Assembly: GCF_000739655.1 (NCBI RefSeq)
Contig: NZ_BATR01000168.1
Coordinates: forward strand, 1 to 64,000
DNA: 64,000 nt
From: Verrucomicrobium sp. BvORR106
GTDB lineage: Bacteria; Verrucomicrobiota; Verrucomicrobiia; Verrucomicrobiales; Verrucomicrobiaceae
Direction: 5' to 3'
Under the pieces are notes generated by a model. That model had not been told where the DNA came from and did no database searches. It saw only the letters and a program-made list of their open reading frames with translations. Every line of letters starts with the position of its first letter. Position 1 is the stretch's first letter. Shown in pieces: positions 1 through 64,000 of this stretch. Both the position numbers and the translations under genes were made by a program.

Positions 1-286
1 TCTCCGGCATGCTGCGGCCAGGCGTGCCCTTCTTGGAGTAGGCACTGATGCTCACCACACTGGGGAGGATGCGCTGCACGACATCCGCGTAGCTCAGAGT
101 GAGCTGACCCGCATTTGCGATGGGTGCAGAGTCACGGGTCACCTTGTTGGCGAAGTCCGAGCTCGTCATCGTGAAGGACGGCTCCTTGGTCTCAACGGGC
201 TTCTGCTCCTGGGCGAAAGTCAGAGCTGCGACTCCGAATACTCCAACTCCTGCAAGGGCCAGTACTTTGGGATGCTGTATTTTCAT
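1..286 (-). CDS. HtrA/DegP-like trypsin-type serine protease, N-terminal part
   Basis: The first 95 residues of a leftward gene cut by the window edge. They begin with a Sec signal peptide (MKIQHPKVLALAGVGVFGVA, then a likely cut after TFAQ). A stretch reading YADVVQRILPSVVSISAY follows, which is the typical entry into the protease domain of Do/HtrA periplasmic proteases. These enzymes degrade or refold misfolded envelope proteins. The catalytic triad and any PDZ domains lie outside the window, so the family call rests on the N-terminal motif alone. The ATG at 284-286 is the only sensible start. Confidence 0.7.
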   Translation of the reverse strand, partial: MKIQHPKVLALAGVGVFGVAALTFAQEQKPVETKEPSFTMTSSDFANKVTRDSAPIANAGQLTLSYADVVQRILPSVVSISAYSKKGTPGRSMPE

Positions 287-545
287 GGATTAGATTGATA
301 AACTTACGGCCTGATCCGCCCTGCGGATGGGCATGAGTCTGCGAGCATTACAGACGACAGGACACGCTTTTTGTTGAATGTTATTTGTCGCCTTTTGTTT
401 GAACGAACAGGTACGGCTTTTGTTTTGGCAATTCTTGCCATTCTCACGCCCGCTCCGACGGGGTCCCTGAGGCACGACCCCACGCACCACCATCGGACAA
501 AATCCCACCCGTGGAGAACGCAGCCCTTCGGGACTCAGGAGAGAC

Positions 546-3536
546 CTAGAAAGTGACGCCCTTCTGCCGGCACCAACCGGCGGCCGCAGCATTGCCCTGG
601 CGGGCGGCCTGCTGATACCAGCGGGAAGCTTCATCCCGGTTGGTCAGCACCCCAGTCCCGTATTCCAGGCACTGAGCATACAGCATCATGCTCTCCGCGT
701 GGCCGCGACCAGCCCCTTCCGCGAAAAGTTGCACGGCACGCTCCGCATCCGGAGAGGTACCCTGACCTCGCAAGTACAGAGCGCCCAGATTGCCACAGGC
801 ACTTGCCACCCCTGCGCCATAGGCGTCGGAACACAGCTGGAAGGCTCTGGAATCATCACGCTCCACCCCGATGCCCCGGGCATAACACACCCCCAGGAGA
901 TCTTTAGCCACCACATCGCCACCCGTAGCCGCCTTGTCCAGCAAGCCGGCCGCCTTGGCCCCATCTGGGGGCGTTCCCCACCCCTGCAGGTAGCATTCAG
1001 CCAGAGGAATGTAAGCCGCCACATCCCCGGCAGCGCTCGCCTTCTCAATCCAGACAAAACCGCTCCGCTCATCCACTGGGCCACCCTCTCCTCTCAGGTA
1101 AGCCCTGCCCATGGCCAGCATGGCCTCAGAGCTGCCTCCTTGAGCGGCGCGTTCCGCGGAACCACGTAGTTCCTTGGTGAGCTTGCCGCCGGATTTACGG
1201 AGATCCTGCAACTTGGAGATCAGGCTTGGATCCGACGCCACCGGAATGGCCATTGCAACCTCCACCGGAGGCGCACTCTTTCCGACCGCAGTTCCCGCAG
1301 GGGAAGCTCCAGCCCCAGTCGTCCCGGCAGGCGTTCCTCCGTGTTTCGCCAGTGCTTCCAGCTCCTTCACAACCGGCTTGCTAGGGGGCGGCAGACTCAA
1401 CTTGGCGGACTTGCCTGTCTCCGTGGGGACAGGAAGCTCGATCTTGGCAGCCGTCGTCGCCTTTTCTTCACCTTTCGGAGCCGGAGCCGGTGCAGAGGTC
1501 TTGTCCTTGCTTCCCTGCAGCCAGACAGCCCGACCCGTGAAATGGGCCAGCGCTGCCCCTACCAGCAACGCTCCAGCCACCACCAGGGTGCACGTGACCC
1601 AGAACGGCCGCTTGGACCGCACGGACATCCAGGAACTCTCTACCGTGGAACTGCGCACACGCATGCCAGAGCGCATCGGCGGCAGGGCGAACTCCTCATC
1701 GAAGTCGTCCTCCGCCTCTTCCATCACAGATTTTTGAATCAATGCCTCAGCAAAGCCCAAAGCTGGCTGCTCCTCCTCGACTGCTGGCCGCTGCTGAGGC
1801 ACAGGCATGGGAGGCGGAGGTGAGCCCCCCTTGCGAGCTGGCAGCGAGATTCCGGAGCGCGGCATCTCACGGGCGGCACCCTGAGCAGGCTCCACGCCGC
1901 TCAGTTCCGCGTGAGGCACGGTCGGCTTCGGCTGCACCAGCTCATATTTTTGGACCAGCTTCGCAAAGCGGGACAGGAATGAAGGACGAGGTGAGGGCAC
2001 ACCTTTGCCCGTGCGCTGCAGCTCATCTTCCAGCAGCGCGCAAACAGAGTCGGTCTGGGGAATGCCTGTCTCATGCTTGGCGGCCAATCCATCCGGCATG
2101 CCCACGAGCCAGCTGCCCAGTGCGGCCAGCCAGCCACCGTTCCAAATCGGGTGCACGCCTCCTTTGATCTGCCCCGGGAGAGGCAACAGGAGACCAGGGT
2201 CAGTCCCCCGACCGGCCATGCCATGCATGCACGGGTGCGTGCGAATGACGATGGAGAACCCAGGCCACTCGTTCAACTTTGTGTTGAGCAGGCCCGTATC
2301 CACCGGGGCCTCTTTGCCAAAACCAGTGAACAGGTAAATATCCTCCAGCCGCAGGCGATGGCAGGCCACTCCGGCCTTCTCCATCTGCTCCAGCGCAGCG
2401 TCCATGCTGGCCAGCACCACATAAACTTCTTGCGGGTCCAGCACGCCCCGGGCTTCCAGCAATTCATTCAGCGGCACCCCTTCCACCGCAGTCTCGCCCA
2501 CACACTCGATCTCCTCACCGTGCTCGACAAAGACCACCGGGATGAGGTTCGGATACTTCCCCTTGGGGAGATTCTGCACCTGGCGGAGCGCCACGTCAGG
2601 AAAGTTCCCCGCGAGCCGTCTGGGTGGCAGCTGCTCCACCACCACGGTCTGGCCCGTCTTCATGTACATCCCCCGCAGCGCATACGGGTGGGCAGGAGTG
2701 AGCTTTTGACTCTGAATGCGCACCGTCTGGCTGATGCTGCGGGCCAACTCCTGGAAGTTGGCCATCATGGGCGCGAGGTAGGGCTTGGGCTTGAGCGCTG
2801 CGGAGAGCTCCCCTTCCTGCGGGGCGGCGTCCAATTTCTGCAGATCTACAATTGCCTGCTGAAGCAGTCCGGCACCCTGAAGGCTCCACGAGGCCAGCAC
2901 ACTGGTGAGTTGCTCCTGCAGTTCAGCACTGCGGACAGTCGCTTCATCCCCTTCGGAGGACTTTTGCAGATGCTCCCGGAGCCACGTTTGGAGAAACTGG
3001 ATCTGCTGGCCCAAGGCTTTGGCATCCGCCTTCTCTGCCCCCTTCGTCAGCACGAGGCGGTAATCCGCCAGCACAGCCACCAGGCTTTGAGGCCCGGTCT
3101 GCACCAGCCGCAGACTATCCAGAGCCCGGGTTGGCAGGCTGTCCCCCAGAGGGCCGAGCCCGTCCATGACTTTCAAGACCGCAATCGCCAGCTTCACCGC
3201 CACTCGGGCAGGGAGGTCTTCCCGACGCTCCAGGTAGGCCCTCAGTGTCTCACCATCAACGCTTTCCGTGATGTAAAAGGCACTGCTGTCATCCTCACCA
3301 CACTCTACCAGCCGGGCCCGCAAGGGATGCCCCTTGTCCGCGAACTGTTTGGCGCGCGATTCGAAGGCCGCATGATCCTCCACGGGATCCAGCAGCACAT
3401 GGCAATGCACGAAGACCTGCCGTCGCGAATCGAAGGCGAAGACCGCCACCTGCTCGCTGGAGCGCAGGACTTCTAGGTTGGCCCCATCAGCGTCTTGGGC
3501 GATCAGGTAGTGACGGAACTGCGTAGGAGTGGCCAT
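546..3536 (-). CDS. Tandem pseudokinase-like, single-TM, Sel1-repeat protein
   Basis: This 996-residue protein has two regions that resemble degraded protein-kinase folds (about 1-240 and 280-500). A proline-rich linker, one membrane segment (about 645-667), an Ala/Pro/Lys-rich linker and Sel1-like repeats from about 800 to the end follow. In the second kinase-like region the motif HRLRLEDIYLF sits where a kinase catalytic loop would read HRDLKPENI, so the catalytic aspartate is missing. No glycine-rich loop is visible. By topology the kinase-like half is cytoplasmic and the Sel1 half periplasmic, an inference. Sel1 repeats usually bind proteins. The gene lies 106 bases after guaA, separated from it by a hairpin. 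A role in sensing or scaffolding is plausible but unproven. Confidence 0.6.
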   Translation of the reverse strand: MATPTQFRHYLIAQDADGANLEVLRSSEQVAVFAFDSRRQVFVHCHVLLDPVEDHAAFESRAKQFADKGHPLRARLVECGEDDSSAFYITESVDGETLRAYLERREDLPARVAVKLAIAVLKVMDGLGPLGDSLPTRALDSLRLVQTGPQSLVAVLADYRLVLTKGAEKADAKALGQQIQFLQTWLREHLQKSSEGDEATVRSAELQEQLTSVLASWSLQGAGLLQQAIVDLQKLDAAPQEGELSAALKPKPYLAPMMANFQELARSISQTVRIQSQKLTPAHPYALRGMYMKTGQTVVVEQLPPRRLAGNFPDVALRQVQNLPKGKYPNLIPVVFVEHGEEIECVGETAVEGVPLNELLEARGVLDPQEVYVVLASMDAALEQMEKAGVACHRLRLEDIYLFTGFGKEAPVDTGLLNTKLNEWPGFSIVIRTHPCMHGMAGRGTDPGLLLPLPGQIKGGVHPIWNGGWLAALGSWLVGMPDGLAAKHETGIPQTDSVCALLEDELQRTGKGVPSPRPSFLSRFAKLVQKYELVQPKPTVPHAELSGVEPAQGAAREMPRSGISLPARKGGSPPPPMPVPQQRPAVEEEQPALGFAEALIQKSVMEEAEDDFDEEFALPPMRSGMRVRSSTVESSWMSVRSKRPFWVTCTLVVAGALLVGAALAHFTGRAVWLQGSKDKTSAPAPAPKGEEKATTAAKIELPVPTETGKSAKLSLPPPSKPVVKELEALAKHGGTPAGTTGAGASPAGTAVGKSAPPVEVAMAIPVASDPSLISKLQDLRKSGGKLTKELRGSAERAAQGGSSEAMLAMGRAYLRGEGGPVDERSGFVWIEKASAAGDVAAYIPLAECYLQGWGTPPDGAKAAGLLDKAATGGDVVAKDLLGVCYARGIGVERDDSRAFQLCSDAYGAGVASACGNLGALYLRGQGTSPDAERAVQLFAEGAGRGHAESMMLYAQCLEYGTGVLTNRDEASRWYQQAARQGNAAAAGWCRQKGVTF

Positions 3537-3608
3537 GCTGCTTACTTGACCCGGAATTTCATCAGGCCGGGGGCGTTTTGCAACCCCTTACTAGCAAGAT
3601 ACAAGCCA

Positions 3609-3629
3609 CCGGCCGGGTCGTCCGGCCGG
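3609..3629. terminator. Perfect GC-rich hairpin after guaA
   Basis: CCGGCCGG, loop GTCGT, CCGGCCGG: an 8-bp perfect stem 14 bases beyond the guaA stop. No T-run follows on the minus strand, so it could be an attenuating hairpin or mRNA-end structure and not a classical terminator. Confidence 0.4.
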
Positions 3630-3642
3630 GGCTGGTGGAGAC

Positions 3643-5163
3643 TCACTCCCACTCGATGCTTGCCGGGGGCTTGGTCGAGATGTCATAAAGCACCCGATTG
3701 ACCCCTTTGACGGAGTTCAGGATGCGGTGCGATGTGGCGCGCAGCACTTCATGCGGCAGTTCCACCCAATCGGCCGTCATGGCATCTTCGCTCACCACGG
3801 CACGCAGGGAGATGGCCTGCTCGTAGCTGCGCTCATCGCCTTTCACCCCCACCGTTTTCACCGGAAGCAGGGCAGCATAGGCCTGCCAGGTCTTTTCATA
3901 CCAGCCAGAGCGACGCAGTTCTTCGATGAAGATCGCGTCCGCATTGCGGCAGATTTCCAGGCGCTCCTCCGTCACGTCACCAGGGACGCGCACCGCCAGC
4001 CCCGGCCCGGGGAAGGGGTGACGCCAGAGGGCGCGGTGAGGGATGCCCAGCGCAGCGCCGAGGGCGCGCACTTCATCTTTGAAAAGCTCAGCGAGAGGTT
4101 CGATCACTCTCCCCTGTTCCTTGAGTTCCAGCACCCGATCCACGCGGTTGTGGTGCGTCTTGATCTTGGAGGCGATCGATCCGCTCGTAGCGCTCTCAAT
4201 GACGTCGGGGTAGAGAGTGCCCTGAGCCATAAGCTCAATGTGGTCGGCGGCACCGAAGAAGACGTCCAGGAAGAGGTTGCCGATGATCTTGCGCTTGGCT
4301 TCAGGATCGGTCACGCCCTTCAGAGCGCCCAGGAACGTTTCCCGCGCATCCACCACTTCAATCGGCACGCCTACCTCAGCAAACTGGGCCTGCACTTCCT
4401 CAGATTCATTTTTGCGCAGGAGGCCGTGATCCACGAAAAGGCAGCGCTGTTTGACGCCTGCCTGGTGCAGCAGCACGGCCAGCACGGTGGAATCCACGCC
4501 GCCGGAGACACCGCAGATGACTTCCCGCCCGCCAACTTCCTGGCGGATCTTTTCAATCATCTGCTCCTTGAAGGAAGCGATGCTGAACTTGGCCAGACGG
4601 CCGGCAGCGAGGCCGAGGAAGTTGTTGAGAATCTTCGTCCCCTGGTGGGAGTGGGTGACCTCTGGGTGGAACTGGATGCCAAAGCAGGCTTCACCCCACT
4701 GGAGAGCCACCGGAATCGCATCCTGGTTCGTGGCGATGACCTGGGTGCCCTCGGGCAGGTTCTGCACCGTGTCACTGTGGCTCATCCAGATCTGGGAATC
4801 CGCAGGGATGCCCTTGAAAAGCACGTTGTCGTTGGCGATGAGGCGGGCCGGACCGTACTCACGGGTCACGCCCGGCTTCACCGTGCCGCCATGCTTGATG
4901 TTGAGCAGCTGCATCCCGTAGCAGACCCCGAGAATGGGGACCTCCAAGGCACGCAAGGCATCAAAATCCACATCTGGAGCATCGACTTCTGAGGTGCTGC
5001 GTGGTCCGCCGCTCAGGATCACTGCACCCGGCTTGTTCAGCTCCGTCAGCTGTGCAGGCGCATACAGGTGGGACACAAAACCCAGTTCGCGGACTCTCCG
5101 CACAATGAGCTGGCTATATTGCGAGCCATAGTCCAACACTGCTACTTCGCCTTCGGTCATCAT
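3643..5163 (-). CDS. guaA: GMP synthase (glutamine-hydrolysing)
   Basis: Converts XMP to GMP using ATP and glutamine, the last step of guanine nucleotide synthesis, in the cytoplasm. The 506 residues match the usual length. The N-terminal class I amidotransferase domain has the nucleophile Cys81 (GVCYGMQLL) and the His166/Glu168 pair (FHPEV). The ATP-pyrophosphatase domain has the P-loop SGGVDS at 220-225. The C-terminal dimerisation domain ends in the family-typical SIEWE. Two adjacent ATG codons (5163 and 5160) could serve as start. It lies downstream of a small membrane protein gene with a 106-base gap. Confidence 0.97.
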   Translation of the reverse strand: MMTEGEVAVLDYGSQYSQLIVRRVRELGFVSHLYAPAQLTELNKPGAVILSGGPRSTSEVDAPDVDFDALRALEVPILGVCYGMQLLNIKHGGTVKPGVTREYGPARLIANDNVLFKGIPADSQIWMSHSDTVQNLPEGTQVIATNQDAIPVALQWGEACFGIQFHPEVTHSHQGTKILNNFLGLAAGRLAKFSIASFKEQMIEKIRQEVGGREVICGVSGGVDSTVLAVLLHQAGVKQRCLFVDHGLLRKNESEEVQAQFAEVGVPIEVVDARETFLGALKGVTDPEAKRKIIGNLFLDVFFGAADHIELMAQGTLYPDVIESATSGSIASKIKTHHNRVDRVLELKEQGRVIEPLAELFKDEVRALGAALGIPHRALWRHPFPGPGLAVRVPGDVTEERLEICRNADAIFIEELRRSGWYEKTWQAYAALLPVKTVGVKGDERSYEQAISLRAVVSEDAMTADWVELPHEVLRATSHRILNSVKGVNRVLYDISTKPPASIEWE

Positions 5164-5269
5164 AATTTTGAATAGAAGGCGGTAGTCATTCGCGCAGATA
5201 GGCGGGATGTCAAAGGCGGAAGAACGGCAATCCGCATTTGACAGGCAAGACCCGGCGTCACTCCCCTGC

Positions 5270-6013
5270 TCAGAGGAGCTGGTGATCCGGGGTCCGAATG
5301 ACGCTTAAGGTCCGCACTGAACCGACCAGCCAGATGGCCACCAACAGGAGCACCGCCCGTTGCGGGACGCCGCGCACCGGGCTGCCGCTCCAGAGCCACC
5401 AGCCAAAAAAACAGACGCCAGTCATCAGCACGATGCCCCGCGCCGCCGCCCGCCAGTCCTGGCGCTTGAAGTCCAGCACCAGAAACATCGACGCCGCGGC
5501 CACGAACCCTAAAATGAAGAGCCTGAACCCGAGATTGTGATACCAGCGCATGCTCCACTGCTCTGGCGTCAGCCCCACGAGCTGGGGCTCAGGAGATCCC
5601 AGGAGGTACTGAAGAATCCGGAAGCGGTGGCCGGTCTCGTAGTGCGGCGGGAGCAGGTCGAACACCACCACCAGCAACAAGCCCGTGATCATCACCGCCG
5701 TCACCCCCAGCCAGTAGAGCGTGGCCCAGAACACCCAGGGCCCGCGCGCATGATGCTCCAGCGCCACACGACCGAACCACGCGAGGCAAACGCAGAACCC
5801 CAGAATGCCAGCTTTGATCCACAATCCCTCCGGCCACTTCCCTGCGTAGTCGCTCACGTAAAAGGTGAGCGGATGGAATGAGCGACCATGAACCGGATCA
5901 TACGCCGCCCCATGCAAGAGCCAATGTCCGACGAAGATGAACAGACAGGCCAGACACAATGATCCCCAGAAAACTGCCGGGTGGGTGAAAATGCGACGTG
6001 CGCCATGAGCCAT
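5270..6013 (-). CDS. Multi-pass membrane protein, unknown function
   Basis: A 247-residue protein with about six hydrophobic helices (near 13-33, 66-82, 92-120, 157-178, 190-206 and 215-232) and several conserved-looking aromatic and His residues in loops, for example FYVSDYAGKWP after the first helix. That loop recalls DUF998-like six-TM proteins, but I cannot confirm the family. It reads in the same direction as lon and guaA; a 12-bp perfect hairpin separates it from lon, so it is probably its own unit or co-transcribed only with guaA. Confidence 0.55.
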   Translation of the reverse strand: MAHGARRIFTHPAVFWGSLCLACLFIFVGHWLLHGAAYDPVHGRSFHPLTFYVSDYAGKWPEGLWIKAGILGFCVCLAWFGRVALEHHARGPWVFWATLYWLGVTAVMITGLLLVVVFDLLPPHYETGHRFRILQYLLGSPEPQLVGLTPEQWSMRWYHNLGFRLFILGFVAAASMFLVLDFKRQDWRAAARGIVLMTGVCFFGWWLWSGSPVRGVPQRAVLLLVAIWLVGSVRTLSVIRTPDHQLL

Positions 6014-6096
6014 GCAACTGGGAGTCGCACAGGCCCAATCCGTTCAATACACGCCTCCACCCAAGTAGCATACACAGCCGACGCCTGGCCTACCCG

Positions 6097-6130
6097 GCCC
6101 TGACTCCCGCAGTTGTGAGGAGTCAGGGCC
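6097..6130. terminator. 12-bp perfect inverted repeat between lon and the next gene
   Basis: GGCCCTGACTCC and GGAGTCAGGGCC flank an 11-base loop, 47 bases beyond the lon stop. There is no T-run on either side. It is probably an mRNA 3' end structure or a factor-dependent terminator. Confidence 0.45.
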
Positions 6131-6177
6131 GCACCGCCCAAAATGCGGCATCAGGCGCGTTCGCAAAATCAGCTCCC

Positions 6178-8613
<2,436 letters not shown>

Positions 8614-8686
8614 GGAAAGTAAGGGGAAAGGTGCGTTCACAGCGGGGGGTGTTCTTTTGAAATTCGTGGGAGGGGTCGCCAGGAGA

Positions 8687-9091
8687 TCAGGCCTTGGGGA
8701 GCGAGATCCAGAGCCAACCGTTCTCCTGTCGGGCATGAGCCTCTGGCACGTTCAGATCCACGGGAAAATCGATGGTGCGCTCGAAGCTGCCGTCCGAGAT
8801 CTCCATGATGAGAATACGTCCGCACGGAGGATGCCCACAGCTCGCCTCCGGAGCACTGCGTTGCCCGCGGAACACGAGGCGTTGATCGGTCAGCTCAATG
8901 AGTATTTCATCTTTGCTTACGCCAGCCAGATCCACACAGACCTCAAACTTGGAGGGATGTTCGTAAACATTGACCGACGGACACCACACAGCTGCCGGAG
9001 GTCGGAAGGCACTATGCCGGAGCTTTTCGAGCTCCGAAACCAGCTTGTCCGCCCGCGTGACAATGTGGGTGAGACGAATGCCTCGGGGCAT
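8687..9091 (-). CDS. Small heat-shock protein, Hsp20/alpha-crystallin family
   Basis: ATP-independent holdase chaperone. From the ATG at 9089-9091 it has 134 residues. The alpha-crystallin core is seen in PSVNVYEHPSKFEVCVDLAG, then LVFRGQRS, then FERTIDFPVDLN and a final strand ENGWLWISLPKA. Loop cysteines (EASCGHPPCGR) between the middle strands are unusual for Hsp20. The frame is open further upstream to 9307, with another possible ATG at 9199 that would add 36 low-complexity residues; neither start has a clear ribosome-binding site. Its position directly before lon suggests the two are induced together. Confidence 0.85.
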   Translation of the reverse strand: MPRGIRLTHIVTRADKLVSELEKLRHSAFRPPAAVWCPSVNVYEHPSKFEVCVDLAGVSKDEILIELTDQRLVFRGQRSAPEASCGHPPCGRILIMEISDGSFERTIDFPVDLNVPEAHARQENGWLWISLPKA

Positions 9092-9827
9092 CGTCGTCCG
9101 GACAGTGGAAACCAGCAACACCGGACGGTGGGGCTCCGGTTGATGAGGACGTGTCGAACTGGGCATGGCAGGAAGATGTGGCGCAGATGACGTGTTCATC
9201 TTGGGGCACATGCGCAGCCCCATGGATGATACGAACGTCAGCGATCGAGTGGGGGCAAACGATGTGGGAGGCAGAACGGCCAGGCAGGAACTCAATGGCC
9301 CCAGCAAAGCCGTTCAGAACTTTAGTTAACCAGGTCAGTCGCGCCACCCATGACAAACCACCCCCGATGAGGTCTGGCACCACATTCAGCTGCCGCGTGC
9401 GGAGTAGTCCGGTTGTGCCAACCGGCTTCGGGAGCGGAGGGATACGTTCACCATCATTCATCCGGCAAATCAACGCAATGGACTCAGGCCGTAGATGGCT
9501 CCGGCGACTGAACGGCTGGGACAGCCGAACTACGTCCAGCAAGGCAGCTCACAACTTCAGTTCATCAGCCGTTCTGTAGTGAACTCCAAGCACCGAGCTG
9601 AAGCTCTCAACTACTTTACTCAGCCAAAACTCGTCATCCTTGATCGGGCATCCGCCTCCCTGGATGGACACGCACACTTCACTTTGACACTCCGTCGCCA
9701 AACATGTTAGCCTGACCTTTTCCGCCAAACTCCCGTTTGCTCAGCCCAGGCCGCTCGCCACCGCGCTGAATCTGAATTCGCAAAATCCGCCTTCAATTCC
9801 CCCCCCTCACTTCCCGAACCGCTTCCC
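9092..9827. other. Non-coding gap between hsp20 and an exported-protein gene
   Basis: No convincing gene is seen; the open frames on both strands lack coding-like composition or recognisable motifs. A possible promoter for the rightward gene is TTGACA at 9684-9689 with a weak TAGCCT 18 bases downstream. No CIRCE-like heat-shock operator was seen upstream of hsp20. Confidence 0.4.
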
Positions 9828-10391
9828 ATGAAATCCACGCTTCACTCGTTGTTCATCGTCCCGGTGCTCCTCGCCACAGCACCCCTCGGCCAACTCAAAG
9901 CCCAGGATTCCTCCGCATCACCCAACCGTCGTCCCGCCTCGGCCATCAAAGTGGTGCAACCGGACGGCTCCAAACAGGAGGTCAAACTGCCCGCACGTGA
10001 ACTCCTTGCTACCGATGGCAGCCTGACGCTCTACCCAGGAGATGAAGTTCATCTGGAGTTCGAGGAAAAGAACGGAAAGCTGACCACCCCCAAAGTGGTC
10101 GCCTCGGGTGCCGCACCGGACCGCACAATCACCTTCAAAATGACCCAGCAGAAGGAGATGACCCTGCTCACACGCACCACCAAGATCCAGCAGACGGTGG
10201 CGATGGATTGCGGAAATCGCAGCGGCAAACGTGAAGTGTATTCCAGCACCAATCTGCGCCCCACGGAAAAGGGCCTGGCATCATTCGACAGCTGGCCTGG
10301 CTCCGTCTGGTCCATCAAGCTGACCAACATCGAGGTCAGTGACCGCTCCGCGCAGGAAGTCTATATGGAGAAGGTGAAGAAGAACCGGTAG
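9828..10391 (+). CDS. Small exported protein, unknown function
   Basis: The 187-residue product starts with a clear Sec signal peptide (MKSTLHSLFIVPVLLATAPL, likely cut after LKAQ). The mature part is hydrophilic, with no cysteine cluster except one Cys in AMDCGNRSG, and looks beta-rich (KVVQPDGSKQEVKLPARELL, TLYPGDEVHLEFEEKNGKL). No family was recognised. It starts a group of three small rightward genes. Confidence 0.6.
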   Translation: MKSTLHSLFIVPVLLATAPLGQLKAQDSSASPNRRPASAIKVVQPDGSKQEVKLPARELLATDGSLTLYPGDEVHLEFEEKNGKLTTPKVVASGAAPDRTITFKMTQQKEMTLLTRTTKIQQTVAMDCGNRSGKREVYSSTNLRPTEKGLASFDSWPGSVWSIKLTNIEVSDRSAQEVYMEKVKKNR

Positions 10392-10429
10392 GAACGTGGC
10401 CGCAACATGCGGATATCTGGTGAAACACT

Positions 10430-11095
10430 GTGAAAGCCTTTGGGTTCAGTCTCTTGTTGGTCTGGTTCGCGATCCTGGCAGGTGTAGGTGAAGCGGTCTG
10501 GCTTAGCGTGGTGGTGCTATGGATGGTCTATCCGCTCATCTGCAGAATGTCCACCGCAGTCATCGGATTGTCCATGGTCACCGGCGCTTCCATCATCTTG
10601 GCGCACTCGACAGGGTTCAAGCTTTGTGGGCGTCCCGCCATCTTCAACAATCGGCCCATTACGCAAAAAGGATCCTGGACCTTCCACCACGTGGAGTCGC
10701 CCAATCTTCTGGTCGCCACGGATGGATCAAAGCATGCCGTGCCCGGCATCGCCTTCATGCCGGACACTCCTGAGATGGAGCTCGAGGCAATGGAGCGCGA
10801 CGATCCCGATCATCGCTCAGCCTTTGCAGCGAGTCGTCGGCCGTTTCGCTTTGCGGCCGATCCCAGCTCTCCTGGTGGCTACTTGGCAGAAGTCAGAATC
10901 GAGTATTCCTGCGGGAACACTTTCTTTCCAGAACACCTGCTGCCCCGCCGCCTTCCCTCTCACCGAGTACGAGATGTCACCAAGGCGTTGCGGAACTACG
11001 TTCAAGTCCCCTACACCTCAGAGAGCGGCGCCTGGGAAGTGAGCGTATCGAGGGCTTCAACGGGGCCTAGGCCAAGCGGATCAGAGGCGCATTAA
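10430..11095 (+). CDS. Membrane-anchored protein, unknown function
   Basis: 221 residues with a GTG start at 10430-10432, 38 bases after the previous gene. Two or three hydrophobic helices fill the first 60 residues, followed by a soluble domain of about 160 residues. That domain carries the phrases FHHVESPNLLVATDGSKHAV and VRIEYSCGNTFFP. No family was recognised. Its tight spacing to the upstream exported protein suggests co-transcription. Confidence 0.5.
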   Translation: MKAFGFSLLLVWFAILAGVGEAVWLSVVVLWMVYPLICRMSTAVIGLSMVTGASIILAHSTGFKLCGRPAIFNNRPITQKGSWTFHHVESPNLLVATDGSKHAVPGIAFMPDTPEMELEAMERDDPDHRSAFAASRRPFRFAADPSSPGGYLAEVRIEYSCGNTFFPEHLLPRRLPSHRVRDVTKALRNYVQVPYTSESGAWEVSVSRASTGPRPSGSEAH

Positions 11096-11174
11096 TGGAT
11101 CAAACCCGGACTAGCCGCAGGCGGAGGGGCGAGCTTATTGACAAAAACCAGCGTTGCTGCGACCCTAGTCATCT

Positions 11175-11648
11175 ATGGGCGAGATCGGTCTGATTCTCGG
11201 CGAATTGTTCATGCTGATCATCGAGGCGACCTGGTGGGCCTCGGTCCTTTTCTACTATGGACTGATATCTATTTTCAGTGCCCGCCATCGAGAGAAACTC
11301 AAGCAGCATTGGCGTCGTTCCACCGTCAGCAAGATCACCCTGGTGCTCTACACAGGTGTCGGCTTGGTATGGGTTTCAGCCGTGGGATGGTACTGGATCC
11401 ATATTCTGACGCCCCAGCCTGAACCAGAATCTGACGGAAATACCCTCACTCTTGTGAATAAGGCTGTCACACCTGAAGACCGCAAAGCTTTGCTCAATAC
11501 CGACAAGGTGGAAGATTTGGCGATGGAAGGGGCTAGGGTGGCCATCGACAAGTTCAAGTCGACCTGGAAGTTCCGTTCATCGAACCAGGAGGCTAAGGAG
11601 GATGCCAAGGTTTCGAAGGAAGCTGCGGCGCAGCAAGGGAGTGAGTGA
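11175..11648 (+). CDS. Small two-helix membrane protein, unknown function
   Basis: 157 residues with two hydrophobic helices (about 6-33 and 52-76), then a charged, probably helical C-terminus rich in Lys, Ala and Glu (EDAKVSKEAAAQQ). No family was recognised. It is the last of three small rightward genes encoding envelope-targeted proteins and is followed by a repeat-rich gap. Confidence 0.5.
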   Translation: MGEIGLILGELFMLIIEATWWASVLFYYGLISIFSARHREKLKQHWRRSTVSKITLVLYTGVGLVWVSAVGWYWIHILTPQPEPESDGNTLTLVNKAVTPEDRKALLNTDKVEDLAMEGARVAIDKFKSTWKFRSSNQEAKEDAKVSKEAAAQQGSE

Positions 11649-11727
11649 TGTCCGTGGCAGGCTCAGCGTCACGCAGGCTTCCCACCCTGTTTCAGCTATC
11701 AGGCCATAGGAAATCACAAGAGCCGCC

Positions 11728-11859
11728 AAAGCGGCGTCGAGCCGCACGCACTCCAAGACGCTGCCGCGTTGGGTGAACATGCCAGATGAAGCATCCTTGG
11801 CTCCAATGTGTGCGAGTGTCGCGAAGCGTCTTGGAGTGCGTGCGGCTCGACGCCGCTTT
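11728..11859. repeat. 132-bp element with perfect 35-bp inverted repeats
   Basis: The arms 11728-11762 and 11825-11859 are exact reverse complements, starting AAAGCGGCGTCGAGCC and ending in GACGCCGCTTT. They flank a 62-base spacer. No transposase is present. It could be a MITE- or REP-like mobile hairpin. Confidence 0.85.
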
Positions 11860-11983
11860 CGCCTGATGGAGACAGGTCCCCGCAGCCCTTGATGAATGCC
11901 AGCAGAGTTCGCCCCCCTGCACCATCAAGACTCCCGAACGACCATCCCGAAATTGACTCCATCCGTCATTTGGCCGAGATGGC

Positions 11984-12100
11984 CTACTGCTCCGCAGTAG
12001 AAATCACCGAACCTCATACCATGGGTAGTCCTCGCTCCGCTCGGCCGCCCCATGGCTACGGATTGGCGAACCCTTCGGGTTCATGAGCCAACTCGCGCAA
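11984..12100. repeat. Micro-hairpin module preceding the octamer array
   Basis: A string of small hairpins with three-base loops: CTACTGC-TCC-GCAGTAG (11984-12000) and AACCC-TTC-GGGTT (12069-12081). The tail ATGAGCCAACTCGCGCAA leads into the octamer array. Nearly the same tail and hairpin recur at 61589-61621, again next to an octamer array. Open frames here are repeat-derived, not genes. Confidence 0.6.
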
Positions 12101-12105
12101 AAATT

Positions 12106-12241
12106 GACGCACTGACGCACTGACGCACTGACGCACTGACGCACTGACGCACTGACGCACTGACGCACTGACGCACTGACGCACTGACGCACTGACGCAC
12201 TGACGCACTGACGCACTGACGCACTGACGCACTGACGCACT
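12106..12241. repeat. Seventeen perfect copies of GACGCACT
   Basis: An uninterrupted 8-bp tandem repeat, 17 copies. It is followed by degenerate octamers (TTTACTGA, ATCACTGA, TTTACTGT, TTCACCGA, CTCACCGT; 12251-12290) that run through the stop codon and into the last codons of the peroxiredoxin gene. Copy number probably varies between strains. Confidence 0.95.
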
Positions 12242-12268
12242 GACCTACCGGTTTACTGAATCACTGAT

Positions 12269-12823
12269 TTACTGTTTCACCGACTCACCGTCCGCCCGCA
12301 CCACCTTCAGCACATCCGCCGCCTGCTCCACGGTGGAGGCCTTGGCGTCGTGCCAGATGACCTTGCCATCTTTGACCAGGAACGCCTGACGCGTGGCCAT
12401 GCCCACCAGAGGAATTTTCTTCACGCCGAACTCCTTCAGAATCTTCCCGTCTGGATCGGCCAGCAGAGTGAAAGGGAGATTGTATTTCTTCTCAAACTTC
12501 TTCTGCGCCTCCACGCCATCCGTGCTGACGCCCACGACCTGAATGCCGGCCTTGGTGAGATCTGTATAAGCATCCCGCAGGCTGCAGGCTTGCGCCGTGC
12601 AGCCCGGGGTGTCGGCTTTGGGGTAAAAATAGACGAGCGTCAGCCCCTTGAGATAGAGGTCCTCCAGTTTGACGGTTTTGCCGTTCTGATCCTGGGCCTC
12701 CACCTTGGGGGCGACGTAGGGATCGACGAGCTTGCCTTCGCTGGCGTGGGTAAAGAGGGTGGAAAACAGTCCCATGGCGACAATCAGGGTGATGAGGATC
12801 AGGAGGGGCTTCTTGAATTTCAT
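12269..12823 (-). CDS. Exported Bcp/PrxQ-type peroxiredoxin
   Basis: Reduces peroxides with thiol electrons. From the ATG at 12821-12823, preceded by GAGGT at proper spacing, it has 184 residues. An N-terminal hydrophobic segment (LLILITLIVAMGLFSTLF) exports or anchors it. The active site YPKADTPGCTAQACSLRD holds the peroxidatic Cys75 and the resolving Cys80, the C-x4-C pattern of two-cysteine Bcp enzymes. Bcp proteins are usually cytoplasmic, so the signal is notable. A close paralogue lies 158 bases upstream in the same direction, separated by an intrinsic terminator. The 3' end of the gene is built from degenerate octamers. Confidence 0.9.
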   Translation of the reverse strand: MKFKKPLLILITLIVAMGLFSTLFTHASEGKLVDPYVAPKVEAQDQNGKTVKLEDLYLKGLTLVYFYPKADTPGCTAQACSLRDAYTDLTKAGIQVVGVSTDGVEAQKKFEKKYNLPFTLLADPDGKILKEFGVKKIPLVGMATRQAFLVKDGKVIWHDAKASTVEQAADVLKVVRADGESVKQ

Positions 12824-12920
12824 GACCTCAAACTGGAAAAAGCGGATCAAACAGATCGCGGGTTCAGCGGATGTTACGCGCGCCAAATGCGAATTGGATT
12901 CAATCGCTGCACCCGTCACC

Positions 12921-12962
12921 CAAACAAAAACCCCGTGTCCCTCTGCGGAACACGGGGTTAAA
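12921..12962 (-). terminator. Intrinsic terminator after the upstream peroxiredoxin
   Basis: On the minus strand the stem AACCCCGTGT/ACACGGGGTT is followed by TTTTTGTTT. It ends the 12982-13509 transcript before the next peroxiredoxin gene, so the two paralogues are likely transcribed separately. Confidence 0.85.
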
Positions 12963-12981
12963 GAGACTGCTGCGAGGTCGC

Positions 12982-13509
12982 TTACTTGGCCTCTTCCACG
13001 GCCTTGAGTGCGTCTTCGGCCTGTTTCTCGGTGGCGGCGGCGGGGTCATGCCACACCACTTTGCCGTCCTTCACGAGGAAGGCTTCGCGGGAGGCCATGC
13101 CGTTGGGGCGCTTGGCGACCTTGAAAGCATCAATGACCTTGCCGTCTTTGTCAGCGATCAGCTGGAAGGGGAAGGTGTACTTTTCCGAGAAGGCTTTCTG
13201 GGCCTCCACGGTGTCCGCGCTCACGCCGACGATTTTGACACCTTTCTTGGCCAGTTCGGCATTTCCATCACGAAGGCTGCAGCCCTGCTTGGTGCAGCCC
13301 GGGGTGTCCGCCTTCGGGTAGAAGTACACGAGCACGAACTTGTTGTCCTTGTACAGGTCAGCAAACTTGACGGCTTTGCCCGTCTGGTCGGTGCCTTCGA
13401 TGGCGGGAGCGGCGTAGGGTGGGTCAACTTTCACAGCTTTGGGTCCGGCGATGACGCTGGCGGCGGCCAGCAGGGTAAGAGAAAAAACGGCGGCGATGGA
13501 TTTCTTCAT
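12982..13509 (-). CDS. Exported Bcp/PrxQ-type peroxiredoxin, second copy
   Basis: 175 residues from the ATG at 13507-13509. A clear Sec signal peptide (MKKSIAAVFSLTLLAAASVI, likely cut at VIAG) precedes the AhpC/TSA fold. DTPGCTKQGCSLRD carries peroxidatic Cys72 and resolving Cys77. It closely resembles the next gene downstream, with the same WHD motif in the last quarter (KVVWHDPAAAT here, KVIWHDAKAST there), so the pair arose by duplication. The predicted location is the periplasm, where an electron donor for such enzymes is not obvious. Confidence 0.9.
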   Translation of the reverse strand: MKKSIAAVFSLTLLAAASVIAGPKAVKVDPPYAAPAIEGTDQTGKAVKFADLYKDNKFVLVYFYPKADTPGCTKQGCSLRDGNAELAKKGVKIVGVSADTVEAQKAFSEKYTFPFQLIADKDGKVIDAFKVAKRPNGMASREAFLVKDGKVVWHDPAAATEKQAEDALKAVEEAK

Positions 13510-13685
13510 GGCGGGAGCAAAACGCGAAAGCCCCCGGCAGTCTAGCAAGAATGGGAGTGTCGCCTTCAGTTCGCCAAAATTCACCCTGCCGCGGCTGCCT
13601 GGAGATGTCCCCGGATCCAAAATTTCCCCACCCGCACTCTCAACCTGAGGTATAGGAACCTCTCTCTCCTGCTTCCTCCCCTTTC

Positions 13686-14576
13686 ATGCCCGCTTCCACC
13701 GCGATCATAGTTTACCCGGCCATCGCCGCATTGATGTACGTGTTCAGCGCGTTGCTGTTCAAGCGATCCAGCGAATCCGGGGTGGGCCTGTGGCGGACCA
13801 CGTTTGTGGCCAACCAGATTGTCGGCCTTCTCTTTGCACTCCTCTGGCTGCTGGGCGGCCGGGAGGTGACTTGGGACATTCTCTGGCAGCCGGGGGTCAT
13901 CGCACTCTGTCTGTTCATCGGCCAACTCTCCCAGTTCCTCGCGCTTGAAAAAGGTGACGTCTCTGTCGCCGTGCCAATCTTCGGACTCAAGGTGGTGCTG
14001 GTCGCCGTCTTCACTCCGCTCGTTGTCGGCATCCCGGTATCCCTGTTGCTCTGGATCGCCGCGTTCCTCAGCGTGGCGGGCATCACTCTGCTGAACAAAA
14101 AGCACGAAGGCAAACGTCCCAAGAACATCGGCATCACGCTCATGGCAGGCGGTGTGGGCGCGGTGAGCTTTGCGCTCTTCGACGTGCTGGTGCAGAAATG
14201 GGGCCCTCAGTGGGGTGTGGGGCGCCTGCTGCCCTTGATCTTTGGCATGAATGCCGTCCTCTCCTTCAGCCTCATCCTTCTCTTCAAAGCACCGTTGCGC
14301 GAGATTCCCAAAACCGCATGGAAGTGGCTCTGCGGAGGCTCCATGCTCCTGGGCACCCAGAGCATCATCTTTGTCAGCACCGTCGCGATCTACGGTCGCG
14401 CCACGGCGGCGAACATCATCTACGCCTCGCGAGGTCTCCTCAGCGTAGCCCTGGTCTGGCTCATCGGCCACTGGTTCGCCAATCAGGAGCAGAATCTGGG
14501 AGGCAAAGTACTGGCCTGGAGAATGGCGGGAGCGGCCCTCATGATGACGGCAATCGTGCTGGTGGTGGTGGGATAG
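13686..14576 (+). CDS. EamA/DMT-family transporter
   Basis: 296 residues with about ten hydrophobic helices arranged as two five-helix halves, the layout of the drug/metabolite transporter superfamily. The first half ends near KKHEGKRPKN and the second begins with IGITLMAGGVGAVSFALFDV. The substrate cannot be told from sequence; members export amino acids, nucleotides or other small metabolites through the inner membrane. It is transcribed divergently from the peroxiredoxin pair and convergently with the large cytochrome gene. Confidence 0.8.
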   Translation: MPASTAIIVYPAIAALMYVFSALLFKRSSESGVGLWRTTFVANQIVGLLFALLWLLGGREVTWDILWQPGVIALCLFIGQLSQFLALEKGDVSVAVPIFGLKVVLVAVFTPLVVGIPVSLLLWIAAFLSVAGITLLNKKHEGKRPKNIGITLMAGGVGAVSFALFDVLVQKWGPQWGVGRLLPLIFGMNAVLSFSLILLFKAPLREIPKTAWKWLCGGSMLLGTQSIIFVSTVAIYGRATAANIIYASRGLLSVALVWLIGHWFANQEQNLGGKVLAWRMAGAALMMTAIVLVVVG

Positions 14577-14615
14577 GCCATCCATCCCAGCACAGAATTT
14601 GGGGGTAAATAGTTT

Positions 14616-14657
14616 GGGGGCTATGAGAAGGCTGCGAGCAGCTTTCCCATAACCCCC
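14616..14657. terminator. Long imperfect hairpin between convergent genes
   Basis: GGGGGCTATGAGAAGGCTG pairs with CAGCTTTCCCATAACCCCC with two mismatches and one wobble. It lies between the convergent transporter and cytochrome genes and could serve either transcript. No strong T-run flanks it. Confidence 0.5.
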
Positions 14658-14664
14658 GGTTCAG

Positions 14665-14700
14665 AGACTTTTAACTCTCAACTTTTAACTTTTCACTGCT
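14665..14700. repeat. Heptamer array at the cytochrome gene stop codon
   Basis: Read on the gene's strand, directly after the TAG stop: AGCAGTG, then AAAAGTT, AAAAGTT, GAGAGTT, AAAAGTC. Consecutive 7-bp units with the core AAAGTT. Confidence 0.7.
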
Positions 14701-17697
14701 CTACTTGAACATCGGATCTTCCTTGTTCCCCTTGCTCAGCAGGTAAGCCAGCAGGTCGAGGATGTCGTTCTTATTCAGGGTGCTGAGCAGGCCCGGAGGC
14801 ATCATGGACACCTTGGACTGGTCCATGCTCTTGATCAGCTTGCGATCCACCCGCTGGAGCGCGTTGGGGTCCATCATGTTGATGTTCAGCGTGATGGTAT
14901 CGCCCGCCAGGTTCATGATGCGGCCGTACACCTTGCTGTCGTCATTGAGCGTGACTTCCAGCTGGCCGTACTGGTCGCTGATTTCCTTGCTCGGCTCGAT
15001 GATGTGCACGAGCAGATCCCGCGGGCTGTACTTGCCCGCCACGCTCGTGAGATCGGGCCCGATAGCGCCGCCTTCCTGACCGAAGCGATGGCAGGCGAAG
15101 CAAGTGGCCTGGCCGAACATGTTGCGGCCGTTGACGAAGTTACGTCCGCCTTCGAGACCAGCTCCGAGCAGGCCTTCGATGTCCTCCACCGTGTAGTTCT
15201 TCACGAAGGATTTGAGGGCGAAGGTGAACTGCGGGGCCTTCACATCCGGCTTGGCTTCAAGGATGGGCTTGAGCGCAACCTTCTCTGCATCCGTCAGTCC
15301 AGCCTCGGCATCCTTCCGGATGTCCTGCATGAAGAGGTCGAAGCTGGCACCACCCTTGTAGGTGGGGGCGCGCAGGCACACCCACTTGAAGTAGCGCTCA
15401 CGCAGTTCCGGCGTCCAGCCGTTCTTGGCAAAGCGCAGGCTCTGGGCCAGGGAGATCTGCTCCTCCTGGGTGGGGGCGTTTTCCAGAATCGGAATGGCCT
15501 TGGCCACGAAAGCGCTGTCACCGAGGAAGGTGAGCACATTCACGAGGTCCACATCCAGCCAGGGCTCACTGGTGGGGAAAACTGAGGAGAGCCGGGCGAT
15601 GGCCTTCGCACGCACACCATCCGCAGGCTCGCCGAAGCGGGCGAAGGCCAGCATGTGCACCCGCACATAAAGCTCGCGGTCGGCCCCTTTGAGGTCGGCG
15701 AACTTGATGCGGTCCAGCGCGTTCATGATTGGCTCATAGAGGGCCTGGTCCCCGTTCGAAGCGCGGCTCAGAGCCATAAGGGCCATGAGAGAAGCCCGCG
15801 GAGAGGTCTCGGCCAAGGCCTTGTCCTTCCAGGTGGCCAGAGGCTGGTGCTCCACCGCGATGCGGGCAGCAAAGCGGATGAGACGGTCGGCATGGCCCAG
15901 CTGCGGCCAGGCCGCCGCCAACGCCTGGGGGTCCTCCTTGCCGTGGAAGACTTCCAGACTGCGGCGCAGTTCGTGGAGTTGTTTCTCCTCACCCTCAAGC
16001 TTCAGCGGTGCCGCGGCCGTGCTTTCCTTGCCCGTGTAGGTCACGCGGTAGAGCCCGCTCTGCACGCGGCGTCCGCCAATCGTGATGTACAGCGCTCCGT
16101 CCTTGGGCGAAACGGCGAGATCGGTGAGCGGCAGCGGATTGGCACTCATAAACTCCTCGAACTCCGCCTTGTACCCGGCGCCTTGAGGCTTCAGGTGCAC
16201 GGCATAGAGTTTGCCGTAGCTCCAGTCAGCGGCAAAGAGCGCCTCCTGATATTTGGCCGGGAACTTGGCCCCATAACCGAAAGCCACGCCGGTGGGCGAA
16301 CCGGGACCGATGTCCGTCACGGGTGGGAGACTGTCCTCCCAGCGCACGGGCCACTTCTTGGAAAGGGAGCGCCAGCCGAACTCGCCGCCGCTCTGCGCCA
16401 TGCAGATACGAGTGGGCCGGTACCAGGGGACACTGAAGTCCCACTCCATGTCCGCGTCATAGGTGAAGAGATCCCCCTGGCGGTTGAAGGCGGCATCGTA
16501 CTCGTTGCGGAAACCGGTGGTGATCAGTTCCCAGGTCTTGCCATCGGGATCGGTCTTGGCCACCCAGCCACCTGGGGCCATGACATCACGCATGAAACCA
16601 CGCCCGATGAGGGGAGGCAGCAGCACGTCCTCCGCCCAGTGACGGGGCACCCGGCTGCTGTTCATCTCCGTGATGGGCGTCTGGTTGCCCACGATGCAAT
16701 AGAGGGACTTGCCATCCGGCCCCAGCACCACGGCATGCGGGCCGTGTTCGCCGCCTTTGTTCGGGAAAGCGCGGAGCTGCTCCACCTTGTCGAACTTGTC
16801 ATCCTTGTCCGTATCGCTGATCCGGTAGAGACCGCGGGGAAACTTGTCCGAGTTCGTGATCGCGTAGAGGTGGCCAAAGGCAAAGAGCAGCCCTTGAGCC
16901 TCGCCGATCTCGGCGGCGATTTCCTCGATCTTCGTGTCCTCGGGCTTGCCGCCCAGGGCCGGCGGGGTCACGCGGTAGAGCTTGCCATACTGGTCGCTCA
17001 CGATGAGGCGGCCTTTGTCATCAAAAGTGTTCGCCACCCAGGAGCCCTGAGTCTTCAGCGGCACGCTGTAGAGCAGTTCCGCCTTGAAGCCTTCCTTGAG
17101 CTTGATGTCCTTTACCGCGGTGGCCTCAGGCTCCTTCAGGTTGGCGGCTGCGGCCAGGCTCTTTTCATTAAGCTTGGCCCAGGGACCACCGCCCAGTGGA
17201 GCGAGCGCGACGGCGGGCTTCCAGTCTTTGTCGTCGAACTTGACCTGCTCCCAGCCGGCCGGTGCGGTCTCGCTGGCTTTCCAGGTCGCGTCGGTGACGA
17301 TCTCCGTCTGCCCCTTGTTGCGGGTCTCAATGATGAGCTTCACCAGCACGGCGCCCTTGTTGCCGCCACGGTTGGTTCCTGTCACCGCCAGCACGTTCTG
17401 ACCTTTGACCACGGCGTCACTGACCTCTTTCACCTGCACCTTGTCCCAGCCTTGGCCGGTCAGCACGGGTTTGCCATTGATCAGGACGGTCAACTCATCG
17501 TCACCGGTGGCCTGCAGGCGCACAGTGTCGCTCTGCTGAACGTTGAAAGTTTTGCGGAGGTACACCGTCTGGTCGGGCTTCGCCTCGGCGGCGGACCAGA
17601 TCCACTGGGGCGTCTCGGCCAGCGCCGTGAAAGCGGCGAGACTGAGCGCGGCCGTGGCGGCGAGGGGGATGGTAAGGCGTCGGTAAAGTGAAGGCAT
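14701..17697 (-). CDS. PVC-type large cytochrome c / sugar-dehydrogenase-like propeller protein
   Basis: A 998-residue exported protein with a signal peptide cut near LAE (residue 28). Then come a beta-sandwich domain resembling a carbohydrate-binding module (about 30-180), a beta-propeller of the soluble dehydrogenase/NHL kind (about 190-560), a helical HEAT-like region, and a C-terminal cytochrome c domain. The heme motif CFACH lies near residue 865, with a likely Met ligand in MMPPGLLSTL. This order is characteristic of the large PVC-specific heme-binding proteins of planctomycetes and verrucomicrobia. Such proteins are thought to oxidise sugars or alcohols in the periplasm; the substrate is unknown. 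A heptamer array follows its stop codon. Confidence 0.85.
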   Translation of the reverse strand: MPSLYRRLTIPLAATAALSLAAFTALAETPQWIWSAAEAKPDQTVYLRKTFNVQQSDTVRLQATGDDELTVLINGKPVLTGQGWDKVQVKEVSDAVVKGQNVLAVTGTNRGGNKGAVLVKLIIETRNKGQTEIVTDATWKASETAPAGWEQVKFDDKDWKPAVALAPLGGGPWAKLNEKSLAAAANLKEPEATAVKDIKLKEGFKAELLYSVPLKTQGSWVANTFDDKGRLIVSDQYGKLYRVTPPALGGKPEDTKIEEIAAEIGEAQGLLFAFGHLYAITNSDKFPRGLYRISDTDKDDKFDKVEQLRAFPNKGGEHGPHAVVLGPDGKSLYCIVGNQTPITEMNSSRVPRHWAEDVLLPPLIGRGFMRDVMAPGGWVAKTDPDGKTWELITTGFRNEYDAAFNRQGDLFTYDADMEWDFSVPWYRPTRICMAQSGGEFGWRSLSKKWPVRWEDSLPPVTDIGPGSPTGVAFGYGAKFPAKYQEALFAADWSYGKLYAVHLKPQGAGYKAEFEEFMSANPLPLTDLAVSPKDGALYITIGGRRVQSGLYRVTYTGKESTAAAPLKLEGEEKQLHELRRSLEVFHGKEDPQALAAAWPQLGHADRLIRFAARIAVEHQPLATWKDKALAETSPRASLMALMALSRASNGDQALYEPIMNALDRIKFADLKGADRELYVRVHMLAFARFGEPADGVRAKAIARLSSVFPTSEPWLDVDLVNVLTFLGDSAFVAKAIPILENAPTQEEQISLAQSLRFAKNGWTPELRERYFKWVCLRAPTYKGGASFDLFMQDIRKDAEAGLTDAEKVALKPILEAKPDVKAPQFTFALKSFVKNYTVEDIEGLLGAGLEGGRNFVNGRNMFGQATCFACHRFGQEGGAIGPDLTSVAGKYSPRDLLVHIIEPSKEISDQYGQLEVTLNDDSKVYGRIMNLAGDTITLNINMMDPNALQRVDRKLIKSMDQSKVSMMPPGLLSTLNKNDILDLLAYLLSKGNKEDPMFK

Positions 17698-17859
17698 GAT
17701 GGTAGCTTAACGGGACGGAGAAAACTGAGGAAAGCTTAACGCGTACATCAGGAAGGGAATTTCAGTTGTGACGTGATCGCGGGACAACCGGGCCACCTGC
17801 GGCAGAGACCGGGGGCGCGATACCTGCTCGGGAAAACTCAGTACTCTCCCGGTGCAGCC

Positions 17860-17899
17860 ACCGATAAACTGATTTACAGATTCACCGGACCACTGAGTT
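17860..17899. repeat. Degenerate octamer array upstream of the DUF1003 gene
   Basis: Five consecutive 8-bp units: ACCGATAA, ACTGATTT, ACAGATTC, ACCGGACC, ACTGAGTT. They belong to the same ACYGA octamer type as the arrays at 12251 and 32463, but this one sits in a divergent promoter region, not behind a stop codon. Confidence 0.7.
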
Positions 17900-17905
17900 A
17901 CCTCC

Positions 17906-18685
17906 ATGCACTCGCACCCTCCTCCGCACCGGAATTCCCACGGCCCTACGGGGGTCTGCCAGGCGACCCAGAAGACCTTACCGCACTCGGAATTGGTCCC
18001 CCTGGATGCCCTCCGGCCTACCATCGCGAGGCGAATCTCCACCCAGTATCCGGACTTGAAGCCTGGCTCATTCGTCTCTCATGAGGTGCTGAATGCGGCC
18101 CGGCTCGACTACGTGCGTGATGCCCTGAAGGATCAGTTGGGAGAGCTAACCCACTTGGATGAGGAGGTGGTGGACAGCCTGCACAAACACGAAGTGCTGA
18201 GCGCCCGCCCCCTGGACGAGACCGAGGAGAAAGAGTCCAGCTTCGGCGCCCGTCTGGCCGACCGCATTGCCAGCTTCGGCGGGAGCTGGACGTTCATCCT
18301 CACGTTTGGTGGATTCCTCATCCTCTGGATCACAGTGAATGCGTGGTTCCTGGCGACGCGGGCGTTCGATCCCTATCCCTTCATCTTGCTGAACCTCATC
18401 CTCTCCTGCCTCGCCGCCATGCAGGCGCCAGTCATCATGATGAGCCAGAACCGGCAGGAGACCCGGGACAGACGACGGGCGGAGAATGACTACAAGATCA
18501 ACCTAAAGTCCGAGCTCGAGATCCGTCACCTGCACGAGAAGGTGGATTACCTCCTGCACCAGCAAGCCACACGCTTGCTCGAGATCCAGGAGATCCAGCT
18601 CGACCTGATGCGTGAACTTGCCCAAGGGAAAAGTGAGGGGGGAGCGCGGACACCCCGAAAAGGTGAGGATACGAATCACGTTTAG
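17906..18685 (+). CDS. DUF1003 membrane protein
   Basis: 259 residues. The family core begins near GARLADRIASFGGSW, followed by two adjacent membrane helices (about 125-145 and 153-173) and the hallmark APVIMMSQNRQ. A long charged helix (RRAENDYKINLKSELEIRHL) then predicts a C-terminal coiled coil. The function of DUF1003 proteins is unknown. The ATG at 17906 is kept, but the first 40 residues are proline-rich and poorly conserved-looking, so a later start is possible. Confidence 0.85.
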   Translation: MHSHPPPHRNSHGPTGVCQATQKTLPHSELVPLDALRPTIARRISTQYPDLKPGSFVSHEVLNAARLDYVRDALKDQLGELTHLDEEVVDSLHKHEVLSARPLDETEEKESSFGARLADRIASFGGSWTFILTFGGFLILWITVNAWFLATRAFDPYPFILLNLILSCLAAMQAPVIMMSQNRQETRDRRRAENDYKINLKSELEIRHLHEKVDYLLHQQATRLLEIQEIQLDLMRELAQGKSEGGARTPRKGEDTNHV

Positions 18686-18798
18686 GTCCCTCCCAGCTTT
18701 CCCCCGGGCAGGGTGGCCGTTTTTTCACTATTGCTAGACTGTCCTCGGGCAGTTCTATTCGCCTGACTCCTTCCGCTTCCGTCCTCCTGACTGGTCCC

Positions 18799-21366
18799 AT
18801 GATGCCCTCCGTGCTTCGCCGGCTGCTGCCGGTCCTTCTGCCATACCTTTATCTCACCTGCCTGGCTCTCCCCGTCCCCGCTCAGGACGAACCCGTCGCG
18901 GAGGATGACGTCCCCATTCCCCGGGCCGAGATCAAACTGGCCCACGCCACGGCCTCAGCCCGCCTGTATGAGCCGGACGAGCGCCCTCCCGTGGCCGTCA
19001 TGGTCTTTGGGTCCGGGGATGGCGGCTGGTCTGCATGGGAGGATGCCGTAAGCCATTGGCTGCGAGATGCCGGGATCTACGTGATCGGGCTGGATCTGCG
19101 TGAGTATGCCGCCAAGGACTACACGGCAGAACTCCTGGGCAAAGACATGGCCACGCTCGCCGCGGAAGCTGCGACCCGCGGCGGCGGAGATGCCAGCACC
19201 CCGGTGATCTACGCCGGCTGGAGCATGGGGGCGGTGCAGGCGGTCCCTGCTGCCGCCTGGAAGGAACGCCCTGCCGGACTGAAGGGCCTCATCATGCTCA
19301 GTGCCGACAGTCGCGGACGCTTTGGTCTGAGAGCTTCAGATGAACTCGGCGTCACCCCCACCGGGCCGGGCACCTTTAATCTGGCTGACTTCACCGCGGG
19401 CATGGCGGGACTGCGGGTCGCGCAGTTCCACGGTGGGGCCGATTTCATGGCGTCCACCGCCTGGATTCAGGGGCTGAAGACACCGCATGAACTCTATGTG
19501 ATCAGCGGTGCCAATCACGGATTCGACGGGCCGGCCGACGAGTTTGCCGAGGATCTCCTGCGCGGTGTGCATTGGGTGCTGGGAGATGACAGCGCGGCCG
19601 CCCCCCCACCGGAAGATGAGCTCCCCTTTGGCCTTTCCCCTCTCTGGCCTGGGGCGGCGTTGGCCATTGGTCTCTCCATATTCTTCCTCGTCTCGAAGAA
19701 GCACTCTATCTCAGTCCTGGTCTGGGCGGTCACGCTCATGGGGCTGGTGGACCTGCTGGAAGCCCTCTTCCAAAAACCGCCCGCGGTGCTGGCTTGGATG
19801 GAACAATGGGTGCCGCTGGGGGTGACGGAGAAGAGCCGCTTGCTGCTGCTCCTCTCTGGTCTGGCGCTCCTGTCCCTCGCCCGCGGTCTACGTCGCCGGA
19901 AGCATCTGGCCTGGCTGCTCGTGCTGGCGCTGTTGAGTGTGTCCGTTGTGTTGCATCTGTCGCGGGCGTTCGACTGGCACCACGCCCTGGCGGCGGCCAT
20001 TCTGCTCATCCCTCTGGTCAGATGGCGTCAGGACTTTGTGGCGCGATCTGATGCCCCCTCGGTGCGTATCGCCGGGCTTGTCGCCTTCTCCCTGGCGCTG
20101 GGCCTCACGATCTACGGCACCATCGGCATCCGGCAGTACAGCGAGTCCGGCAAGGTCGGAGCAGCGCTCTCCTGGGCAGACTGCCTGCATGGGGCCGGGG
20201 CGGCCGTGTTCATGCAGAAATCCGAGCTGGATCATGACGGGGGCCGTGAGGTGCGAGGCTTCCTGGCCACCCTGCGGACAGGCAGCCTGCTGAGCTCCAT
20301 GCTGGTGCTGGCCCTGCTGTTGCGACCGGTGCTGGCGAAACGCCACCCCGAAGCCACGGGGGACGAACGTGAGCGCATGGCGAAGATCATCGCGGAACAC
20401 GGGCAGGACCCGATGGACAACTTCGCCCTCCTGCCGGACAAGCGCTGCTTCTTCACCCGGGACGGCAAGGGGCTGGTGGCCTATGCACTATGGCGAAAAT
20501 ATGCCGTGGCCCTGGCCGACCCCATCTGTGCACCGGAAAACCGCGCCTCAGCGGTGGCAGAGTTCCGCGCCTTCTGCCGCAACCAGGACTGGCAGCCGAT
20601 CTTCTACTGTGTCCACGTCTCGAACCGGCCCCTCTATGAGGAGGAGAACTTCGTCACTTTCAAGGTGGGTGAGGATGCACGGCTGGATGTGGCAGAGTTC
20701 AAGCTGGAGGGAGGTAAGTTCCAAAACCTGCGCACGGCGCGGAACAAGGCGCGCAAAGGCGGCCTCACGTTCCAGTGGTATGACGGCAGCCCGCAGATCG
20801 ATCATGGCCTCGAAGCCCAGCTCACGCTGATCTCCCAGGAGTGGCTGGCCCACAAACATGGTGGCGAGATGACCTTCGACCTGGGTGCCTTCAGCATCGA
20901 GAGCATTCGCAAACATGGCGTGGCCATCGTGCGAAATCCCGAGGGCCGGATCGAAACTTTTGCCACGTGGCTCCCCTACAATCAGGGCAACGGACGCTGC
21001 CTGGACCTCATGCGCGGCCGTGCCGAGGCCCGGGACGTGCTGGACTTCCTCATTGTGGAAGCCATCGACCACTTCAAGGCCCAGGGAGTGCAGGAAGTCA
21101 GCCTCGGGAACGCGCCGCTCGCGAACATCAACGCTGGCGACGGGCAGGCTCTGGAGTGCCGGAAAGAACGCGCGGTGCAGTTTCTCTTCGACAACTTCGA
21201 CAAGTTCTACGGGTACAAGAGCCTCTTCAACTTCAAGAAGAAGTACCAGCCCGAGTGGCAGGGCCGCTACCTCGCCTACCCTCCTGGCGTGGGCCTGGCC
21301 ATGGCGGGCCTGGCCATCGCAGGGGTGCATTTGCCGAAAGGCTTCGTGGGGCTCGTCAGGTCCTAG
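18799..21366 (+). CDS. VirJ/AcvB-like hydrolase fused to MprF-type lipid aminoacyltransferase
   Basis: 855 residues in three parts. A signal peptide (1-28) leads into an alpha/beta-hydrolase domain (about 40-265) with the VirJ/AcvB-family GSGDGGW turn, the nucleophile elbow GWSMG (Ser142), Asp215 and His240 (GANHGF). About seven membrane helices follow between 278 and 513. The last 335 residues are a DUF2156 domain as in the catalytic half of MprF, which transfers amino acids from aminoacyl-tRNA to phosphatidylglycerol. In Agrobacterium AcvB is a periplasmic lysyl-PG hydrolase encoded beside the synthase LpiA; here both activities seem to lie on one chain. An odd helix count places the hydrolase outside and the transferase inside, as required. 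The amino acid used is not predictable. Confidence 0.85.
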   Translation: MMPSVLRRLLPVLLPYLYLTCLALPVPAQDEPVAEDDVPIPRAEIKLAHATASARLYEPDERPPVAVMVFGSGDGGWSAWEDAVSHWLRDAGIYVIGLDLREYAAKDYTAELLGKDMATLAAEAATRGGGDASTPVIYAGWSMGAVQAVPAAAWKERPAGLKGLIMLSADSRGRFGLRASDELGVTPTGPGTFNLADFTAGMAGLRVAQFHGGADFMASTAWIQGLKTPHELYVISGANHGFDGPADEFAEDLLRGVHWVLGDDSAAAPPPEDELPFGLSPLWPGAALAIGLSIFFLVSKKHSISVLVWAVTLMGLVDLLEALFQKPPAVLAWMEQWVPLGVTEKSRLLLLLSGLALLSLARGLRRRKHLAWLLVLALLSVSVVLHLSRAFDWHHALAAAILLIPLVRWRQDFVARSDAPSVRIAGLVAFSLALGLTIYGTIGIRQYSESGKVGAALSWADCLHGAGAAVFMQKSELDHDGGREVRGFLATLRTGSLLSSMLVLALLLRPVLAKRHPEATGDERERMAKIIAEHGQDPMDNFALLPDKRCFFTRDGKGLVAYALWRKYAVALADPICAPENRASAVAEFRAFCRNQDWQPIFYCVHVSNRPLYEEENFVTFKVGEDARLDVAEFKLEGGKFQNLRTARNKARKGGLTFQWYDGSPQIDHGLEAQLTLISQEWLAHKHGGEMTFDLGAFSIESIRKHGVAIVRNPEGRIETFATWLPYNQGNGRCLDLMRGRAEARDVLDFLIVEAIDHFKAQGVQEVSLGNAPLANINAGDGQALECRKERAVQFLFDNFDKFYGYKSLFNFKKKYQPEWQGRYLAYPPGVGLAMAGLAIAGVHLPKGFVGLVRS

Positions 21367-21545
21367 GCGGAACGAGGAAACTCGGCAAGCCTTCCACCGC
21401 ATCCACCCGGGTGCGGTGGCGTGCTCCCCTTGTGCAGCGTGCTCAGCCATCGGGCCATAGTGGAGAACCCGCCACAACCGCACTGCGCATTTCGTACGAT
21501 CCTTTGTTAGAAAGACGAGGAAGCAACCCGTCCTCACCACAGGCC

Positions 21546-21911
21546 ATGATCACCCCCGATCAGCTCGACGCCTTTCGTGCAGGCCTGCAGCGGTGCGAAG
21601 GCTACACCACTCTCAACATGCTGGAAGATGCGGAGAGAGAACTGCTGCAACTGCCTGCGGAACTACGACTGACCCTTCCCTACCTGATGGTCAGCATGAA
21701 TTTCTTCATCCACTGCGAGCAGTGGGACATGGCCACCAAGATCGGTGCCTGCATCCTCGAAACCTGGCCCGGCTGTGATGACGTGCGCCGACTGGCGATG
21801 CAGTGCTACGTGCGGGACGGATGCCGCGGCGATCTGCCGCCATCGCTACTCCGCAGTCCGGGCACTCCCCGGCAGGTGATCCGGCCACGGAGAAACTTCG
21901 GACGGAACTGA
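21546..21911 (+). CDS. Small TPR-like protein, unknown function
   Basis: 121 residues from the ATG at 21546. The helical text MLEDAERELLQLPAELRLTL and MATKIGACILETWPGCDDVR looks like one or two tetratricopeptide-like hairpins. There is no signal peptide and no recognised family. It lies 179 bases after the VirJ-MprF fusion and ends at a strong bidirectional terminator, so it may be transcribed from its own promoter. Confidence 0.6.
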   Translation: MITPDQLDAFRAGLQRCEGYTTLNMLEDAERELLQLPAELRLTLPYLMVSMNFFIHCEQWDMATKIGACILETWPGCDDVRRLAMQCYVRDGCRGDLPPSLLRSPGTPRQVIRPRRNFGRN

Positions 21912-21927
21912 GGTCTCGCCCAAAACA

Positions 21928-21963
21928 AAAAGGGGGCACCGCTCTTGGCGATGCCCCCTTATT
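21928..21963. terminator. Bidirectional intrinsic terminator
   Basis: AAGGGGGC and GCCCCCTT form the stem, with A-rich sequence on the left and TTATTAA on the right. It separates the convergent TPR-like and histidine-kinase genes. Confidence 0.85.
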
Positions 21964-21982
21964 AAACTGGATCTGCCAAGGC

Positions 21983-22735
21983 TTAGGCGATCGGCACGCT
22001 CACCCAGAAGGTGGTGGTGTTCTCCTGTGAGTTCACCCCCAGGCGGATGTTCATCTGGTGACAGAGCATCGCGGCGATGGTGAGGCCGAGGCCGAGATGG
22101 TTGCTATTCTTCGTGCCCGTGAAGGGGCGGTACACTTCGGTCTGCTTCTCAGGGGAAATGGAAGATCCGGTGTTGCTGATGAGGATGTCCACCCGACGCT
22201 CGCTCGCGGGGGAGATCACGCCCGGGCCATGCACCTGCATGAGGGCGCGTCCCCCGGTGCGCTGGACGGATTCAGCCGCGTTCTTGAGGATTTCCACCAG
22301 CAGTTCCTTCAGCTTGGTGGGGTCCACCAGAACGGGGGGCAGTCCCGGGGACAACTCCAGATCAAACGCGACGCCGTTCTTAGAGAAAGGATCCTGGAAG
22401 GAGGCTCCTACCACGGCGATGTACTCATTCAGATTGAGCGGCTGCAGCGTCACCTTCGCACATCCGCCTGCGGCGCGGATGCGCTCGCTGAGGCCTGAGA
22501 TGTTGACGGAGGCTTCTTTGATATGCTGCATGTTCTCCATCACCCCCGGGTCCAGATCATCATTCATCAGAATGAGACTGCTGAAGCCCTGGATGATGGC
22601 CAGCATGTTGTTGAGCTTGTGGGTCAACCCCCTGAGCAGCTCCTGGTGATAGCCGTCGGCCGACTGTGGCCCAAGATTGAGGTTCGTGGGGTAAACGAAC
22701 TGCATGGATTGCCCCGGTGAAGCATCTGTGGCCAT
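21983..22735 (-). CDS. Stand-alone histidine-kinase core
   Basis: 250 residues holding only the catalytic half of a sensor kinase. The H box is GLTHKLNNMLAIIQGF (His39), the N box EILKNAAES (Asn152) and the G2 box LGLGLTIA (about 214-221). The usual DxGxG of the G1 box is replaced by SNTGSSIS. No membrane helix or sensory domain is present and no response regulator lies nearby. It is probably a soluble kinase that partners with an input protein elsewhere, or a degenerate kinase with a scaffold role. Confidence 0.8.
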   Translation of the reverse strand: MATDASPGQSMQFVYPTNLNLGPQSADGYHQELLRGLTHKLNNMLAIIQGFSSLILMNDDLDPGVMENMQHIKEASVNISGLSERIRAAGGCAKVTLQPLNLNEYIAVVGASFQDPFSKNGVAFDLELSPGLPPVLVDPTKLKELLVEILKNAAESVQRTGGRALMQVHGPGVISPASERRVDILISNTGSSISPEKQTEVYRPFTGTKNSNHLGLGLTIAAMLCHQMNIRLGVNSQENTTTFWVSVPIA

Positions 22736-22831
22736 CGTGAATACGAATTGAAATTAATTAACAATACCTGAATGTCCACATCTTATTCACATTTCCCAAG
22801 AGGTACACAAGACATTCAATGTGAAGCACTT

Positions 22832-23362
22832 TTATCCCGCGATGGCGTCACTGCCACCAGGACTGTCAACATCCAGCTCGCGAACGCGTTTGCGGTCCCG
22901 CTCGCTCTGCACGGCCTGACGAAGCTTCTCCCTCACATCCTCCGCTCCGGCGATGGCTTTCAGGTCCAGCTCCGGGGTGGTGGCGTCTGAGGTGATGATA
23001 GACAGATTGCCCAGCCCAAACATCCGCAGAATGAACGGCTGCTCCAGGCTGTAGTCCTTCACGCGGTAGAGTTCGAGTTCATCCAACCGGCGATTCAGGA
23101 TGCCGCTCGTCTTGCGAAGGCGCTGGGTGGTGAGTTCGTAGTGGGTGGTCTTAGTCACCCACCAGCGTGCGATCCACAGGCCAAGCGGAAGCACAATGCC
23201 TGCTATGGAGAGCCCTCCGGTGAAGGGAAGGGCCACGAGGCAGCCGATGGCGAGTAGAATGCAGAAAAGATAGAACCAAAAATGCACCCACTGGGAGGAG
23301 TGCCCCTTCCACAGGGTGGATTCAGCCGGTGCGGACGGATGAGAGCGGTCGTCGGTAGGCAT
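22832..23362 (-). CDS. Membrane PH-domain protein (bPH2/YdbS-like)
   Basis: 176 residues from the ATG at 23360-23362 (the frame extends 12 residues further upstream). Two adjacent membrane helices (about 27-70) precede a bacterial PH domain with the typical HYELTTQRLRKTSGILNRR, then LDELELYRVKDYSLEQPF, and GNLSIITSDATTPEL. Such proteins are inner-membrane anchored; their role is poorly known. It is followed on the same strand by the histidine kinase, 96 bases away. Confidence 0.85.
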   Translation of the reverse strand: MPTDDRSHPSAPAESTLWKGHSSQWVHFWFYLFCILLAIGCLVALPFTGGLSIAGIVLPLGLWIARWWVTKTTHYELTTQRLRKTSGILNRRLDELELYRVKDYSLEQPFILRMFGLGNLSIITSDATTPELDLKAIAGAEDVREKLRQAVQSERDRKRVRELDVDSPGGSDAIAG

Positions 23363-23533
23363 GTTGTTGGGCAAATGTTGTTTGCTACAACAAAGCATAG
23401 CGCAGAATGCCGCCCACCGCCAAGTGAAGCGTTGATGAAATCACCCGCAGCGCTGGGCATTCATCCTTGATGGTTCACGCCGCCCAGAGACCGAGCCCTC
23501 ACACGGCGTCGACAAAGTCACCTTTGCGGAAGG

Positions 23534-23585
23534 CCTCCCGTGCATGCCAAGGCATGCTCGGGAGGTTGTCCCAGTGAGCGGGACA
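23534..23585. repeat. Two adjacent hairpins after hslO
   Basis: CCTCCCGTGCATGCC pairs with GGCATGCTCGGGAGG around a two-base loop (23534-23565), and TGTCCC pairs with GGGACA (23567-23585). They lie 12 bases beyond the hslO stop codon and may be a 3' end structure or REP-like element. Confidence 0.65.
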
Positions 23586-23596
23586 CTCCGGTGCAA

Positions 23597-24400
23597 TCAC
23601 ACGCCGGGTGGCTGAAGCTTCTCTGTACGCCAGGCTTCGAACTGCTCCTTGCTTGTGCGAAAACGGGCGCCGCAGCGGGGGCAGGTCATGGTGAGCACCT
23701 CTTCGCCGCCGAAGGCGTGACTGAGGTCGTCATCGGAGAGCTTCGCGAGCACCGGATAGAGCCGCTCCACGTTGCACCCGCAGTGCCAAACGTAGAGCCG
23801 CGTTTCCAGCAGGCTCAGCGTCTCCGTTTTGTCCAGCTCCCTGACAGATTCATCCGTCAGGGAGGCCAGCCACTCCTCATCACAGTCCGGTTGCGCCGAG
23901 ACCATGACAATGTCCTCCTCCGCGTGGCGGAAGAGGCGCGTGGTGCGCTGCTCGCTCTGCGTGTAGAAGGTCTCGACGGCCTTGAAGACATCGCGACCGG
24001 CAAAGTCCACCATGCTCTGGCGGGAGGCTTTTCCCTGGGTCGCCGTCTGCGCGATAAAGATGTTTTTCCCGAAATCCCTAACGTCCTCAGTGAAGACCCG
24101 GCCCGCGACCCGGCCCGGACGCGAGCCTCCGGTGACAAAGACGTTGACGAGCGGGGTGTCGAAATTGAGCGTCCAGCCGCACGTTTCATCCTGAGGCCGG
24201 GAGGCGAGGTGCAGAGTGAGGGCTGCGAGCGCCTCCTTGAGCAGGAGATCGTTGACGTTGGAGTACTTCAACTCGTGCTCGGCACGGTGGAGGTAATAGT
24301 CGATGTACAGGGGCTCAAAGTCGGCTCTGGCCACAAGCGCGTTGCGTCCGCGCACAAAATAAGTGCGGACCTCGAGCGGGCTGGCTTCGGTGTCTGTCAT
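23597..24400 (-). CDS. hslO: Hsp33 redox-regulated chaperone
   Basis: Cytoplasmic holdase activated when oxidants release zinc from four cysteines. From the ATG at 24398-24400 it has 267 residues. The family signature is seen in the zinc site: WHCGCNVERL (Cys-x-Cys) and TCPRCGARF (Cys-x2-Cys) near the C-terminus. The core contains LKEALAALTLHLASRPQDE. The longer frame to 24457 adds residues of no family resemblance. With the two peroxiredoxins it adds to the oxidative-stress genes of this segment, although they are not in one operon. Confidence 0.9.
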   Translation of the reverse strand: MTDTEASPLEVRTYFVRGRNALVARADFEPLYIDYYLHRAEHELKYSNVNDLLLKEALAALTLHLASRPQDETCGWTLNFDTPLVNVFVTGGSRPGRVAGRVFTEDVRDFGKNIFIAQTATQGKASRQSMVDFAGRDVFKAVETFYTQSEQRTTRLFRHAEEDIVMVSAQPDCDEEWLASLTDESVRELDKTETLSLLETRLYVWHCGCNVERLYPVLAKLSDDDLSHAFGGEEVLTMTCPRCGARFRTSKEQFEAWRTEKLQPPGV

Positions 24401-24553
24401 GGCTTCTGATCTGAGATTCAGGATGAATGAGGGGGGTTGGGGACATAGCAGAAGCAAGCCCCCGGAGGAAACGCAAACTGCGTCCCCAAAATCTTACTGC
24501 GGGAGGCGTGCCATCTAGTATGGTCTTTCTTTCTTACGCCTCCCGAGCGACTT

Positions 24554-25849
24554 ATGAATCGTCGTCACTTCCTCAATTTCATCACCGCCTCCGCCACGCT
24601 CCAGGGCATGACGCAGACGGGACTGGCCCAGGATGCTGGTGCGGCCCCCGCCGCTGAAGCGCTGCCGCCGGTGCGCGCCCTCACTCAGGGGCCCAAATTC
24701 CACTGGTTCGCGTATTACGACAAGCTCCAGTTCGATCCCACGGACCGCTACATCCTGAGCAATCAGGTGGACTTTGAAGGCCGCACGCCGGGACCGGACG
24801 ATGTGCTGCGCGTGGGGATGATCGACACCGCTGACGGCGACAAGTGGATCGAGCTGGGCACCTCCACCGCCTGGGGTTGGCAACAGGGATGCATGCTCCA
24901 GTGGCTGCCCGGCAGCCAGAGCAAGATCATCTGGAACGATCGCGACAAGGAAAACCAGCGCTATGTCAGCCACATCCTGGATGTGAAGACGGGAGAAAAG
25001 CGTACCCTGCCCCTCCCGATCTACACCATCAGTCCGGATGGCAAGTGGGCGGTGACTCCCGATTTTGCCCGCATTGATTACTGCCGCAGTGGCTATGGCT
25101 ACAGCGGCATCCCTGACCCGTCCTCAAACGAGAAAGCGCCAGCCAAAAGCGGCATCTGGCGCATGAATCTGGAGACGGGCGAGCACCAGCTCATCTTTTC
25201 CATCGCGGATGCAGTCGCCATCCCTCACCCGGAACTGGACCTCACCCAGTTTTGGAACTGGTTCAATCACCTCCTCATTTCACCCGATGGCAAGCGCCTC
25301 ATCTTCCTGCACCGCTGGCGGGAGCGGGTGGACATCCCCCGCGAGCAGAAGGCGGGCGGGTTCAAGACCCGCATGTTCACGATCAATCTGGATGGTTCAG
25401 AGCCCTATGTGCTGGAGCCCAGCGGCGTGGTGAGCCACTTCATCTGGCGGGATCCGGACCACCTCGTGGCCTGGGCCAAGCCCGCCGCAGAGCCCGAGGC
25501 GAGGGTGATCGTGTACAAAGACAAGACCCGGGAGTACACCAAGCTCGGAGCGGACAAGATCACCGTGGACGGACACATGACCTACCTGCCCCACCACAAC
25601 AACGAGTGGCTCCTGTGCGACACCTACCCTGACCCGGTGCGTCGGCTGCAGACGCCCTTCCTCTATCACATCCCCACGGACCGCCGCATCCTTCTGGGTC
25701 AGTTCTTTGAACCCCGCGAGTACAAAGGCGAGTTCCGTTGTGACACCCACCCCCGCGCCAGCAACGACGGGAAGAAGGTCGTCATCGACTCCGTTCACGG
25801 GGGCAACGGCCGTCAGATGTACCTGATTGACGTATCAGGGATCAAGTAA
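24554..25849 (+). CDS. Tat-exported beta-propeller protein, unknown function
   Basis: 431 residues. The N-terminus MNRRHFLNFITASATLQG has the twin arginine and moderate hydrophobicity of a Tat signal. The rest repeats propeller-blade phrases such as YTISPDGKWAVTPDF and LLISPDGKRLIFLHRW, as in TolB/WD40-like and oligogalacturonate-lyase-like propellers. No catalytic residues are assigned. Verrucomicrobia often encode such proteins with polysaccharide degradation. It ends in an intrinsic terminator. Confidence 0.7.
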   Translation: MNRRHFLNFITASATLQGMTQTGLAQDAGAAPAAEALPPVRALTQGPKFHWFAYYDKLQFDPTDRYILSNQVDFEGRTPGPDDVLRVGMIDTADGDKWIELGTSTAWGWQQGCMLQWLPGSQSKIIWNDRDKENQRYVSHILDVKTGEKRTLPLPIYTISPDGKWAVTPDFARIDYCRSGYGYSGIPDPSSNEKAPAKSGIWRMNLETGEHQLIFSIADAVAIPHPELDLTQFWNWFNHLLISPDGKRLIFLHRWRERVDIPREQKAGGFKTRMFTINLDGSEPYVLEPSGVVSHFIWRDPDHLVAWAKPAAEPEARVIVYKDKTREYTKLGADKITVDGHMTYLPHHNNEWLLCDTYPDPVRRLQTPFLYHIPTDRRILLGQFFEPREYKGEFRCDTHPRASNDGKKVVIDSVHGGNGRQMYLIDVSGIK

Positions 25850-25871
25850 ACTGCATCTTTTTCAGCGCGAG

Positions 25872-25911
25872 CCGGGAGCAGGTCGATCTGACCGCTCCCT
25901 TGGCATTTTTA
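25872..25911 (+). terminator. Intrinsic terminator of the propeller gene
   Basis: GGGAGC(A)GGTC, loop, GACCGCTCCC, then TTGGCATTTTT: a stem with one bulged A and a short T-run. Confidence 0.75.
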
Positions 25912-26119
25912 TTGGCGACAGCATGGAATTCCCCTGCTGCCCGCGGCTCAAGATGCCTGCCACATAGAGAATTTCCGTTTGGCAGAGTCGGAACTTCCCT
26001 TAGACTAAGCCAAACCCCTATGGAAAGCGATGTTTCAGACACCGCGATACCGTGATGCTCTGTCCATCCCGGCACCCCCCGCGATCTCTGCCTCCGCCAT
26101 GGGTTGGCTTGCCTGATAG

Positions 26120-26962
26120 ATGAAAAAGAACCGCTGGCGTTTCATTCTTCTCACCTCCTGGATCCTGTTTTCCGTCGCTTTCCTCCTGCGGGAGGTGCTG
26201 CTCCGCATCAGCAGTGTGGATGACAAGAGCCTGCTGCCTTGGGCATTGACCCACTCTCCCAGCCATTGGGCCATCATGCTGACGCTCGGCACCCTGGCCT
26301 ACGCCATGTTCATTTTTGCCCCGCTGCAACTGCCCTTCATGGCCGTGTGGACGGTACGCAAAGTGCCGATCCCAGCCGGGAAAAAACTGCCCGTTCTTCT
26401 CATTCCCTGTGCCCTTATCTCCACCTGGTGGGTAACAGACACCCTCCGCAACCCGCCCGACTCCAAGGCGCATTTTGAAGCGGTGCTGGCTCATCCTCTG
26501 CCGGTGGGCTCCACTCACTTCATGGCCATCCACCCCTTGGGCACTGGCACCTTCTCAGAGGTTTGGGGCAGCGTGCACGGCTACAGGATGAAGCTGGACT
26601 CAAAGGATGCCACAGACTATTGCCGCAGCTTGGGCGGTGCCCAGTATGACTTTGTGGTGGAATCACTCGCTGAACCTTATGATGCCTTTTTGAGCAGCCT
26701 GCCCAAGGACTGGGGCTACGCTCTGGGGATGCCCCATCTCCAGGTGCATCAGCTCCCTCCCATTTGCGGCAAGCCTGCGTTTGCGATGGTGGATCCCACC
26801 CGCAATGACATGCTGGTGATGGCGTGGCAGCAGGGTCAACTGGACACCAAGCCCTCCCAGCGGCTTTACCCCGTGCGCTCTGCTGAGCCGGACTTCTATG
26901 CTCAAACGAAGAGCAAGTCCGGCCAGCGGGATGTGTCCCCAACGTCCCGTTCCAAAGACTGA
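26120..26962 (+). CDS. Membrane protein with extracytoplasmic domain, unknown function
   Basis: 280 residues with three hydrophobic helices in the first 115 residues (about 7-25, 48-75 and 92-106), then a soluble domain of about 165 residues containing a repeated aromatic pattern (YDFVVESLAEPYDAFLSSL). No family was recognised. It reads toward the leftward gene ending at 26975 with only 12 bases between them, so the two transcripts converge. Confidence 0.5.
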   Translation: MKKNRWRFILLTSWILFSVAFLLREVLLRISSVDDKSLLPWALTHSPSHWAIMLTLGTLAYAMFIFAPLQLPFMAVWTVRKVPIPAGKKLPVLLIPCALISTWWVTDTLRNPPDSKAHFEAVLAHPLPVGSTHFMAIHPLGTGTFSEVWGSVHGYRMKLDSKDATDYCRSLGGAQYDFVVESLAEPYDAFLSSLPKDWGYALGMPHLQVHQLPPICGKPAFAMVDPTRNDMLVMAWQQGQLDTKPSQRLYPVRSAEPDFYAQTKSKSGQRDVSPTSRSKD

Positions 26963-26974
26963 GACCATTGGGGC

Positions 26975-28138
26975 TCACCATGCCGCCAAGGCAGCCTCGA
27001 TCTTCTTGCGGTCTTCTGGATTTTCGTAAGCAGCCGGATCGAAGGGAATCTCCCGTTTTCTGACCCGCTCATCTAAAGCCCTGAACGCATCAACGCGTCC
27101 AGCAGCAAGGTAGAGTTGGCGCAATCTGACAGCGAGGTCGATGGGATTCCCTTTCGTCAGGGAGACCCTCCGGGCTTTTCCTCCCGAACCGAATACAAAT
27201 CTGGACTCGGGATGCAGAACCAGTTCGAGTGGAACGATCATGGAGACTTGATCCGGATCCTTCCGGTGGAGAAGCAGATAAAGAGCAAACTCCGGAGACT
27301 CAGGAGCCAACTTGACCAAGTTCTGCGCCAGACGCAGCCCTTGCTCAGTCCCTGTCTGTTTGGGATCGATTGTTTGAAGCCACTCGCGCATGTCCGGCAG
27401 TGCTCGGTATAGCTTACCCGGAGCAATCCCACTCCAGTGTTTCTCCAATGCCTCAACCACTTCCGGAGTCCGTCCCTCGACAAAGAGAAGGTAAGCCCGG
27501 CTCATCTGTGGACCAGTGGCCACAGCCAGATGGTGTCGCCTCCATTCCTGAACTTTTTCGCCATGCCCTCTCGCCTCCAAATCGCCGCAGGTCATAGCGA
27601 TTTCGTGAAAGTTCACCAAGCCCCAAGGTCCCTCCAGGGAATGCAGACGGTTTTGCACCCAGGCATTGGGATCGCCAGACTTTAGCAACAGATCATCCAG
27701 ACGGTCAAAAACATGCCTCCTCCATCCGGGTTGTTTGGGAGCATGATAGACAATGCCGCTCTGCTGATACACGCTCGGCTTCGGCGCAATGGGAGGGACA
27801 TCACGAACCAGCTCCACGATCTGCCATTCCACGGAGGTAAAGCTGAGATCAAGGCTCTTGGAACCAAGATCGTTCCAATCACCTACCTGACCAACAAAGA
27901 TGTTCCCGACCATGCCCTTCACATCCTTCTCCACGGGCGGGCTATCCAAGAGCTGCCGATAGGTCTCGATGGCTTCATTCGTGGAGCCATTGCGTTCTTG
28001 GTCAATCGCCTGACGCCACAACAGACTGTGACGGTCCATAGGCTGCTTTTCATCTGCGATGCAAACCGTCTGAAACTGAATCATCGACCAACCCAAGATC
28101 AGGCACCGTGAAAGGTAATATCGAGCGGACATGGCCAT
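26975..28138 (-). CDS. Secreted TPR-like protein, partial paralogue of the next gene
   Basis: 387 residues from the ATG at 28136-28138, whose first 28 residues form a signal peptide (cut near VCIADE). One clear TPR-like stretch (WRQAIDQERNGSTNEAIETY) is visible. The C-terminal phrase PIDLAVRLRQLYLAAGRVDAF, followed by REIPFDPAAYENPEDRKKI, resembles the middle of the large upstream protein (PYQLAHRLMRLYRRSGKQAE, then KQPFVIDKSWRDHGEW). The two are adjacent and codirectional, 126 bases apart, suggesting partial duplication and joint expression. Confidence 0.6.
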   Translation of the reverse strand: MAMSARYYLSRCLILGWSMIQFQTVCIADEKQPMDRHSLLWRQAIDQERNGSTNEAIETYRQLLDSPPVEKDVKGMVGNIFVGQVGDWNDLGSKSLDLSFTSVEWQIVELVRDVPPIAPKPSVYQQSGIVYHAPKQPGWRRHVFDRLDDLLLKSGDPNAWVQNRLHSLEGPWGLVNFHEIAMTCGDLEARGHGEKVQEWRRHHLAVATGPQMSRAYLLFVEGRTPEVVEALEKHWSGIAPGKLYRALPDMREWLQTIDPKQTGTEQGLRLAQNLVKLAPESPEFALYLLLHRKDPDQVSMIVPLELVLHPESRFVFGSGGKARRVSLTKGNPIDLAVRLRQLYLAAGRVDAFRALDERVRKREIPFDPAAYENPEDRKKIEAALAAW

Positions 28139-28264
28139 CAAAGGAATCGCCCCCAGTTCACCAGTCTTTTTTCGATACGGCAATGGCAAAGTGAAAGTCG
28201 CACCAGACAAGGCCTGATGCCGATTGCCAATCTGCGCTACGTGTTACGCGTCACGTGCTGCCGC

Positions 28265-31200
28265 TCAATCTCCCGCCACAATCTTCACCGGCAAACGCGG
28301 GTACTCAGTCACCTCAGGGATCCCCTGGCCTGGGACGAACACCGCGCCATGGGCACCACAATACCACACGCCACTGCTCGTACGGCGTTGGGCCAACAAT
28401 CGGCCTCCCAACACGGGACACCACTCGTTCCCGACGCGATCCGTCACCCACCGGGTTTTTTCCTCGGGGCTCGCTGTGGAACGCTCACCGGTTCGCAGGA
28501 TCTTCATGGATTGTGCATCCAGGAGGGAAGGCGTGAAGAGATAAGATTCCCCCTCGTGCCTCCGGTCATACTCCATGCCGTGGTGCACCATCAGTTGCCC
28601 GTCCTTCACTTCCAACCGCGAGATCATGTTGGAAGCCAGCCCGTCTTCTTTTGTGCGGCTGCCAAACTGTCCTTTTGCGGGATCGTAAAACATTAGAGCT
28701 CCCGCATCATCACCCCACATGGTAGCGAACCAGAGCTTCCTCCCTGCCCAGGCCCCACTACAGACACGCTCCCCCACCAGGCCTTCGTCCATGCCCCAAT
28801 GACGAAGGCAGTTCCGTCTGGAACTGGCGCCCCCGCCCCCAGTCGCACTCACCACGGTCAGTCCTCGATTGGTGCACAGCCAGACGTTTCCCTGATCGTC
28901 TTCCACGGCATCCCACACCACACTTCCACGGGTCACCCCCTCCCATTCCGCGGCATTCCAGGGTTTCTTTATTTCACTCGCCCCACCTCCAAACTCGATG
29001 AGACCCGAGGGCTCCTGCGCCTCTTGCTCCAACAGGTCGCTGGCCTGCGTGCTCGCTGGGTCCCGCCGGTCGTACCGACGCGCCCGGATCGTCATTCCCC
29101 CTGAATCTTGAGCCGAGCTGGTTTTCCCAGGCTCCGCCAGGCCCGCCCACTCCGTATGGCTCAGCATGCGTCGGTCCAGATTGGTCAACTGATCGCTGCT
29201 GGGAGCCCAGCCCCATAAAGAGTAAGTTCCAGCAAACAACATCATGCCCCCCTGCTCCCGGACGGGGCGGAACACCTTGTCTTGTAGCGAGCCCCCGTTC
29301 ATTTTCACCTCCCGGGCGAGAAGATCCGCCCCCTCGATGCGGTGCAGGACATGGCCACGGCCACGGCCAGGCATCTCCGCCAACGCCCACAAGTTGTTGC
29401 CAGCTCGAGTCAGTGTCTCACCCCATTTGCCCCCTGGAGGAGGAGGCAGGTTTTGCCAGGCTCCCGACCTCTTGTCATAGCGACTGATGCCCCACCAACT
29501 TCCCAGCCAGACAAAGTCTCTTTCGGCATAGAGTTGCTCCGCATCGACGCGCTTGTCTTCCGAGACCCCGGGGAGACGGCGAAACGCTGTCACCTCAAGG
29601 GAGTCCAGATCCAGCTTCTGAATCACCCTCCCACCGCCCATCCAGAGCGAGCGACCATCCCTGAGCAGGCAGCGCACCGCGTGCTTGTGCGCATGAAAGG
29701 CGTCCAGCACGTCCGGGGGAGATTCTGGATCAGACAAGGACTCTGCCAGCGAGAGGTGATGCACGGACCAAGTACCGGCCGTGATCCGGTAGAGTCCGTT
29801 GGGAGTCCCGGCCCAGACAAAGCCGGGGCTGACGGCCAGGTGCGTCGCCGCGTGTCCCAACGGAATTCTCACCTGCGGTTTTCCATCCGTTCCAAACACG
29901 GCCACACCCCAAGGGTGCCCGGTGAAAAAGTGAGCACCTTCCGTTGCCGCTGCTACGGCCAGCACGCTATCCAGTGAGGCGAACAGCTCGACGGTGTCAT
30001 CCTGCAGGATCCAGGGAAACACCCTACGGGCCTTCGCGTCTGCAAGTGGCAACGCAGCCTTCGGCTCCTCCACCTCCTGCAGCAGCGCCACACAGTTCCG
30101 CTGCCACAACTCCCATTCGCCGTGATCGCGCCAGCTCTTGTCGATGACAAACGGCTGCTTGCCGCTTTTCACTCTCTGGCCCAGGCTCACCAACTCTGCC
30201 TGCTTGCCAGAGCGTCGATACAGACGCATGAGGCGATGAGCGAGTTGATAAGGATTCGCGCAGATATCGGGCAGTTCAGGACTACGGATCCGACGAAACA
30301 CCCGTTCGCTTTTAGCCTCTCTCGGTAGTAGCAGCTCTTCCATCCATGGGACAAGCGCGGGAGCGTCTTCGCCTTCATGCAGGGACAAAAGCCAGGCTTT
30401 GCCATAGGGACTCGCAGGAAAGGATTTGACGAAGGCCCCCAGGAACTGCCGGTGACGTTGTTTCCCTAAATCCTCAAAACGCCTGCGCCACTCATCGGTT
30501 TCCCTGTCTGGCCAGAAGGCGCGATGAGCGGGTCCAGCCCCCTTCCAGTCCTCCTCCAATCTGACCAACGCTTGATCATTTCTCCCCAGCAAAAACAACA
30601 GCGTCGCCGGTTCCTGACCCGGGGCAAACTTCTGCAAGCGCTCGCTGGCCCACTTTGTCATCTCATCCTTAAGTGACAGGCTTTCGAGTGTCTTCTGTAC
30701 ATCGAACACGGTGGCAGCTGGCGCCAGTGAGCCGTCCGGCCTCTCGAGGGAGGCCAGATGGACCTGGGCCTGCACTGACGGATTGTTCGTGGCTTGGGCG
30801 AGAGCCAGCATGCGGGCCTTCACCCAGCGTCGCCAACCCGGTATCGGATCGGTGCCAGGGATTGCCGAAGGCTCCGGCGGATCGTTGTCCAACTCCGGGA
30901 TATCCACTTCCGACTTGGGAATACTCGCGCCCCCTTTGGGTGCCATCGCTCTATTTCCCGGAACCAGAATCGGCACATTGAAGCGCGACGCATCTCCCGG
31001 AAGGTTCAGGGCTTGCCCGTAGAACTTCATGGCCTCCGCCGCGATATCAAAGCTGTCGTGATAGGCGGCTCTTCGCAAAGTGAGGCTGAGCGCGTCCAGC
31101 CTGCGCTGGGCCAGATACTGCTCCTCCAATTCGATGGCCCTCTCCAGGTGCTCCTGCTCGAACGCCACGGCCGCAAGGACGCGCAGCATCTCCGGGTGAC

Positions 31201-32272
31201 CAGCATCAATGGCTGCCCGCAAGCGGCCCTCCAGCTTTGCCATCCGGTTCGTTCCCTGCTGAAGCTGAGACACGGCGTCATGGATGAAGGCCCGACGCCC
31301 CAGTCCTCCCATGAGAGGCGACAAGGCCCACCGCTGGGTACTGACCACATAGCAGTGGACGGGCAGTTTCAACGGGGCACCTGCGCTTTTCACCAGAGCG
31401 TCTTCAGGCAAAATGCGGTCCATGTCCATGGCCAGAAGCACTTCCAGCAGGATCTCATCCGCCCTCTCTTCCTGGCCCTGCTTGCGCAAGAAATCAGCGT
31501 AAGCCGATGCAAAGGCGAGGCCCCCCTTGGACCAGCCATGCGGCTGTCGCACGTAGAGCGGTTGGGGCGGTTCTCCACGTCGAGCCTCTTCGCGATAGAC
31601 ATGCGGTCGGAGTCGATCCCGATGGATATTCCAGATGCGCTCGTACTCCGCCCTTGCCTCCGGCCACGCTTTCGCGGTCGTGAAGCGATTGAGCCACAGG
31701 TTCTCCTGGACCGGCTTTTGCAACGACTCCAACGTGTCTGGAGGGAAACGCCTTTCAGTCCCGAAGGGGCGGCGGAAGCACTCGTCTGAGCCCCGACTGG
31801 AACTCGAACCAGGCCCGGCTTCCCGTTCCGGAACGGTCGGATAGAAGTCTCGCGGCAGCGTCTCCCCACTCCAGTCCGTGCTGTACTCCTTGGCGACTCC
31901 AGCAATCGCAGAGCGGTGATGGGCCAAACTCTTCTCCTGATTTCCTATTTTCCAGTAGAGCTCAGCCTCCACCAAGTGCCGACGCGCTCCCTGTAGCGGA
32001 GGCACTTGAGATTGGAGAACGCTCAAAAACCAAGTCGCCTCCTCTGCGCCAAGTGCCAACGCAGCGGCCTCGCACTCCGCCCCAGGAAATGTCAGCAGCG
32101 CAAGAAAGGCCTCCTTCCGCCTGCCCTCAGCGACCAGTCTGTCCGACTCCGCGCGGATCGCATTCTCCGTACGGGCGGGTGGCTCTGGCAACGGCGACTG
32201 GGCAGCAAGTCTGCCTCCGAAGAGGATGACCCCGAAGATGATCAATCCAGAGATCAAAGAAGGCATTTTCAT
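28265..32272 (-). CDS. Large secreted TPR plus beta-propeller protein
   Basis: 1335 residues from the ATG at 32270-32272, with a signal peptide (LIIFGVILFGGRLAAQ). The first 750 residues are helical repeat-like (for example LVEAELYWKIGNQEKSLAHH). The C-terminal 550 residues form propeller blades of the kind in hybrid two-component sensors: VWAGTPNGLYRITAG, DFVWLGSWWGISRYD, GNVWLCTNRGLTVVS, LWFATMWGDDAGAL. No kinase domain follows, so if it senses something it must pass the signal by protein contact. It probably forms an operon with the smaller paralogue downstream. Confidence 0.65.
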   Translation of the reverse strand: MKMPSLISGLIIFGVILFGGRLAAQSPLPEPPARTENAIRAESDRLVAEGRRKEAFLALLTFPGAECEAAALALGAEEATWFLSVLQSQVPPLQGARRHLVEAELYWKIGNQEKSLAHHRSAIAGVAKEYSTDWSGETLPRDFYPTVPEREAGPGSSSSRGSDECFRRPFGTERRFPPDTLESLQKPVQENLWLNRFTTAKAWPEARAEYERIWNIHRDRLRPHVYREEARRGEPPQPLYVRQPHGWSKGGLAFASAYADFLRKQGQEERADEILLEVLLAMDMDRILPEDALVKSAGAPLKLPVHCYVVSTQRWALSPLMGGLGRRAFIHDAVSQLQQGTNRMAKLEGRLRAAIDAGHPEMLRVLAAVAFEQEHLERAIELEEQYLAQRRLDALSLTLRRAAYHDSFDIAAEAMKFYGQALNLPGDASRFNVPILVPGNRAMAPKGGASIPKSEVDIPELDNDPPEPSAIPGTDPIPGWRRWVKARMLALAQATNNPSVQAQVHLASLERPDGSLAPAATVFDVQKTLESLSLKDEMTKWASERLQKFAPGQEPATLLFLLGRNDQALVRLEEDWKGAGPAHRAFWPDRETDEWRRRFEDLGKQRHRQFLGAFVKSFPASPYGKAWLLSLHEGEDAPALVPWMEELLLPREAKSERVFRRIRSPELPDICANPYQLAHRLMRLYRRSGKQAELVSLGQRVKSGKQPFVIDKSWRDHGEWELWQRNCVALLQEVEEPKAALPLADAKARRVFPWILQDDTVELFASLDSVLAVAAATEGAHFFTGHPWGVAVFGTDGKPQVRIPLGHAATHLAVSPGFVWAGTPNGLYRITAGTWSVHHLSLAESLSDPESPPDVLDAFHAHKHAVRCLLRDGRSLWMGGGRVIQKLDLDSLEVTAFRRLPGVSEDKRVDAEQLYAERDFVWLGSWWGISRYDKRSGAWQNLPPPPGGKWGETLTRAGNNLWALAEMPGRGRGHVLHRIEGADLLAREVKMNGGSLQDKVFRPVREQGGMMLFAGTYSLWGWAPSSDQLTNLDRRMLSHTEWAGLAEPGKTSSAQDSGGMTIRARRYDRRDPASTQASDLLEQEAQEPSGLIEFGGGASEIKKPWNAAEWEGVTRGSVVWDAVEDDQGNVWLCTNRGLTVVSATGGGGASSRRNCLRHWGMDEGLVGERVCSGAWAGRKLWFATMWGDDAGALMFYDPAKGQFGSRTKEDGLASNMISRLEVKDGQLMVHHGMEYDRRHEGESYLFTPSLLDAQSMKILRTGERSTASPEEKTRWVTDRVGNEWCPVLGGRLLAQRRTSSGVWYCGAHGAVFVPGQGIPEVTEYPRLPVKIVAGD

Positions 32273-32420
32273 GGGAATTGTCGGAGACTGGTTGGCGAAA
32301 TTATTGCCCAACGGAGTCGTGGACACAATACCCAAGAACCGCGCTGTAGGCCGACCGCAACACTTCCCGACAAAGCTCGCGAGGCTCTGTTCCAAGTGTT
32401 ACCCCCTAGAACCACTCCCA

Positions 32421-32460
32421 CAAAAAAAACCGGCCGCCCCCTTGCGGGAACGGCCGGTTC
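32421..32460 (-). terminator. Intrinsic terminator of the TIM-barrel gene
   Basis: On the minus strand AACCGGCCG and CGGCCGGTT form the stem, with an inner CCCGCAAGGGGG, followed by eight T residues. It lies just beyond the octamer array. Confidence 0.9.
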
Positions 32461-32462
32461 AC

Positions 32463-32510
32463 AAATTGACCGGATTGCCGAATTACTGGTTTACCGAGTT
32501 ACCGACTCAC
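32463..32510. repeat. Six degenerate octamers ending at a stop codon
   Basis: AAATTGAC, CGGATTGC, CGAATTAC, TGGTTTAC, CGAGTTAC, CGACTCAC on the plus strand, exact 8-bp phasing. The last unit contains the stop codon of the leftward gene (32507-32509). Confidence 0.8.
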
Positions 32511-33385
32511 TTGGCCGCGTTCTTCTCGCCCCAAGCCTTCACGAAATCGATGCACTGTTTGATGTCGGGCACGTTGTCTTCCCACTTGTTCTCGTATTCC
32601 ACGGAGATGTTGCCATCGAAGCCTTGAGCCTTGAGCTCGGCCAGGCAGCCAGCCACGTCGCTCACGCCGGTGCCGTAGATCTGGTCAGGGCCCTGTTTGC
32701 CGATTTCCTTGCGGTCTTTCAGGTGGCTGCTGATGATGCGGCCCTTGAGGATCTTCAGGCACTCGATGGGCTGAAGGCCGCTGGTGGCCCAGTGACCGGT
32801 GTCAGCGCAGGCACCGATGCGGGGGTCGCGATCCTTCACCAGCCCAAGCACGTAGTTGGGGTCCCAGAGCTGGTAGCTGCGGTCAAGCGGGCGCTTGGCA
32901 TGCTCATGGTAGCCCACCTTGATGTCGAACTCCTTCACGCACTTCTCGATGGCGTCGATGTTCTTCACATCTTCGGTGGTGATGGCATAGAGGCCAAGCT
33001 TCTTGGCGAACTCAAAGATCTGACGCCACTCGGCCTCGTCCTTGCCGCCCACGACGCCGTAGTTCACGGCCTTGATCTTGTGCTGGGCCAGCTTGTCCTG
33101 AAGCGCCTTGAAGTCGGCGTCGTTCATGGTGTGGTGCAGCTTGCGATCTGGAGCCTCGGGGCTGAGCTTCTGGCCGGGATAGAACTCGATGACCGTAGCG
33201 CCGGCCTTCTCAGCCTTTTCAATGGCCTCGAACGCGGTGAAGCGGTTGAAGCTGTAGGCCTGGGGCCCGATGGCGAAGCCGCCCTGTTTGACTTCTTGCG
33301 GGATGGGATTGGCGGCAAAGAGGCTGCACATGACAGCCATCGTGCCCGCCGCGAGGAGGGAGAAATAACGGTGCGAAGTTTTCAT
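32507..33385 (-). CDS. Secreted sugar-phosphate isomerase/epimerase-like TIM barrel
   Basis: 292 residues from the ATG at 33383-33385 with a signal peptide (SLLAAGTMAVMCSLFAA). The body is the AP-endonuclease-2-like TIM barrel: AFEAIEKAEKAGATVIEFYP, KAVNYGVVGGKDEAEW, DIKVGYHEHAKRP, IGACADTGHWATSG, SSHLKDRKE, and NISVEYENKWEDN near the end. The His, Asp and Glu residues fit a metal site. Exported members are common in verrucomicrobia and planctomycetes; substrates are unknown. An octamer array and a strong terminator follow. Confidence 0.85.
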   Translation of the reverse strand: MKTSHRYFSLLAAGTMAVMCSLFAANPIPQEVKQGGFAIGPQAYSFNRFTAFEAIEKAEKAGATVIEFYPGQKLSPEAPDRKLHHTMNDADFKALQDKLAQHKIKAVNYGVVGGKDEAEWRQIFEFAKKLGLYAITTEDVKNIDAIEKCVKEFDIKVGYHEHAKRPLDRSYQLWDPNYVLGLVKDRDPRIGACADTGHWATSGLQPIECLKILKGRIISSHLKDRKEIGKQGPDQIYGTGVSDVAGCLAELKAQGFDGNISVEYENKWEDNVPDIKQCIDFVKAWGEKNAAK

Positions 33386-33465
33386 GAGCGCCCAGCCCAC
33401 CATTGACCGCCGGGGTTGTCAAGGCAGGTGCAGGGGAATCCCTCCGCAGTGAAAGAAGGCCGCTT

Positions 33466-34911
33466 TCAGGCCGTTTTGAGCTGTTGCACGGCGAGTCGGC
33501 CCAACGTGCCAATCGCCCGCTCCATCCGGGCATTCCAGACATGCGCACAGGAGAGGCGGATGAAGTTCCCAAACTCCTGCTTGGGAGAGAACATCGGGCC
33601 GGGGGCGATGCTGATCTTCTGCTCCAGAGCCGCGTCATCAAGCCGCAGGGCATCCACCCCCTTGGGCAACTCCACCCACAGGACGAAGCCCCCCTGCGGC
33701 TGGGTGATAGTGACGGGACCGGGGAACGACGCGGCTACTGCCTGGCGAAAGCGACCGATGTTGTCGGCATAAGTGCGCCGGATGGATCTCAGGTAGTGAT
33801 CATAACCGCCATTGGCCAAAAACTCGGCCACGGCAAGCTCTGGCAGCGTGGCGGTAGCCAGGGTGCTGGTGAGCTTCAGCGCCTGGATCTCCTTGTAAAA
33901 ACGGCCCGGCACGATCCAACCCACCCGGTACCCGGGGGCCAGCGTCTTGGAGAAGGAGCTGCAGAGAATCACCAGGCCCTTCCGGTCATAGGAAAGTGCG
34001 GTGCGCGGCCGGTGCTCGCCAAAGTACAGCTCGCCGAAGATGTCATCTTCGATGAGCGGGATTTCCCGTGCCGCCAGCAGCTCCACAAGGCGCTCCTTGT
34101 GAGCGTCCGGCATCAGGGAGCCCAGGGGATTGCTGAAATTCGGCACCGCTACGCAGGCCGCCACAGACCGGGTTTTCAGAACCTTTTCCAGGGCATCCAG
34201 ATCCATGCCCGTGCGTGGATGCATGGGGATGCCCACCACCTTGAGCTGGAGCACCTCCAGCGCATGCAAGACACCGAAGTAGGCCGGCAACTCCACGGCG
34301 ACCACGTCACCCGGCTTCGTGACGGCACGCAGCGCCAGCATGAGCGCCTCCGTGCCGCCGGAGGTGGTGATGATCTCATCCGGCGCGAGGTTGGCTCCTG
34401 CATCCACGGATCGGCGCGCGATCTCCCGACGCAACGCAGCAGAGCCGGGCGGCACATCATAGGACACAGCGCTGCGCCCATGACGTCTGGCCACGCCAGC
34501 GAGGATGCGATTGAGCTTCTCGACCGGCAGCAGTTCCGCCCCTGGCGCCGCGCCGCCCAGCGGCACAATGCCCGGAATGCGGCTGGCCTCAAAAAGGCGC
34601 GACTGCAAGCCTCCCACCGTCACCGCAGTCACCGCACTGCGGGGGCGGGAGACCTTGGGCTCCGCCACCGGTTTCAAGAGCTGCGGGCGGACAAAGAAGC
34701 CAGACTTGGGCCGGGCTTCGATGAGGCCCTGATCCTCCAGTGCCAGGTAGGCCTGAAGGACGGTGGTGATACTCACCCCATGCTGGCGACTGGCCTGCCG
34801 AACCGAAGGGATGCGGTCCCCCGGCCGCCAGGTACCACCACGGATAAGCCCCTCCACCTTCTGGCACACCTGCCGGTAGAGAGAGTCGTGATCGGAGGAT
34901 TCGTGAATCAT
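33466..34911 (-). CDS. MocR-family transcription regulator (GntR HTH plus aminotransferase fold)
   Basis: 481 residues. The N-terminal GntR winged helix is seen in GDRIPSVRQASRQHGVSITT and GLIEARPKSGFFVRP. The fold-type I aminotransferase domain includes the PLP-lysine site SSFSKTLAPGYRVGW. MocR proteins use PLP or amino compounds as effectors and usually control a neighbouring divergent gene. Here the divergent neighbour is a GNAT acetyltransferase whose start lies 187 bases away. Substrate and target are unknown. Confidence 0.9.
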   Translation of the reverse strand: MIHESSDHDSLYRQVCQKVEGLIRGGTWRPGDRIPSVRQASRQHGVSITTVLQAYLALEDQGLIEARPKSGFFVRPQLLKPVAEPKVSRPRSAVTAVTVGGLQSRLFEASRIPGIVPLGGAAPGAELLPVEKLNRILAGVARRHGRSAVSYDVPPGSAALRREIARRSVDAGANLAPDEIITTSGGTEALMLALRAVTKPGDVVAVELPAYFGVLHALEVLQLKVVGIPMHPRTGMDLDALEKVLKTRSVAACVAVPNFSNPLGSLMPDAHKERLVELLAAREIPLIEDDIFGELYFGEHRPRTALSYDRKGLVILCSSFSKTLAPGYRVGWIVPGRFYKEIQALKLTSTLATATLPELAVAEFLANGGYDHYLRSIRRTYADNIGRFRQAVAASFPGPVTITQPQGGFVLWVELPKGVDALRLDDAALEQKISIAPGPMFSPKQEFGNFIRLSCAHVWNARMERAIGTLGRLAVQQLKTA

Positions 34912-35098
34912 GCAACAGCGCCAGCTCCGGCGGAAGGAGATGGCGGTGAACCCGTTTGCCCTTCAGCGCAAGCCTCAGGCATTATACGCATGCATGTTGG
35001 CATTGGGAACCGGCATGAAGGCGGCAGGCCCGGCCTCTGGCCCCGCCTTGACTCCCCGTGACAGCGGGCGAGCGTGCTCCGGACACCTCTTCCCCTCT

Positions 35099-35644
35099 AT
35101 GACTGAAGCACTGCCTCCCCTCAACGGGCCCATCCTGACGGAGCGGCTGCGGCTCCGCCCTTTCACCTTGGAGGATGCGCCGGTGACCCATCGCTGGTTC
35201 TCCGATCCAGAAGTGATGCACCACATCCCTGGTGGTCCGGACGCCACCCTGGAAGACACCCAGAACCGGATCTCGCGGTATCTCCAACATGGCCAGACTC
35301 ACGGCTTCACGAAGTGGCTGGTCACGGATCGCACAACGGGGGAGCTGCTGGGCGATGGCGGACTCTACACGCTGCCCAATGACCCGCGCGTGGAACTGGG
35401 TTTCCGGTTCGCCCGCGAACACTGGGGCCACGGCTACGCAACGGAAATGGCCCGGGCGTGGATGGAGCAATACGCCATGATGCGCCCAGATGAGTCGCTC
35501 TACGGCATCGTCCTGCCGGATCATGTGCGCTCGCAGCACGTGCTCGAGAAGCTGGGTTTTGAACCCGTGGGGGAAGAGCAGGTCTATGGTCGCGTCATGA
35601 AAGTGTATCTACACCCCCATCGTGACACGCGATCAACCCTCTAA
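35099..35644 (+). CDS. GNAT-family N-acetyltransferase (RimJ/RimL-like)
   Basis: 181 residues from the ATG at 35099. The text LTERLRLRPFTLEDAPVTHR is the standard opening of the RimJ/RimL acetyltransferase-3 group, and the acetyl-CoA loop is REHWGHGYATEMA. The end VRSQHVLEKLGFEPVG is also typical. The substrate is an amine but is not predictable. It is divergent from a MocR regulator, which may control it. The frame is open upstream to 34910, but that part would overlap the MocR start and lacks family resemblance. Confidence 0.88.
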   Translation: MTEALPPLNGPILTERLRLRPFTLEDAPVTHRWFSDPEVMHHIPGGPDATLEDTQNRISRYLQHGQTHGFTKWLVTDRTTGELLGDGGLYTLPNDPRVELGFRFAREHWGHGYATEMARAWMEQYAMMRPDESLYGIVLPDHVRSQHVLEKLGFEPVGEEQVYGRVMKVYLHPHRDTRSTL

Positions 35645-35665
35645 AAAACACCTTCAGATTCTGCC

Positions 35666-36697
35666 ATGAGCAAGTGGTACTACCTCGGCAAACAAAACCA
35701 GCAACTCCAGACAGTCCAGACGGAACTGCCAGCCCTCGTGAAGCGGGGCGAACTGAGCCCGGCCACCCTCGTCTGGACGCCCGGCATGGGGCCCTGGACT
35801 CCCGCCAGCGAAGCTCTGCCCGCGCTTTTCCAATCCACCCCTCCCCCGGCACCTGCCAGCAGCGGATTTGGCGGACCGCCCCCGGTCCCTCAAGGGGGCA
35901 ACCTGCCCCGCGCCCATGAGATCGACTACGAAATCATCGGCGACGATTTGCAGATCGTGGAGATCGAACTGGATCCCGGCGAGACTGTGATCGCCGAGGC
36001 GGGCGGGATGAACTACATGGAGGATGACATCCAGTTCGAGACCCGCATGGGCGACGGCTCACAACCCGGTGGAGGGTTCATGAGTGCACTGAAGAACATC
36101 GGGAAGCGAATGCTCACGGGAGAGTCCCTTTTCATGACGCACTTCACGCATCGAGGAAACACCGGGAAGCGGCGTGTGGCCTTCGCCGCGCCTTATCCAG
36201 GCAAAATCATCCCCATGCGGCTCTCCGAACTGGGCGGGGAAATCATCTGTGAAAAGGACGCATTCCTCTGCGCCGCACTGGGCACCGAGGTGGGTATTGC
36301 CTTTAACCGCAAGCTCGGCACTGGCTTCTTCGGCGGAGAGGGCTTCATCCTCCAGCGCCTGCGCGGGGACGGACTGGTCTTCGTTCATGCGGGTGGCACC
36401 ATTGTGAAGAAGGAGCTGCGCGGCGGCACCCTGCGCGTGGACACCGGCTGCCTGGTGGCCATGACAAGCGGGATCAACTACGACATCCAGCGCGCCGGCA
36501 ACCTCAAGAGCATGGTGTTCGGCGGGGAGGGGTTGTTTCTCGCAACCCTGAGCGGGCACGGCACCGTGTGGCTGCAGAGCCTGCCGTTCTCCCGTCTGGC
36601 TGACCGCATCCTGGCCAATGCCCCCAGCGCGGGCGGGTCCTCCACCGGTGAGGGCTCCGTCCTCGGCGGCCTGGGCCGGATGCTGGATGGGAAGTGA
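35666..36697 (+). CDS. GYF-like domain plus AIM24/TIGR00266 protein
   Basis: 343 residues. The first 55 residues form a GYF_2-like domain ([13 protein letters not shown], then [15 protein letters not shown]), a protein-binding module common in PVC proteins. After a proline-rich linker the AIM24 beta-prism domain begins ([28 protein letters not shown]) and continues with [17 protein letters not shown] and [20 protein letters not shown]. Function is unknown; members are thought to sit at membranes. It starts 21 bases after the acetyltransferase, so the two are likely co-transcribed. Confidence 0.85.
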
Positions 36698-36711
36698 GAG
36701 AGGGAGAAGAG

Positions 36712-36738
36712 AAAAGGGGCAGGTGAAGGCCTGCCCCT
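36712..36738 (-). terminator. Hairpin terminator between convergent genes
   Basis: GGGGCAGG and CCTGCCCC around a six-base loop. On the minus strand it is followed by TTTTCTC, so it suits the sugar-dehydrogenase transcript; the plus-strand gene ends 14 bases before it. Confidence 0.7.
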
Positions 36739-36742
36739 AAGA

Positions 36743-36806
36743 TTCAAAGCTCAAACTCCAAACTTCAAACCTCAAACCTCAAGCCGCTCGTACTGACACA
36801 CTGATC
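36743..36806. repeat. Mixed octamer and heptamer array at a stop codon
   Basis: On the gene's strand, two octamer-like units (GATCAGTG, TGTCAGTA) overlap and follow the TGA stop. About six heptamers of the type GAGGTTT follow, and then the terminator hairpin. Confidence 0.7.
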
Positions 36807-38166
36807 AGCCCGCGGGCGTGAGCGTATAGAGTGCTCCTTCCTGCGACAGGATGACCACTTCGCCAGCCGCATCCGGGGCGATCATCGTGGGATTGAAGGG
36901 GCGCTCCTTGTCATCTGGCCGGCGGAAGAGGACGAGGCGCTCCTTCACCTTTTTCGAGTCCGGGTCATAGCGCAGGGCCCAGACCACTCCGCTGCCCCAG
37001 TCAGCATAGATGTAACAACCCTGAAGCTGCGGCAGCCGCTCCCCGCGGTACATGAATCCACCCGTCACGCTGATGCCTTCCGCATGCGTGTAGGCGAAGA
37101 CTGGATCCACGTAGTTCTGATCTGGCAGAAACGGCTGCAGATGGAACGTGCTGGCCCGTGGGCCGTCATGGTCGCTCCAGCCGTAGTTCGCGCCTTTCTT
37201 GACGAGGTTGATCTCCTCCCAGATGTCCTGCCCCACATCGGCCAGCCAGAGGTCACCGCCGTCCGTATCGAAGCTGAAGCCCCACGGATTGCGCAGACCC
37301 AGCGCCCAGATCTCCGGACGCACTTCCTGCTTGTCCACGAAGGGGTTGTCCTTAGGGATGCCGTACGGGAGATTTCCGGTCCGCTCATCGACATCGAGTC
37401 GTAGCATCTTCCCATAGAGGACAAACGGATTCTGCGCGAGACGGTAGGGATCATCGCGCAGACCGCCATCGCCGATCGCGACGTAAAGCATGCCGTCCGG
37501 ACCAAAGGCCAGGCCACCGGCAAAATGGTTCGCCATGGGGTGAGGCAGTTCCAGGATCACGCGCTCGGAGGCGGGATCCGCCTTCAGGGGTTGCCCGGGC
37601 AGACACTCCATCTCACTGATCACCGTCCGGCGGGGCTCCGTCGTGGAATAGGAGATGTAGAACTTTCCGTTGGTCGCATACTTGGGATGAAAGGCCAGCC
37701 CATGGAACCCTTCCTCAAAGAGGAATGCCCCTTTCAGCTGCTCGCGAAAGTCGAGGAACAACTGAGGGTCCCCCACCACATCATTCTTGGGCAGCACCCA
37801 GACTTCCCCACGCTGCTGCATCACGACCTCCCGCGGGGCATCGCATGGCAGCACGGCCATGGCCACCGGGCAGTCGAACTTGTGCGTCACATGCAGACGC
37901 TGCAAGGCGTACACCGCCATCGCATCCTCCGTAGGCACGCTGGTCTGGATGCCGCTGGTGCTCAGGCCCGCGCCTGGTGTCAACGCATTGGCTGTGGGAT
38001 TGGCCTGACTGTCGCCAGGCCCCAAGGATTCAGGTCGCTCTGCACGACCAATCGACAACAGTTCCTCCGGAATCGCATCCGCCGCCTGCAAGACGCCTGC
38101 TGTTCCCATGGTCGCTGCCAGCAGACCACCCAAGACACGGCATGATAGAGCTTTTGAGGTTGGCAT
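36805..38166 (-). CDS. PQQ-type soluble sugar dehydrogenase (GSDH family)
   Basis: 453 residues with a signal peptide (RVLGGLLAATMGTAGVLQ, cut near AADA). The six-bladed propeller of the glucose/sorbosone dehydrogenase family shows EGFHGLAFHPKYATNGKFYI, GGLAFGPDGMLYVAIGDGG, LGLRNPWGFSFDTDGG, WLADVGQDIWEEINLV and GANYGWSDHDG. Family enzymes oxidise aldoses in the periplasm with PQQ. PQQ synthesis genes are not in the window. An array of octamers and heptamers follows its stop codon. Confidence 0.88.
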   Translation of the reverse strand: MPTSKALSCRVLGGLLAATMGTAGVLQAADAIPEELLSIGRAERPESLGPGDSQANPTANALTPGAGLSTSGIQTSVPTEDAMAVYALQRLHVTHKFDCPVAMAVLPCDAPREVVMQQRGEVWVLPKNDVVGDPQLFLDFREQLKGAFLFEEGFHGLAFHPKYATNGKFYISYSTTEPRRTVISEMECLPGQPLKADPASERVILELPHPMANHFAGGLAFGPDGMLYVAIGDGGLRDDPYRLAQNPFVLYGKMLRLDVDERTGNLPYGIPKDNPFVDKQEVRPEIWALGLRNPWGFSFDTDGGDLWLADVGQDIWEEINLVKKGANYGWSDHDGPRASTFHLQPFLPDQNYVDPVFAYTHAEGISVTGGFMYRGERLPQLQGCYIYADWGSGVVWALRYDPDSKKVKERLVLFRRPDDKERPFNPTMIAPDAAGEVVILSQEGALYTLTPAG

Positions 38167-38317
38167 CGCGCATCATGCGAGCCATCCCCATGCCATGTAA
38201 AGTGAGGAACAATTCACGGCATTTCTTAGCTTGTCGAACGAATGCGGAATTACGGCAAGGCAAAATCACCTCTTTCAAAAAAAGTGTAAACCGGCGGGAA
38301 AATTTGTGGGCGTGGGT

Positions 38318-38486
38318 TTAACCAAAGAGGCACAGAGAGCACAGAGGACTGATTTTTAGACAGAATTAACAGAATTTACAGAATTAAAGTTCCATCAAAC
38401 CATTGATAATGAGAGACTTAACAAAGAGGACTCCAACACAACTCCTTGCTCTGTGTTCTCTGTGCCTCTGTGGTTAAATCCCGCCT
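38318..38486. repeat. Inverted pair of CACAGAG-type repeats around ACAGAATT repeats
   Basis: The plus strand at 38318-38350 reads TTTAACCAAAGAGGCACAGA, GAGCACAGAGG. The facing arm at 38451-38476 is close to its reverse complement, CTGTGCCTCTGTGGTTAAA. Between them are three 9-bp units ACAGAATTA, ACAGAATTT, ACAGAATTA. The right arm lies 36-61 bases beyond the stop codon of the downstream-reading leftward gene. The 345-base gap 38167-38511 has no gene. Confidence 0.75.
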
Positions 38487-38511
38487 CCGCTGCCCCTCAC
38501 CATGCCCTTCA

Positions 38512-40113
38512 TCACTTGAGCAGCTGCCGCGCGATGATCGCGTCCACGGGATTCCAGTCGTCAGTCATCAGTTTCCCCTCAGTGCCCATCGGCAGCTGAT
38601 TGGCGGGGATGCGGCGGGCGAGCAAGGGGTACTGCCAGGAGCCGGGCAGGTGAATTGCGTCCTCGATCCAGGGTTTCCAGCTTTCCTGAGAGGCGAGGAG
38701 GATCACGTTCTGGGAGTGGACCCGGGCACCGCCGACTGCGAACACTTCCACGTGGGGGAAGACGCTGCGCACGGTGGTCAGGATGTATTCCAGGAGCTCG
38801 GCACGATCCCCTTCCACAGCGGAGATCACGTTCATCATGAACACGCCCTTGGGGCTGAGGCGGCTTTTGATTTCGCCAAAGAATTCCTGAGTGACCAGAT
38901 GGGCCGGGATGTGGCGGACGCCGTTGTAGGCATCGCCGAAGATCAGATCATACCCACCCTCGCAGTCCTTGAGGAACCGGCGGGCATCGGCGGCATGGGC
39001 CTGCACGGAGGGATGCTCATCCAGCTTGAAAAACTGACGCCCGGTCTGAATGACGGCGGGATCGATCTCTGCCACATCCACGTGCGAGCCGGGCACCAGG
39101 CGGGAGAGCTCCTGGGGCATGCCGAAGGCCCCTGCCCCAATGAAGAGAGCGCGCTTCAGGGGAAGATTCTCGTTCAGCTGGGCCAGGCGCCAAAACTTCT
39201 GGTACTCCAGCACCAGACCGCCGTCTTTCATGCGCATGCCGCCCTCCATGGTGGAGTCCAGCTTGAGGAAGCGCTCCTTGGAGCCTGCGCTATCACGCTC
39301 TACAACCTCGATCTGGTGGTAGAAAGAGCTGGCCCGGTGCAGGGTGGTCATCCCTGGCTCCGTCGTGGTGCCCTCTGCGGTGGAACTCACCAGCGCGGCC
39401 AGAACGGTCACCGCCACCGTGGAAAGCTGGACCTTGACCGACTTGCGAGCCATCCAGAAAGCCAGGAGGGACAGCAGAAGCAGCACCACCCCAGAGCCAA
39501 GGAAAATCGACTTCACCCCGAAGGCGGAGAGCAGGAAGAATCCAGAGAGGAAAGTACCCACGAAGCTGCCCAGAGACCCTAGCATGCTGATCACCCCGGC
39601 AGCCACGCCCACGTGCTCATCCTTGGCCGCCATGCTGTAGAACCGCACGCTGGCCGGAGACACGGCACCCAGCAGAATGCCTGGGATGGCGAAGAGGAAG
39701 AGGGAAATGAAGACCGGCCCGGCGATGAGACCGCCCTTGGACAGGGAGGGGCTCAGCACGCTGCTGAGCGCGGGGATGAACATGGTCAGCACGGCCGCCC
39801 CTGCCAGCAGCGCGCCCAGCAGATCCAGCCGGGAGAACTTGTCCGCGAGATATCCACCCAGATAGCCCCCGACACTGAGGGCCACCAGCACCACGCCGAT
39901 CAGCGCCGTCCAGGTATAGATGCTGTTGCCAAAACTGGGAGCCAGCAGCCGGTTGGCTGCGATCTCGATGACCATGATCGACGCCCCAGAGAAGAAGCAG
40001 ATCAGCCCGAGCAGCCACCGGGTGGCGCGGGAGTGACTGGCGATCGCTGCCGCAGTGGCAGCATCAGCCTTGGTGGAACCGCTTTTCACAGATGAGGCAG
40101 AAGGGATGGCCAT
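38512..40113 (-). CDS. Membrane-fused spermidine-synthase-like protein
   Basis: 533 residues from the ATG at 40111-40113. About eight hydrophobic helices fill residues 27-225 (GASIMVIEIAANRLLAPSFG is the usual first helix of this group). The C-terminal 280 residues have the SpeE-type methyltransferase-like fold: ALFIGAGAFGMPQELSR, VDVAEIDPAVIQTGRQFF, YDLIFGDAYNG. The catalytic Asp of true aminopropyltransferases may correspond to that GDAYNG. The substrate is unknown; polyamine synthesis is not certain. It follows an NTF2-like lipoprotein gene by 135 bases. Confidence 0.8.
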   Translation of the reverse strand: MAIPSASSVKSGSTKADAATAAAIASHSRATRWLLGLICFFSGASIMVIEIAANRLLAPSFGNSIYTWTALIGVVLVALSVGGYLGGYLADKFSRLDLLGALLAGAAVLTMFIPALSSVLSPSLSKGGLIAGPVFISLFLFAIPGILLGAVSPASVRFYSMAAKDEHVGVAAGVISMLGSLGSFVGTFLSGFFLLSAFGVKSIFLGSGVVLLLLSLLAFWMARKSVKVQLSTVAVTVLAALVSSTAEGTTTEPGMTTLHRASSFYHQIEVVERDSAGSKERFLKLDSTMEGGMRMKDGGLVLEYQKFWRLAQLNENLPLKRALFIGAGAFGMPQELSRLVPGSHVDVAEIDPAVIQTGRQFFKLDEHPSVQAHAADARRFLKDCEGGYDLIFGDAYNGVRHIPAHLVTQEFFGEIKSRLSPKGVFMMNVISAVEGDRAELLEYILTTVRSVFPHVEVFAVGGARVHSQNVILLASQESWKPWIEDAIHLPGSWQYPLLARRIPANQLPMGTEGKLMTDDWNPVDAIIARQLLK

Positions 40114-40248
40114 GAAGGAGGGGGTGAGAAATGGAAACGAGGGCACCAGATGCCCGCTGGGACAGGCGCTCCACCAAAGCGGGGACTGCTCCCATCGCAA
40201 ACTGAAGTTGCCAGTAGCTAAGCGGTAAGAAAGAGACCGGGCGGAGCC

Positions 40249-40740
40249 CTACTCCCCGTAGAAAACGAGGCTCACGATCTTCCACCCGCCTGAGGCTTCC
40301 TTCTTCAAGGTGAAAAGATCAGAACCCCGCTCCTCCTTGCTGCCCTTGGTGAGCACCCAGGTCACATAGGCCTGCACGCCCTTGGCATCGCCCTGGATGG
40401 TCATGGTCACCGGCTTCTCCGTCATCGGCGTGCTGGCCATCTCATGCGCCAGCTTCTGTCCGTGAAGGAAGTCCGTGAGGCCCTGACTGACCACTGAGGG
40501 TCCGTCCAGGACAAAAACTCTGGCCTGAGGATGGAAGCAGGCACCATAGCCCTCCATGTCCCGGGCAGACCAGGTGGAGAAGTAGCGCTCCAGGAACTTC
40601 CGCACCTCTGCATCATCCGGGTGGGCCTGGGCCTGGGCGCGACAGCCCGACAGCAAGGCCGTAGCCAGCAACAGGCTGACAGCCAGAAAGGAGCTCACTC
40701 CCGTACGCCGCTGACGCAGCCAGATCAGAACCTTGCGCAT
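40249..40740 (-). CDS. NTF2/SnoaL-like lipoprotein
   Basis: 163 residues with a lipoprotein signal ending in the lipobox LLSGC (Cys33). The mature part is a cone-shaped NTF2-like fold of the DUF4440 kind: FLERYFSTWSARDMEGYGAC, FHPQARVFVLDG, then strand-rich text ending WKIVSLVFYGE. Function is unknown; such lipoproteins may bind small ligands. It begins 10 bases after parB ends, so the two are almost surely co-transcribed, an unusual pairing. Confidence 0.75.
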   Translation of the reverse strand: MRKVLIWLRQRRTGVSSFLAVSLLLATALLSGCRAQAQAHPDDAEVRKFLERYFSTWSARDMEGYGACFHPQARVFVLDGPSVVSQGLTDFLHGQKLAHEMASTPMTEKPVTMTIQGDAKGVQAYVTWVLTKGSKEERGSDLFTLKKEASGGWKIVSLVFYGE

Positions 40741-40750
40741 CGGCTTGAGA

Positions 40751-41665
40751 TCAACTTCCGAAGTCTGCTTCCTCCACTCCCATCAGGGCCAGCAGGCGGT
40801 TGAGATCCTCCACCCCATAGTAGTCCAGCTCCAGGCGTCCTTTCTTCTCCCCGTGATGCACGGTGGCAGAGGTGGAGAAGTGCCGGGTGAGACGCTGCTC
40901 CACGGCCTGCAGCGCGATCTTGAGCTCTGCGTCGGGTGAGGCGGGCTTGGCCTTCGGCGCGGGCGGGTTCAGGATGCTCTCCACCAATTTCTCGGTGGCA
41001 CGCACACTGAGCCCCTTGTCCAGCACCATGGCGCAGGCGGCCTCCATGTCGTCAGAGGACTTCAGACCCAACACCACCTTGGCATGCCCCGGGGTGAGGC
41101 GGCCCTCACGCAGGTGCTGTAGAGAGGCAGCGGGCAGTTCCAGCAGGCGGATGGCATTGGCCACCGTGGCGCGGTTCTTGCCCACGCGCTGGGCGATGTC
41201 TTCCTGACGCAGGTTGAACTCCTTGCTCAGGCGCACGTAGGCCTGCGCTTCTTCCACCGGATTGAGATTCTCACGCTGAAGGTTCTCAATCAGCGCCATC
41301 TCCAGCACGTCCTTGTCAGAGGCGGTGCGGACGATCACGGGCACTTCACTCAGTCCCAGCTCACGGCTGGCACGCCAGCGCCGCTCACCTGCGATGAGTT
41401 CAAACTTATTGGCCACCAAGCGCACAATGAGCGGCTGGATGATCCCGTGCTCGCGGATGGAATCCATCAGCTCATGCAACTGCTCCGGGGCAAACTCTTT
41501 ACGGGGCTGCAGCGGACTGGGCACCACCTCGTCCAGCGGGACCTTGCGGACTGACTCGCCTGGCGCGGGCTGGGGAGTGAAGGGCATGCTATTCCCCGCG
41601 GGAGGAGGAGTCCCCGCTTTTCCAATCAAGGCTCCGAGGCCTTTGCCTAGCGCTGCTTTTGCCAT
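40751..41665 (-). CDS. parB: Chromosome-partitioning protein ParB
   Basis: 304 residues from the ATG at 41663-41665. It begins MAKAALGKGLGALIG, the ParB opening. The CTPase/ParB-N domain has LQPRKEFAPEQLHELMDSI, GIIQPLIVR, and the clamp motif LIAGERRWRASRELGL. The helix-turn-helix is NLRQEDIAQRVGKNRATVAN. The C-terminal dimer domain follows. ParB binds parS near the origin, loads SMC and works with ParA. No parA lies within the window on this strand, and no match to the usual parS palindrome was seen next to it. Confidence 0.95.
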   Translation of the reverse strand: MAKAALGKGLGALIGKAGTPPPAGNSMPFTPQPAPGESVRKVPLDEVVPSPLQPRKEFAPEQLHELMDSIREHGIIQPLIVRLVANKFELIAGERRWRASRELGLSEVPVIVRTASDKDVLEMALIENLQRENLNPVEEAQAYVRLSKEFNLRQEDIAQRVGKNRATVANAIRLLELPAASLQHLREGRLTPGHAKVVLGLKSSDDMEAACAMVLDKGLSVRATEKLVESILNPPAPKAKPASPDAELKIALQAVEQRLTRHFSTSATVHHGEKKGRLELDYYGVEDLNRLLALMGVEEADFGS

Positions 41666-41910
41666 AAGGGGCGAGACTATCTCATCACGCCGCCAAAGCA
41701 AGCCTGTCGAACAGGTTCGCCAAAACAGGAAACTTCACTTCCGCGTGTCGCAAGCCCAGTCAGACCGACATCCATCGGCGGTGAGCATGATCGCATCTCA
41801 TGCCGCGCCCGGTGGGGAGGACCGCTCATCACCAAAGGGTTCTCTTTTTTACACGATTAATTCATAATCATCCGCCACCTGCGTCATGCAGGAACGCCAT
41901 CCTTACTTTC

Positions 41911-44900
41911 ATGAGCACGACATCCCTACCCCCTCTCGTCCTCGCCCTGTCCCTTTCGATCCTCTCCTCTGCGCCCCTTGCTGCGCAGAGTGGCAATGAG
42001 ATCGGATTCGTAGAAAAGTTCGCCCTCGCCCAGGACCGCGAGAAAGTGCTGAATGAACTGGTTCCCGGATCTGAGGACTACTACTTCTACCACGCCCTTC
42101 ATTATCAACACACCCGGAATGCGGCCCGGCTGGCCGACATCATGGCGGAGTGGCGGAAACGCTTCCGGGACGATTCCGAACTGCGGAAAGTCATCGAGAA
42201 CCGGGAGGCGCTCCTGAACTACGGCACGGACCCGCAGCAGACGCTGACCTTTCTGAAGCACAAGTTCGGCCTGGAGTTCCAGCACTCGCAGGAAGCCCGC
42301 GACAAAAAGCCCGACCTGCCCAGCGCTCTGGATGCCGCCCGGGTGACGCGGTCCGCGTTCGAAAAGAACGCTCTGAACCACAGCCCCAATCTCGAAGGGT
42401 TCGGTGTCGCCGCCCTGGAAAGCCTGATCCGGAACAAGGCCACCCTCACGCCCTCGCAACGCCGCACTGCGCTGGGCCGCATCCAGCGCCCTGACCTGCC
42501 CGGGCTGGTGGAAGTCATTCATGCCGATCTGACCAGTCGTGATTCAGGCGGGTTTGGCTCCCTGGCCATCCACCGGGCGCTGACGCTGGCGCAGCTGGAT
42601 GCCCTGGTGAAGCTCATGCCGGAGCTGGGAAACAACACCAAATATGTGCACCAGCGCATGCGGAAGCTGGCCCCCTCCGCGGACGTGAATCTGGATGACG
42701 ATGACACTGAGCGCGAAGCCTGGCTGGACCGGACCTGGGCCTATGCCGCCACGCTCCCGCCTGCGTTCAACACGCTGAAGGCCCGCATCCTGTTTCACCG
42801 TCTGGAGCATGACCGGGCCAAGGGGCTCTACGATCAGGAGCGCTTCCTCCAGTACCTGAAGCTCCCCCGCCAGGCGCCCTATGTGAGCCCGCGCCTGCTG
42901 GAGCAGGTGCCCGCCCAGAACCAGCTCAACAACCTGAACATGGATCTGAGCGAGCCGCTGCTGGACAGCCCGCCTCCCCGCGGGGACGAGAGCCTGGTGC
43001 GCGACTATTTCCTGCAACTCTTCACCCGTGCCGGACAGCCGGCGGATGATGTGGACACCACCCTGGCCCCCTGGACCCAGTACGTGCGGGAGTCCTGGCT
43101 GAAGCCGCTCTATGCGGAGGCCATGATCCTGGCCGGCCAGGGCAATCCGGAGCGCTGGGCCGCCCTGCTCACCCCCACCGCCTACCAGCAGCTGAAGGAC
43201 CGCGTGGACATTGAGTTCCCCTCCTCCAATGCGCGGCTCTTCCAGGCCGGTGAGGACATCCGCTTCGACGTGCTGTTGAAGAACACCCCGGGGCTGATCG
43301 TGAAGATCTATGAGATCAACCAGCTGAATTACTTCCTCTCCCAGAACCGGCAGCTTAACACGGACCTCAATCTGGACGGCCTGGTGGCCAACCAGGAAAG
43401 CACCCGCAGCTATCAGAACGGGCCCTTCCTCCGCAAGCGGGAGACCTTCACCTTCCCCGAGCTCAAGGGGAAACGCGGGGCTTGGGTGATCGAGTTCATC
43501 GGCGGTGGCCGCAGCAGCCGCGCCCTGGTGCGGGTGGGGCAGTGGCAGGTGCTGCAGCGCCCCGGCCCCGGAGGCGACTACCTGGTGGTCCTGGATGAAA
43601 AGGGCGCGCCTGTGACGGATGCCGTGGCCTGGCTCGATGGGCGCAAGCTCACCCCGCAGGAAAAGCTGGGCGGTGCCATCCTGGTCCCCTTCACCGCGAA
43701 GCCGGGCATCAAACCGGTGGTACTGGCAGACGCCCAAGGGACCTTTGCCTCCCTGGCCAAGTTCGAACATCACGCGGAAGAGCCCCAGTTCACCGCGCAG
43801 TTCCATCTCACGCGGGAGCAGCTCCTGGCAGGCCGGGAGGCCACGCTCGCCGTGCGCCCCTCACTCATGCTTGGCGGCACCCACGTGGCCCCGTCCGCCC
43901 TGCTGGAGCCCAAGCTGACCCTGACGACCCGCACCCTGGATGGCATCACCACCACCCACGAGGTGAAGGACCTGAAGCTCAATGCCACCAGCGTGCTCGC
44001 CCACACCTTCGTGGTGCCGAACCGGCTGGCCCAAGTCACCGCCGCCCTCAGCGCCAGCGTCGAGCTCTTCAGCCAGGGGGGTGAGAAACGCCAGCTGATG
44101 GCCAGCCGCACCTGGGAGATCAACACCCTGGACAAGACGGATGCCATCTTCGCCGGTCGCTTCTCAGAAATGGCCGGGCGTCATTTCTTCGAACTCCTGG
44201 GCAAGAACGGCGAACCCTTGGCCGATCGCCAGGTGGCCTTCACCTTTACGCATCCTGATTTCACCTCCACCCTCGATCTGGCCCTCCGCACGGATGAAAA
44301 GGGACGCGTTGATCTGGGCACCCTCTCTGATGTCGGCACCATCTCCGCCCAATGCCCGGATGGACAGCAGGTGGGCTGGCAGAATCAGGTGTATCAGCGC
44401 ACGTGGCCATCCGTCATTCAGGCCGCTCAGGGAGAGACACTGCGCATCCCCGCTCCGGCTGGCTTCACGGGTGCTGACGGCGGCGTCTCCCTGCTGGAGA
44501 CCCGGGCGGGCACCTTCGCCGCGGATCGCAGCGCCAGCGCCACCGTGCGCGATGGCTTTGTGGTGGTGGAAGGACTGTCCCCAGGTGATTACTCACTGCA
44601 GCTCCGTGGCGCACCGCCAGTCCAGTTGGACCTGCGCATCTCTGCGGGCAAGCCGGTGGGCGGCTGGTTGCTGGGCAGGCATCGCCAGCTGGAGCTCAAG
44701 GGCAGCAAGATGCTGCAAATCACCGGCGTCACCACGGAGCCGGACTTCGTGACGGTGAAGCTCGCCAACGTCAATCCCTTCACCCGGGTGCACGTGACGG
44801 CCACCCGGTTCGAGGAGACATCCACCCTCTTCAGCAGCCTGGGCGGCTTTCCCCGGTTCGGTGCCTCCATCACCTCTCCCCCGCAGCTTCCGGCACTGTA

Positions 44901-47900
44901 TGCCGCTGGTCGCGAGATTGGGGACGAGTACCGCTACATCCTGGAGCGACGCCGAGCCAAGACCTTCGCCGGCAGCATGCTGCCCCGTGCGGAACTGCTG
45001 CTGAACCCCTGGCAGACACGTGAAACCAGCCTCACGGAGCTGGAGATGGCCACAGGCCAGGCCGCCAGCTCCACCCTGGGCGGGCGGGATGGTGCCCTGC
45101 GCAAGGCCCGGGCGGAGAACGCCCCCCGCGGCAGCGCGGCGGGCCTCCCCGGCACTCAGGACGGGAACCTGGACTTCCTCGCCCTCAGCGCCCCCACCCA
45201 CTACAACCTGGTGCCCGATCAGGCAGGCGTGGTCCGCATCCCCAAGAAAGACCTGGGGGATCGCCAGGACCTGCAGATCTATGCGGAGGACCTGGAGAAC
45301 GCGGTCTGGCAGAAGCTCTCCCTCCCTGAAGCGGGCACCAAGCTCCGTGACGAGAGGCTCACGCGTAACCTCACCCCCACCAGCCCGTTCACGGAGACCA
45401 AGGAAACTACGGTGCTGCAGAAAGGCCAGTCCCTGGTGCTGGAGGACATCCTCACCAGTGAGGTGGAAAGCTACGACACCCTGGGCGGCGTGTACTCCCT
45501 GCTGAAGACGCTCAATGCAGACGCCCATGTGGCCGAGTTTGCCTGGATCCTGCAGTGGCCCAAGTTCAGCGATGCGGAAAAGCGGGCCAAGTACGGAGAG
45601 CACGCCTGCCATGAGCTGCATCTGTTCCTGGCCAAGAAGGATCCCGAGTTCTTCACCGCCGTGGTCAAGCCCTACCTCGCCAACAAGAAGGACAAGACCT
45701 TCATGGATGACTTCCTCCTGGAGTCGAAGCTGGACAGTTACCTTGAACCCTGGCGCTATGCCCGGCTCAATGTGGTGGAGCGCGCCCTGCTGGCCCAGCG
45801 CCTGCCCGGTGAAGCTGCCCGTGCGGCCCGCCATCTGCAGGAGTCCTGGGAACTGCTCCCTCTCAATCCCGAGGCTCAGGACACGTACTTCGAGACCGCT
45901 CTGCGGGGCCGCTCGCTCGATGGTACCGACAAGTCGTCCCTCTGGGCCGACGCTGAGACCAGCAAGTCCGCGGCTCTAGCCCTGGACTCCCCCTCACCGG
46001 CCCCGGCGCCGACGACCTCACCGGCGGCCCCTGCTGACAACTTCAGCAGCGTCTCCGGACGGCTCTCCGGTATCGCAGACCCTGCCGCCCCGGCCATCAG
46101 CCAGCCCGCAGCACGCGGCCTCTCCGTAGCAGGCAAAAAAGACTCTGCGGGTGAAGAGCTGGAACTGCGGGATCTGGCGGAGAAGCAAAAAGAGCAGGCA
46201 GGACGCGAGCGGTTGGTCGCCGAAGCCAAGCCCATCGAGTTGACGGTGGGCTATGACAGCCAGTACGCCTATGCCGGGGTGGCCCTGCAGGCAGACGCAC
46301 GCCAGCTGGCACGCGCCTATTTCCGCGAACTTGGACCGGCCCGGGAGTGGGCGGAGAACAACTACTACAAACTCCGCCAGTCCGAGCAAAACGCCACCCT
46401 GGTGACGGTCAATGCGTACTGGCGCGACTTTGCGGCCTGGATTGCAGAAGGTTCCAAGGGCCCGTTTGTCTCGCCCCACGTGGCTGAGGCCAGCCGGAAC
46501 TTCACTGAGATCCTTCTGGCCCTCGCCGTGCTCGATCTGCCCTTCGACGCCCCCAAGCATGCTACGAAGACGGAGGGACGCCGCTTTGAGTTCACCGCCA
46601 GCGCCCCGGTGCTGGTGTTTCACAAGCAGATCCGCCCTGCCCCGGCAGCCAATGACCAGTCGGCCGGCCAACTGCTGGTCTCCCAGTCCTTCTTCCGCGC
46701 GGACGAACGCTTCCGCCAGGAGGGCAACGAGATGTTCCAGAAGAACGTCACCGATGAATTCCTGACCGGCACGGTTTATGGAGCCAACATCGTGGTGACC
46801 AATGCCACCAGCAGCCGGATCAAGGCAGAGATCCTGCTGCAGATCCCCCAGGGTGCCCTCCCCGTCCGCGGGAGCAAGGCCACCCAGTCGGTGAGACTGC
46901 CGCTGGAGCCCTACACCACCACGACGCGGGAGTACTACTTCTACTTCCCCACTCCTCCAGCACAGGCTGGCGGGAAGTTCGCCCACTATCCAGTGCACGT
47001 GGCCACGGGTGGCAAGGAGGCGGGCAAAGCCCCGGTCTTCTCCTTCAACGTCGTGACCCAGCTCTCCGGTGTGGACAAGGCCTCCTGGGACTATGTCTCC
47101 CAGTATGCCACGGATGCGGAGGTGTTCGCCTATCTGGGGCAAAACAACATCCAGCGCGTGGATCTGGGCCGCATCGCCTGGCGCTGCCGCCAGAGTGCGG
47201 ACTTTTACCGTCAGGTCATCAAGGTGCTGGCGGAACGCCATGTCTGGGATGACACGCTGACCAGCTACGCCCTGTACCACAATGACACGCCCACTCTGGG
47301 TGAGTGGCTCAAGCATCATTACTCGGAGGAGTTCGGCCCGGTTCTGGAATCCCCCCTGGTGAAGTTTGGTCCGCTGGAGTTCGATCTCTATGAGCACCTG
47401 GAATACAGCCCGCTCATCAACCAGCGCGCCCACCGGCTCGGCAGGGAGTGGCGGATCGCCAACGAGGAGGTGCTGGAGCAGTACCAGAAGCTTCTGGGCA
47501 CCCTCTCCTTCAAACCCACCCTGAACAGTGCGGACAACCTGGCGGTCGTTTATTTCCTCTTCCTCCAGGACCGCGTGGAGGAGGCTCTGGACAGGCTCAA
47601 GGCAACCCCGGGACAGGATCTCGCCACCAGAATCCAGCTCGACTACTTGCGCTGCCAGGCGGCCTTCTATGAGGGAGACACCGCCACGGCACGGACCGTG
47701 GCTGCCACCTATCGCGACCATCCGGTGCCCCGGTGGAAACAGCGCTTCGGCGAGGTACTCTCCCAGCTGGATGAAATCGATGGCAAAGCGCCAGCAGTTT
47801 CTCCAGATGGCGTACCCGCGCCGCCAGATCGCAATCGTCAGCAGGGCGAACTGTCGGCCACGGAGCCGGGCTTTGAGTTCAAGGTGGAAAACCGGACCAT

Positions 47901-48531
47901 CTCGCTCAACTGGCATCGTCTGTCCCAGGTCACGGTGAACTACTATCTGACGGATCCTGAGTTCAGCTTCAGCAGCAATCCCTTCGTCAGCGAAGACGCC
48001 AGCCGGTTCAGCGTGATCAAACCGAACCAGAGCGTCGCTGTCACCTTGCCCGCTGACAAGGACACCCTCAGCATCCCGCTGCCGGAAGCCTACTCACGGG
48101 CCAACCTCCTGGTGGAGATCATGGGTGCTGGTCAGCGCAAGACGCAGGCCTACCATGCCAACACGCTCAAACTCGCGGTGACAGAGAACTACGGACGGCT
48201 GGAGGTGCGCGACAGCGGCACGGACAAACCGATCGCCAAAGGCTATGTGAAGGTGTATGCCCGGCTGAAGAACGGCACCGTGAGGTTCTTCAAGGACGGC
48301 TATACGGATCTCCGCGGGAGATTCGACTACGCCAGCCTCAACGGCACCAGCGCCGGACAGCCCGTGCCGCCCCCCATGCCGCAGGCACGTCAGGCCGGAG
48401 CCTCAGGCAATGGACTGGATCACCAGATGCTCAAGCCCACCGAGCTGAATGCCGTGGAGAAGCTCTCCATCCTGGTGCTCACGGACGCCAACGGAGCCCA
48501 GGTTCGAGAAGTCACTCCTCCGGCGCAATAG
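41911..48531 (+). CDS. Giant secreted macroglobulin-like protein, unknown function
   Basis: 2206 residues from the ATG at 41911, with a signal peptide (LVLALSLSILSSAPLAAQ). The first 450 residues are helical. Next comes a series of beta-sandwich segments resembling macroglobulin MG domains (FQAGEDIRFDVLLKNTPGLI, GDYLVVLDEKGAPVTDAVAW, HFFELLGKNGEPLADRQVAF). A helical region at about 1170-1350, a low-complexity Pro/Ala/Ser linker near 1360, and a second half ending in another carboxypeptidase-regulatory-like strand set (GYVKVYARLKNGTVRFFKDG) follow. No thioester motif GCGEQ is present. It may be a surface or periplasmic scaffold or protease trap; that is inference. It is the longest gene in the window and stands alone. 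Confidence 0.6.
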   Translation: MSTTSLPPLVLALSLSILSSAPLAAQSGNEIGFVEKFALAQDREKVLNELVPGSEDYYFYHALHYQHTRNAARLADIMAEWRKRFRDDSELRKVIENREALLNYGTDPQQTLTFLKHKFGLEFQHSQEARDKKPDLPSALDAARVTRSAFEKNALNHSPNLEGFGVAALESLIRNKATLTPSQRRTALGRIQRPDLPGLVEVIHADLTSRDSGGFGSLAIHRALTLAQLDALVKLMPELGNNTKYVHQRMRKLAPSADVNLDDDDTEREAWLDRTWAYAATLPPAFNTLKARILFHRLEHDRAKGLYDQERFLQYLKLPRQAPYVSPRLLEQVPAQNQLNNLNMDLSEPLLDSPPPRGDESLVRDYFLQLFTRAGQPADDVDTTLAPWTQYVRESWLKPLYAEAMILAGQGNPERWAALLTPTAYQQLKDRVDIEFPSSNARLFQAGEDIRFDVLLKNTPGLIVKIYEINQLNYFLSQNRQLNTDLNLDGLVANQESTRSYQNGPFLRKRETFTFPELKGKRGAWVIEFIGGGRSSRALVRVGQWQVLQRPGPGGDYLVVLDEKGAPVTDAVAWLDGRKLTPQEKLGGAILVPFTAKPGIKPVVLADAQGTFASLAKFEHHAEEPQFTAQFHLTREQLLAGREATLAVRPSLMLGGTHVAPSALLEPKLTLTTRTLDGITTTHEVKDLKLNATSVLAHTFVVPNRLAQVTAALSASVELFSQGGEKRQLMASRTWEINTLDKTDAIFAGRFSEMAGRHFFELLGKNGEPLADRQVAFTFTHPDFTSTLDLALRTDEKGRVDLGTLSDVGTISAQCPDGQQVGWQNQVYQRTWPSVIQAAQGETLRIPAPAGFTGADGGVSLLETRAGTFAADRSASATVRDGFVVVEGLSPGDYSLQLRGAPPVQLDLRISAGKPVGGWLLGRHRQLELKGSKMLQITGVTTEPDFVTVKLANVNPFTRVHVTATRFEETSTLFSSLGGFPRFGASITSPPQLPALYAAGREIGDEYRYILERRRAKTFAGSMLPRAELLLNPWQTRETSLTELEMATGQAASSTLGGRDGALRKARAENAPRGSAAGLPGTQDGNLDFLALSAPTHYNLVPDQAGVVRIPKKDLGDRQDLQIYAEDLENAVWQKLSLPEAGTKLRDERLTRNLTPTSPFTETKETTVLQKGQSLVLEDILTSEVESYDTLGGVYSLLKTLNADAHVAEFAWILQWPKFSDAEKRAKYGEHACHELHLFLAKKDPEFFTAVVKPYLANKKDKTFMDDFLLESKLDSYLEPWRYARLNVVERALLAQRLPGEAARAARHLQESWELLPLNPEAQDTYFETALRGRSLDGTDKSSLWADAETSKSAALALDSPSPAPAPTTSPAAPADNFSSVSGRLSGIADPAAPAISQPAARGLSVAGKKDSAGEELELRDLAEKQKEQAGRERLVAEAKPIELTVGYDSQYAYAGVALQADARQLARAYFRELGPAREWAENNYYKLRQSEQNATLVTVNAYWRDFAAWIAEGSKGPFVSPHVAEASRNFTEILLALAVLDLPFDAPKHATKTEGRRFEFTASAPVLVFHKQIRPAPAANDQSAGQLLVSQSFFRADERFRQEGNEMFQKNVTDEFLTGTVYGANIVVTNATSSRIKAEILLQIPQGALPVRGSKATQSVRLPLEPYTTTTREYYFYFPTPPAQAGGKFAHYPVHVATGGKEAGKAPVFSFNVVTQLSGVDKASWDYVSQYATDAEVFAYLGQNNIQRVDLGRIAWRCRQSADFYRQVIKVLAERHVWDDTLTSYALYHNDTPTLGEWLKHHYSEEFGPVLESPLVKFGPLEFDLYEHLEYSPLINQRAHRLGREWRIANEEVLEQYQKLLGTLSFKPTLNSADNLAVVYFLFLQDRVEEALDRLKATPGQDLATRIQLDYLRCQAAFYEGDTATARTVAATYRDHPVPRWKQRFGEVLSQLDEIDGKAPAVSPDGVPAPPDRNRQQGELSATEPGFEFKVENRTISLNWHRLSQVTVNYYLTDPEFSFSSNPFVSEDASRFSVIKPNQSVAVTLPADKDTLSIPLPEAYSRANLLVEIMGAGQRKTQAYHANTLKLAVTENYGRLEVRDSGTDKPIAKGYVKVYARLKNGTVRFFKDGYTDLRGRFDYASLNGTSAGQPVPPPMPQARQAGASGNGLDHQMLKPTELNAVEKLSILVLTDANGAQVREVTPPAQ

Positions 48532-48717
48532 CCGCCCCTTCCGGCACGCGGAAGTTGACCGCATCCGCCGGTTCTCACTCAGCCAGCATTCGGGGCGGGA
48601 TCATTCGTGATCCCGCCCCATTTCTTTCGGATGAGACGGAACCCCTCCCACGGGAGCCTGCGCCTCGCGCTCCCATCCAGAAGGGACCAGCCGTCCCGCG
48701 GCACGCGATACAGGGAT

Positions 48718-49305
48718 ATGAAAGACGAACTTCCATCTCCCCTCAATGAGCTCCCGGAAAAGGCCGGAGAAATCGCCCAGCAGGCGTCCACCGCCACCCG
48801 CGAGGCCCTCGCCACCGCCCGGGACCGGGCAGGAGCAGCCCTGGCCACCGCCCGGGAAAAGACCAACGAGGCCATGCATGTGGCACGTGATCGCGCGTCA
48901 GAGGCCTACGGCGTAGCCCGCGAACGCACCCAGCAGGCCCTGCACACCGCCAAGGACAAGACGAACGAAGCCCTGACCCACAGCGGCAACTATGTGAAGG
49001 AGAACCCCATTCCCGCGCTCTTGGGCGCCCTGGCCGTAGGCATCGTGGTGGGGGTCCTCATCAGCCGCAAGGAAGAGGAGCGCACCTTCCGCCAGCGCTT
49101 TGCTGAAGATCCTGTCAATACCGCACGAGGTGCCGTTTTCGCCGCCTTGGCCCCCATTGCCGAAAAGCTGCACGATCAGTATGATATGGCCCGCTCCGGT
49201 GCACAACATGCTGTCGACAGGATCAACACGCGCCAGAACCGGCGGGCGGTGGACGATATCCTCTCCCAGGCCCGTCGCACCGCCAGCCAGTTCAAGTTCT
49301 GGTAG
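48718..49305 (+). CDS. Helical-repeat membrane-anchored protein (DUF883/LEA-like)
   Basis: 195 residues from the ATG at 48718. Residues 15-85 consist of 11-residue amphipathic repeats (ATREALATARDRAG, ATAREKTNEAMHVARDRASE, ARERTQQALHTAKDKTNEA), as in LEA or apolipoprotein-like proteins. One membrane helix (about 95-115, ALLGALAVGIVVGVLIS) follows in the ElaB/YqjD manner (YVKENPIPALLG). The rest is helical and basic. Such proteins may tether ribosomes or other partners to the membrane or protect it under stress; the true role is unknown. A second related small gene follows after 61 bases. Confidence 0.75.
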   Translation: MKDELPSPLNELPEKAGEIAQQASTATREALATARDRAGAALATAREKTNEAMHVARDRASEAYGVARERTQQALHTAKDKTNEALTHSGNYVKENPIPALLGALAVGIVVGVLISRKEEERTFRQRFAEDPVNTARGAVFAALAPIAEKLHDQYDMARSGAQHAVDRINTRQNRRAVDDILSQARRTASQFKFW

Positions 49306-49366
49306 TCGCGACATCGTCATCTGGCACCCACTCGTCTGATTCAATCCATTCCATCTCATCCCAGTT

Positions 49367-49741
49367 ATGAGCCTTCCCCAATCTTCCCTTCAGCCTGAGT
49401 CCGTGTTGAAGTCCATCGACCGCGGCGTGACCGGCTTCCTGAATGAAGCCCAGGACACGGTGCGACGGCAGTACGCCGAAGTCGAGGACACTGTGCGCCG
49501 GTCCCCGGCAGCATCCCTTGCTACCGCAGTAGCCGTGGGCTACTTCCTGCACCGATTGCCGCTCCGGGCGATCATCAATGCCAACCTTCGGATCGTCTCC
49601 GCCCTGGCTCCACCGGCCCTCTTCCTCTTTGGCGCTGCCAAGGTGTATGAAATGGTCAAAGAAGAGTCCGAGGCCGCCCGACTGCGGAGGGAGTTCGACC
49701 TCAACTCCTCCCCAACCGCTGCGCCGCCCTATGTGGACTGA
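49367..49741 (+). CDS. Small membrane protein linked to the preceding helical protein
   Basis: 124 residues. A charged helix (DTVRRQYAEVEDTVRRSPAA) is followed by two hydrophobic segments (about 50-63 and 74-93, NLRIVSALAPPALFLFGAA) and a charged tail. The pattern is like a membrane-anchored DUF883-type protein. It is 61 bases downstream of the 11-mer repeat protein and ends in a strong terminator, so the pair forms a two-gene unit. Confidence 0.65.
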   Translation: MSLPQSSLQPESVLKSIDRGVTGFLNEAQDTVRRQYAEVEDTVRRSPAASLATAVAVGYFLHRLPLRAIINANLRIVSALAPPALFLFGAAKVYEMVKEESEAARLRREFDLNSSPTAAPPYVD

Positions 49742-49764
49742 GTAATTCTAAAACTATCCGCCTC

Positions 49765-49811
49765 GCCTCCTTTTTCGCTCCTCTGTTGGAGCGAGGAAAG
49801 GAGGCTTTTTT
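49765..49811 (+). terminator. Strong intrinsic terminator
   Basis: GCCTCCTTT and TCGCTCC pair with GGAGCGA and AAAGGAGGC, followed by six T residues. It ends the two-gene unit before the repeat cluster. Confidence 0.92.
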
Positions 49812-49817
49812 ATGATT

Positions 49818-49913
49818 CTGCAACACCATCAACACCCTATTTCCAAGTTACGCCAAGAAAGACCCCCTGCATTTCTCCGTGAACCTCCCAAAAGGGTGTT
49901 GATGGTGTTGCAG
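49818..49913. repeat. 96-bp palindrome, copy A
   Basis: Arms of 21 bp (ending in CACCCT on the left and starting AGGGTG on the right) are perfect reverse complements. They flank a 54-base spacer beginning ATTTCCAAGTTACGCC. Confidence 0.9.
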
Positions 49914-50109
49914 AGAGACAAATCCCCCTGATGTCTCACACGGTGACGTCTTGTTTCACCTGCCATATCCTCAACTACCACTTCGCCCCCCACCGGTCTT
50001 TGACCACCAACCGTCCAGCGCCAGTGTAGTTGACGACGTGAGGAGACACTAACTTCCCGGTCTATGGCAGGTGCAGCCGATGAATGATCCATCCGCCCAA
50101 CGCTCTTTC

Positions 50110-50204
50110 CTGCAACACCATCAACACCCTATTTCCAAGTTACGACAAGAAAGACCCCTGCATTTCTCGGTGAACTTCCCAAAAGGGTGTTGATGGTGTT
50201 GCAG
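50110..50204. repeat. 95-bp palindrome, copy B
   Basis: Same arms as copy A, perfect; the spacer differs at a few positions and is one base shorter. Confidence 0.9.
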
Positions 50205-50588
50205 TGAGACAAATCCCCCTGATGTCTCACACGGTGACGTCTTGTTTCGCCTGCCATATCCTCACCTTCGCTGCCACGCGGGGCCGGAGACCCCGCTTCC
50301 TTTATTCCGCAGCCAAATCATCTGATAGCTTGTTTCCTGGTACAGGAGGCGGGGGTTCCCAGCCCCGCTCAGTCGAACGTCTCTTGACGTAGCGTCCCCT
50401 GATACCTGGCCATACGTGCAGCGTGGGGAAGGCTGTGACCCGAAGAGGTGTACTACCAAATCCCACACCCACCAGTCTTTGACCACCATCCGCCCAGCGC
50501 CAGTGTAGTTGACGACGTGAGGAGACACTAACTTCCCGGTCTACGGCAGGTGCAGCCGATGAATGATCCATCCGCCCAACGCTCTTTC

Positions 50589-50684
50589 CTGCAACACCAT
50601 CAACACCCTATTTACAGGTTACGCCAAGAAAGCCCCCCTGCATTTCTCGGTGAACTTCCCAAGAGGGTGTTGAGGGTGTTGCAG
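50589..50684. repeat. 96-bp palindrome, copy C
   Basis: Same element with one mismatch in the right arm (TGAGGG for TGATGG) and a few spacer changes. Confidence 0.9.
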
Positions 50685-51069
50685 TGAGACAAATCCCCCT
50701 GATGTCTCACCCGGTGACGGTCTTGTTTCACCTGCGATGTCCTCACCTTCGCTGCCACTCGGGGCCGGAGACCCCGCCTCCTTTATTCCGCAGCCAAGTC
50801 ATCTGATAGCTTGTTTCCTGATACAGGAGGCCGGGGTTCCCAGCCCCGCTCAGCCGAACGTCTTTTGACGTAGCGTCCCCTAATACCTGGCCATCCGTGC
50901 AGCGGGGGGAAGGCTGTGACCTGAAGACATGTACTACCAAATCACACCCCCACCGGTCTTTGACCACCAACCGCCCAGCGCCAGTGTAGTTGACGACGTG
51001 AGGAGACACTGACTTCCCGGTCTATGGCAGGTGCAGCCGATGAATGATCCCTCCGCCCAACACTCTTTC

Positions 51070-51165
51070 CTGCAACACCATCAACACCCTATTTCCAAGT
51101 TACGCCAAGAAAGACCCCCTGCATTTCTCGGTGAACTACCAAAAAGGGTGTTGATGGTGTTGCAG
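51070..51165. repeat. 96-bp palindrome, copy D
   Basis: Perfect arms; the spacer is nearly identical to copy A apart from its right end. Confidence 0.9.
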
Positions 51166-51407
51166 TGAGACAAATCCCCCTGATGTCTCAGCCGGTGACG
51201 TCTTGTTTCACCTGCGATGTCCTCACCTTCGCTGCCACGCGGGGCCGGAGACCCCGCTCAGTCGAAGTTCTTCCTCGAAGAGGATATGGCCACAATCCCA
51301 GACAACATCCGCTTTCCCTCCCACCGTCTTCAACGCCTCCATGTCGCTCCAATGCGATGGGGCACGAATGTCTGGTTGAACCTCACGAAGCCCCACGCTG
51401 ACTGAGG

Positions 51408-51447
51408 TTCCCGGCAAGATGCCGGGAACAGCACGCAAGATGCGTGC
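51408..51447. repeat. Twin hairpins with identical AAGAT loops
   Basis: TTCCCGGC-AAGAT-GCCGGGAA is followed after two bases by GCACGC-AAGAT-GCGTGC. The pair is typical of a REP-like doublet. Confidence 0.8.
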
Positions 51448-51591
51448 GCTCCCTGGCTTCTCCGACAGAGATCATTTTGAGAACACCCCGGGACAGGAGC
51501 ACCCTCGCTCCTGCCCACATGCCACGTGCTGACGTGCCGGTCTCCAGCGCTGTCTACAAACTCTGTCCCGGCAACGGTGTCACCACCGCCC

Positions 51592-53427
51592 CTATTGCGT
51601 ACCGAAGAAGCCTCCCAGCTTCCGGATGCGGGTGGGGTGGCGGAGTTTCCGCAGGGCTTTGGCCTCGATCTGGCGAATGCGCTCGCGCGTCACGTGGAAC
51701 TGGCGTCCCACTTCCTCCAGAGTACGGCCGCTGCCGTCCACCAGGCCGAAGCGCTGTTCCAGCACGGCCCGCTCACGGTCAGTGAGGCTGTCGAGCACGT
51801 CCTTGAGTTTGTCGCGGAGCAGATTCATCGCCGTCAGCTCCATGGGGCTGACGCTGGTGTTATCCTCAATGAAATCGCCAAATTCAGTGTCGCCGTCGCT
51901 ATCGCCCACCTTGGTCTGCAGGGACACCGGCTGCTGGCTCATGCGCAGCACCGCGTTCACGCGTTCCACGGGCAGGTGGATCTCTTCAGCGATCTCATCC
52001 GGAGTCGGGTCACGACCCAACTCCTGCACCAACTGCTTCTGCACGCGCAACAGCTTGTTGATGGTATCGATCATGTGGACCGGGATGCGGATGGTCCGCG
52101 CCTGGTCGGCAATGCTGCGGGTGATGGCCTGACGGATCCACCAGGTGGCGTAGGTGCTGAACTTGTAGCCGCGTTTGTACTCGAACTTCTCCACGGCACG
52201 CATGAGGCCCATGTTGCCTTCCTGAATGAGGTCGAGGAATGACAGGCCGCGGTTCGTGTACTTCTTCGCGATGGAGATCACGAGGCGCAGGTTGGCCTCC
52301 ACCATCTCCGTCTTGGCCTTGGTGGATTCCTTGCTCCACTGGATGGTTTCTGCCACCAGACGGCGGTACTCCTCGGGCGTGACCCAGGCGTGAAGCTCAA
52401 ACTCCTCCAGTGCCTTCTGCACATCGGGGTTGTTCGCAGAGCGGGAGGCTTCGATCTCGATCTGGTCCAGCTCCGTCATGCGCTGGCGCAGCACAGCGAT
52501 GAGGTCCTCATTCGTCTTCTGCTTGAAGTAGAATTTGGCGCAGAGCTTGATCAGGCTGGACTTCGTCTGCTCAAAGGCATCCTTGAGCGACTGCCTCTGC
52601 TTGGCGCTGGCCGACATCAAGGCGCGATACTGATCATTGGCCTTGGTGATGTCATCACGCACCTGGTCACAGACCTGGCGCAGTTTCTTGAAATAGCTGT
52701 CGCGGTCTTCGATCTGGCGATCCAGCACCAGCTTGTCGAAGCGCTCCGTACCGCTGGCGAGGGCATCGCCCAGGTGCAGGTACTCGGTGGCAATGAAGCC
52801 GATGTTTTGCAGGCAAGACTGCAGGTGGCTCTCCGCCTTTTCAATGCGCTTGGAGATGCCAATTTCCTGATCCCGGGTGAGCAGGGGCACCGCGCCCATC
52901 TGCTTCAAGTACATGCGCACAGGGTCATCCAGCATGTCCAGCTGCCCGTCCTCGCGCTCTTCGACGACGGTGTCCTCGTCATCCGAGGCAGCGGCACGCT
53001 TGGTCTTCACTCGATCCACCTGGGTGGGTTCGATGACTTCAATCTCCAGACTGCGCAGGCGAATGAGAATCTCATCCATCAACTCAGCCGTGACGAAGCC
53101 ATTGGGCAGGCTCTCGTTGAAGTCGTCAAAGGTCAGGTAATCCTGCTCCTTGGCCAGACGGATCAAGTAGCGGAGTTTCTCCTGAATCTCCGGGGCGTTG
53201 ATGTCATCGTGCTGGGGCGGCGGCGGTTCAGCCGGACGCGAAGACTTGGGTGGACGTCCACGACGACGTTTACCGTTGACTTGAACGGGGGCCGGGGGTG
53301 GAGCCGCTGAACCATCCGGCAAAGGATGTTTCCGAGGACGACCACGACGACGGCGATGCGGGGTCGGTGAAACCGATGTTGCACCCTCGTTCAAATCCGT
53401 ATGCTGGGGGTTTGCAGATGCACTCAT
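51592..53427 (-). CDS. rpoD: Primary sigma factor with N-terminal AT-hook-like motifs
   Basis: Housekeeping sigma-70 of RNA polymerase. 611 residues from the ATG at 53425-53427. Region 1.2 has [16 protein letters not shown], region 2 [17 protein letters not shown], region 3 [12 protein letters not shown], and region 4.2 [19 protein letters not shown]. The first 65 residues are unusual: two Arg-Gly-Arg-Pro cores (28-31 and 56-59) inside basic runs ([22 protein letters not shown]) look like AT-hooks, which bind the minor groove of AT-rich DNA. It follows dnaG by 195 bases, the classic dnaG-rpoD order. The frame is open to 53460 only with a TTG start. Confidence 0.95.
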
Positions 53428-53622
53428 GAAGCCGGAAGCGGGAGAATCTTCTGGAGGCAAGAGCTACGGTCAAGGAATCTTTGTGCTGTTGAGGAAAGCC
53501 TTTAGCCAACTGAGGGGCTAAAAGGTTCATTTTCGCCCTATAATCACCTACTGGGGGCAAATGAGGCCAGTTCTGAAGATCGGCGGATGATGCAAAACCT
53601 GAAATTCATCAGCCAGATTCAC

Positions 53623-55485
53623 TCAGTAATCCTGCTTGCTGGGCAGTTGAGCACGTCGAACGCCGATCTCCCCCTTCAAACGGATCACCTCTTCCTGCAT
53701 CCGGATGACGTCCTCCTTGGGCAATCCCGGTTGGCGGAGTCGGGTGGTCAGGTTCTGATAGAGGTTCTCCAGCCCCTGAAACTCGATGTGCTGGAGAGTT
53801 TGGTGGGCGGTCTCGGTGGAAACTCGTTGGGGAGGCTCTGCCACGACGCGGCTGAAGGCACGCTCCTCTGCGGGGGTCAACGTGGCGAGAAAGGCGCTCA
53901 ACCCGCCGGCGGTGGAGAGGTCTGACTGGGATTTGAAGATGAGCTCCAGCAATTCACAGCCTGGCACCGCCGCCAGAGCCTCCAGCTGCGCATGCGTGCG
54001 AATGAGCTCCAAGACCTCCGTCGACGTCACGGCCAGGCGAATGAGCTGCCGGGCGTGCGGGTGGGGCGGAGGCAACTCCGCCTCTGCGGGCCCGTCGGAG
54101 GCGCCAGATGCCCCGTTCCCGCCGTTCTTTCCTGCTGCCGCCTTCTGCTGCTGCTGGTTGGCGATGGATTTAGCCAGCCGTGCCACCTGCTTGCGGAAAT
54201 CGGACTCCAGGATATTGAGCCGCACACAGACCTTCTGGATGGCGGCGTCCCGGGCGATGTTGTTGTCCAGCAGCTGGATCATGGTGGCCATGTCTCCGGC
54301 AAACCGCGTCTTCTCCCGGGTCTCCGCCATGTTCCGGGTGGAGGAGGCATAGTCGATCATGTGATCGAAGAAATCCCGGGCATCGTCCAGCTTGGCCTGG
54401 AAGGCCTGAGGGCCCTCCTTCCGGATCAGTGAATCCGGGTCCTCCCCTTGCGGCAGAGGTGCCACCTTCACGACCAGCCCGGTGGGGGCCAGGATGTGAA
54501 AGGCGCGCTCGGCGGCCTTGTACCCAGCATTGTCCGAGTCAAAACAGAGCACTACCTCCTCAGCATGCCGCTTGAGCATGCGAGCGTGGAACTCAGTGAA
54601 GGCGGTGCCCAGCGGAGCGACCACGTTCTCGAACCCGCTCTCAAACGCCATGATCATGTCGATCTGCCCCTCGCAGACCACAGCGCGGTTCGCCTTGATG
54701 ATGGCGCGCTTGGACTTGTCGAGGCCGAAGAGGACCTTGCTCTTGTTGAAGAGCATGGTCTCCGGCGAGTTCAGGTACTTTGCAGCCTTGGCATTGGAGT
54801 CCAGCAGGCGACCGCTGAAGGCGATGACCTCCCCGTAGTCATTGCGGATGGGGAACATCAACCGATGCCGAAACCGCGCATAAATCTGCCCACCGCGCCC
54901 CGAGTCCTCATCGCCACGGGCCAGGATGCCACCGGCCACCAGCAGATTTTCCGTGTATTTGTGCTCATCCGCCCACTTCATCAGCATGGGGGTGGAGGCG
55001 GGAGCGTAGCCCATTTCCCAGGACTTGGCGGTCGCCGCATTGATGCCGCGAGACTTCAAATAGGCGCGAGCCTCCTCCGCGACCTGCCCTTTCATCAGCA
55101 GGAGGTGGAACCAGGCCGAGATGTCCTTGTGGAGCTTGACCAGGCCATTGCGGATCTTGGCCGCGCGCTCTGCATTGGCGTCCCACACCTCTTCCTGGAT
55201 GCGAATTCCGGCCGAGTCGGCCAGGCGTTTCACCGCATCCATGAACTGCAGGCCGTCATGCTCCATGACGAACCGGATCGCTGTGCCCCCTGCCCCACAG
55301 CCAAAGCAATGGTAGGACCCGCGCGCGGGATTCACATAGAACGAGGGGGTCTTCTCCCCGTGGAACGGGCACAGACCCCGCCAGTTCGTCCCCACCCGGC
55401 GTAGCTTCACATAGCGCCCCACGAGATCCACGATGTCCGTGGCCGCGAGCACTTGTTGAAGCGTTTCTTCAGGGATTCGAGCCAT
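53623..55485 (-). CDS. dnaG: DNA primase
   Basis: Makes RNA primers for DNA replication with the DnaB helicase. 620 residues, normal length. The CHC2 zinc finger is GLCPFHGEKTPSF with YHCFGCGAGG. The Toprim core has VVCEGQIDMIMA and LCFDSDNAGYKA. The C-terminal helicase-binding region has a low-complexity Gly/Ala insert (QQQQKAAAGKNGGNGASGAS). It is the first gene of the dnaG-rpoD pair, which in many bacteria forms the macromolecular synthesis operon. rpsU is not seen upstream. Confidence 0.96.
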   Translation of the reverse strand: MARIPEETLQQVLAATDIVDLVGRYVKLRRVGTNWRGLCPFHGEKTPSFYVNPARGSYHCFGCGAGGTAIRFVMEHDGLQFMDAVKRLADSAGIRIQEEVWDANAERAAKIRNGLVKLHKDISAWFHLLLMKGQVAEEARAYLKSRGINAATAKSWEMGYAPASTPMLMKWADEHKYTENLLVAGGILARGDEDSGRGGQIYARFRHRLMFPIRNDYGEVIAFSGRLLDSNAKAAKYLNSPETMLFNKSKVLFGLDKSKRAIIKANRAVVCEGQIDMIMAFESGFENVVAPLGTAFTEFHARMLKRHAEEVVLCFDSDNAGYKAAERAFHILAPTGLVVKVAPLPQGEDPDSLIRKEGPQAFQAKLDDARDFFDHMIDYASSTRNMAETREKTRFAGDMATMIQLLDNNIARDAAIQKVCVRLNILESDFRKQVARLAKSIANQQQQKAAAGKNGGNGASGASDGPAEAELPPPHPHARQLIRLAVTSTEVLELIRTHAQLEALAAVPGCELLELIFKSQSDLSTAGGLSAFLATLTPAEERAFSRVVAEPPQRVSTETAHQTLQHIEFQGLENLYQNLTTRLRQPGLPKEDVIRMQEEVIRLKGEIGVRRAQLPSKQDY

Positions 55486-55566
55486 GCGCCAAGCGTCAGC
55501 TTCGACGATACAAACTCCGTCAGCAAGTTGTCACAAAAAGTCTCCGTCGAAAATCGACCTGCCCGC

Positions 55567-56058
55567 CTACCGCCTGCCCCGTTTGTGCTTCCCCTTCCCC
55601 GCCTGCTGGCCTCGCCCGCCGTCGCCGTCCTCCAGGGCATCCGCCACGGCTCCCTGAATGGGGCGCGGTCCATCGCCGCCGAGCTTTTCATCCAGCACCT
55701 CCAGCCGCTGAATGAGATCTGCCAGATGCTTCCGGGGATACGGCCCACCCGCCGCCGCGCAGAAATGAGTGCGACAGCCGAAGGGGCGATGCTGGTAGAT
55801 CATGCAGCGGCCGTTCTGCCCCAGCAGCGGGCAGGCTCCATCCCCATTGGGACGCACCGGCAGCTTCTTCCGTCCACTGGCCCGCACACCGATCGCGGCG
55901 TACCGGGCCTCCCCCAGCGTGAGCATGGGAGTCCGGCCTGTGAGGTGAAACTGGCAGCACTCCGTGAGCATGCTGCACTGTCGCTCCAAGGGACGCGCCT
56001 CCACAGCCGCATAAATGGCGGCCATTTCAGCTCGAACTTCAGCATCGGACAGAGACAT
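55567..56058 (-). CDS. YkgJ-family cysteine-cluster protein
   Basis: 163 residues. The pattern Cys-x5-CysCys (CSMLTECC), then DGACPLLGQNGRCMIYQHRP, then FGCRTHFC is the YkgJ metal-binding cluster, which may hold zinc or an iron-sulfur cluster. The tail is basic (GKGKHKRGRR). Function is unknown. It precedes dnaG by 81 bases on the same strand and may be co-transcribed with it. Confidence 0.85.
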   Translation of the reverse strand: MSLSDAEVRAEMAAIYAAVEARPLERQCSMLTECCQFHLTGRTPMLTLGEARYAAIGVRASGRKKLPVRPNGDGACPLLGQNGRCMIYQHRPFGCRTHFCAAAGGPYPRKHLADLIQRLEVLDEKLGGDGPRPIQGAVADALEDGDGGRGQQAGKGKHKRGRR

Positions 56059-56126
56059 TCACGCACGCTACCCCAGATCCTCCAAACCGCCACCCCCTTA
56101 TCCCTTGCCCCTCTTCCCTTATCCCT

Positions 56127-57854
56127 TCACTTAAAAACCGTATCCACCCCCATGGCACTGTCCTTGGCGAAGCTCGGGATCCATTGCGGCCGACGTCGCG
56201 AGACCACCCGGAAGATGAGCGAGAGCGTGTGCAGGGTGAGCAATCGATCCAGCAACCGGTAGCCGCGCTGCCGACGCATGAGCAGCTGGAAAGCCCAGCC
56301 GAGGTAGCGGGCCTTCACCCAGAAGGGCTTGAAGTCCATCTTCACCCGGTAGCGATGTCGCTCGCCGCCTTTGGGGTACTTCGCCTTGTACGCCTTCTTG
56401 GTCGCCCGCAGGCGGGCTTCGATCTCGGCGCAGAACGGCTGGAAGTAGTACTCCCGGGCCAGAGCCAGAATGTTGAACGTGTCAGCCATGTACTCGATGT
56501 CCCCCACTGGCATCCCGCACTCCGCCGCCAGCCCCTTCATCTGCTCCAGTTTCTGCTGGCACAGTTTGGTGGTGCGCAGGCAGGCCTCCTTGTCCTGCAC
56601 GAAGTAGCCCAGCACCTTCTTCACCGAGTGGCTGATGAAGATGTTGTGCCAGTACACCTGGAGGATGGGCGGGATGCGCACCCGGCGGAAAAAGAGCTTC
56701 TGCCTTGCGAACTCCTCCACATAGAGCAGCTCGTGGATGACTGTGTCGGACAGCCGCAGGAGTTCCAGCAGGGAGCGCCAGTGGGGCAAGCCCTTGAGCT
56801 GGGCAAAGTCCCGCACCGCCTCCTCCACCAGTTGCCGATCCTTGAAGGTCCGGATGGTCACAAAGGTGTTCAGTTCCGTCCAGACGGCCCGGTCCTCCAG
56901 CAGGGCAAGGCGTCGGAAGGGCACCCACCCGCCGGTCTGGCACCAGACCATGATGCCCACCAGGTTCTCCGCCTGATCCAGCTCCCTCGCGTACCGCTCA
57001 TAGTCCCACCCTGTGAAGCTGGGGTACTCCCCGCAGCCCTCGTACTCCCGCCGGGTCTGGAGCTCGATGATCTTCCTCACCCGGGTGCGGAAGAAGTTCT
57101 TGTTGAGCGGCAGGTAGCGGAAGAAGTCACTCTCGCCGAACTTCATGGAGACGATGAGCGAGGGGCTGTCCACCACGCCCTTCAGCACCGTCACAAAGGT
57201 GCCCCGGTGCCACATGAGATCCCCGATCCGGTAAGCCCCCACCGTCCACGTGCGGAAGACGAGCTGTCTTCCGTGCTTCTCAAACACTGGCAGCAGGGTT
57301 TTGAGGAAGCGGTTCACCTGCTCCGGCCGCTTCAGGTAGAGCTCACTGCGAAACTCCCCCTGCACGTCCGTGGCGTCAGACTCTCCGATCCGCAGAATCA
57401 CACCCGCCACCTGGGGAAAATCCCGGAGAAAGCCATCCAGCAGCTCCGCCAGGAAGCGCTCCACCGTCCAGCGCAGCCGGGCAATCTGCTCCCGCACCGC
57501 CGGGGTGGAACTGAAAACGTCCATGGTGAAATAGACCTGCAGTCCATGCCGCTGCGCGATCTCCATGCACTGGATGAACTCCGCCCGCCAGCGGCTGATC
57601 CGGGCCCGGGTATCCAGTTCATACCAGGCGTGGTCCGCCAGGTGGGTGGCATCATCCAGAGACACCGCGTTGTACCCCATCGCTGCCGCCCGGGCGCAGA
57701 AGACGTCCAGATCCGCCCGGATCTGCTCCCACTGCGCCCCGCTCTCGGGACCGTCCAGCTTCAGATGCTCAAAGGGGATCTTCGACCAGTTGATGGTCCG
57801 TCGGGGGTACCCGCGGAAAAAAGGGCCGATGGCATCGATGAGGAAGAGGTTCAT
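56127..57854 (-). CDS. Large TIM-barrel-like protein, possibly glycosidase-related
   Basis: 575 residues from the ATG at 57852-57854 (MNLFLIDAIGPFF). The N-terminal half looks like a TIM barrel: MGYNAVSLDDATHLAD, HGLQVYFTMDVFSS, FPQVAGVILRIGESDATDVQ, RQLVFRTWTVGAYRIGD. The Glu in RIGES and Asp in FTMD are possible acid residues. The second half is helical and ends in a long basic region (KAYKAKYPKGGERHRYRVKM). No signal peptide is seen. It recalls alpha-glucuronidase or related GH families, but I cannot assign one. It is divergent from a UbiA-type gene, and the two may act in the same surface-glycan pathway. Confidence 0.5.
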   Translation of the reverse strand: MNLFLIDAIGPFFRGYPRRTINWSKIPFEHLKLDGPESGAQWEQIRADLDVFCARAAAMGYNAVSLDDATHLADHAWYELDTRARISRWRAEFIQCMEIAQRHGLQVYFTMDVFSSTPAVREQIARLRWTVERFLAELLDGFLRDFPQVAGVILRIGESDATDVQGEFRSELYLKRPEQVNRFLKTLLPVFEKHGRQLVFRTWTVGAYRIGDLMWHRGTFVTVLKGVVDSPSLIVSMKFGESDFFRYLPLNKNFFRTRVRKIIELQTRREYEGCGEYPSFTGWDYERYARELDQAENLVGIMVWCQTGGWVPFRRLALLEDRAVWTELNTFVTIRTFKDRQLVEEAVRDFAQLKGLPHWRSLLELLRLSDTVIHELLYVEEFARQKLFFRRVRIPPILQVYWHNIFISHSVKKVLGYFVQDKEACLRTTKLCQQKLEQMKGLAAECGMPVGDIEYMADTFNILALAREYYFQPFCAEIEARLRATKKAYKAKYPKGGERHRYRVKMDFKPFWVKARYLGWAFQLLMRRQRGYRLLDRLLTLHTLSLIFRVVSRRRPQWIPSFAKDSAMGVDTVFK

Positions 57855-58026
57855 TATGCGGACGTTGCCACCCAGCAATACCGCCCGGCCTCCGCAATGG
57901 AAAGCGCTCGCTGCGCCGGAACGCTGACGAAATCGTCACCGCCGGAGCCACCATGTGCCACTTTCACACCTCACTGGGCGGAACTCAGCCCGCATTTCAC
58001 ATTTCCTCATTGCTCCGGCCTGCTTT

Positions 58027-58992
58027 GTGGCTAACAAAACCGCCCCCGTGATTGAGTACCTTAAAATCTGCCGCCCGGACCATTGGTTGAAGAACATCTT
58101 CATCCTCTTCGGCCATGTCGTGGCCTGGGCACTGGTGCTCGATTTTCGCTGGGACGGCGCTCTCGTCGTCACCGCCGCCCTCTCGCTGATCCCCGCCTGC
58201 CTCGTGGCTTCGGCGAACTATATTCTGAATGAGATCCTGGACGCGCCGTTCGACGCCGTCCACCCCACCAAGCGGCTGCGCGGCATCCCCGCGGGGAAGG
58301 TGAAGGTGCCCTATCTCTGGTGGCTCATGGTGGGCCTCATCGTGGGAGCCTTCGCCCTGTGCGCCCTCTTCAAGTTCAACTGGGGCTACCAAGCCGCCCT
58401 GGGCCTGCTGCTGCTGAGCGGTCTGGTCTATAACGTGCAGCCGATCCGCCTGAAGGACCGCGCCTTCATGGACGTGATCGCGGAATCGTTCAACAACCCC
58501 ATCCGCCTCTGGCTGGGCTACTACGCCCTGGTGCAGCCCAATCAGGTGCCCCCGCTCTCCATCGTCCTGGCCTGGTGGTTCTTCGGTGCCCTGCTCATGA
58601 CCGGGAAACGCTACTCGGAGTTCCGCTTCATCGGCGACGTCTCCGTGAGCGGCCGCTACCGGAAGTCCTTCCAGATCTACACTGAGAAGAGCCTCATCCT
58701 GGCGATGATCACGTATGCGAACCTCTTCTGCTTCTGCACCGGGATCGCCATGGCCGTCTATCCCCGGCTGAACAACCTCGTTTTCGTCTTCCCGATGATC
58801 GTGATCGCCGTCATCGCCTACTTCCACCACGCGATGAAAGAGGAAACCGCCCGCCTGGAGCCGGAGCAACTCCTCAAAAATCCCTGGATCGCCTTCTGGA
58901 CCATCGTCACCGGTGCCGCCACGATCGCGTTGCTGTTGGCCAAGGACAACTACGCAAAAGCAGCGCACCTGCTGGGGCCGTTGCAGTGGTAG
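58027..58992 (+). CDS. UbiA prenyltransferase, decaprenyl-phosphate phosphoribosyltransferase-like
   Basis: 321 residues if started at the GTG at 58027; a GTG at 58048 and an upstream GTG at 57955 are alternatives, and no ATG is well placed. About eight to nine membrane helices are seen. The aspartate motif reads NEILDAPFDAVHPTKRLR then GIPAG, which matches the Asn-x-x-x-Asp...HPTKR...AAG form of the group that adds phosphoribose to polyprenyl phosphate (the first step toward arabinosyl donors) better than quinone-pathway members. The second motif is present in YRKSFQIYTE. Product and location (inner membrane) are inferred. A heptamer array follows its stop codon. Confidence 0.8.
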   Translation: MANKTAPVIEYLKICRPDHWLKNIFILFGHVVAWALVLDFRWDGALVVTAALSLIPACLVASANYILNEILDAPFDAVHPTKRLRGIPAGKVKVPYLWWLMVGLIVGAFALCALFKFNWGYQAALGLLLLSGLVYNVQPIRLKDRAFMDVIAESFNNPIRLWLGYYALVQPNQVPPLSIVLAWWFFGALLMTGKRYSEFRFIGDVSVSGRYRKSFQIYTEKSLILAMITYANLFCFCTGIAMAVYPRLNNLVFVFPMIVIAVIAYFHHAMKEETARLEPEQLLKNPWIAFWTIVTGAATIALLLAKDNYAKAAHLLGPLQW

Positions 58993-59004
58993 GAGCCGCT
59001 ACGC

Positions 59005-59042
59005 GGCAGACGCAAGACGAGAAGACACAAGACTCAAGACCT
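59005..59042. repeat. Heptamer array after the UbiA gene
   Basis: AGACGCA, AGACGAG, AAGACAC, AAGACTC, AAGACCT: five 7-bp units starting about 15 bases after the stop codon. A small hairpin GCCGC-TAC-GCGGC lies between the stop and the array. The opposite orientation of the same repeat type appears at 59724-59776. Confidence 0.75.
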
Positions 59043-59135
59043 GAGCTCACGCCAGGCTGATCGCGCTCAGCGAAGCGATCATCAAAAGGAGCAAGAGACA
59101 TTCCTGCCCCAAGTCACTCTACGGCTCGTTTTCAG

Positions 59136-59183
59136 AACACAGGAGGCGGGGGGTCCCCAGCCCCGCTCAGTCGAGCGTCCCCT
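59136..59183. repeat. GCGGGG...CCCCGCTCAGTCGA hairpin, isolated copy
   Basis: The text ACAGGAGGCGGGG, GGTCCCCAGCCCCGCTCAGT matches the repeat inside the ~480-bp units at 50342 and 50822, with small changes. It is the only copy outside that cluster in the window. Confidence 0.8.
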
Positions 59184-59212
59184 GAAGATTTCCCCACGGC
59201 CCTCCGCCAAGT

Positions 59213-59680
59213 CACCTGGCAATCAGCAGCAGGAGCCACCTCATGGGCCATCCGACCCCGACCGGGACGCGACTGCCACTTCAGGAGGGCCGAACGGCAT
59301 CATATCAGCGTGGGGCAACGCCCCAGGAAAAGATGACAAAATAACCCTTGAGGGCTGAAGGCCCGGCCTCATCAAGCCTGCCCACGACGGACATCCCCCC
59401 TCCCAGCCACCTGGCAATCAGCAGCAGGAGCCACCTCATGGGCCATCCGCCCCCGACCAGGACGCGACTGCCACTTCAGGAGGGCCGAAGGCCCGGCTTC
59501 ATATCAGCCTGGGGCAACGCCCCAGGAAAAGATGACCAAATAACCCTTGAGGGCTGAAGGCCCGGCCTCATCAAGCCTGCCCACGACGGACATCCCCCTC
59601 CCAGCCACTTGGCAATCAGCAGCAGGAGCCACCTCATGGACCATCCGACCCCGACCGGGACAGGAATGTCCCTCCCTCCT
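59213..59680. repeat. Tandem repeat of ~196-bp units, 2.3 copies
   Basis: Unit starts at 59213, 59408 and 59606 (spacing 195 and 198). Each contains CCTGGGG-CAA-CGCCCCAGG and GGGCTGAAGGCCCGGCCTCA, both palindromic. Open frames (59348-59557 and 59547-59801) are copies of each other generated by the repeat. Together with the flanking arrays this fills the gap 58993-59865, which holds no gene. Confidence 0.9.
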
Positions 59681-59723
59681 TTTACTGATCAGCCCTTTGG
59701 TCGTAGTCCCCCACGCGTGGGCT

Positions 59724-59776
59724 CAAGTCTTGCGTCTTGTGTCTTCCAGTCTTGTGTCTTCCAGTCTTGTGTCTCC
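59724..59776. repeat. Heptamer array, inverse orientation of 59005
   Basis: AAGTCTT, GCGTCTT, GTGTCTT, then CCAGTCTT and GTGTCTT twice, seven units with a few octamers. It lies upstream of the next rightward gene (start 59866). Confidence 0.7.
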
Positions 59777-59865
59777 CCCGCAGCAGGTCAGGCCTCTTTA
59801 AATTTTTTTCAACACGCGCCCCCCCACCCTGTCTATCGCATTCGACAGTGCAACCCCTGACAACC

Positions 59866-60507
59866 ATGAACGAATCCCCTGCTTCGGTGGCGGCTCCCGC
59901 GAATCCGCCCGTGCTCCGTCGTCGCTTTACCTGGACCAAGCGCATCCTCGTGACGGGTGCCGTGCTCGTCGGTCTGGGTGCCTGGTGGTACCAGTACAAC
60001 CTGAATGCCTCCCCGTTCCGCCCCGTCCAGCTGACGGCTGCTGAACAGGAAGCTGTGCAGACGAAGCTGGCCACCCTGGAAAATCAGGTGCAGTCCACAG
60101 ATCCGGCCAAGACGCTGGTGCTCAATGAACGTGAGATCAACGGCTACCTCCAGCAGCAGGGCCTGGGCGACCAGATCAAGGTCAGCATCAATAACGGCAA
60201 CATCGGGGCCCAGTTCCTGATCCCCGTGGACAAGGACTTCCCCATGATGGGCGGCAGCACCGTGCGGGTGAAGGTGGCCTTCAATACGAAGCTGGATGCC
60301 AACCGCCAGCTCGCCCTCAGTTTGGCCGACATCAGCGTAGGCGGCATTTCCCTGCCTAATGACTGGCTCGGAAACATGAAGGGATTGAATCTCCTCGACC
60401 ATAATAAAATGGGTGAAGGCGACGCACAATTTTTTAAAAGTTTCGCCGCTGGCATCAAAGACTTCCAGCTTAAGAATGGCGAGCTCCGCCTGGTCTTGAA
60501 CGACTGA
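59866..60507 (+). CDS. Membrane-anchored protein, unknown function
   Basis: 213 residues from the ATG at 59866. One N-terminal membrane helix (about 26-44, ILVTGAVLVGLGAWWYQY) anchors a soluble domain outside. The domain has LVLNEREINGYLQQQGLGDQ followed by beta-strand text (VSINNGNIGAQFLIPVDKDF, VRVKVAFNTKLDANRQLALS), like proteins that fold as lipid- or ligand-binding beta layers. No family is assigned with confidence. The frame is open upstream only through the heptamer repeat, so the ATG is the true start. Confidence 0.65.
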   Translation: MNESPASVAAPANPPVLRRRFTWTKRILVTGAVLVGLGAWWYQYNLNASPFRPVQLTAAEQEAVQTKLATLENQVQSTDPAKTLVLNEREINGYLQQQGLGDQIKVSINNGNIGAQFLIPVDKDFPMMGGSTVRVKVAFNTKLDANRQLALSLADISVGGISLPNDWLGNMKGLNLLDHNKMGEGDAQFFKSFAAGIKDFQLKNGELRLVLND

Positions 60508-60618
60508 TTCCGTTTCCAGCGCCGATCTTCGGACGAAAGCCCTTATCGCATCCAACTGTTAAAGTGGATGTAGGTAGGGGCCATTTTGTTAAATATTCTT
60601 AAATTTATTTTTTTTGTG

Positions 60619-60646
60619 TTGCCGGATAACCGCCCGGCAGTATTAT
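60619..60646 (+). promoter_or_regulatory. Possible promoter of the outer-membrane barrel gene
   Basis: TTGCCG (60619-60624), a 16-base spacer and TATTAT (60641-60646), with an AT-rich UP-like stretch upstream (60586-60617). The start codon is 27 bases beyond the -10 box. A TGCCGG/CCGGCA hairpin overlaps the spacer. Confidence 0.35.
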
Positions 60647-60672
60647 TGGCGCGCAATCAAGCTCAACCAACC

Positions 60673-61221
60673 ATGAAAAAAATCGCTTCACTTCTGATGA
60701 CGCTCGCTCTCGCTTCCAGCGCGTTCGCGGGTCCTGTGTCCTACTCCGGCAAAGGCGGCAAAGCCGTTCAGCCGCTTCCTCCGGTTCCCACCGGCTGTGA
60801 GTGCTTCGGCCCTGGCTTTGCCGTGGGCGCTTTCGGCGGTGGCTATCTTCCCGATGGCGACTCCGAAGACGACGTTCTCGGTGGTGGTGTCCTTGCTGAA
60901 TACTTCTTCACCCCGTATATCGGTGTGCAGGGCAGCTATGGCATCTTCGCTACCAACAGCGAGCACCATGAATTCGACGCAGCTCTTGTTCTTCGCTACC
61001 CCATCACCTCCCTGTGCATCGCTCCCTATGTGCTTGCAGGCGGTGGCTATAGCGTGAACTCCGACGACAAAGGCAACTACTTCGTGGGCGGCGGTATCGA
61101 AGCCCGCTTCGAAAGCCTCAACTGCCTTGGCGTCTTCGCTGACGGTGCTTATCACTTCGCAGCAGACGACGACGACTCCGATTACACCATCGTTCGCGTG
61201 GGTGTGAAAGTGCCGTTCTGA
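60673..61221 (+). CDS. Small outer-membrane beta-barrel protein
   Basis: 182 residues from the ATG at 60673, with a Sec signal peptide (MKKIASLLMTLALASSAFAG). The mature protein alternates Gly/aromatic strands (FAVGAFGGGYLPDG, AEYFFTPYIGVQGSYGIF, AALVLRYPI, APYVLAGGGYSVN, YFVGGGIEARF) and ends in a terminal Phe after VRVGVKVPF, the beta-barrel assembly signal. It probably has eight strands, like OmpA- or OmpW-type small barrels. Four acidic residues in a row occur in one loop (FAADDDDSDY). It has its own promoter-like region and terminator. Confidence 0.85.
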   Translation: MKKIASLLMTLALASSAFAGPVSYSGKGGKAVQPLPPVPTGCECFGPGFAVGAFGGGYLPDGDSEDDVLGGGVLAEYFFTPYIGVQGSYGIFATNSEHHEFDAALVLRYPITSLCIAPYVLAGGGYSVNSDDKGNYFVGGGIEARFESLNCLGVFADGAYHFAADDDDSDYTIVRVGVKVPF

Positions 61222-61258
61222 TTCTGATTCGGATACGAAAGACACATACTTTCTTCCA

Positions 61259-61290
61259 GAAGGGAGCGGGCAACCGCTCCCTTCTTTTTT
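61259..61290 (+). terminator. Perfect intrinsic terminator
   Basis: GAAGGGAGCGG-GCAA-CCGCTCCCTTC followed by six T residues, 38 bases after the barrel gene. Confidence 0.96.
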
Positions 61291-61621
61291 GTGTCGGCAG
61301 GACCGGGGCAAGATTGGTTGAACCAAACGTCGCCTCCTAGAACCTCCCCCCAGCTGTTGGACCCGAAGGGTTCACCCTGCAGAGACGCCATGGGTTGAGC
61401 GATCCCGCAAGGCACATGCGCGTCAGGTTACGAGGGAGTCACCCTTGTCACACGCAAGCGCTCTGACGCCATAGGCGTCAAGCAAAGTAGCTCAGGGCAA
61501 GGCGAATCACGAGCCGCCCCCCTGGGTACATCGGCGAGTGGACCAGAACTCCGAAGTTAGTTCTACAAACCGTGACCGCTTCGCGGTAAAACCCTCCGGG
61601 TTTATGAGATAACCCGCGCAA
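61291..61621. other. Gene-free stretch with micro-hairpins
   Basis: No gene is seen. It contains small triloop hairpins, ACCGC-TTC-GCGGT (61575-61587) and AAACCC-TCC-GGGTTT (61589-61603), then ATGAGATAACCCGCGCAA. The last two parts match the module at 12069-12100. Confidence 0.55.
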
Positions 61622-61661
61622 CACCGACGCACCGACGCACCGACGCACCGACGCACCACCC
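61622..61661. repeat. Octamer array ending at a stop codon
   Basis: Four exact copies of CACCGACG followed by CACCACCC, whose last base is the first base of the leftward gene's stop triplet (61661-61663). Confidence 0.85.
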
Positions 61662-63697
61662 TACCGTTCCTCCACCTCCAGCAGCACCGGGTAGTCTCGC
61701 AGCGCCACTTCGATCCCCACGCCGCCCTCACGAGGCGTCACCTTGACCGGCACCGGTTCATCCAGGACCGGGTCATACCCTGAAACCTTCAGCCCGTCCG
61801 CCTGCCAGCCTTTCACGGTGAGCACATACCCTTGGGGACCCAGTTCCTGCCGGATGTCACGGGTCATGACATAACACGGCACCACAAAGCGGGTCGCGTG
61901 CACCTGATAGGGCAGGAAAGCGACGACATCCCGGTTGTACAAGGGCGGCCGGCCAATCATGTCGTTGGGATCCCCATCGAACTGCATGGCCCCGTGGGAG
62001 TCCTCCACAGATACCAGTTCCAGCTTGCGCGCCCCTGCGACGGTCAAGGCAGCATCCACCACGCCACCCGCGTTGAAACGACTCACAATGCGCTGCACCA
62101 CCTGGAGGGCCGGAGAGACCAGCGCCAGTTCCTGCTCGGCAGTGGGGTATGCCTTGTCGGTGATCGAGCGGGTGACAAACTCCTGCTTCAACACGCCCAA
62201 TTCCAGGTCGCCCAGCGCCGGGTCATTTGCCCCGGCCGCATACAGGTACAGGCGCTCAACGCCTTTGTTGAGGTAGAAACAGAAGTACCTGGCGATGGCC
62301 TTGGCCTTCAGTTTCAGGGCATGCGCGGGATCATTGATGCCGTCTTCCCCCGGCGCGTAGTTCACCTCCGTGATCCAGCACCAGCAGGGACCATCCACCT
62401 CTGGCCGAGCATAGCGCCCGTGGGCCGTGTTGTAGATCCTGGTGGTCAGCGGGGCCATGTCCCGCGTGATCGTCTCTGTTTGCAGCGCACTGGCAAAGTA
62501 TTCGGGGAAGCTCGCTTCATAAAGGGGCTCGAACCCGCTCTCATCCTTGATCCCCTGCGCATTCAGGGCGGCACCCTTGGGCTGGTCACGAGGAAATACT
62601 TTGCGCCCCGCATAGGGGTGGTGGCTCAGAGCCATGACCCGCGCTGGCATCTCGGAGCTGGCTGGCCAGGGCAGCGTGTTGGAGAATCCGTTGACCAGCC
62701 TCACCCCGACAAAGGGCTCCGCCTGGGCCATGGCGACCTCCGCCGTGGCGCGCACCACATCCAGGAACACCTTCTTCTCCTCGTAAGGTTGGGGGATGGG
62801 ATCGAAGTAGCGGCTCTGGTGAATGAAGTTGGAACCAAAGGACAGCTCGTTCCAGATCTCCATGTCGAACCCGCGGTCTGCCGCTCCGGCGGTTCCCAAC
62901 ACCTCGGTCACAAATGAGGCCACGGTCTGCACATACTGACGCCAGCCCTGGAGGGTGCTCTTTCCTTCATCCGTGCCCGGGTCCCCAAAGGGCTGGTACT
63001 TCAAGGTCGCCATCTTGAGCTTGGTTCCGGCTGGCAACGCATCCGGCAGGGGCTTGGAAAGGGTGACCGTCGCCCCCTCGACAGCAGTGATCAAGTACTC
63101 CGCCGCGATGGATCTCCTGGGGTGACTGAAGCCGCTTTTGCCGATCACGAGGTCAGCCACGCTGTCCAGCACCACCTTGCGAGCTCCAGCAGGCACATCA
63201 GCAGCCAGGCTGCGCTCAAAGTTCAGCAAAGGACAGGGTGCCCCGTGATGACCATTCAGAAGGATGAGCGGCCGCAACCCGTGAGCACGACTGGCCTGCA
63301 GTCTGATGGCGAGGTCTTTGCTGTTCTTGATCTTGGCCTCGTCACGATAGTCGAGGTTCCCCCAGCCGATCTCGATGCGCACGTGCTTGATGCCATGACG
63401 GGCGCACATCTGCAGGATCTGGTTCACATCCTCTCCCCGATGAGTGTTGAGCACAATACCCAGCCCGTTGAGAAACTGGTGGGCCGGAATCGTCTCCAGA
63501 TAGCCCCGCCAAGGCTGCAGCCAGTGCGAGTACGTCCCGAAGGCCACCTGCGTGAGATGACCTGGATCGATGGGGTGCCCACCCACGCCTGCCTGGCCAG
63601 CAGCGGCTCCCATCAACGTTGCACGCCCCCCTCCGGTGGCGGTCGCCGCCGCTGCTCCCAACATGAGGCGCACCCAGTCTCTCCGCTCCAAATTCAT
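61661..63697 (-). CDS. Tat-exported glycosidase-like protein (clan A type)
   Basis: 678 residues. The N-terminus MNLERRDWVRLMLGAAAATA is a Tat-type signal. A TIM barrel follows: GIKHVRIEIGWGNLDY, HGLRPLILLNGHHGAP, then the acid/base motif FDMEIWNELSFG (Glu near 284), and a second motif CWCWITEVNYAPGED (Glu near 444) as nucleophile candidate. The N-E and later E placement is that of clan A retaining glycosidases such as GH39-like enzymes. The C-terminal 150 residues form a beta-sandwich. The substrate is unknown. An octamer array is fused to its stop codon. Confidence 0.75.
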   Translation of the reverse strand: MNLERRDWVRLMLGAAAATATGGGRATLMGAAAGQAGVGGHPIDPGHLTQVAFGTYSHWLQPWRGYLETIPAHQFLNGLGIVLNTHRGEDVNQILQMCARHGIKHVRIEIGWGNLDYRDEAKIKNSKDLAIRLQASRAHGLRPLILLNGHHGAPCPLLNFERSLAADVPAGARKVVLDSVADLVIGKSGFSHPRRSIAAEYLITAVEGATVTLSKPLPDALPAGTKLKMATLKYQPFGDPGTDEGKSTLQGWRQYVQTVASFVTEVLGTAGAADRGFDMEIWNELSFGSNFIHQSRYFDPIPQPYEEKKVFLDVVRATAEVAMAQAEPFVGVRLVNGFSNTLPWPASSEMPARVMALSHHPYAGRKVFPRDQPKGAALNAQGIKDESGFEPLYEASFPEYFASALQTETITRDMAPLTTRIYNTAHGRYARPEVDGPCWCWITEVNYAPGEDGINDPAHALKLKAKAIARYFCFYLNKGVERLYLYAAGANDPALGDLELGVLKQEFVTRSITDKAYPTAEQELALVSPALQVVQRIVSRFNAGGVVDAALTVAGARKLELVSVEDSHGAMQFDGDPNDMIGRPPLYNRDVVAFLPYQVHATRFVVPCYVMTRDIRQELGPQGYVLTVKGWQADGLKVSGYDPVLDEPVPVKVTPREGGVGIEVALRDYPVLLEVEER

Positions 63698-63859
63698 GGC
63701 AGCACCCTAGCCAAAACGGGCATGTCTGGCGATGAAGATTTATGGCGCAACGGCGGTGCTCCACGCTCCGCGCTGCTCCATCAGGGTCCCTGCTCGGGGC
63801 AAGTGCACCCGTCCGACCAGCATGGAGCCCCCGAACCAGTGTAAACCCCTCTTCCCCCC

Positions 63860-64000
63860 ATGCCCGCCAAATCCAAAAAACAGCAAATGGCTGCGGGAGC
63901 CGCGCTGTCCGCCAAACGCGGCGAACGCGCCAAGGCCTCCTTGAAGGGAGCCTCCCGACAGATGGCCGAATCGATGTCGAAAGCCGAGTTGGAACGGATG
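63860..64000 (+). CDS. DUF3008 family protein, N-terminal part
   Basis: 47 residues from the ATG at 63860 before the window ends. MPAKSKKQQMAAGAALSAKR and GASRQMAESMSKAELERM match the small, basic DUF3008 proteins (usually about 60-70 residues). Function is unknown. It is divergent from the glycosidase-like gene. Confidence 0.85.
   Translation, partial: MPAKSKKQQMAAGAALSAKRGERAKASLKGASRQMAESMSKAELERM

What the first reader, a model, noticed from the sequence alone, without database searches (positions are those of the whole stretch)
18799..21366. Lipid aminoacyl-transferase and its hydrolase fused in one protein
A VirJ/AcvB-like periplasmic hydrolase domain (GSGDGGW, Ser142, Asp215, His240) is joined through about seven membrane helices to an MprF-type DUF2156 domain. 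In Agrobacterium, lysyl-PG is made by LpiA and hydrolysed by AcvB, encoded next to each other. A single chain that can both add and remove the amino acid would be a built-in membrane-charge switch. I know of no characterised protein with this layout. Motifs and order are seen; the combined activity is inferred.
Basis: partly seen in the sequence, partly recalled or inferred. Interest (0 to 1): 0.85.

Follow-up and report, generated by a model that had tools for sequence, protein, structure and literature searches.

The report
Lipid tagging and untagging enzyme fused
In a family of soil and water bacteria, the enzyme that attaches an amino acid to a membrane lipid and the enzyme thought to take it off again are one protein spanning the membrane, with the eraser sitting where related proteins carry the part that moves the lipid across.

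Summary
Window 18799-21366 (+) encodes one 855-aa protein: signal peptide, VirJ/AcvB-type alpha/beta-hydrolase (PF06057), seven membrane helices, MprF-type synthase (PF09924). It is no assembly artefact: I found the same fusion in 21 Verrucomicrobiota genomes (two copies damaged), five of them single-contig, and the window gene is under purifying selection from hydrolase to synthase.

The hydrolase plus one extra helix stands in its place. Nine intact loci have a separate hydrolase beside a full MprF with flippase half; in four genomes a flippase-less synthase gene overlaps the hydrolase gene by ATGA. One fusion event is the simplest reading.

The lysine reading is weakened. AcvB's lysine-reading Asp370 is Arg174 in 21 of 21 fused proteins (and in their unfused clade members). 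The Asp340 place is V/A/T/G in 21 of 21 fused, but E/D in 14 of 14 unfused relatives beside a synthase.

Most likely: a single-chain aminoacyl-lipid synthase-hydrolase, with a detuned or re-aimed hydrolase, for a non-lysyl lipid. 'Charge switch' is inference. How the lipid crosses without a flippase is open. New variant of a known pair; no activity was tested.

The parts
18799..21366 (+). whole gene, 855 aa: signal peptide - VirJ/AcvB-type hydrolase - link helix - MprF Subdomain 2 (6 helices) - GNAT-type aminoacyl-lipid synthase
18799..18885 (+). Sec signal peptide, residues 1-29 (positive start, hydrophobic core, VPA|QD; AFA|QD in the same-genus copy L007)
   Evidence: hydropathy; alignment; cleavage site judged by eye
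18916..19593 (+). periplasmic alpha/beta-hydrolase domain, residues 40-265
   Evidence: PF06057; AcvB; AlphaFold model pLDDT 76, pTM 0.82; alpha/beta-hydrolase fold
19009..19029 (+). GSGDGGW, residues 71-77; Ser72 = AcvB Ser269, Asp74 = AcvB Asp271
   Evidence: Ser72 and Asp74 in 21 of 21 fused
19222..19224 (+). catalytic Ser142 = AcvB Ser336
   Evidence: 21 of 21 fused
19234..19236 (+). Val146, Ser+4: the place of AcvB Asp340 in the ungapped placement; non-acidic in all 21 fused, acidic in 14 of 14 unfused relatives beside a synthase
19318..19320 (+). Arg174: the place of AcvB Asp370 (lysine side chain reader); Arg also in the unfused members of the clade
19441..19443 (+). Asp215, probable third member of the catalytic triad
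   Evidence: 21 of 21 fused
19516..19518 (+). catalytic His240 (aligned with the His of separate VirJ proteins; taken as AcvB His433, which lies outside the AcvB stretch I could align)
19639..19695 (+). extra link helix, residues 281-299; no such helix seen in the four split synthases read from their ATGA start
   Evidence: the value printed for L112 rests on one residue; purifying selection across the linker
19708..20325 (+). six membrane helices, residues 304-509, matching MprF Subdomain 2 (TM9-14)
   Evidence: NF033480 match 298-841 to profile 317-836; RtMprF limits from PMC8131360
20383..21279 (+). cytoplasmic aminoacyl-tRNA:lipid transferase domain, residues 529-827
   Evidence: PF09924, 244 bits; Ala-PG synthase 4v34, 158 bits
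21001..21015 (+). LDLMR motif, residues 735-739 (Leu735, Asp736, Met738, Arg739 invariant in 19 fused; same motif in 4v34)
17906..18685 (+). upstream neighbour, DUF1003 membrane protein (context, not part of the enzyme)
   Evidence: relatives upstream of the fusion in L071 and L075

Best explanation
A single-chain aminoacyl-lipid synthase-hydrolase. The cytoplasmic domain moves an amino acid from aminoacyl-tRNA onto a membrane lipid (PG, or possibly diacylglycerol). The six MprF-type helices hold it at the membrane. One extra helix carries the chain across to a periplasmic alpha/beta-hydrolase that cleaves the ester again (Ser142-His240-Asp215). The hydrolase has taken the place of MprF's flippase half, so the protein is built to limit or turn over its own product, not to display much of it. 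The amino acid is probably not lysine (alanine-type most likely). Loss of the acid at Ser+4 fits a hydrolase detuned because it is tethered beside its supplier. Shown here: architecture, family, conservation, selection, missing flippase half. Inferred: both activities, substrate, topology in the cell, detuning, lipid crossing.
For: Domains. Topology: 11 of 11 complete fused sequences. Signal peptide. Catalytic residues 21 of 21. Purifying selection on hydrolase, linker, membrane and synthase parts. Gene context: in the phylum scan (387 genomes) the 16 genomes with strong matches (E <= 1e-37) are 9 fused (G217 broken by a contig end), 4 split with ATGA overlap, 2 beside a longer MprF (G243; G268, damaged), and 1 alone without the catalytic Ser. 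Seven of seven separate MprFs match a flippase-half query, none of the 11 fused loci there does; PF03706 in 0 of 19 fused. Agrobacterium AcvB binds LpiA and cleaves its product in the periplasm (PMC13197417). MprF relatives with six predicted helices are active lipid aminoacyl transferases (LysX, AlaDAGS, PMC10580965). Non-lysine: Asp370 -> Arg174, with Asp370 proposed as the lysine-specific position, Thr/Ser in Ala-PG hydrolases; synthase slightly nearer an Ala-PG synthase.
Against: No activity data. The hydrolase half is only distantly related to AcvB (39 bits against PF06057; 24% identity to the canonical VirJ of G186), so substrate transfer from AcvB is a guess. Arg174 and the loss of Trp378 are also found in unfused clade members beside full MprFs, so they are not tied to the fusion, and an Arg there could bind the lipid rather than read the amino acid. 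Val146 could mean weak activity or another substrate. A hydrolase outside and a synthase inside with no flippase could never meet unless the lipid crosses by another route. The alanine preference rests on scores and one position. The full-length AlphaFold model failed (pLDDT 47.8), so domain placement is not modelled.
Confidence: 0.58

Rival explanations
1. The acceptor is diacylglycerol (or another neutral lipid), not PG. An aminoacyl-DAG can cross the bilayer without a flippase, which would explain why the flippase half is dispensable and how the outside hydrolase meets its substrate. (A variant of the best explanation, not exclusive of it.)
For: LysX and AlaDAGS, also with six predicted helices, aminoacylate DAG (PMC10580965 passages). 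The flippase half was not seen in the fused and split-short proteins examined, and 10 of 20 fused genomes searched have no PF03706 protein at all (two of the ten under 90% complete). That neutral lipids flip fast is recalled.
Against: The synthase scores far better against the MprF profile (368 bits) than LysX (141 bits), and its best solved relatives are PG enzymes. Aminoacyl-DAG would be positively charged and may not flip fast.
Confidence: 0.3
2. One reading: a lysyl-PG synthase and lysyl-PG hydrolase in one chain acting as a membrane-charge switch.
For: LpiA/AcvB make and cleave Lys-PG as two proteins of one operon; family and catalytic residues agree.
Against: Asp340 and Asp370, both important for Lys-PG cleavage in AcvB, are Val/Ala/Thr/Gly and Arg in 21 of 21 fused proteins; best synthase match is the alanyl enzyme; no flippase half.
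Confidence: 0.12
3. A carrier rather than a switch: the lipid takes the amino acid across and the alpha/beta-hydrolase domain hands it to a periplasmic acceptor (a glycan or other molecule) or frees it, so the chain is a tRNA-powered aminoacyl exporter.
For: Fixed one-to-one pairing of inside charging and outside discharging; product removal is built in; alpha/beta-hydrolases can be acyltransferases (recalled).
Against: No acceptor gene is constantly beside it in the loci compared; the characterised relatives I read about are hydrolases.
Confidence: 0.1
4. The hydrolase domain is a spent or regulatory part: it only anchors or senses, and the protein simply makes aminoacyl lipid.
For: The Ser+4 acid is lost in 21 of 21 fused proteins; a relative without the catalytic residues (G078) exists.
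Against: Ser72, Asp74, Ser142, Asp215 and His240 are in 21 of 21, and dN/dS of the domain is as low as the synthase's.
Confidence: 0.1

Closest known systems
LpiA (MprF) / AcvB pair of Agrobacterium
   Same: Synthase inside, serine hydrolase of the VirJ/AcvB family outside, encoded together; AcvB binds LpiA (PMC13197417).
   Different: Two proteins; LpiA is a synthase and flippase; AcvB has an extra N-terminal domain, a Trp membrane loop and lysine-reading acids, which this protein lacks.
P. aeruginosa MprF / PA0919 Ala-PG hydrolase (pairing recalled; residues from PMC13197417)
   Same: Same two activities proposed; the synthase half is nearest an Ala-PG synthase structure, 4v34 (that it is the P. 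aeruginosa enzyme is recalled); the Asp370 place is not acidic there either.
   Different: Separate proteins with a flippase half; PA0919 keeps the Asp340 equivalent and has Thr or Ser, not Arg, at 370.
LysX and AlaDAGS of Corynebacterium and Mycobacterium
   Same: MprF relatives with six predicted helices; LysX is likewise a fusion, with LysRS (PMC10580965).
   Different: LysX is fused to the charging enzyme, not to a hydrolase; no VirJ-type domain is described.
Bifunctional MprF (S. aureus, R. tropici)
   Same: Subdomain 2 plus synthase domain.
   Different: Subdomain 1 (flippase core) replaced by a periplasmic hydrolase and one link helix.

Membership tests
VirJ/AcvB aminoacyl-PG hydrolases | PF06057 match over the curated cut-off | tested here: met
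   39.4 bits, cut-off 22; PF06057 at E <= 0.001 in 19 of 19 intact fused proteins
VirJ/AcvB aminoacyl-PG hydrolases | catalytic Ser269, Ser336, His433 (PMC13135905) and substrate-binding Asp271 of AcvB | tested here: met
   Ser72, Ser142, His240, Asp74 in 21 of 21 fused; the His is aligned through separate VirJ proteins only
VirJ/AcvB aminoacyl-PG hydrolases | acid at AcvB Asp340, reported conserved in the homologues compared in PMC13197417 | tested here: not met
   V 17, A 2, T 1, G 1 of 21 fused; E or D in 14 of 14 unfused relatives beside a synthase; A and Q in the two stand-alone copies. phmmer gaps here and would pair Asp340 with Gln147, also not acidic
VirJ/AcvB aminoacyl-PG hydrolases | acid at AcvB Asp370 (lysyl specificity only; Thr/Ser in Ala-PG hydrolases) | tested here: not met
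   Arg174 in 21 of 21 fused, also Arg in 12 of 12 unfused clade members beside a synthase
VirJ/AcvB aminoacyl-PG hydrolases | Trp378 membrane loop of AcvB | tested here: not met
   E 15, L 4, K 2 of 21 fused; also no Trp in the 12 unfused clade members
VirJ/AcvB aminoacyl-PG hydrolases | hydrolysis of aminoacyl-PG | not testable with these tools
   needs an assay
MprF aminoacyl-PG synthase/flippase | PF09924 synthase domain | tested here: met
   243.8 bits over 2-298 of 298
MprF aminoacyl-PG synthase/flippase | membrane Subdomain 2 (TM9-14) | tested here: met
   NF033480 match from profile position 317 on; six helices 304-509
MprF aminoacyl-PG synthase/flippase | flippase Subdomain 1 (TM1-8) | tested here: not met
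   profile 1-316 of NF033480 unmatched; PF03706 in 0 of 19; flippase-half queries hit 7 of 7 separate MprFs and none of the 11 fused loci. PF03706 is a weak test: it matches only 6 of 14 synthases of which 10 are full-length
MprF aminoacyl-PG synthase/flippase | NCBIfam bifunc_MprF cut-off (600 bits) | tested here: not met
   368.5 bits
LysX | LysRS domain fused at the C-terminus | tested here: not met
   protein ends after the synthase; 141 of 742 bits, matching profile 20-563 of 1102 only

The most novel reading that the evidence does not exclude
The chain is a self-contained, flippase-free aminoacyl carrier cycle: it loads an amino acid from tRNA onto a lipid inside, the lipid crosses on its own or through the six-helix part, and the tethered outer domain unloads it to water or an envelope acceptor. 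The amino acid is not lysine, possibly acidic since Arg174 sits at the side-chain position. It would then be an amino-acid export or envelope-modification machine rather than a charge switch.
Probability: 0.13. Interest if true: 0.85.

Novelty: new variant of a known kind. Interest (0 to 1): 0.62.

Why it matters
Aminoacyl-lipid synthases and their hydrolases are described as separate proteins in the papers I read, and why bacteria make a lipid and destroy it at once is not obvious. Here the two are fixed in one chain, at one copy each, and the flippase half is gone. That makes several questions testable with one gene: whether the hydrolase is there to limit the lipid, whether aminoacyl lipids can cross without the MprF flippase half, and which residue sets the hydrolase's rate or substrate. 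The three layouts in one phylum (separate, overlapping, fused) are a natural series for this.

Tried and rejected
Assembly or annotation artefact: rejected, since fused frames lie in single-contig genomes (G251, G254; G418, G423, G549) and selection runs through the junction. The G217 copy is broken by a contig end and the G515/L006 copy by a frame change near the C-terminus; both were left out of the Pfam count and entered in the residue table with their intact hydrolase parts.

Full-length structure prediction failed (pLDDT 47.8, seven rows) and was not used. The hydrolase-only model gave a general alpha/beta-hydrolase fold: the 50 Foldseek rows listed are mostly esterases and lipases, with Brucella VirJ domain 1 at ranks 37-38. 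AcvB was not among the rows listed.

PF03706 absence alone is weak evidence for a missing flippase half, because Pfam's model matched only 6 of the 14 synthases; the blastp test and the profile coordinates carry that claim.

Tethering as the reason for the lost Trp378: not supported, since the Trp is also absent in unfused members of the clade.

Conserved operon: rejected. Neighbours are shared only between close pairs (L071/L075, L072/L074, L077/L079, L002/L006, window/G217), apart from DUF1003 upstream in the window, L071 and L075.

Spread beyond this phylum: not settled. The pattern scan of genome contigs used exact 8-residue words and found 6 loci, all titled as Verrucomicrobia or its members; in 72,556 plasmid records none covers 80% of the protein. 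The genome scans scored only part of their first-look candidates (7 or 11 a genome in the larger ones). Six weak hits (E 3e-5 to 1e-3) and the ten genomes with weak hits only (E 3e-13 to 8e-4) were not examined; G507 is cut by its contig end.

One fusion event: one change on the hydrolase tree; the synthase tree needs two, but one clade is not rejected (p-AU 0.215). The Ser+4 change is therefore probably one event inherited many times, not 21 independent cases. The stand-alone L078 and the AcvB piece were left out of the tree.
Full report
OBSERVATION. Window 18799-21366 (+) is one open frame of 855 residues. Pfam finds VirJ (PF06057) at 67-187, 39.4 bits, and LPG_synthase_C (PF09924) at 529-827, 243.8 bits. 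By sequence the nearest solved structures are MprF-type proteins for 307-854 and AcvB for the front part. A hydrolase-only AlphaFold model (pLDDT 76, pTM 0.82) is an alpha/beta hydrolase.

TOPOLOGY. Residues 1-29 look like a cleavable signal peptide (judged by eye). Then come the hydrolase, one helix (281-299), six helices (304-509) and the synthase. Lys and Arg are densest in loops 1, 3 and 7, as expected for hydrolase outside and synthase inside, in 11 of 11 complete fused sequences, with helix limits projected from the window protein; the short loop 4 and loop 5 do not separate cleanly. NCBIfam bifunc_MprF aligns 298-841 to profile 317-836 of 841. In R. tropici MprF, Subdomain 1 (24-325) is the flippase core and Subdomain 2 (334-530) holds TM9-14 (PMC8131360 passages). 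So the flippase half is missing and the hydrolase plus link helix stand in its place. The four split synthases, read from their ATGA start, show no helix in the link position (the printed value for L112 rests on one residue).

DISTRIBUTION. The window belongs to a Verrucomicrobium-like genome: a same-genus genome (G217) has contigs of the same lengths as those of Verrucomicrobium sp. BvORR034. A profile of the hydrolase domain (A2) was run over 387 genomes of the phylum (24 with hits) and 239 of the order (38 with hits); the two sets overlap. Read gene by gene, fused genes are in 20 genomes of these scans, 18 of them among the 239 of the order, and in one further named genome (L005): 21 genomes. 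Two of these copies are damaged (G217 contig end, G515 frame change). Four genomes (G085, G088, G292, G369) have the hydrolase gene followed by a flippase-less synthase gene with a 4-base ATGA overlap in 4 of 4. Nine intact loci have a separate hydrolase beside a full MprF with flippase half: G388, G408, G579, G488, G406, G502, G387, G243 and G186 (G243 scores below Pfam's cut-off for PF03706); the G186 hydrolase is of the canonical VirJ type. Two more are damaged (G268, G126). G078 and one of two copies in G406 stand alone in the stretch held. Pfam on 19 intact fused proteins: both domains 19 of 19, flippase family PF03706 0 of 19.

EVOLUTION. The fused hydrolases form one clade (98/100, 21 rows). 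The flippase-less synthases, fused and split, form one clade (100/100, 24 rows) apart from ten full MprFs; a single fused clade inside it is not rejected (p-AU 0.215), although the best tree needs two changes. One fusion is the simplest reading. Fused genes also occur outside the window's class (f17: G003, G029).

THE WINDOW'S OWN GENOME has exactly one PF09924 hit, this protein, and no PF03706 hit (the control search rings in 11 of 14 known genomes). Of 20 fused genomes searched, 10 have no PF03706 hit (two of the ten, G521 and G515, are under 90% complete). Among these 20, only G003 has a second PF09924 hit in an MprF-sized frame (875 aa); the others' second hits are in frames of 380-390 aa or a 172-aa piece in G504.

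WHAT THE ACTIVE SITE SAYS. In AcvB, Ser336 and His433 are thought to catalyse; Asp271 and Asp340 lie near the alpha-amino group and Asp370 near the lysine side chain in a docking model. D271A gives strong, D340A and D370A moderate Lys-PG build-up (PMC13197417 section 7; section 8). The paper reports Asp271 and Asp340 conserved in the homologues it compared and Asp370 replaced by Thr/Ser in B. abortus VirJ and in the homologues of Ala-PG-making Pseudomonas (passage). Here: Ser72, Asp74, Ser142, Asp215, His240 in 21 of 21 fused; the Asp340 place is V 17, A 2, T 1, G 1. In 14 of 14 unfused relatives lying beside a synthase the Asp340 place is E or D (4 split, 8 beside a full MprF, 2 canonical); the two stand-alone copies have A and Q. 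The Asp370 place is Arg in 21 of 21 fused, but also in the 12 unfused members of the same clade and both stand-alone copies; the two canonical proteins have D and E. AcvB's membrane-binding Trp378 is E, L or K in the fused proteins and is also absent from the 12 unfused clade members, so tethering does not explain its loss. The frameshifted G268 hydrolase was left out of the table. Because the fusion is probably one event, the Ser+4 change counts as one correlated change.

SELECTION. Against the same-genus G418, dN/dS is 0.032 hydrolase, 0.015 linker, 0.033 membrane part, 0.039 synthase; against G423 0.142, 0.056, 0.174, 0.175 (dS is near saturation, above 1 for several parts, so these are rough). 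The hydrolase does not look like a relic.

MECHANISM. Best reading (0.58): a synthase-hydrolase in one chain, charging a lipid inside and discharging it outside, likely with a non-lysyl amino acid. AcvB binds LpiA, and LpiA raises AcvB's membrane association even when catalytically dead (section 11), so the fusion would fix an existing contact. The open step is crossing: either another scramblase, the six-helix part itself, or an acceptor such as DAG that may cross unaided; LysX and AlaDAGS, with six predicted helices, do use DAG (PMC10580965 passages).

NOVELTY. Searches for MprF + VirJ + fusion (3 papers), aminoacyl-phosphatidylglycerol + hydrolase + fused (4 papers), a six-term set (15 of 46 listed) and VirJ + DUF2156 (none) showed no report of such a fusion in the listings, or in the passages and sections I saw of five papers (PMC13197417, PMC13135905, PMC8131360, PMC11980842, PMC10580965); searches added no title about it. 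None of these papers was read whole. The library lacks the main subscription papers, so 'not reported' is limited to these searches. It is a new variant of a known pair.

Noticed in passing
17906-18685 (+): A DUF1003 membrane protein gene ends 113 bases before the fused gene; relatives lie directly upstream of the fusion in G190 (L071) and G187 (L075).
   Followed up: partly
L078 (G078), 5589-7574 (-): A stand-alone relative of the hydrolase has G, G and K at the places of the catalytic Ser, Asp and His, so it looks like a dead enzyme.
   Followed up: partly
L074 and L085 (G003): One genome from outside the window's class carries both the fused protein and a separate full-length MprF.
   Followed up: partly
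L132 (G406), 3808-4767 (+): A second hydrolase copy with no synthase match in the 8.7 kb held; Glu at the Asp74 place and Gln at Ser+4.
   Followed up: no
L006 (G515), around 6087-6301: Fused gene interrupted by a frame change near its C-terminus; draft genome, so possibly a sequencing error.
   Followed up: no
14701-17697 (-): 998-aa protein with a cytochrome c match and a weak PA14 match; a relative lies near the fusion in the same-genus genome too (L069).
   Followed up: no
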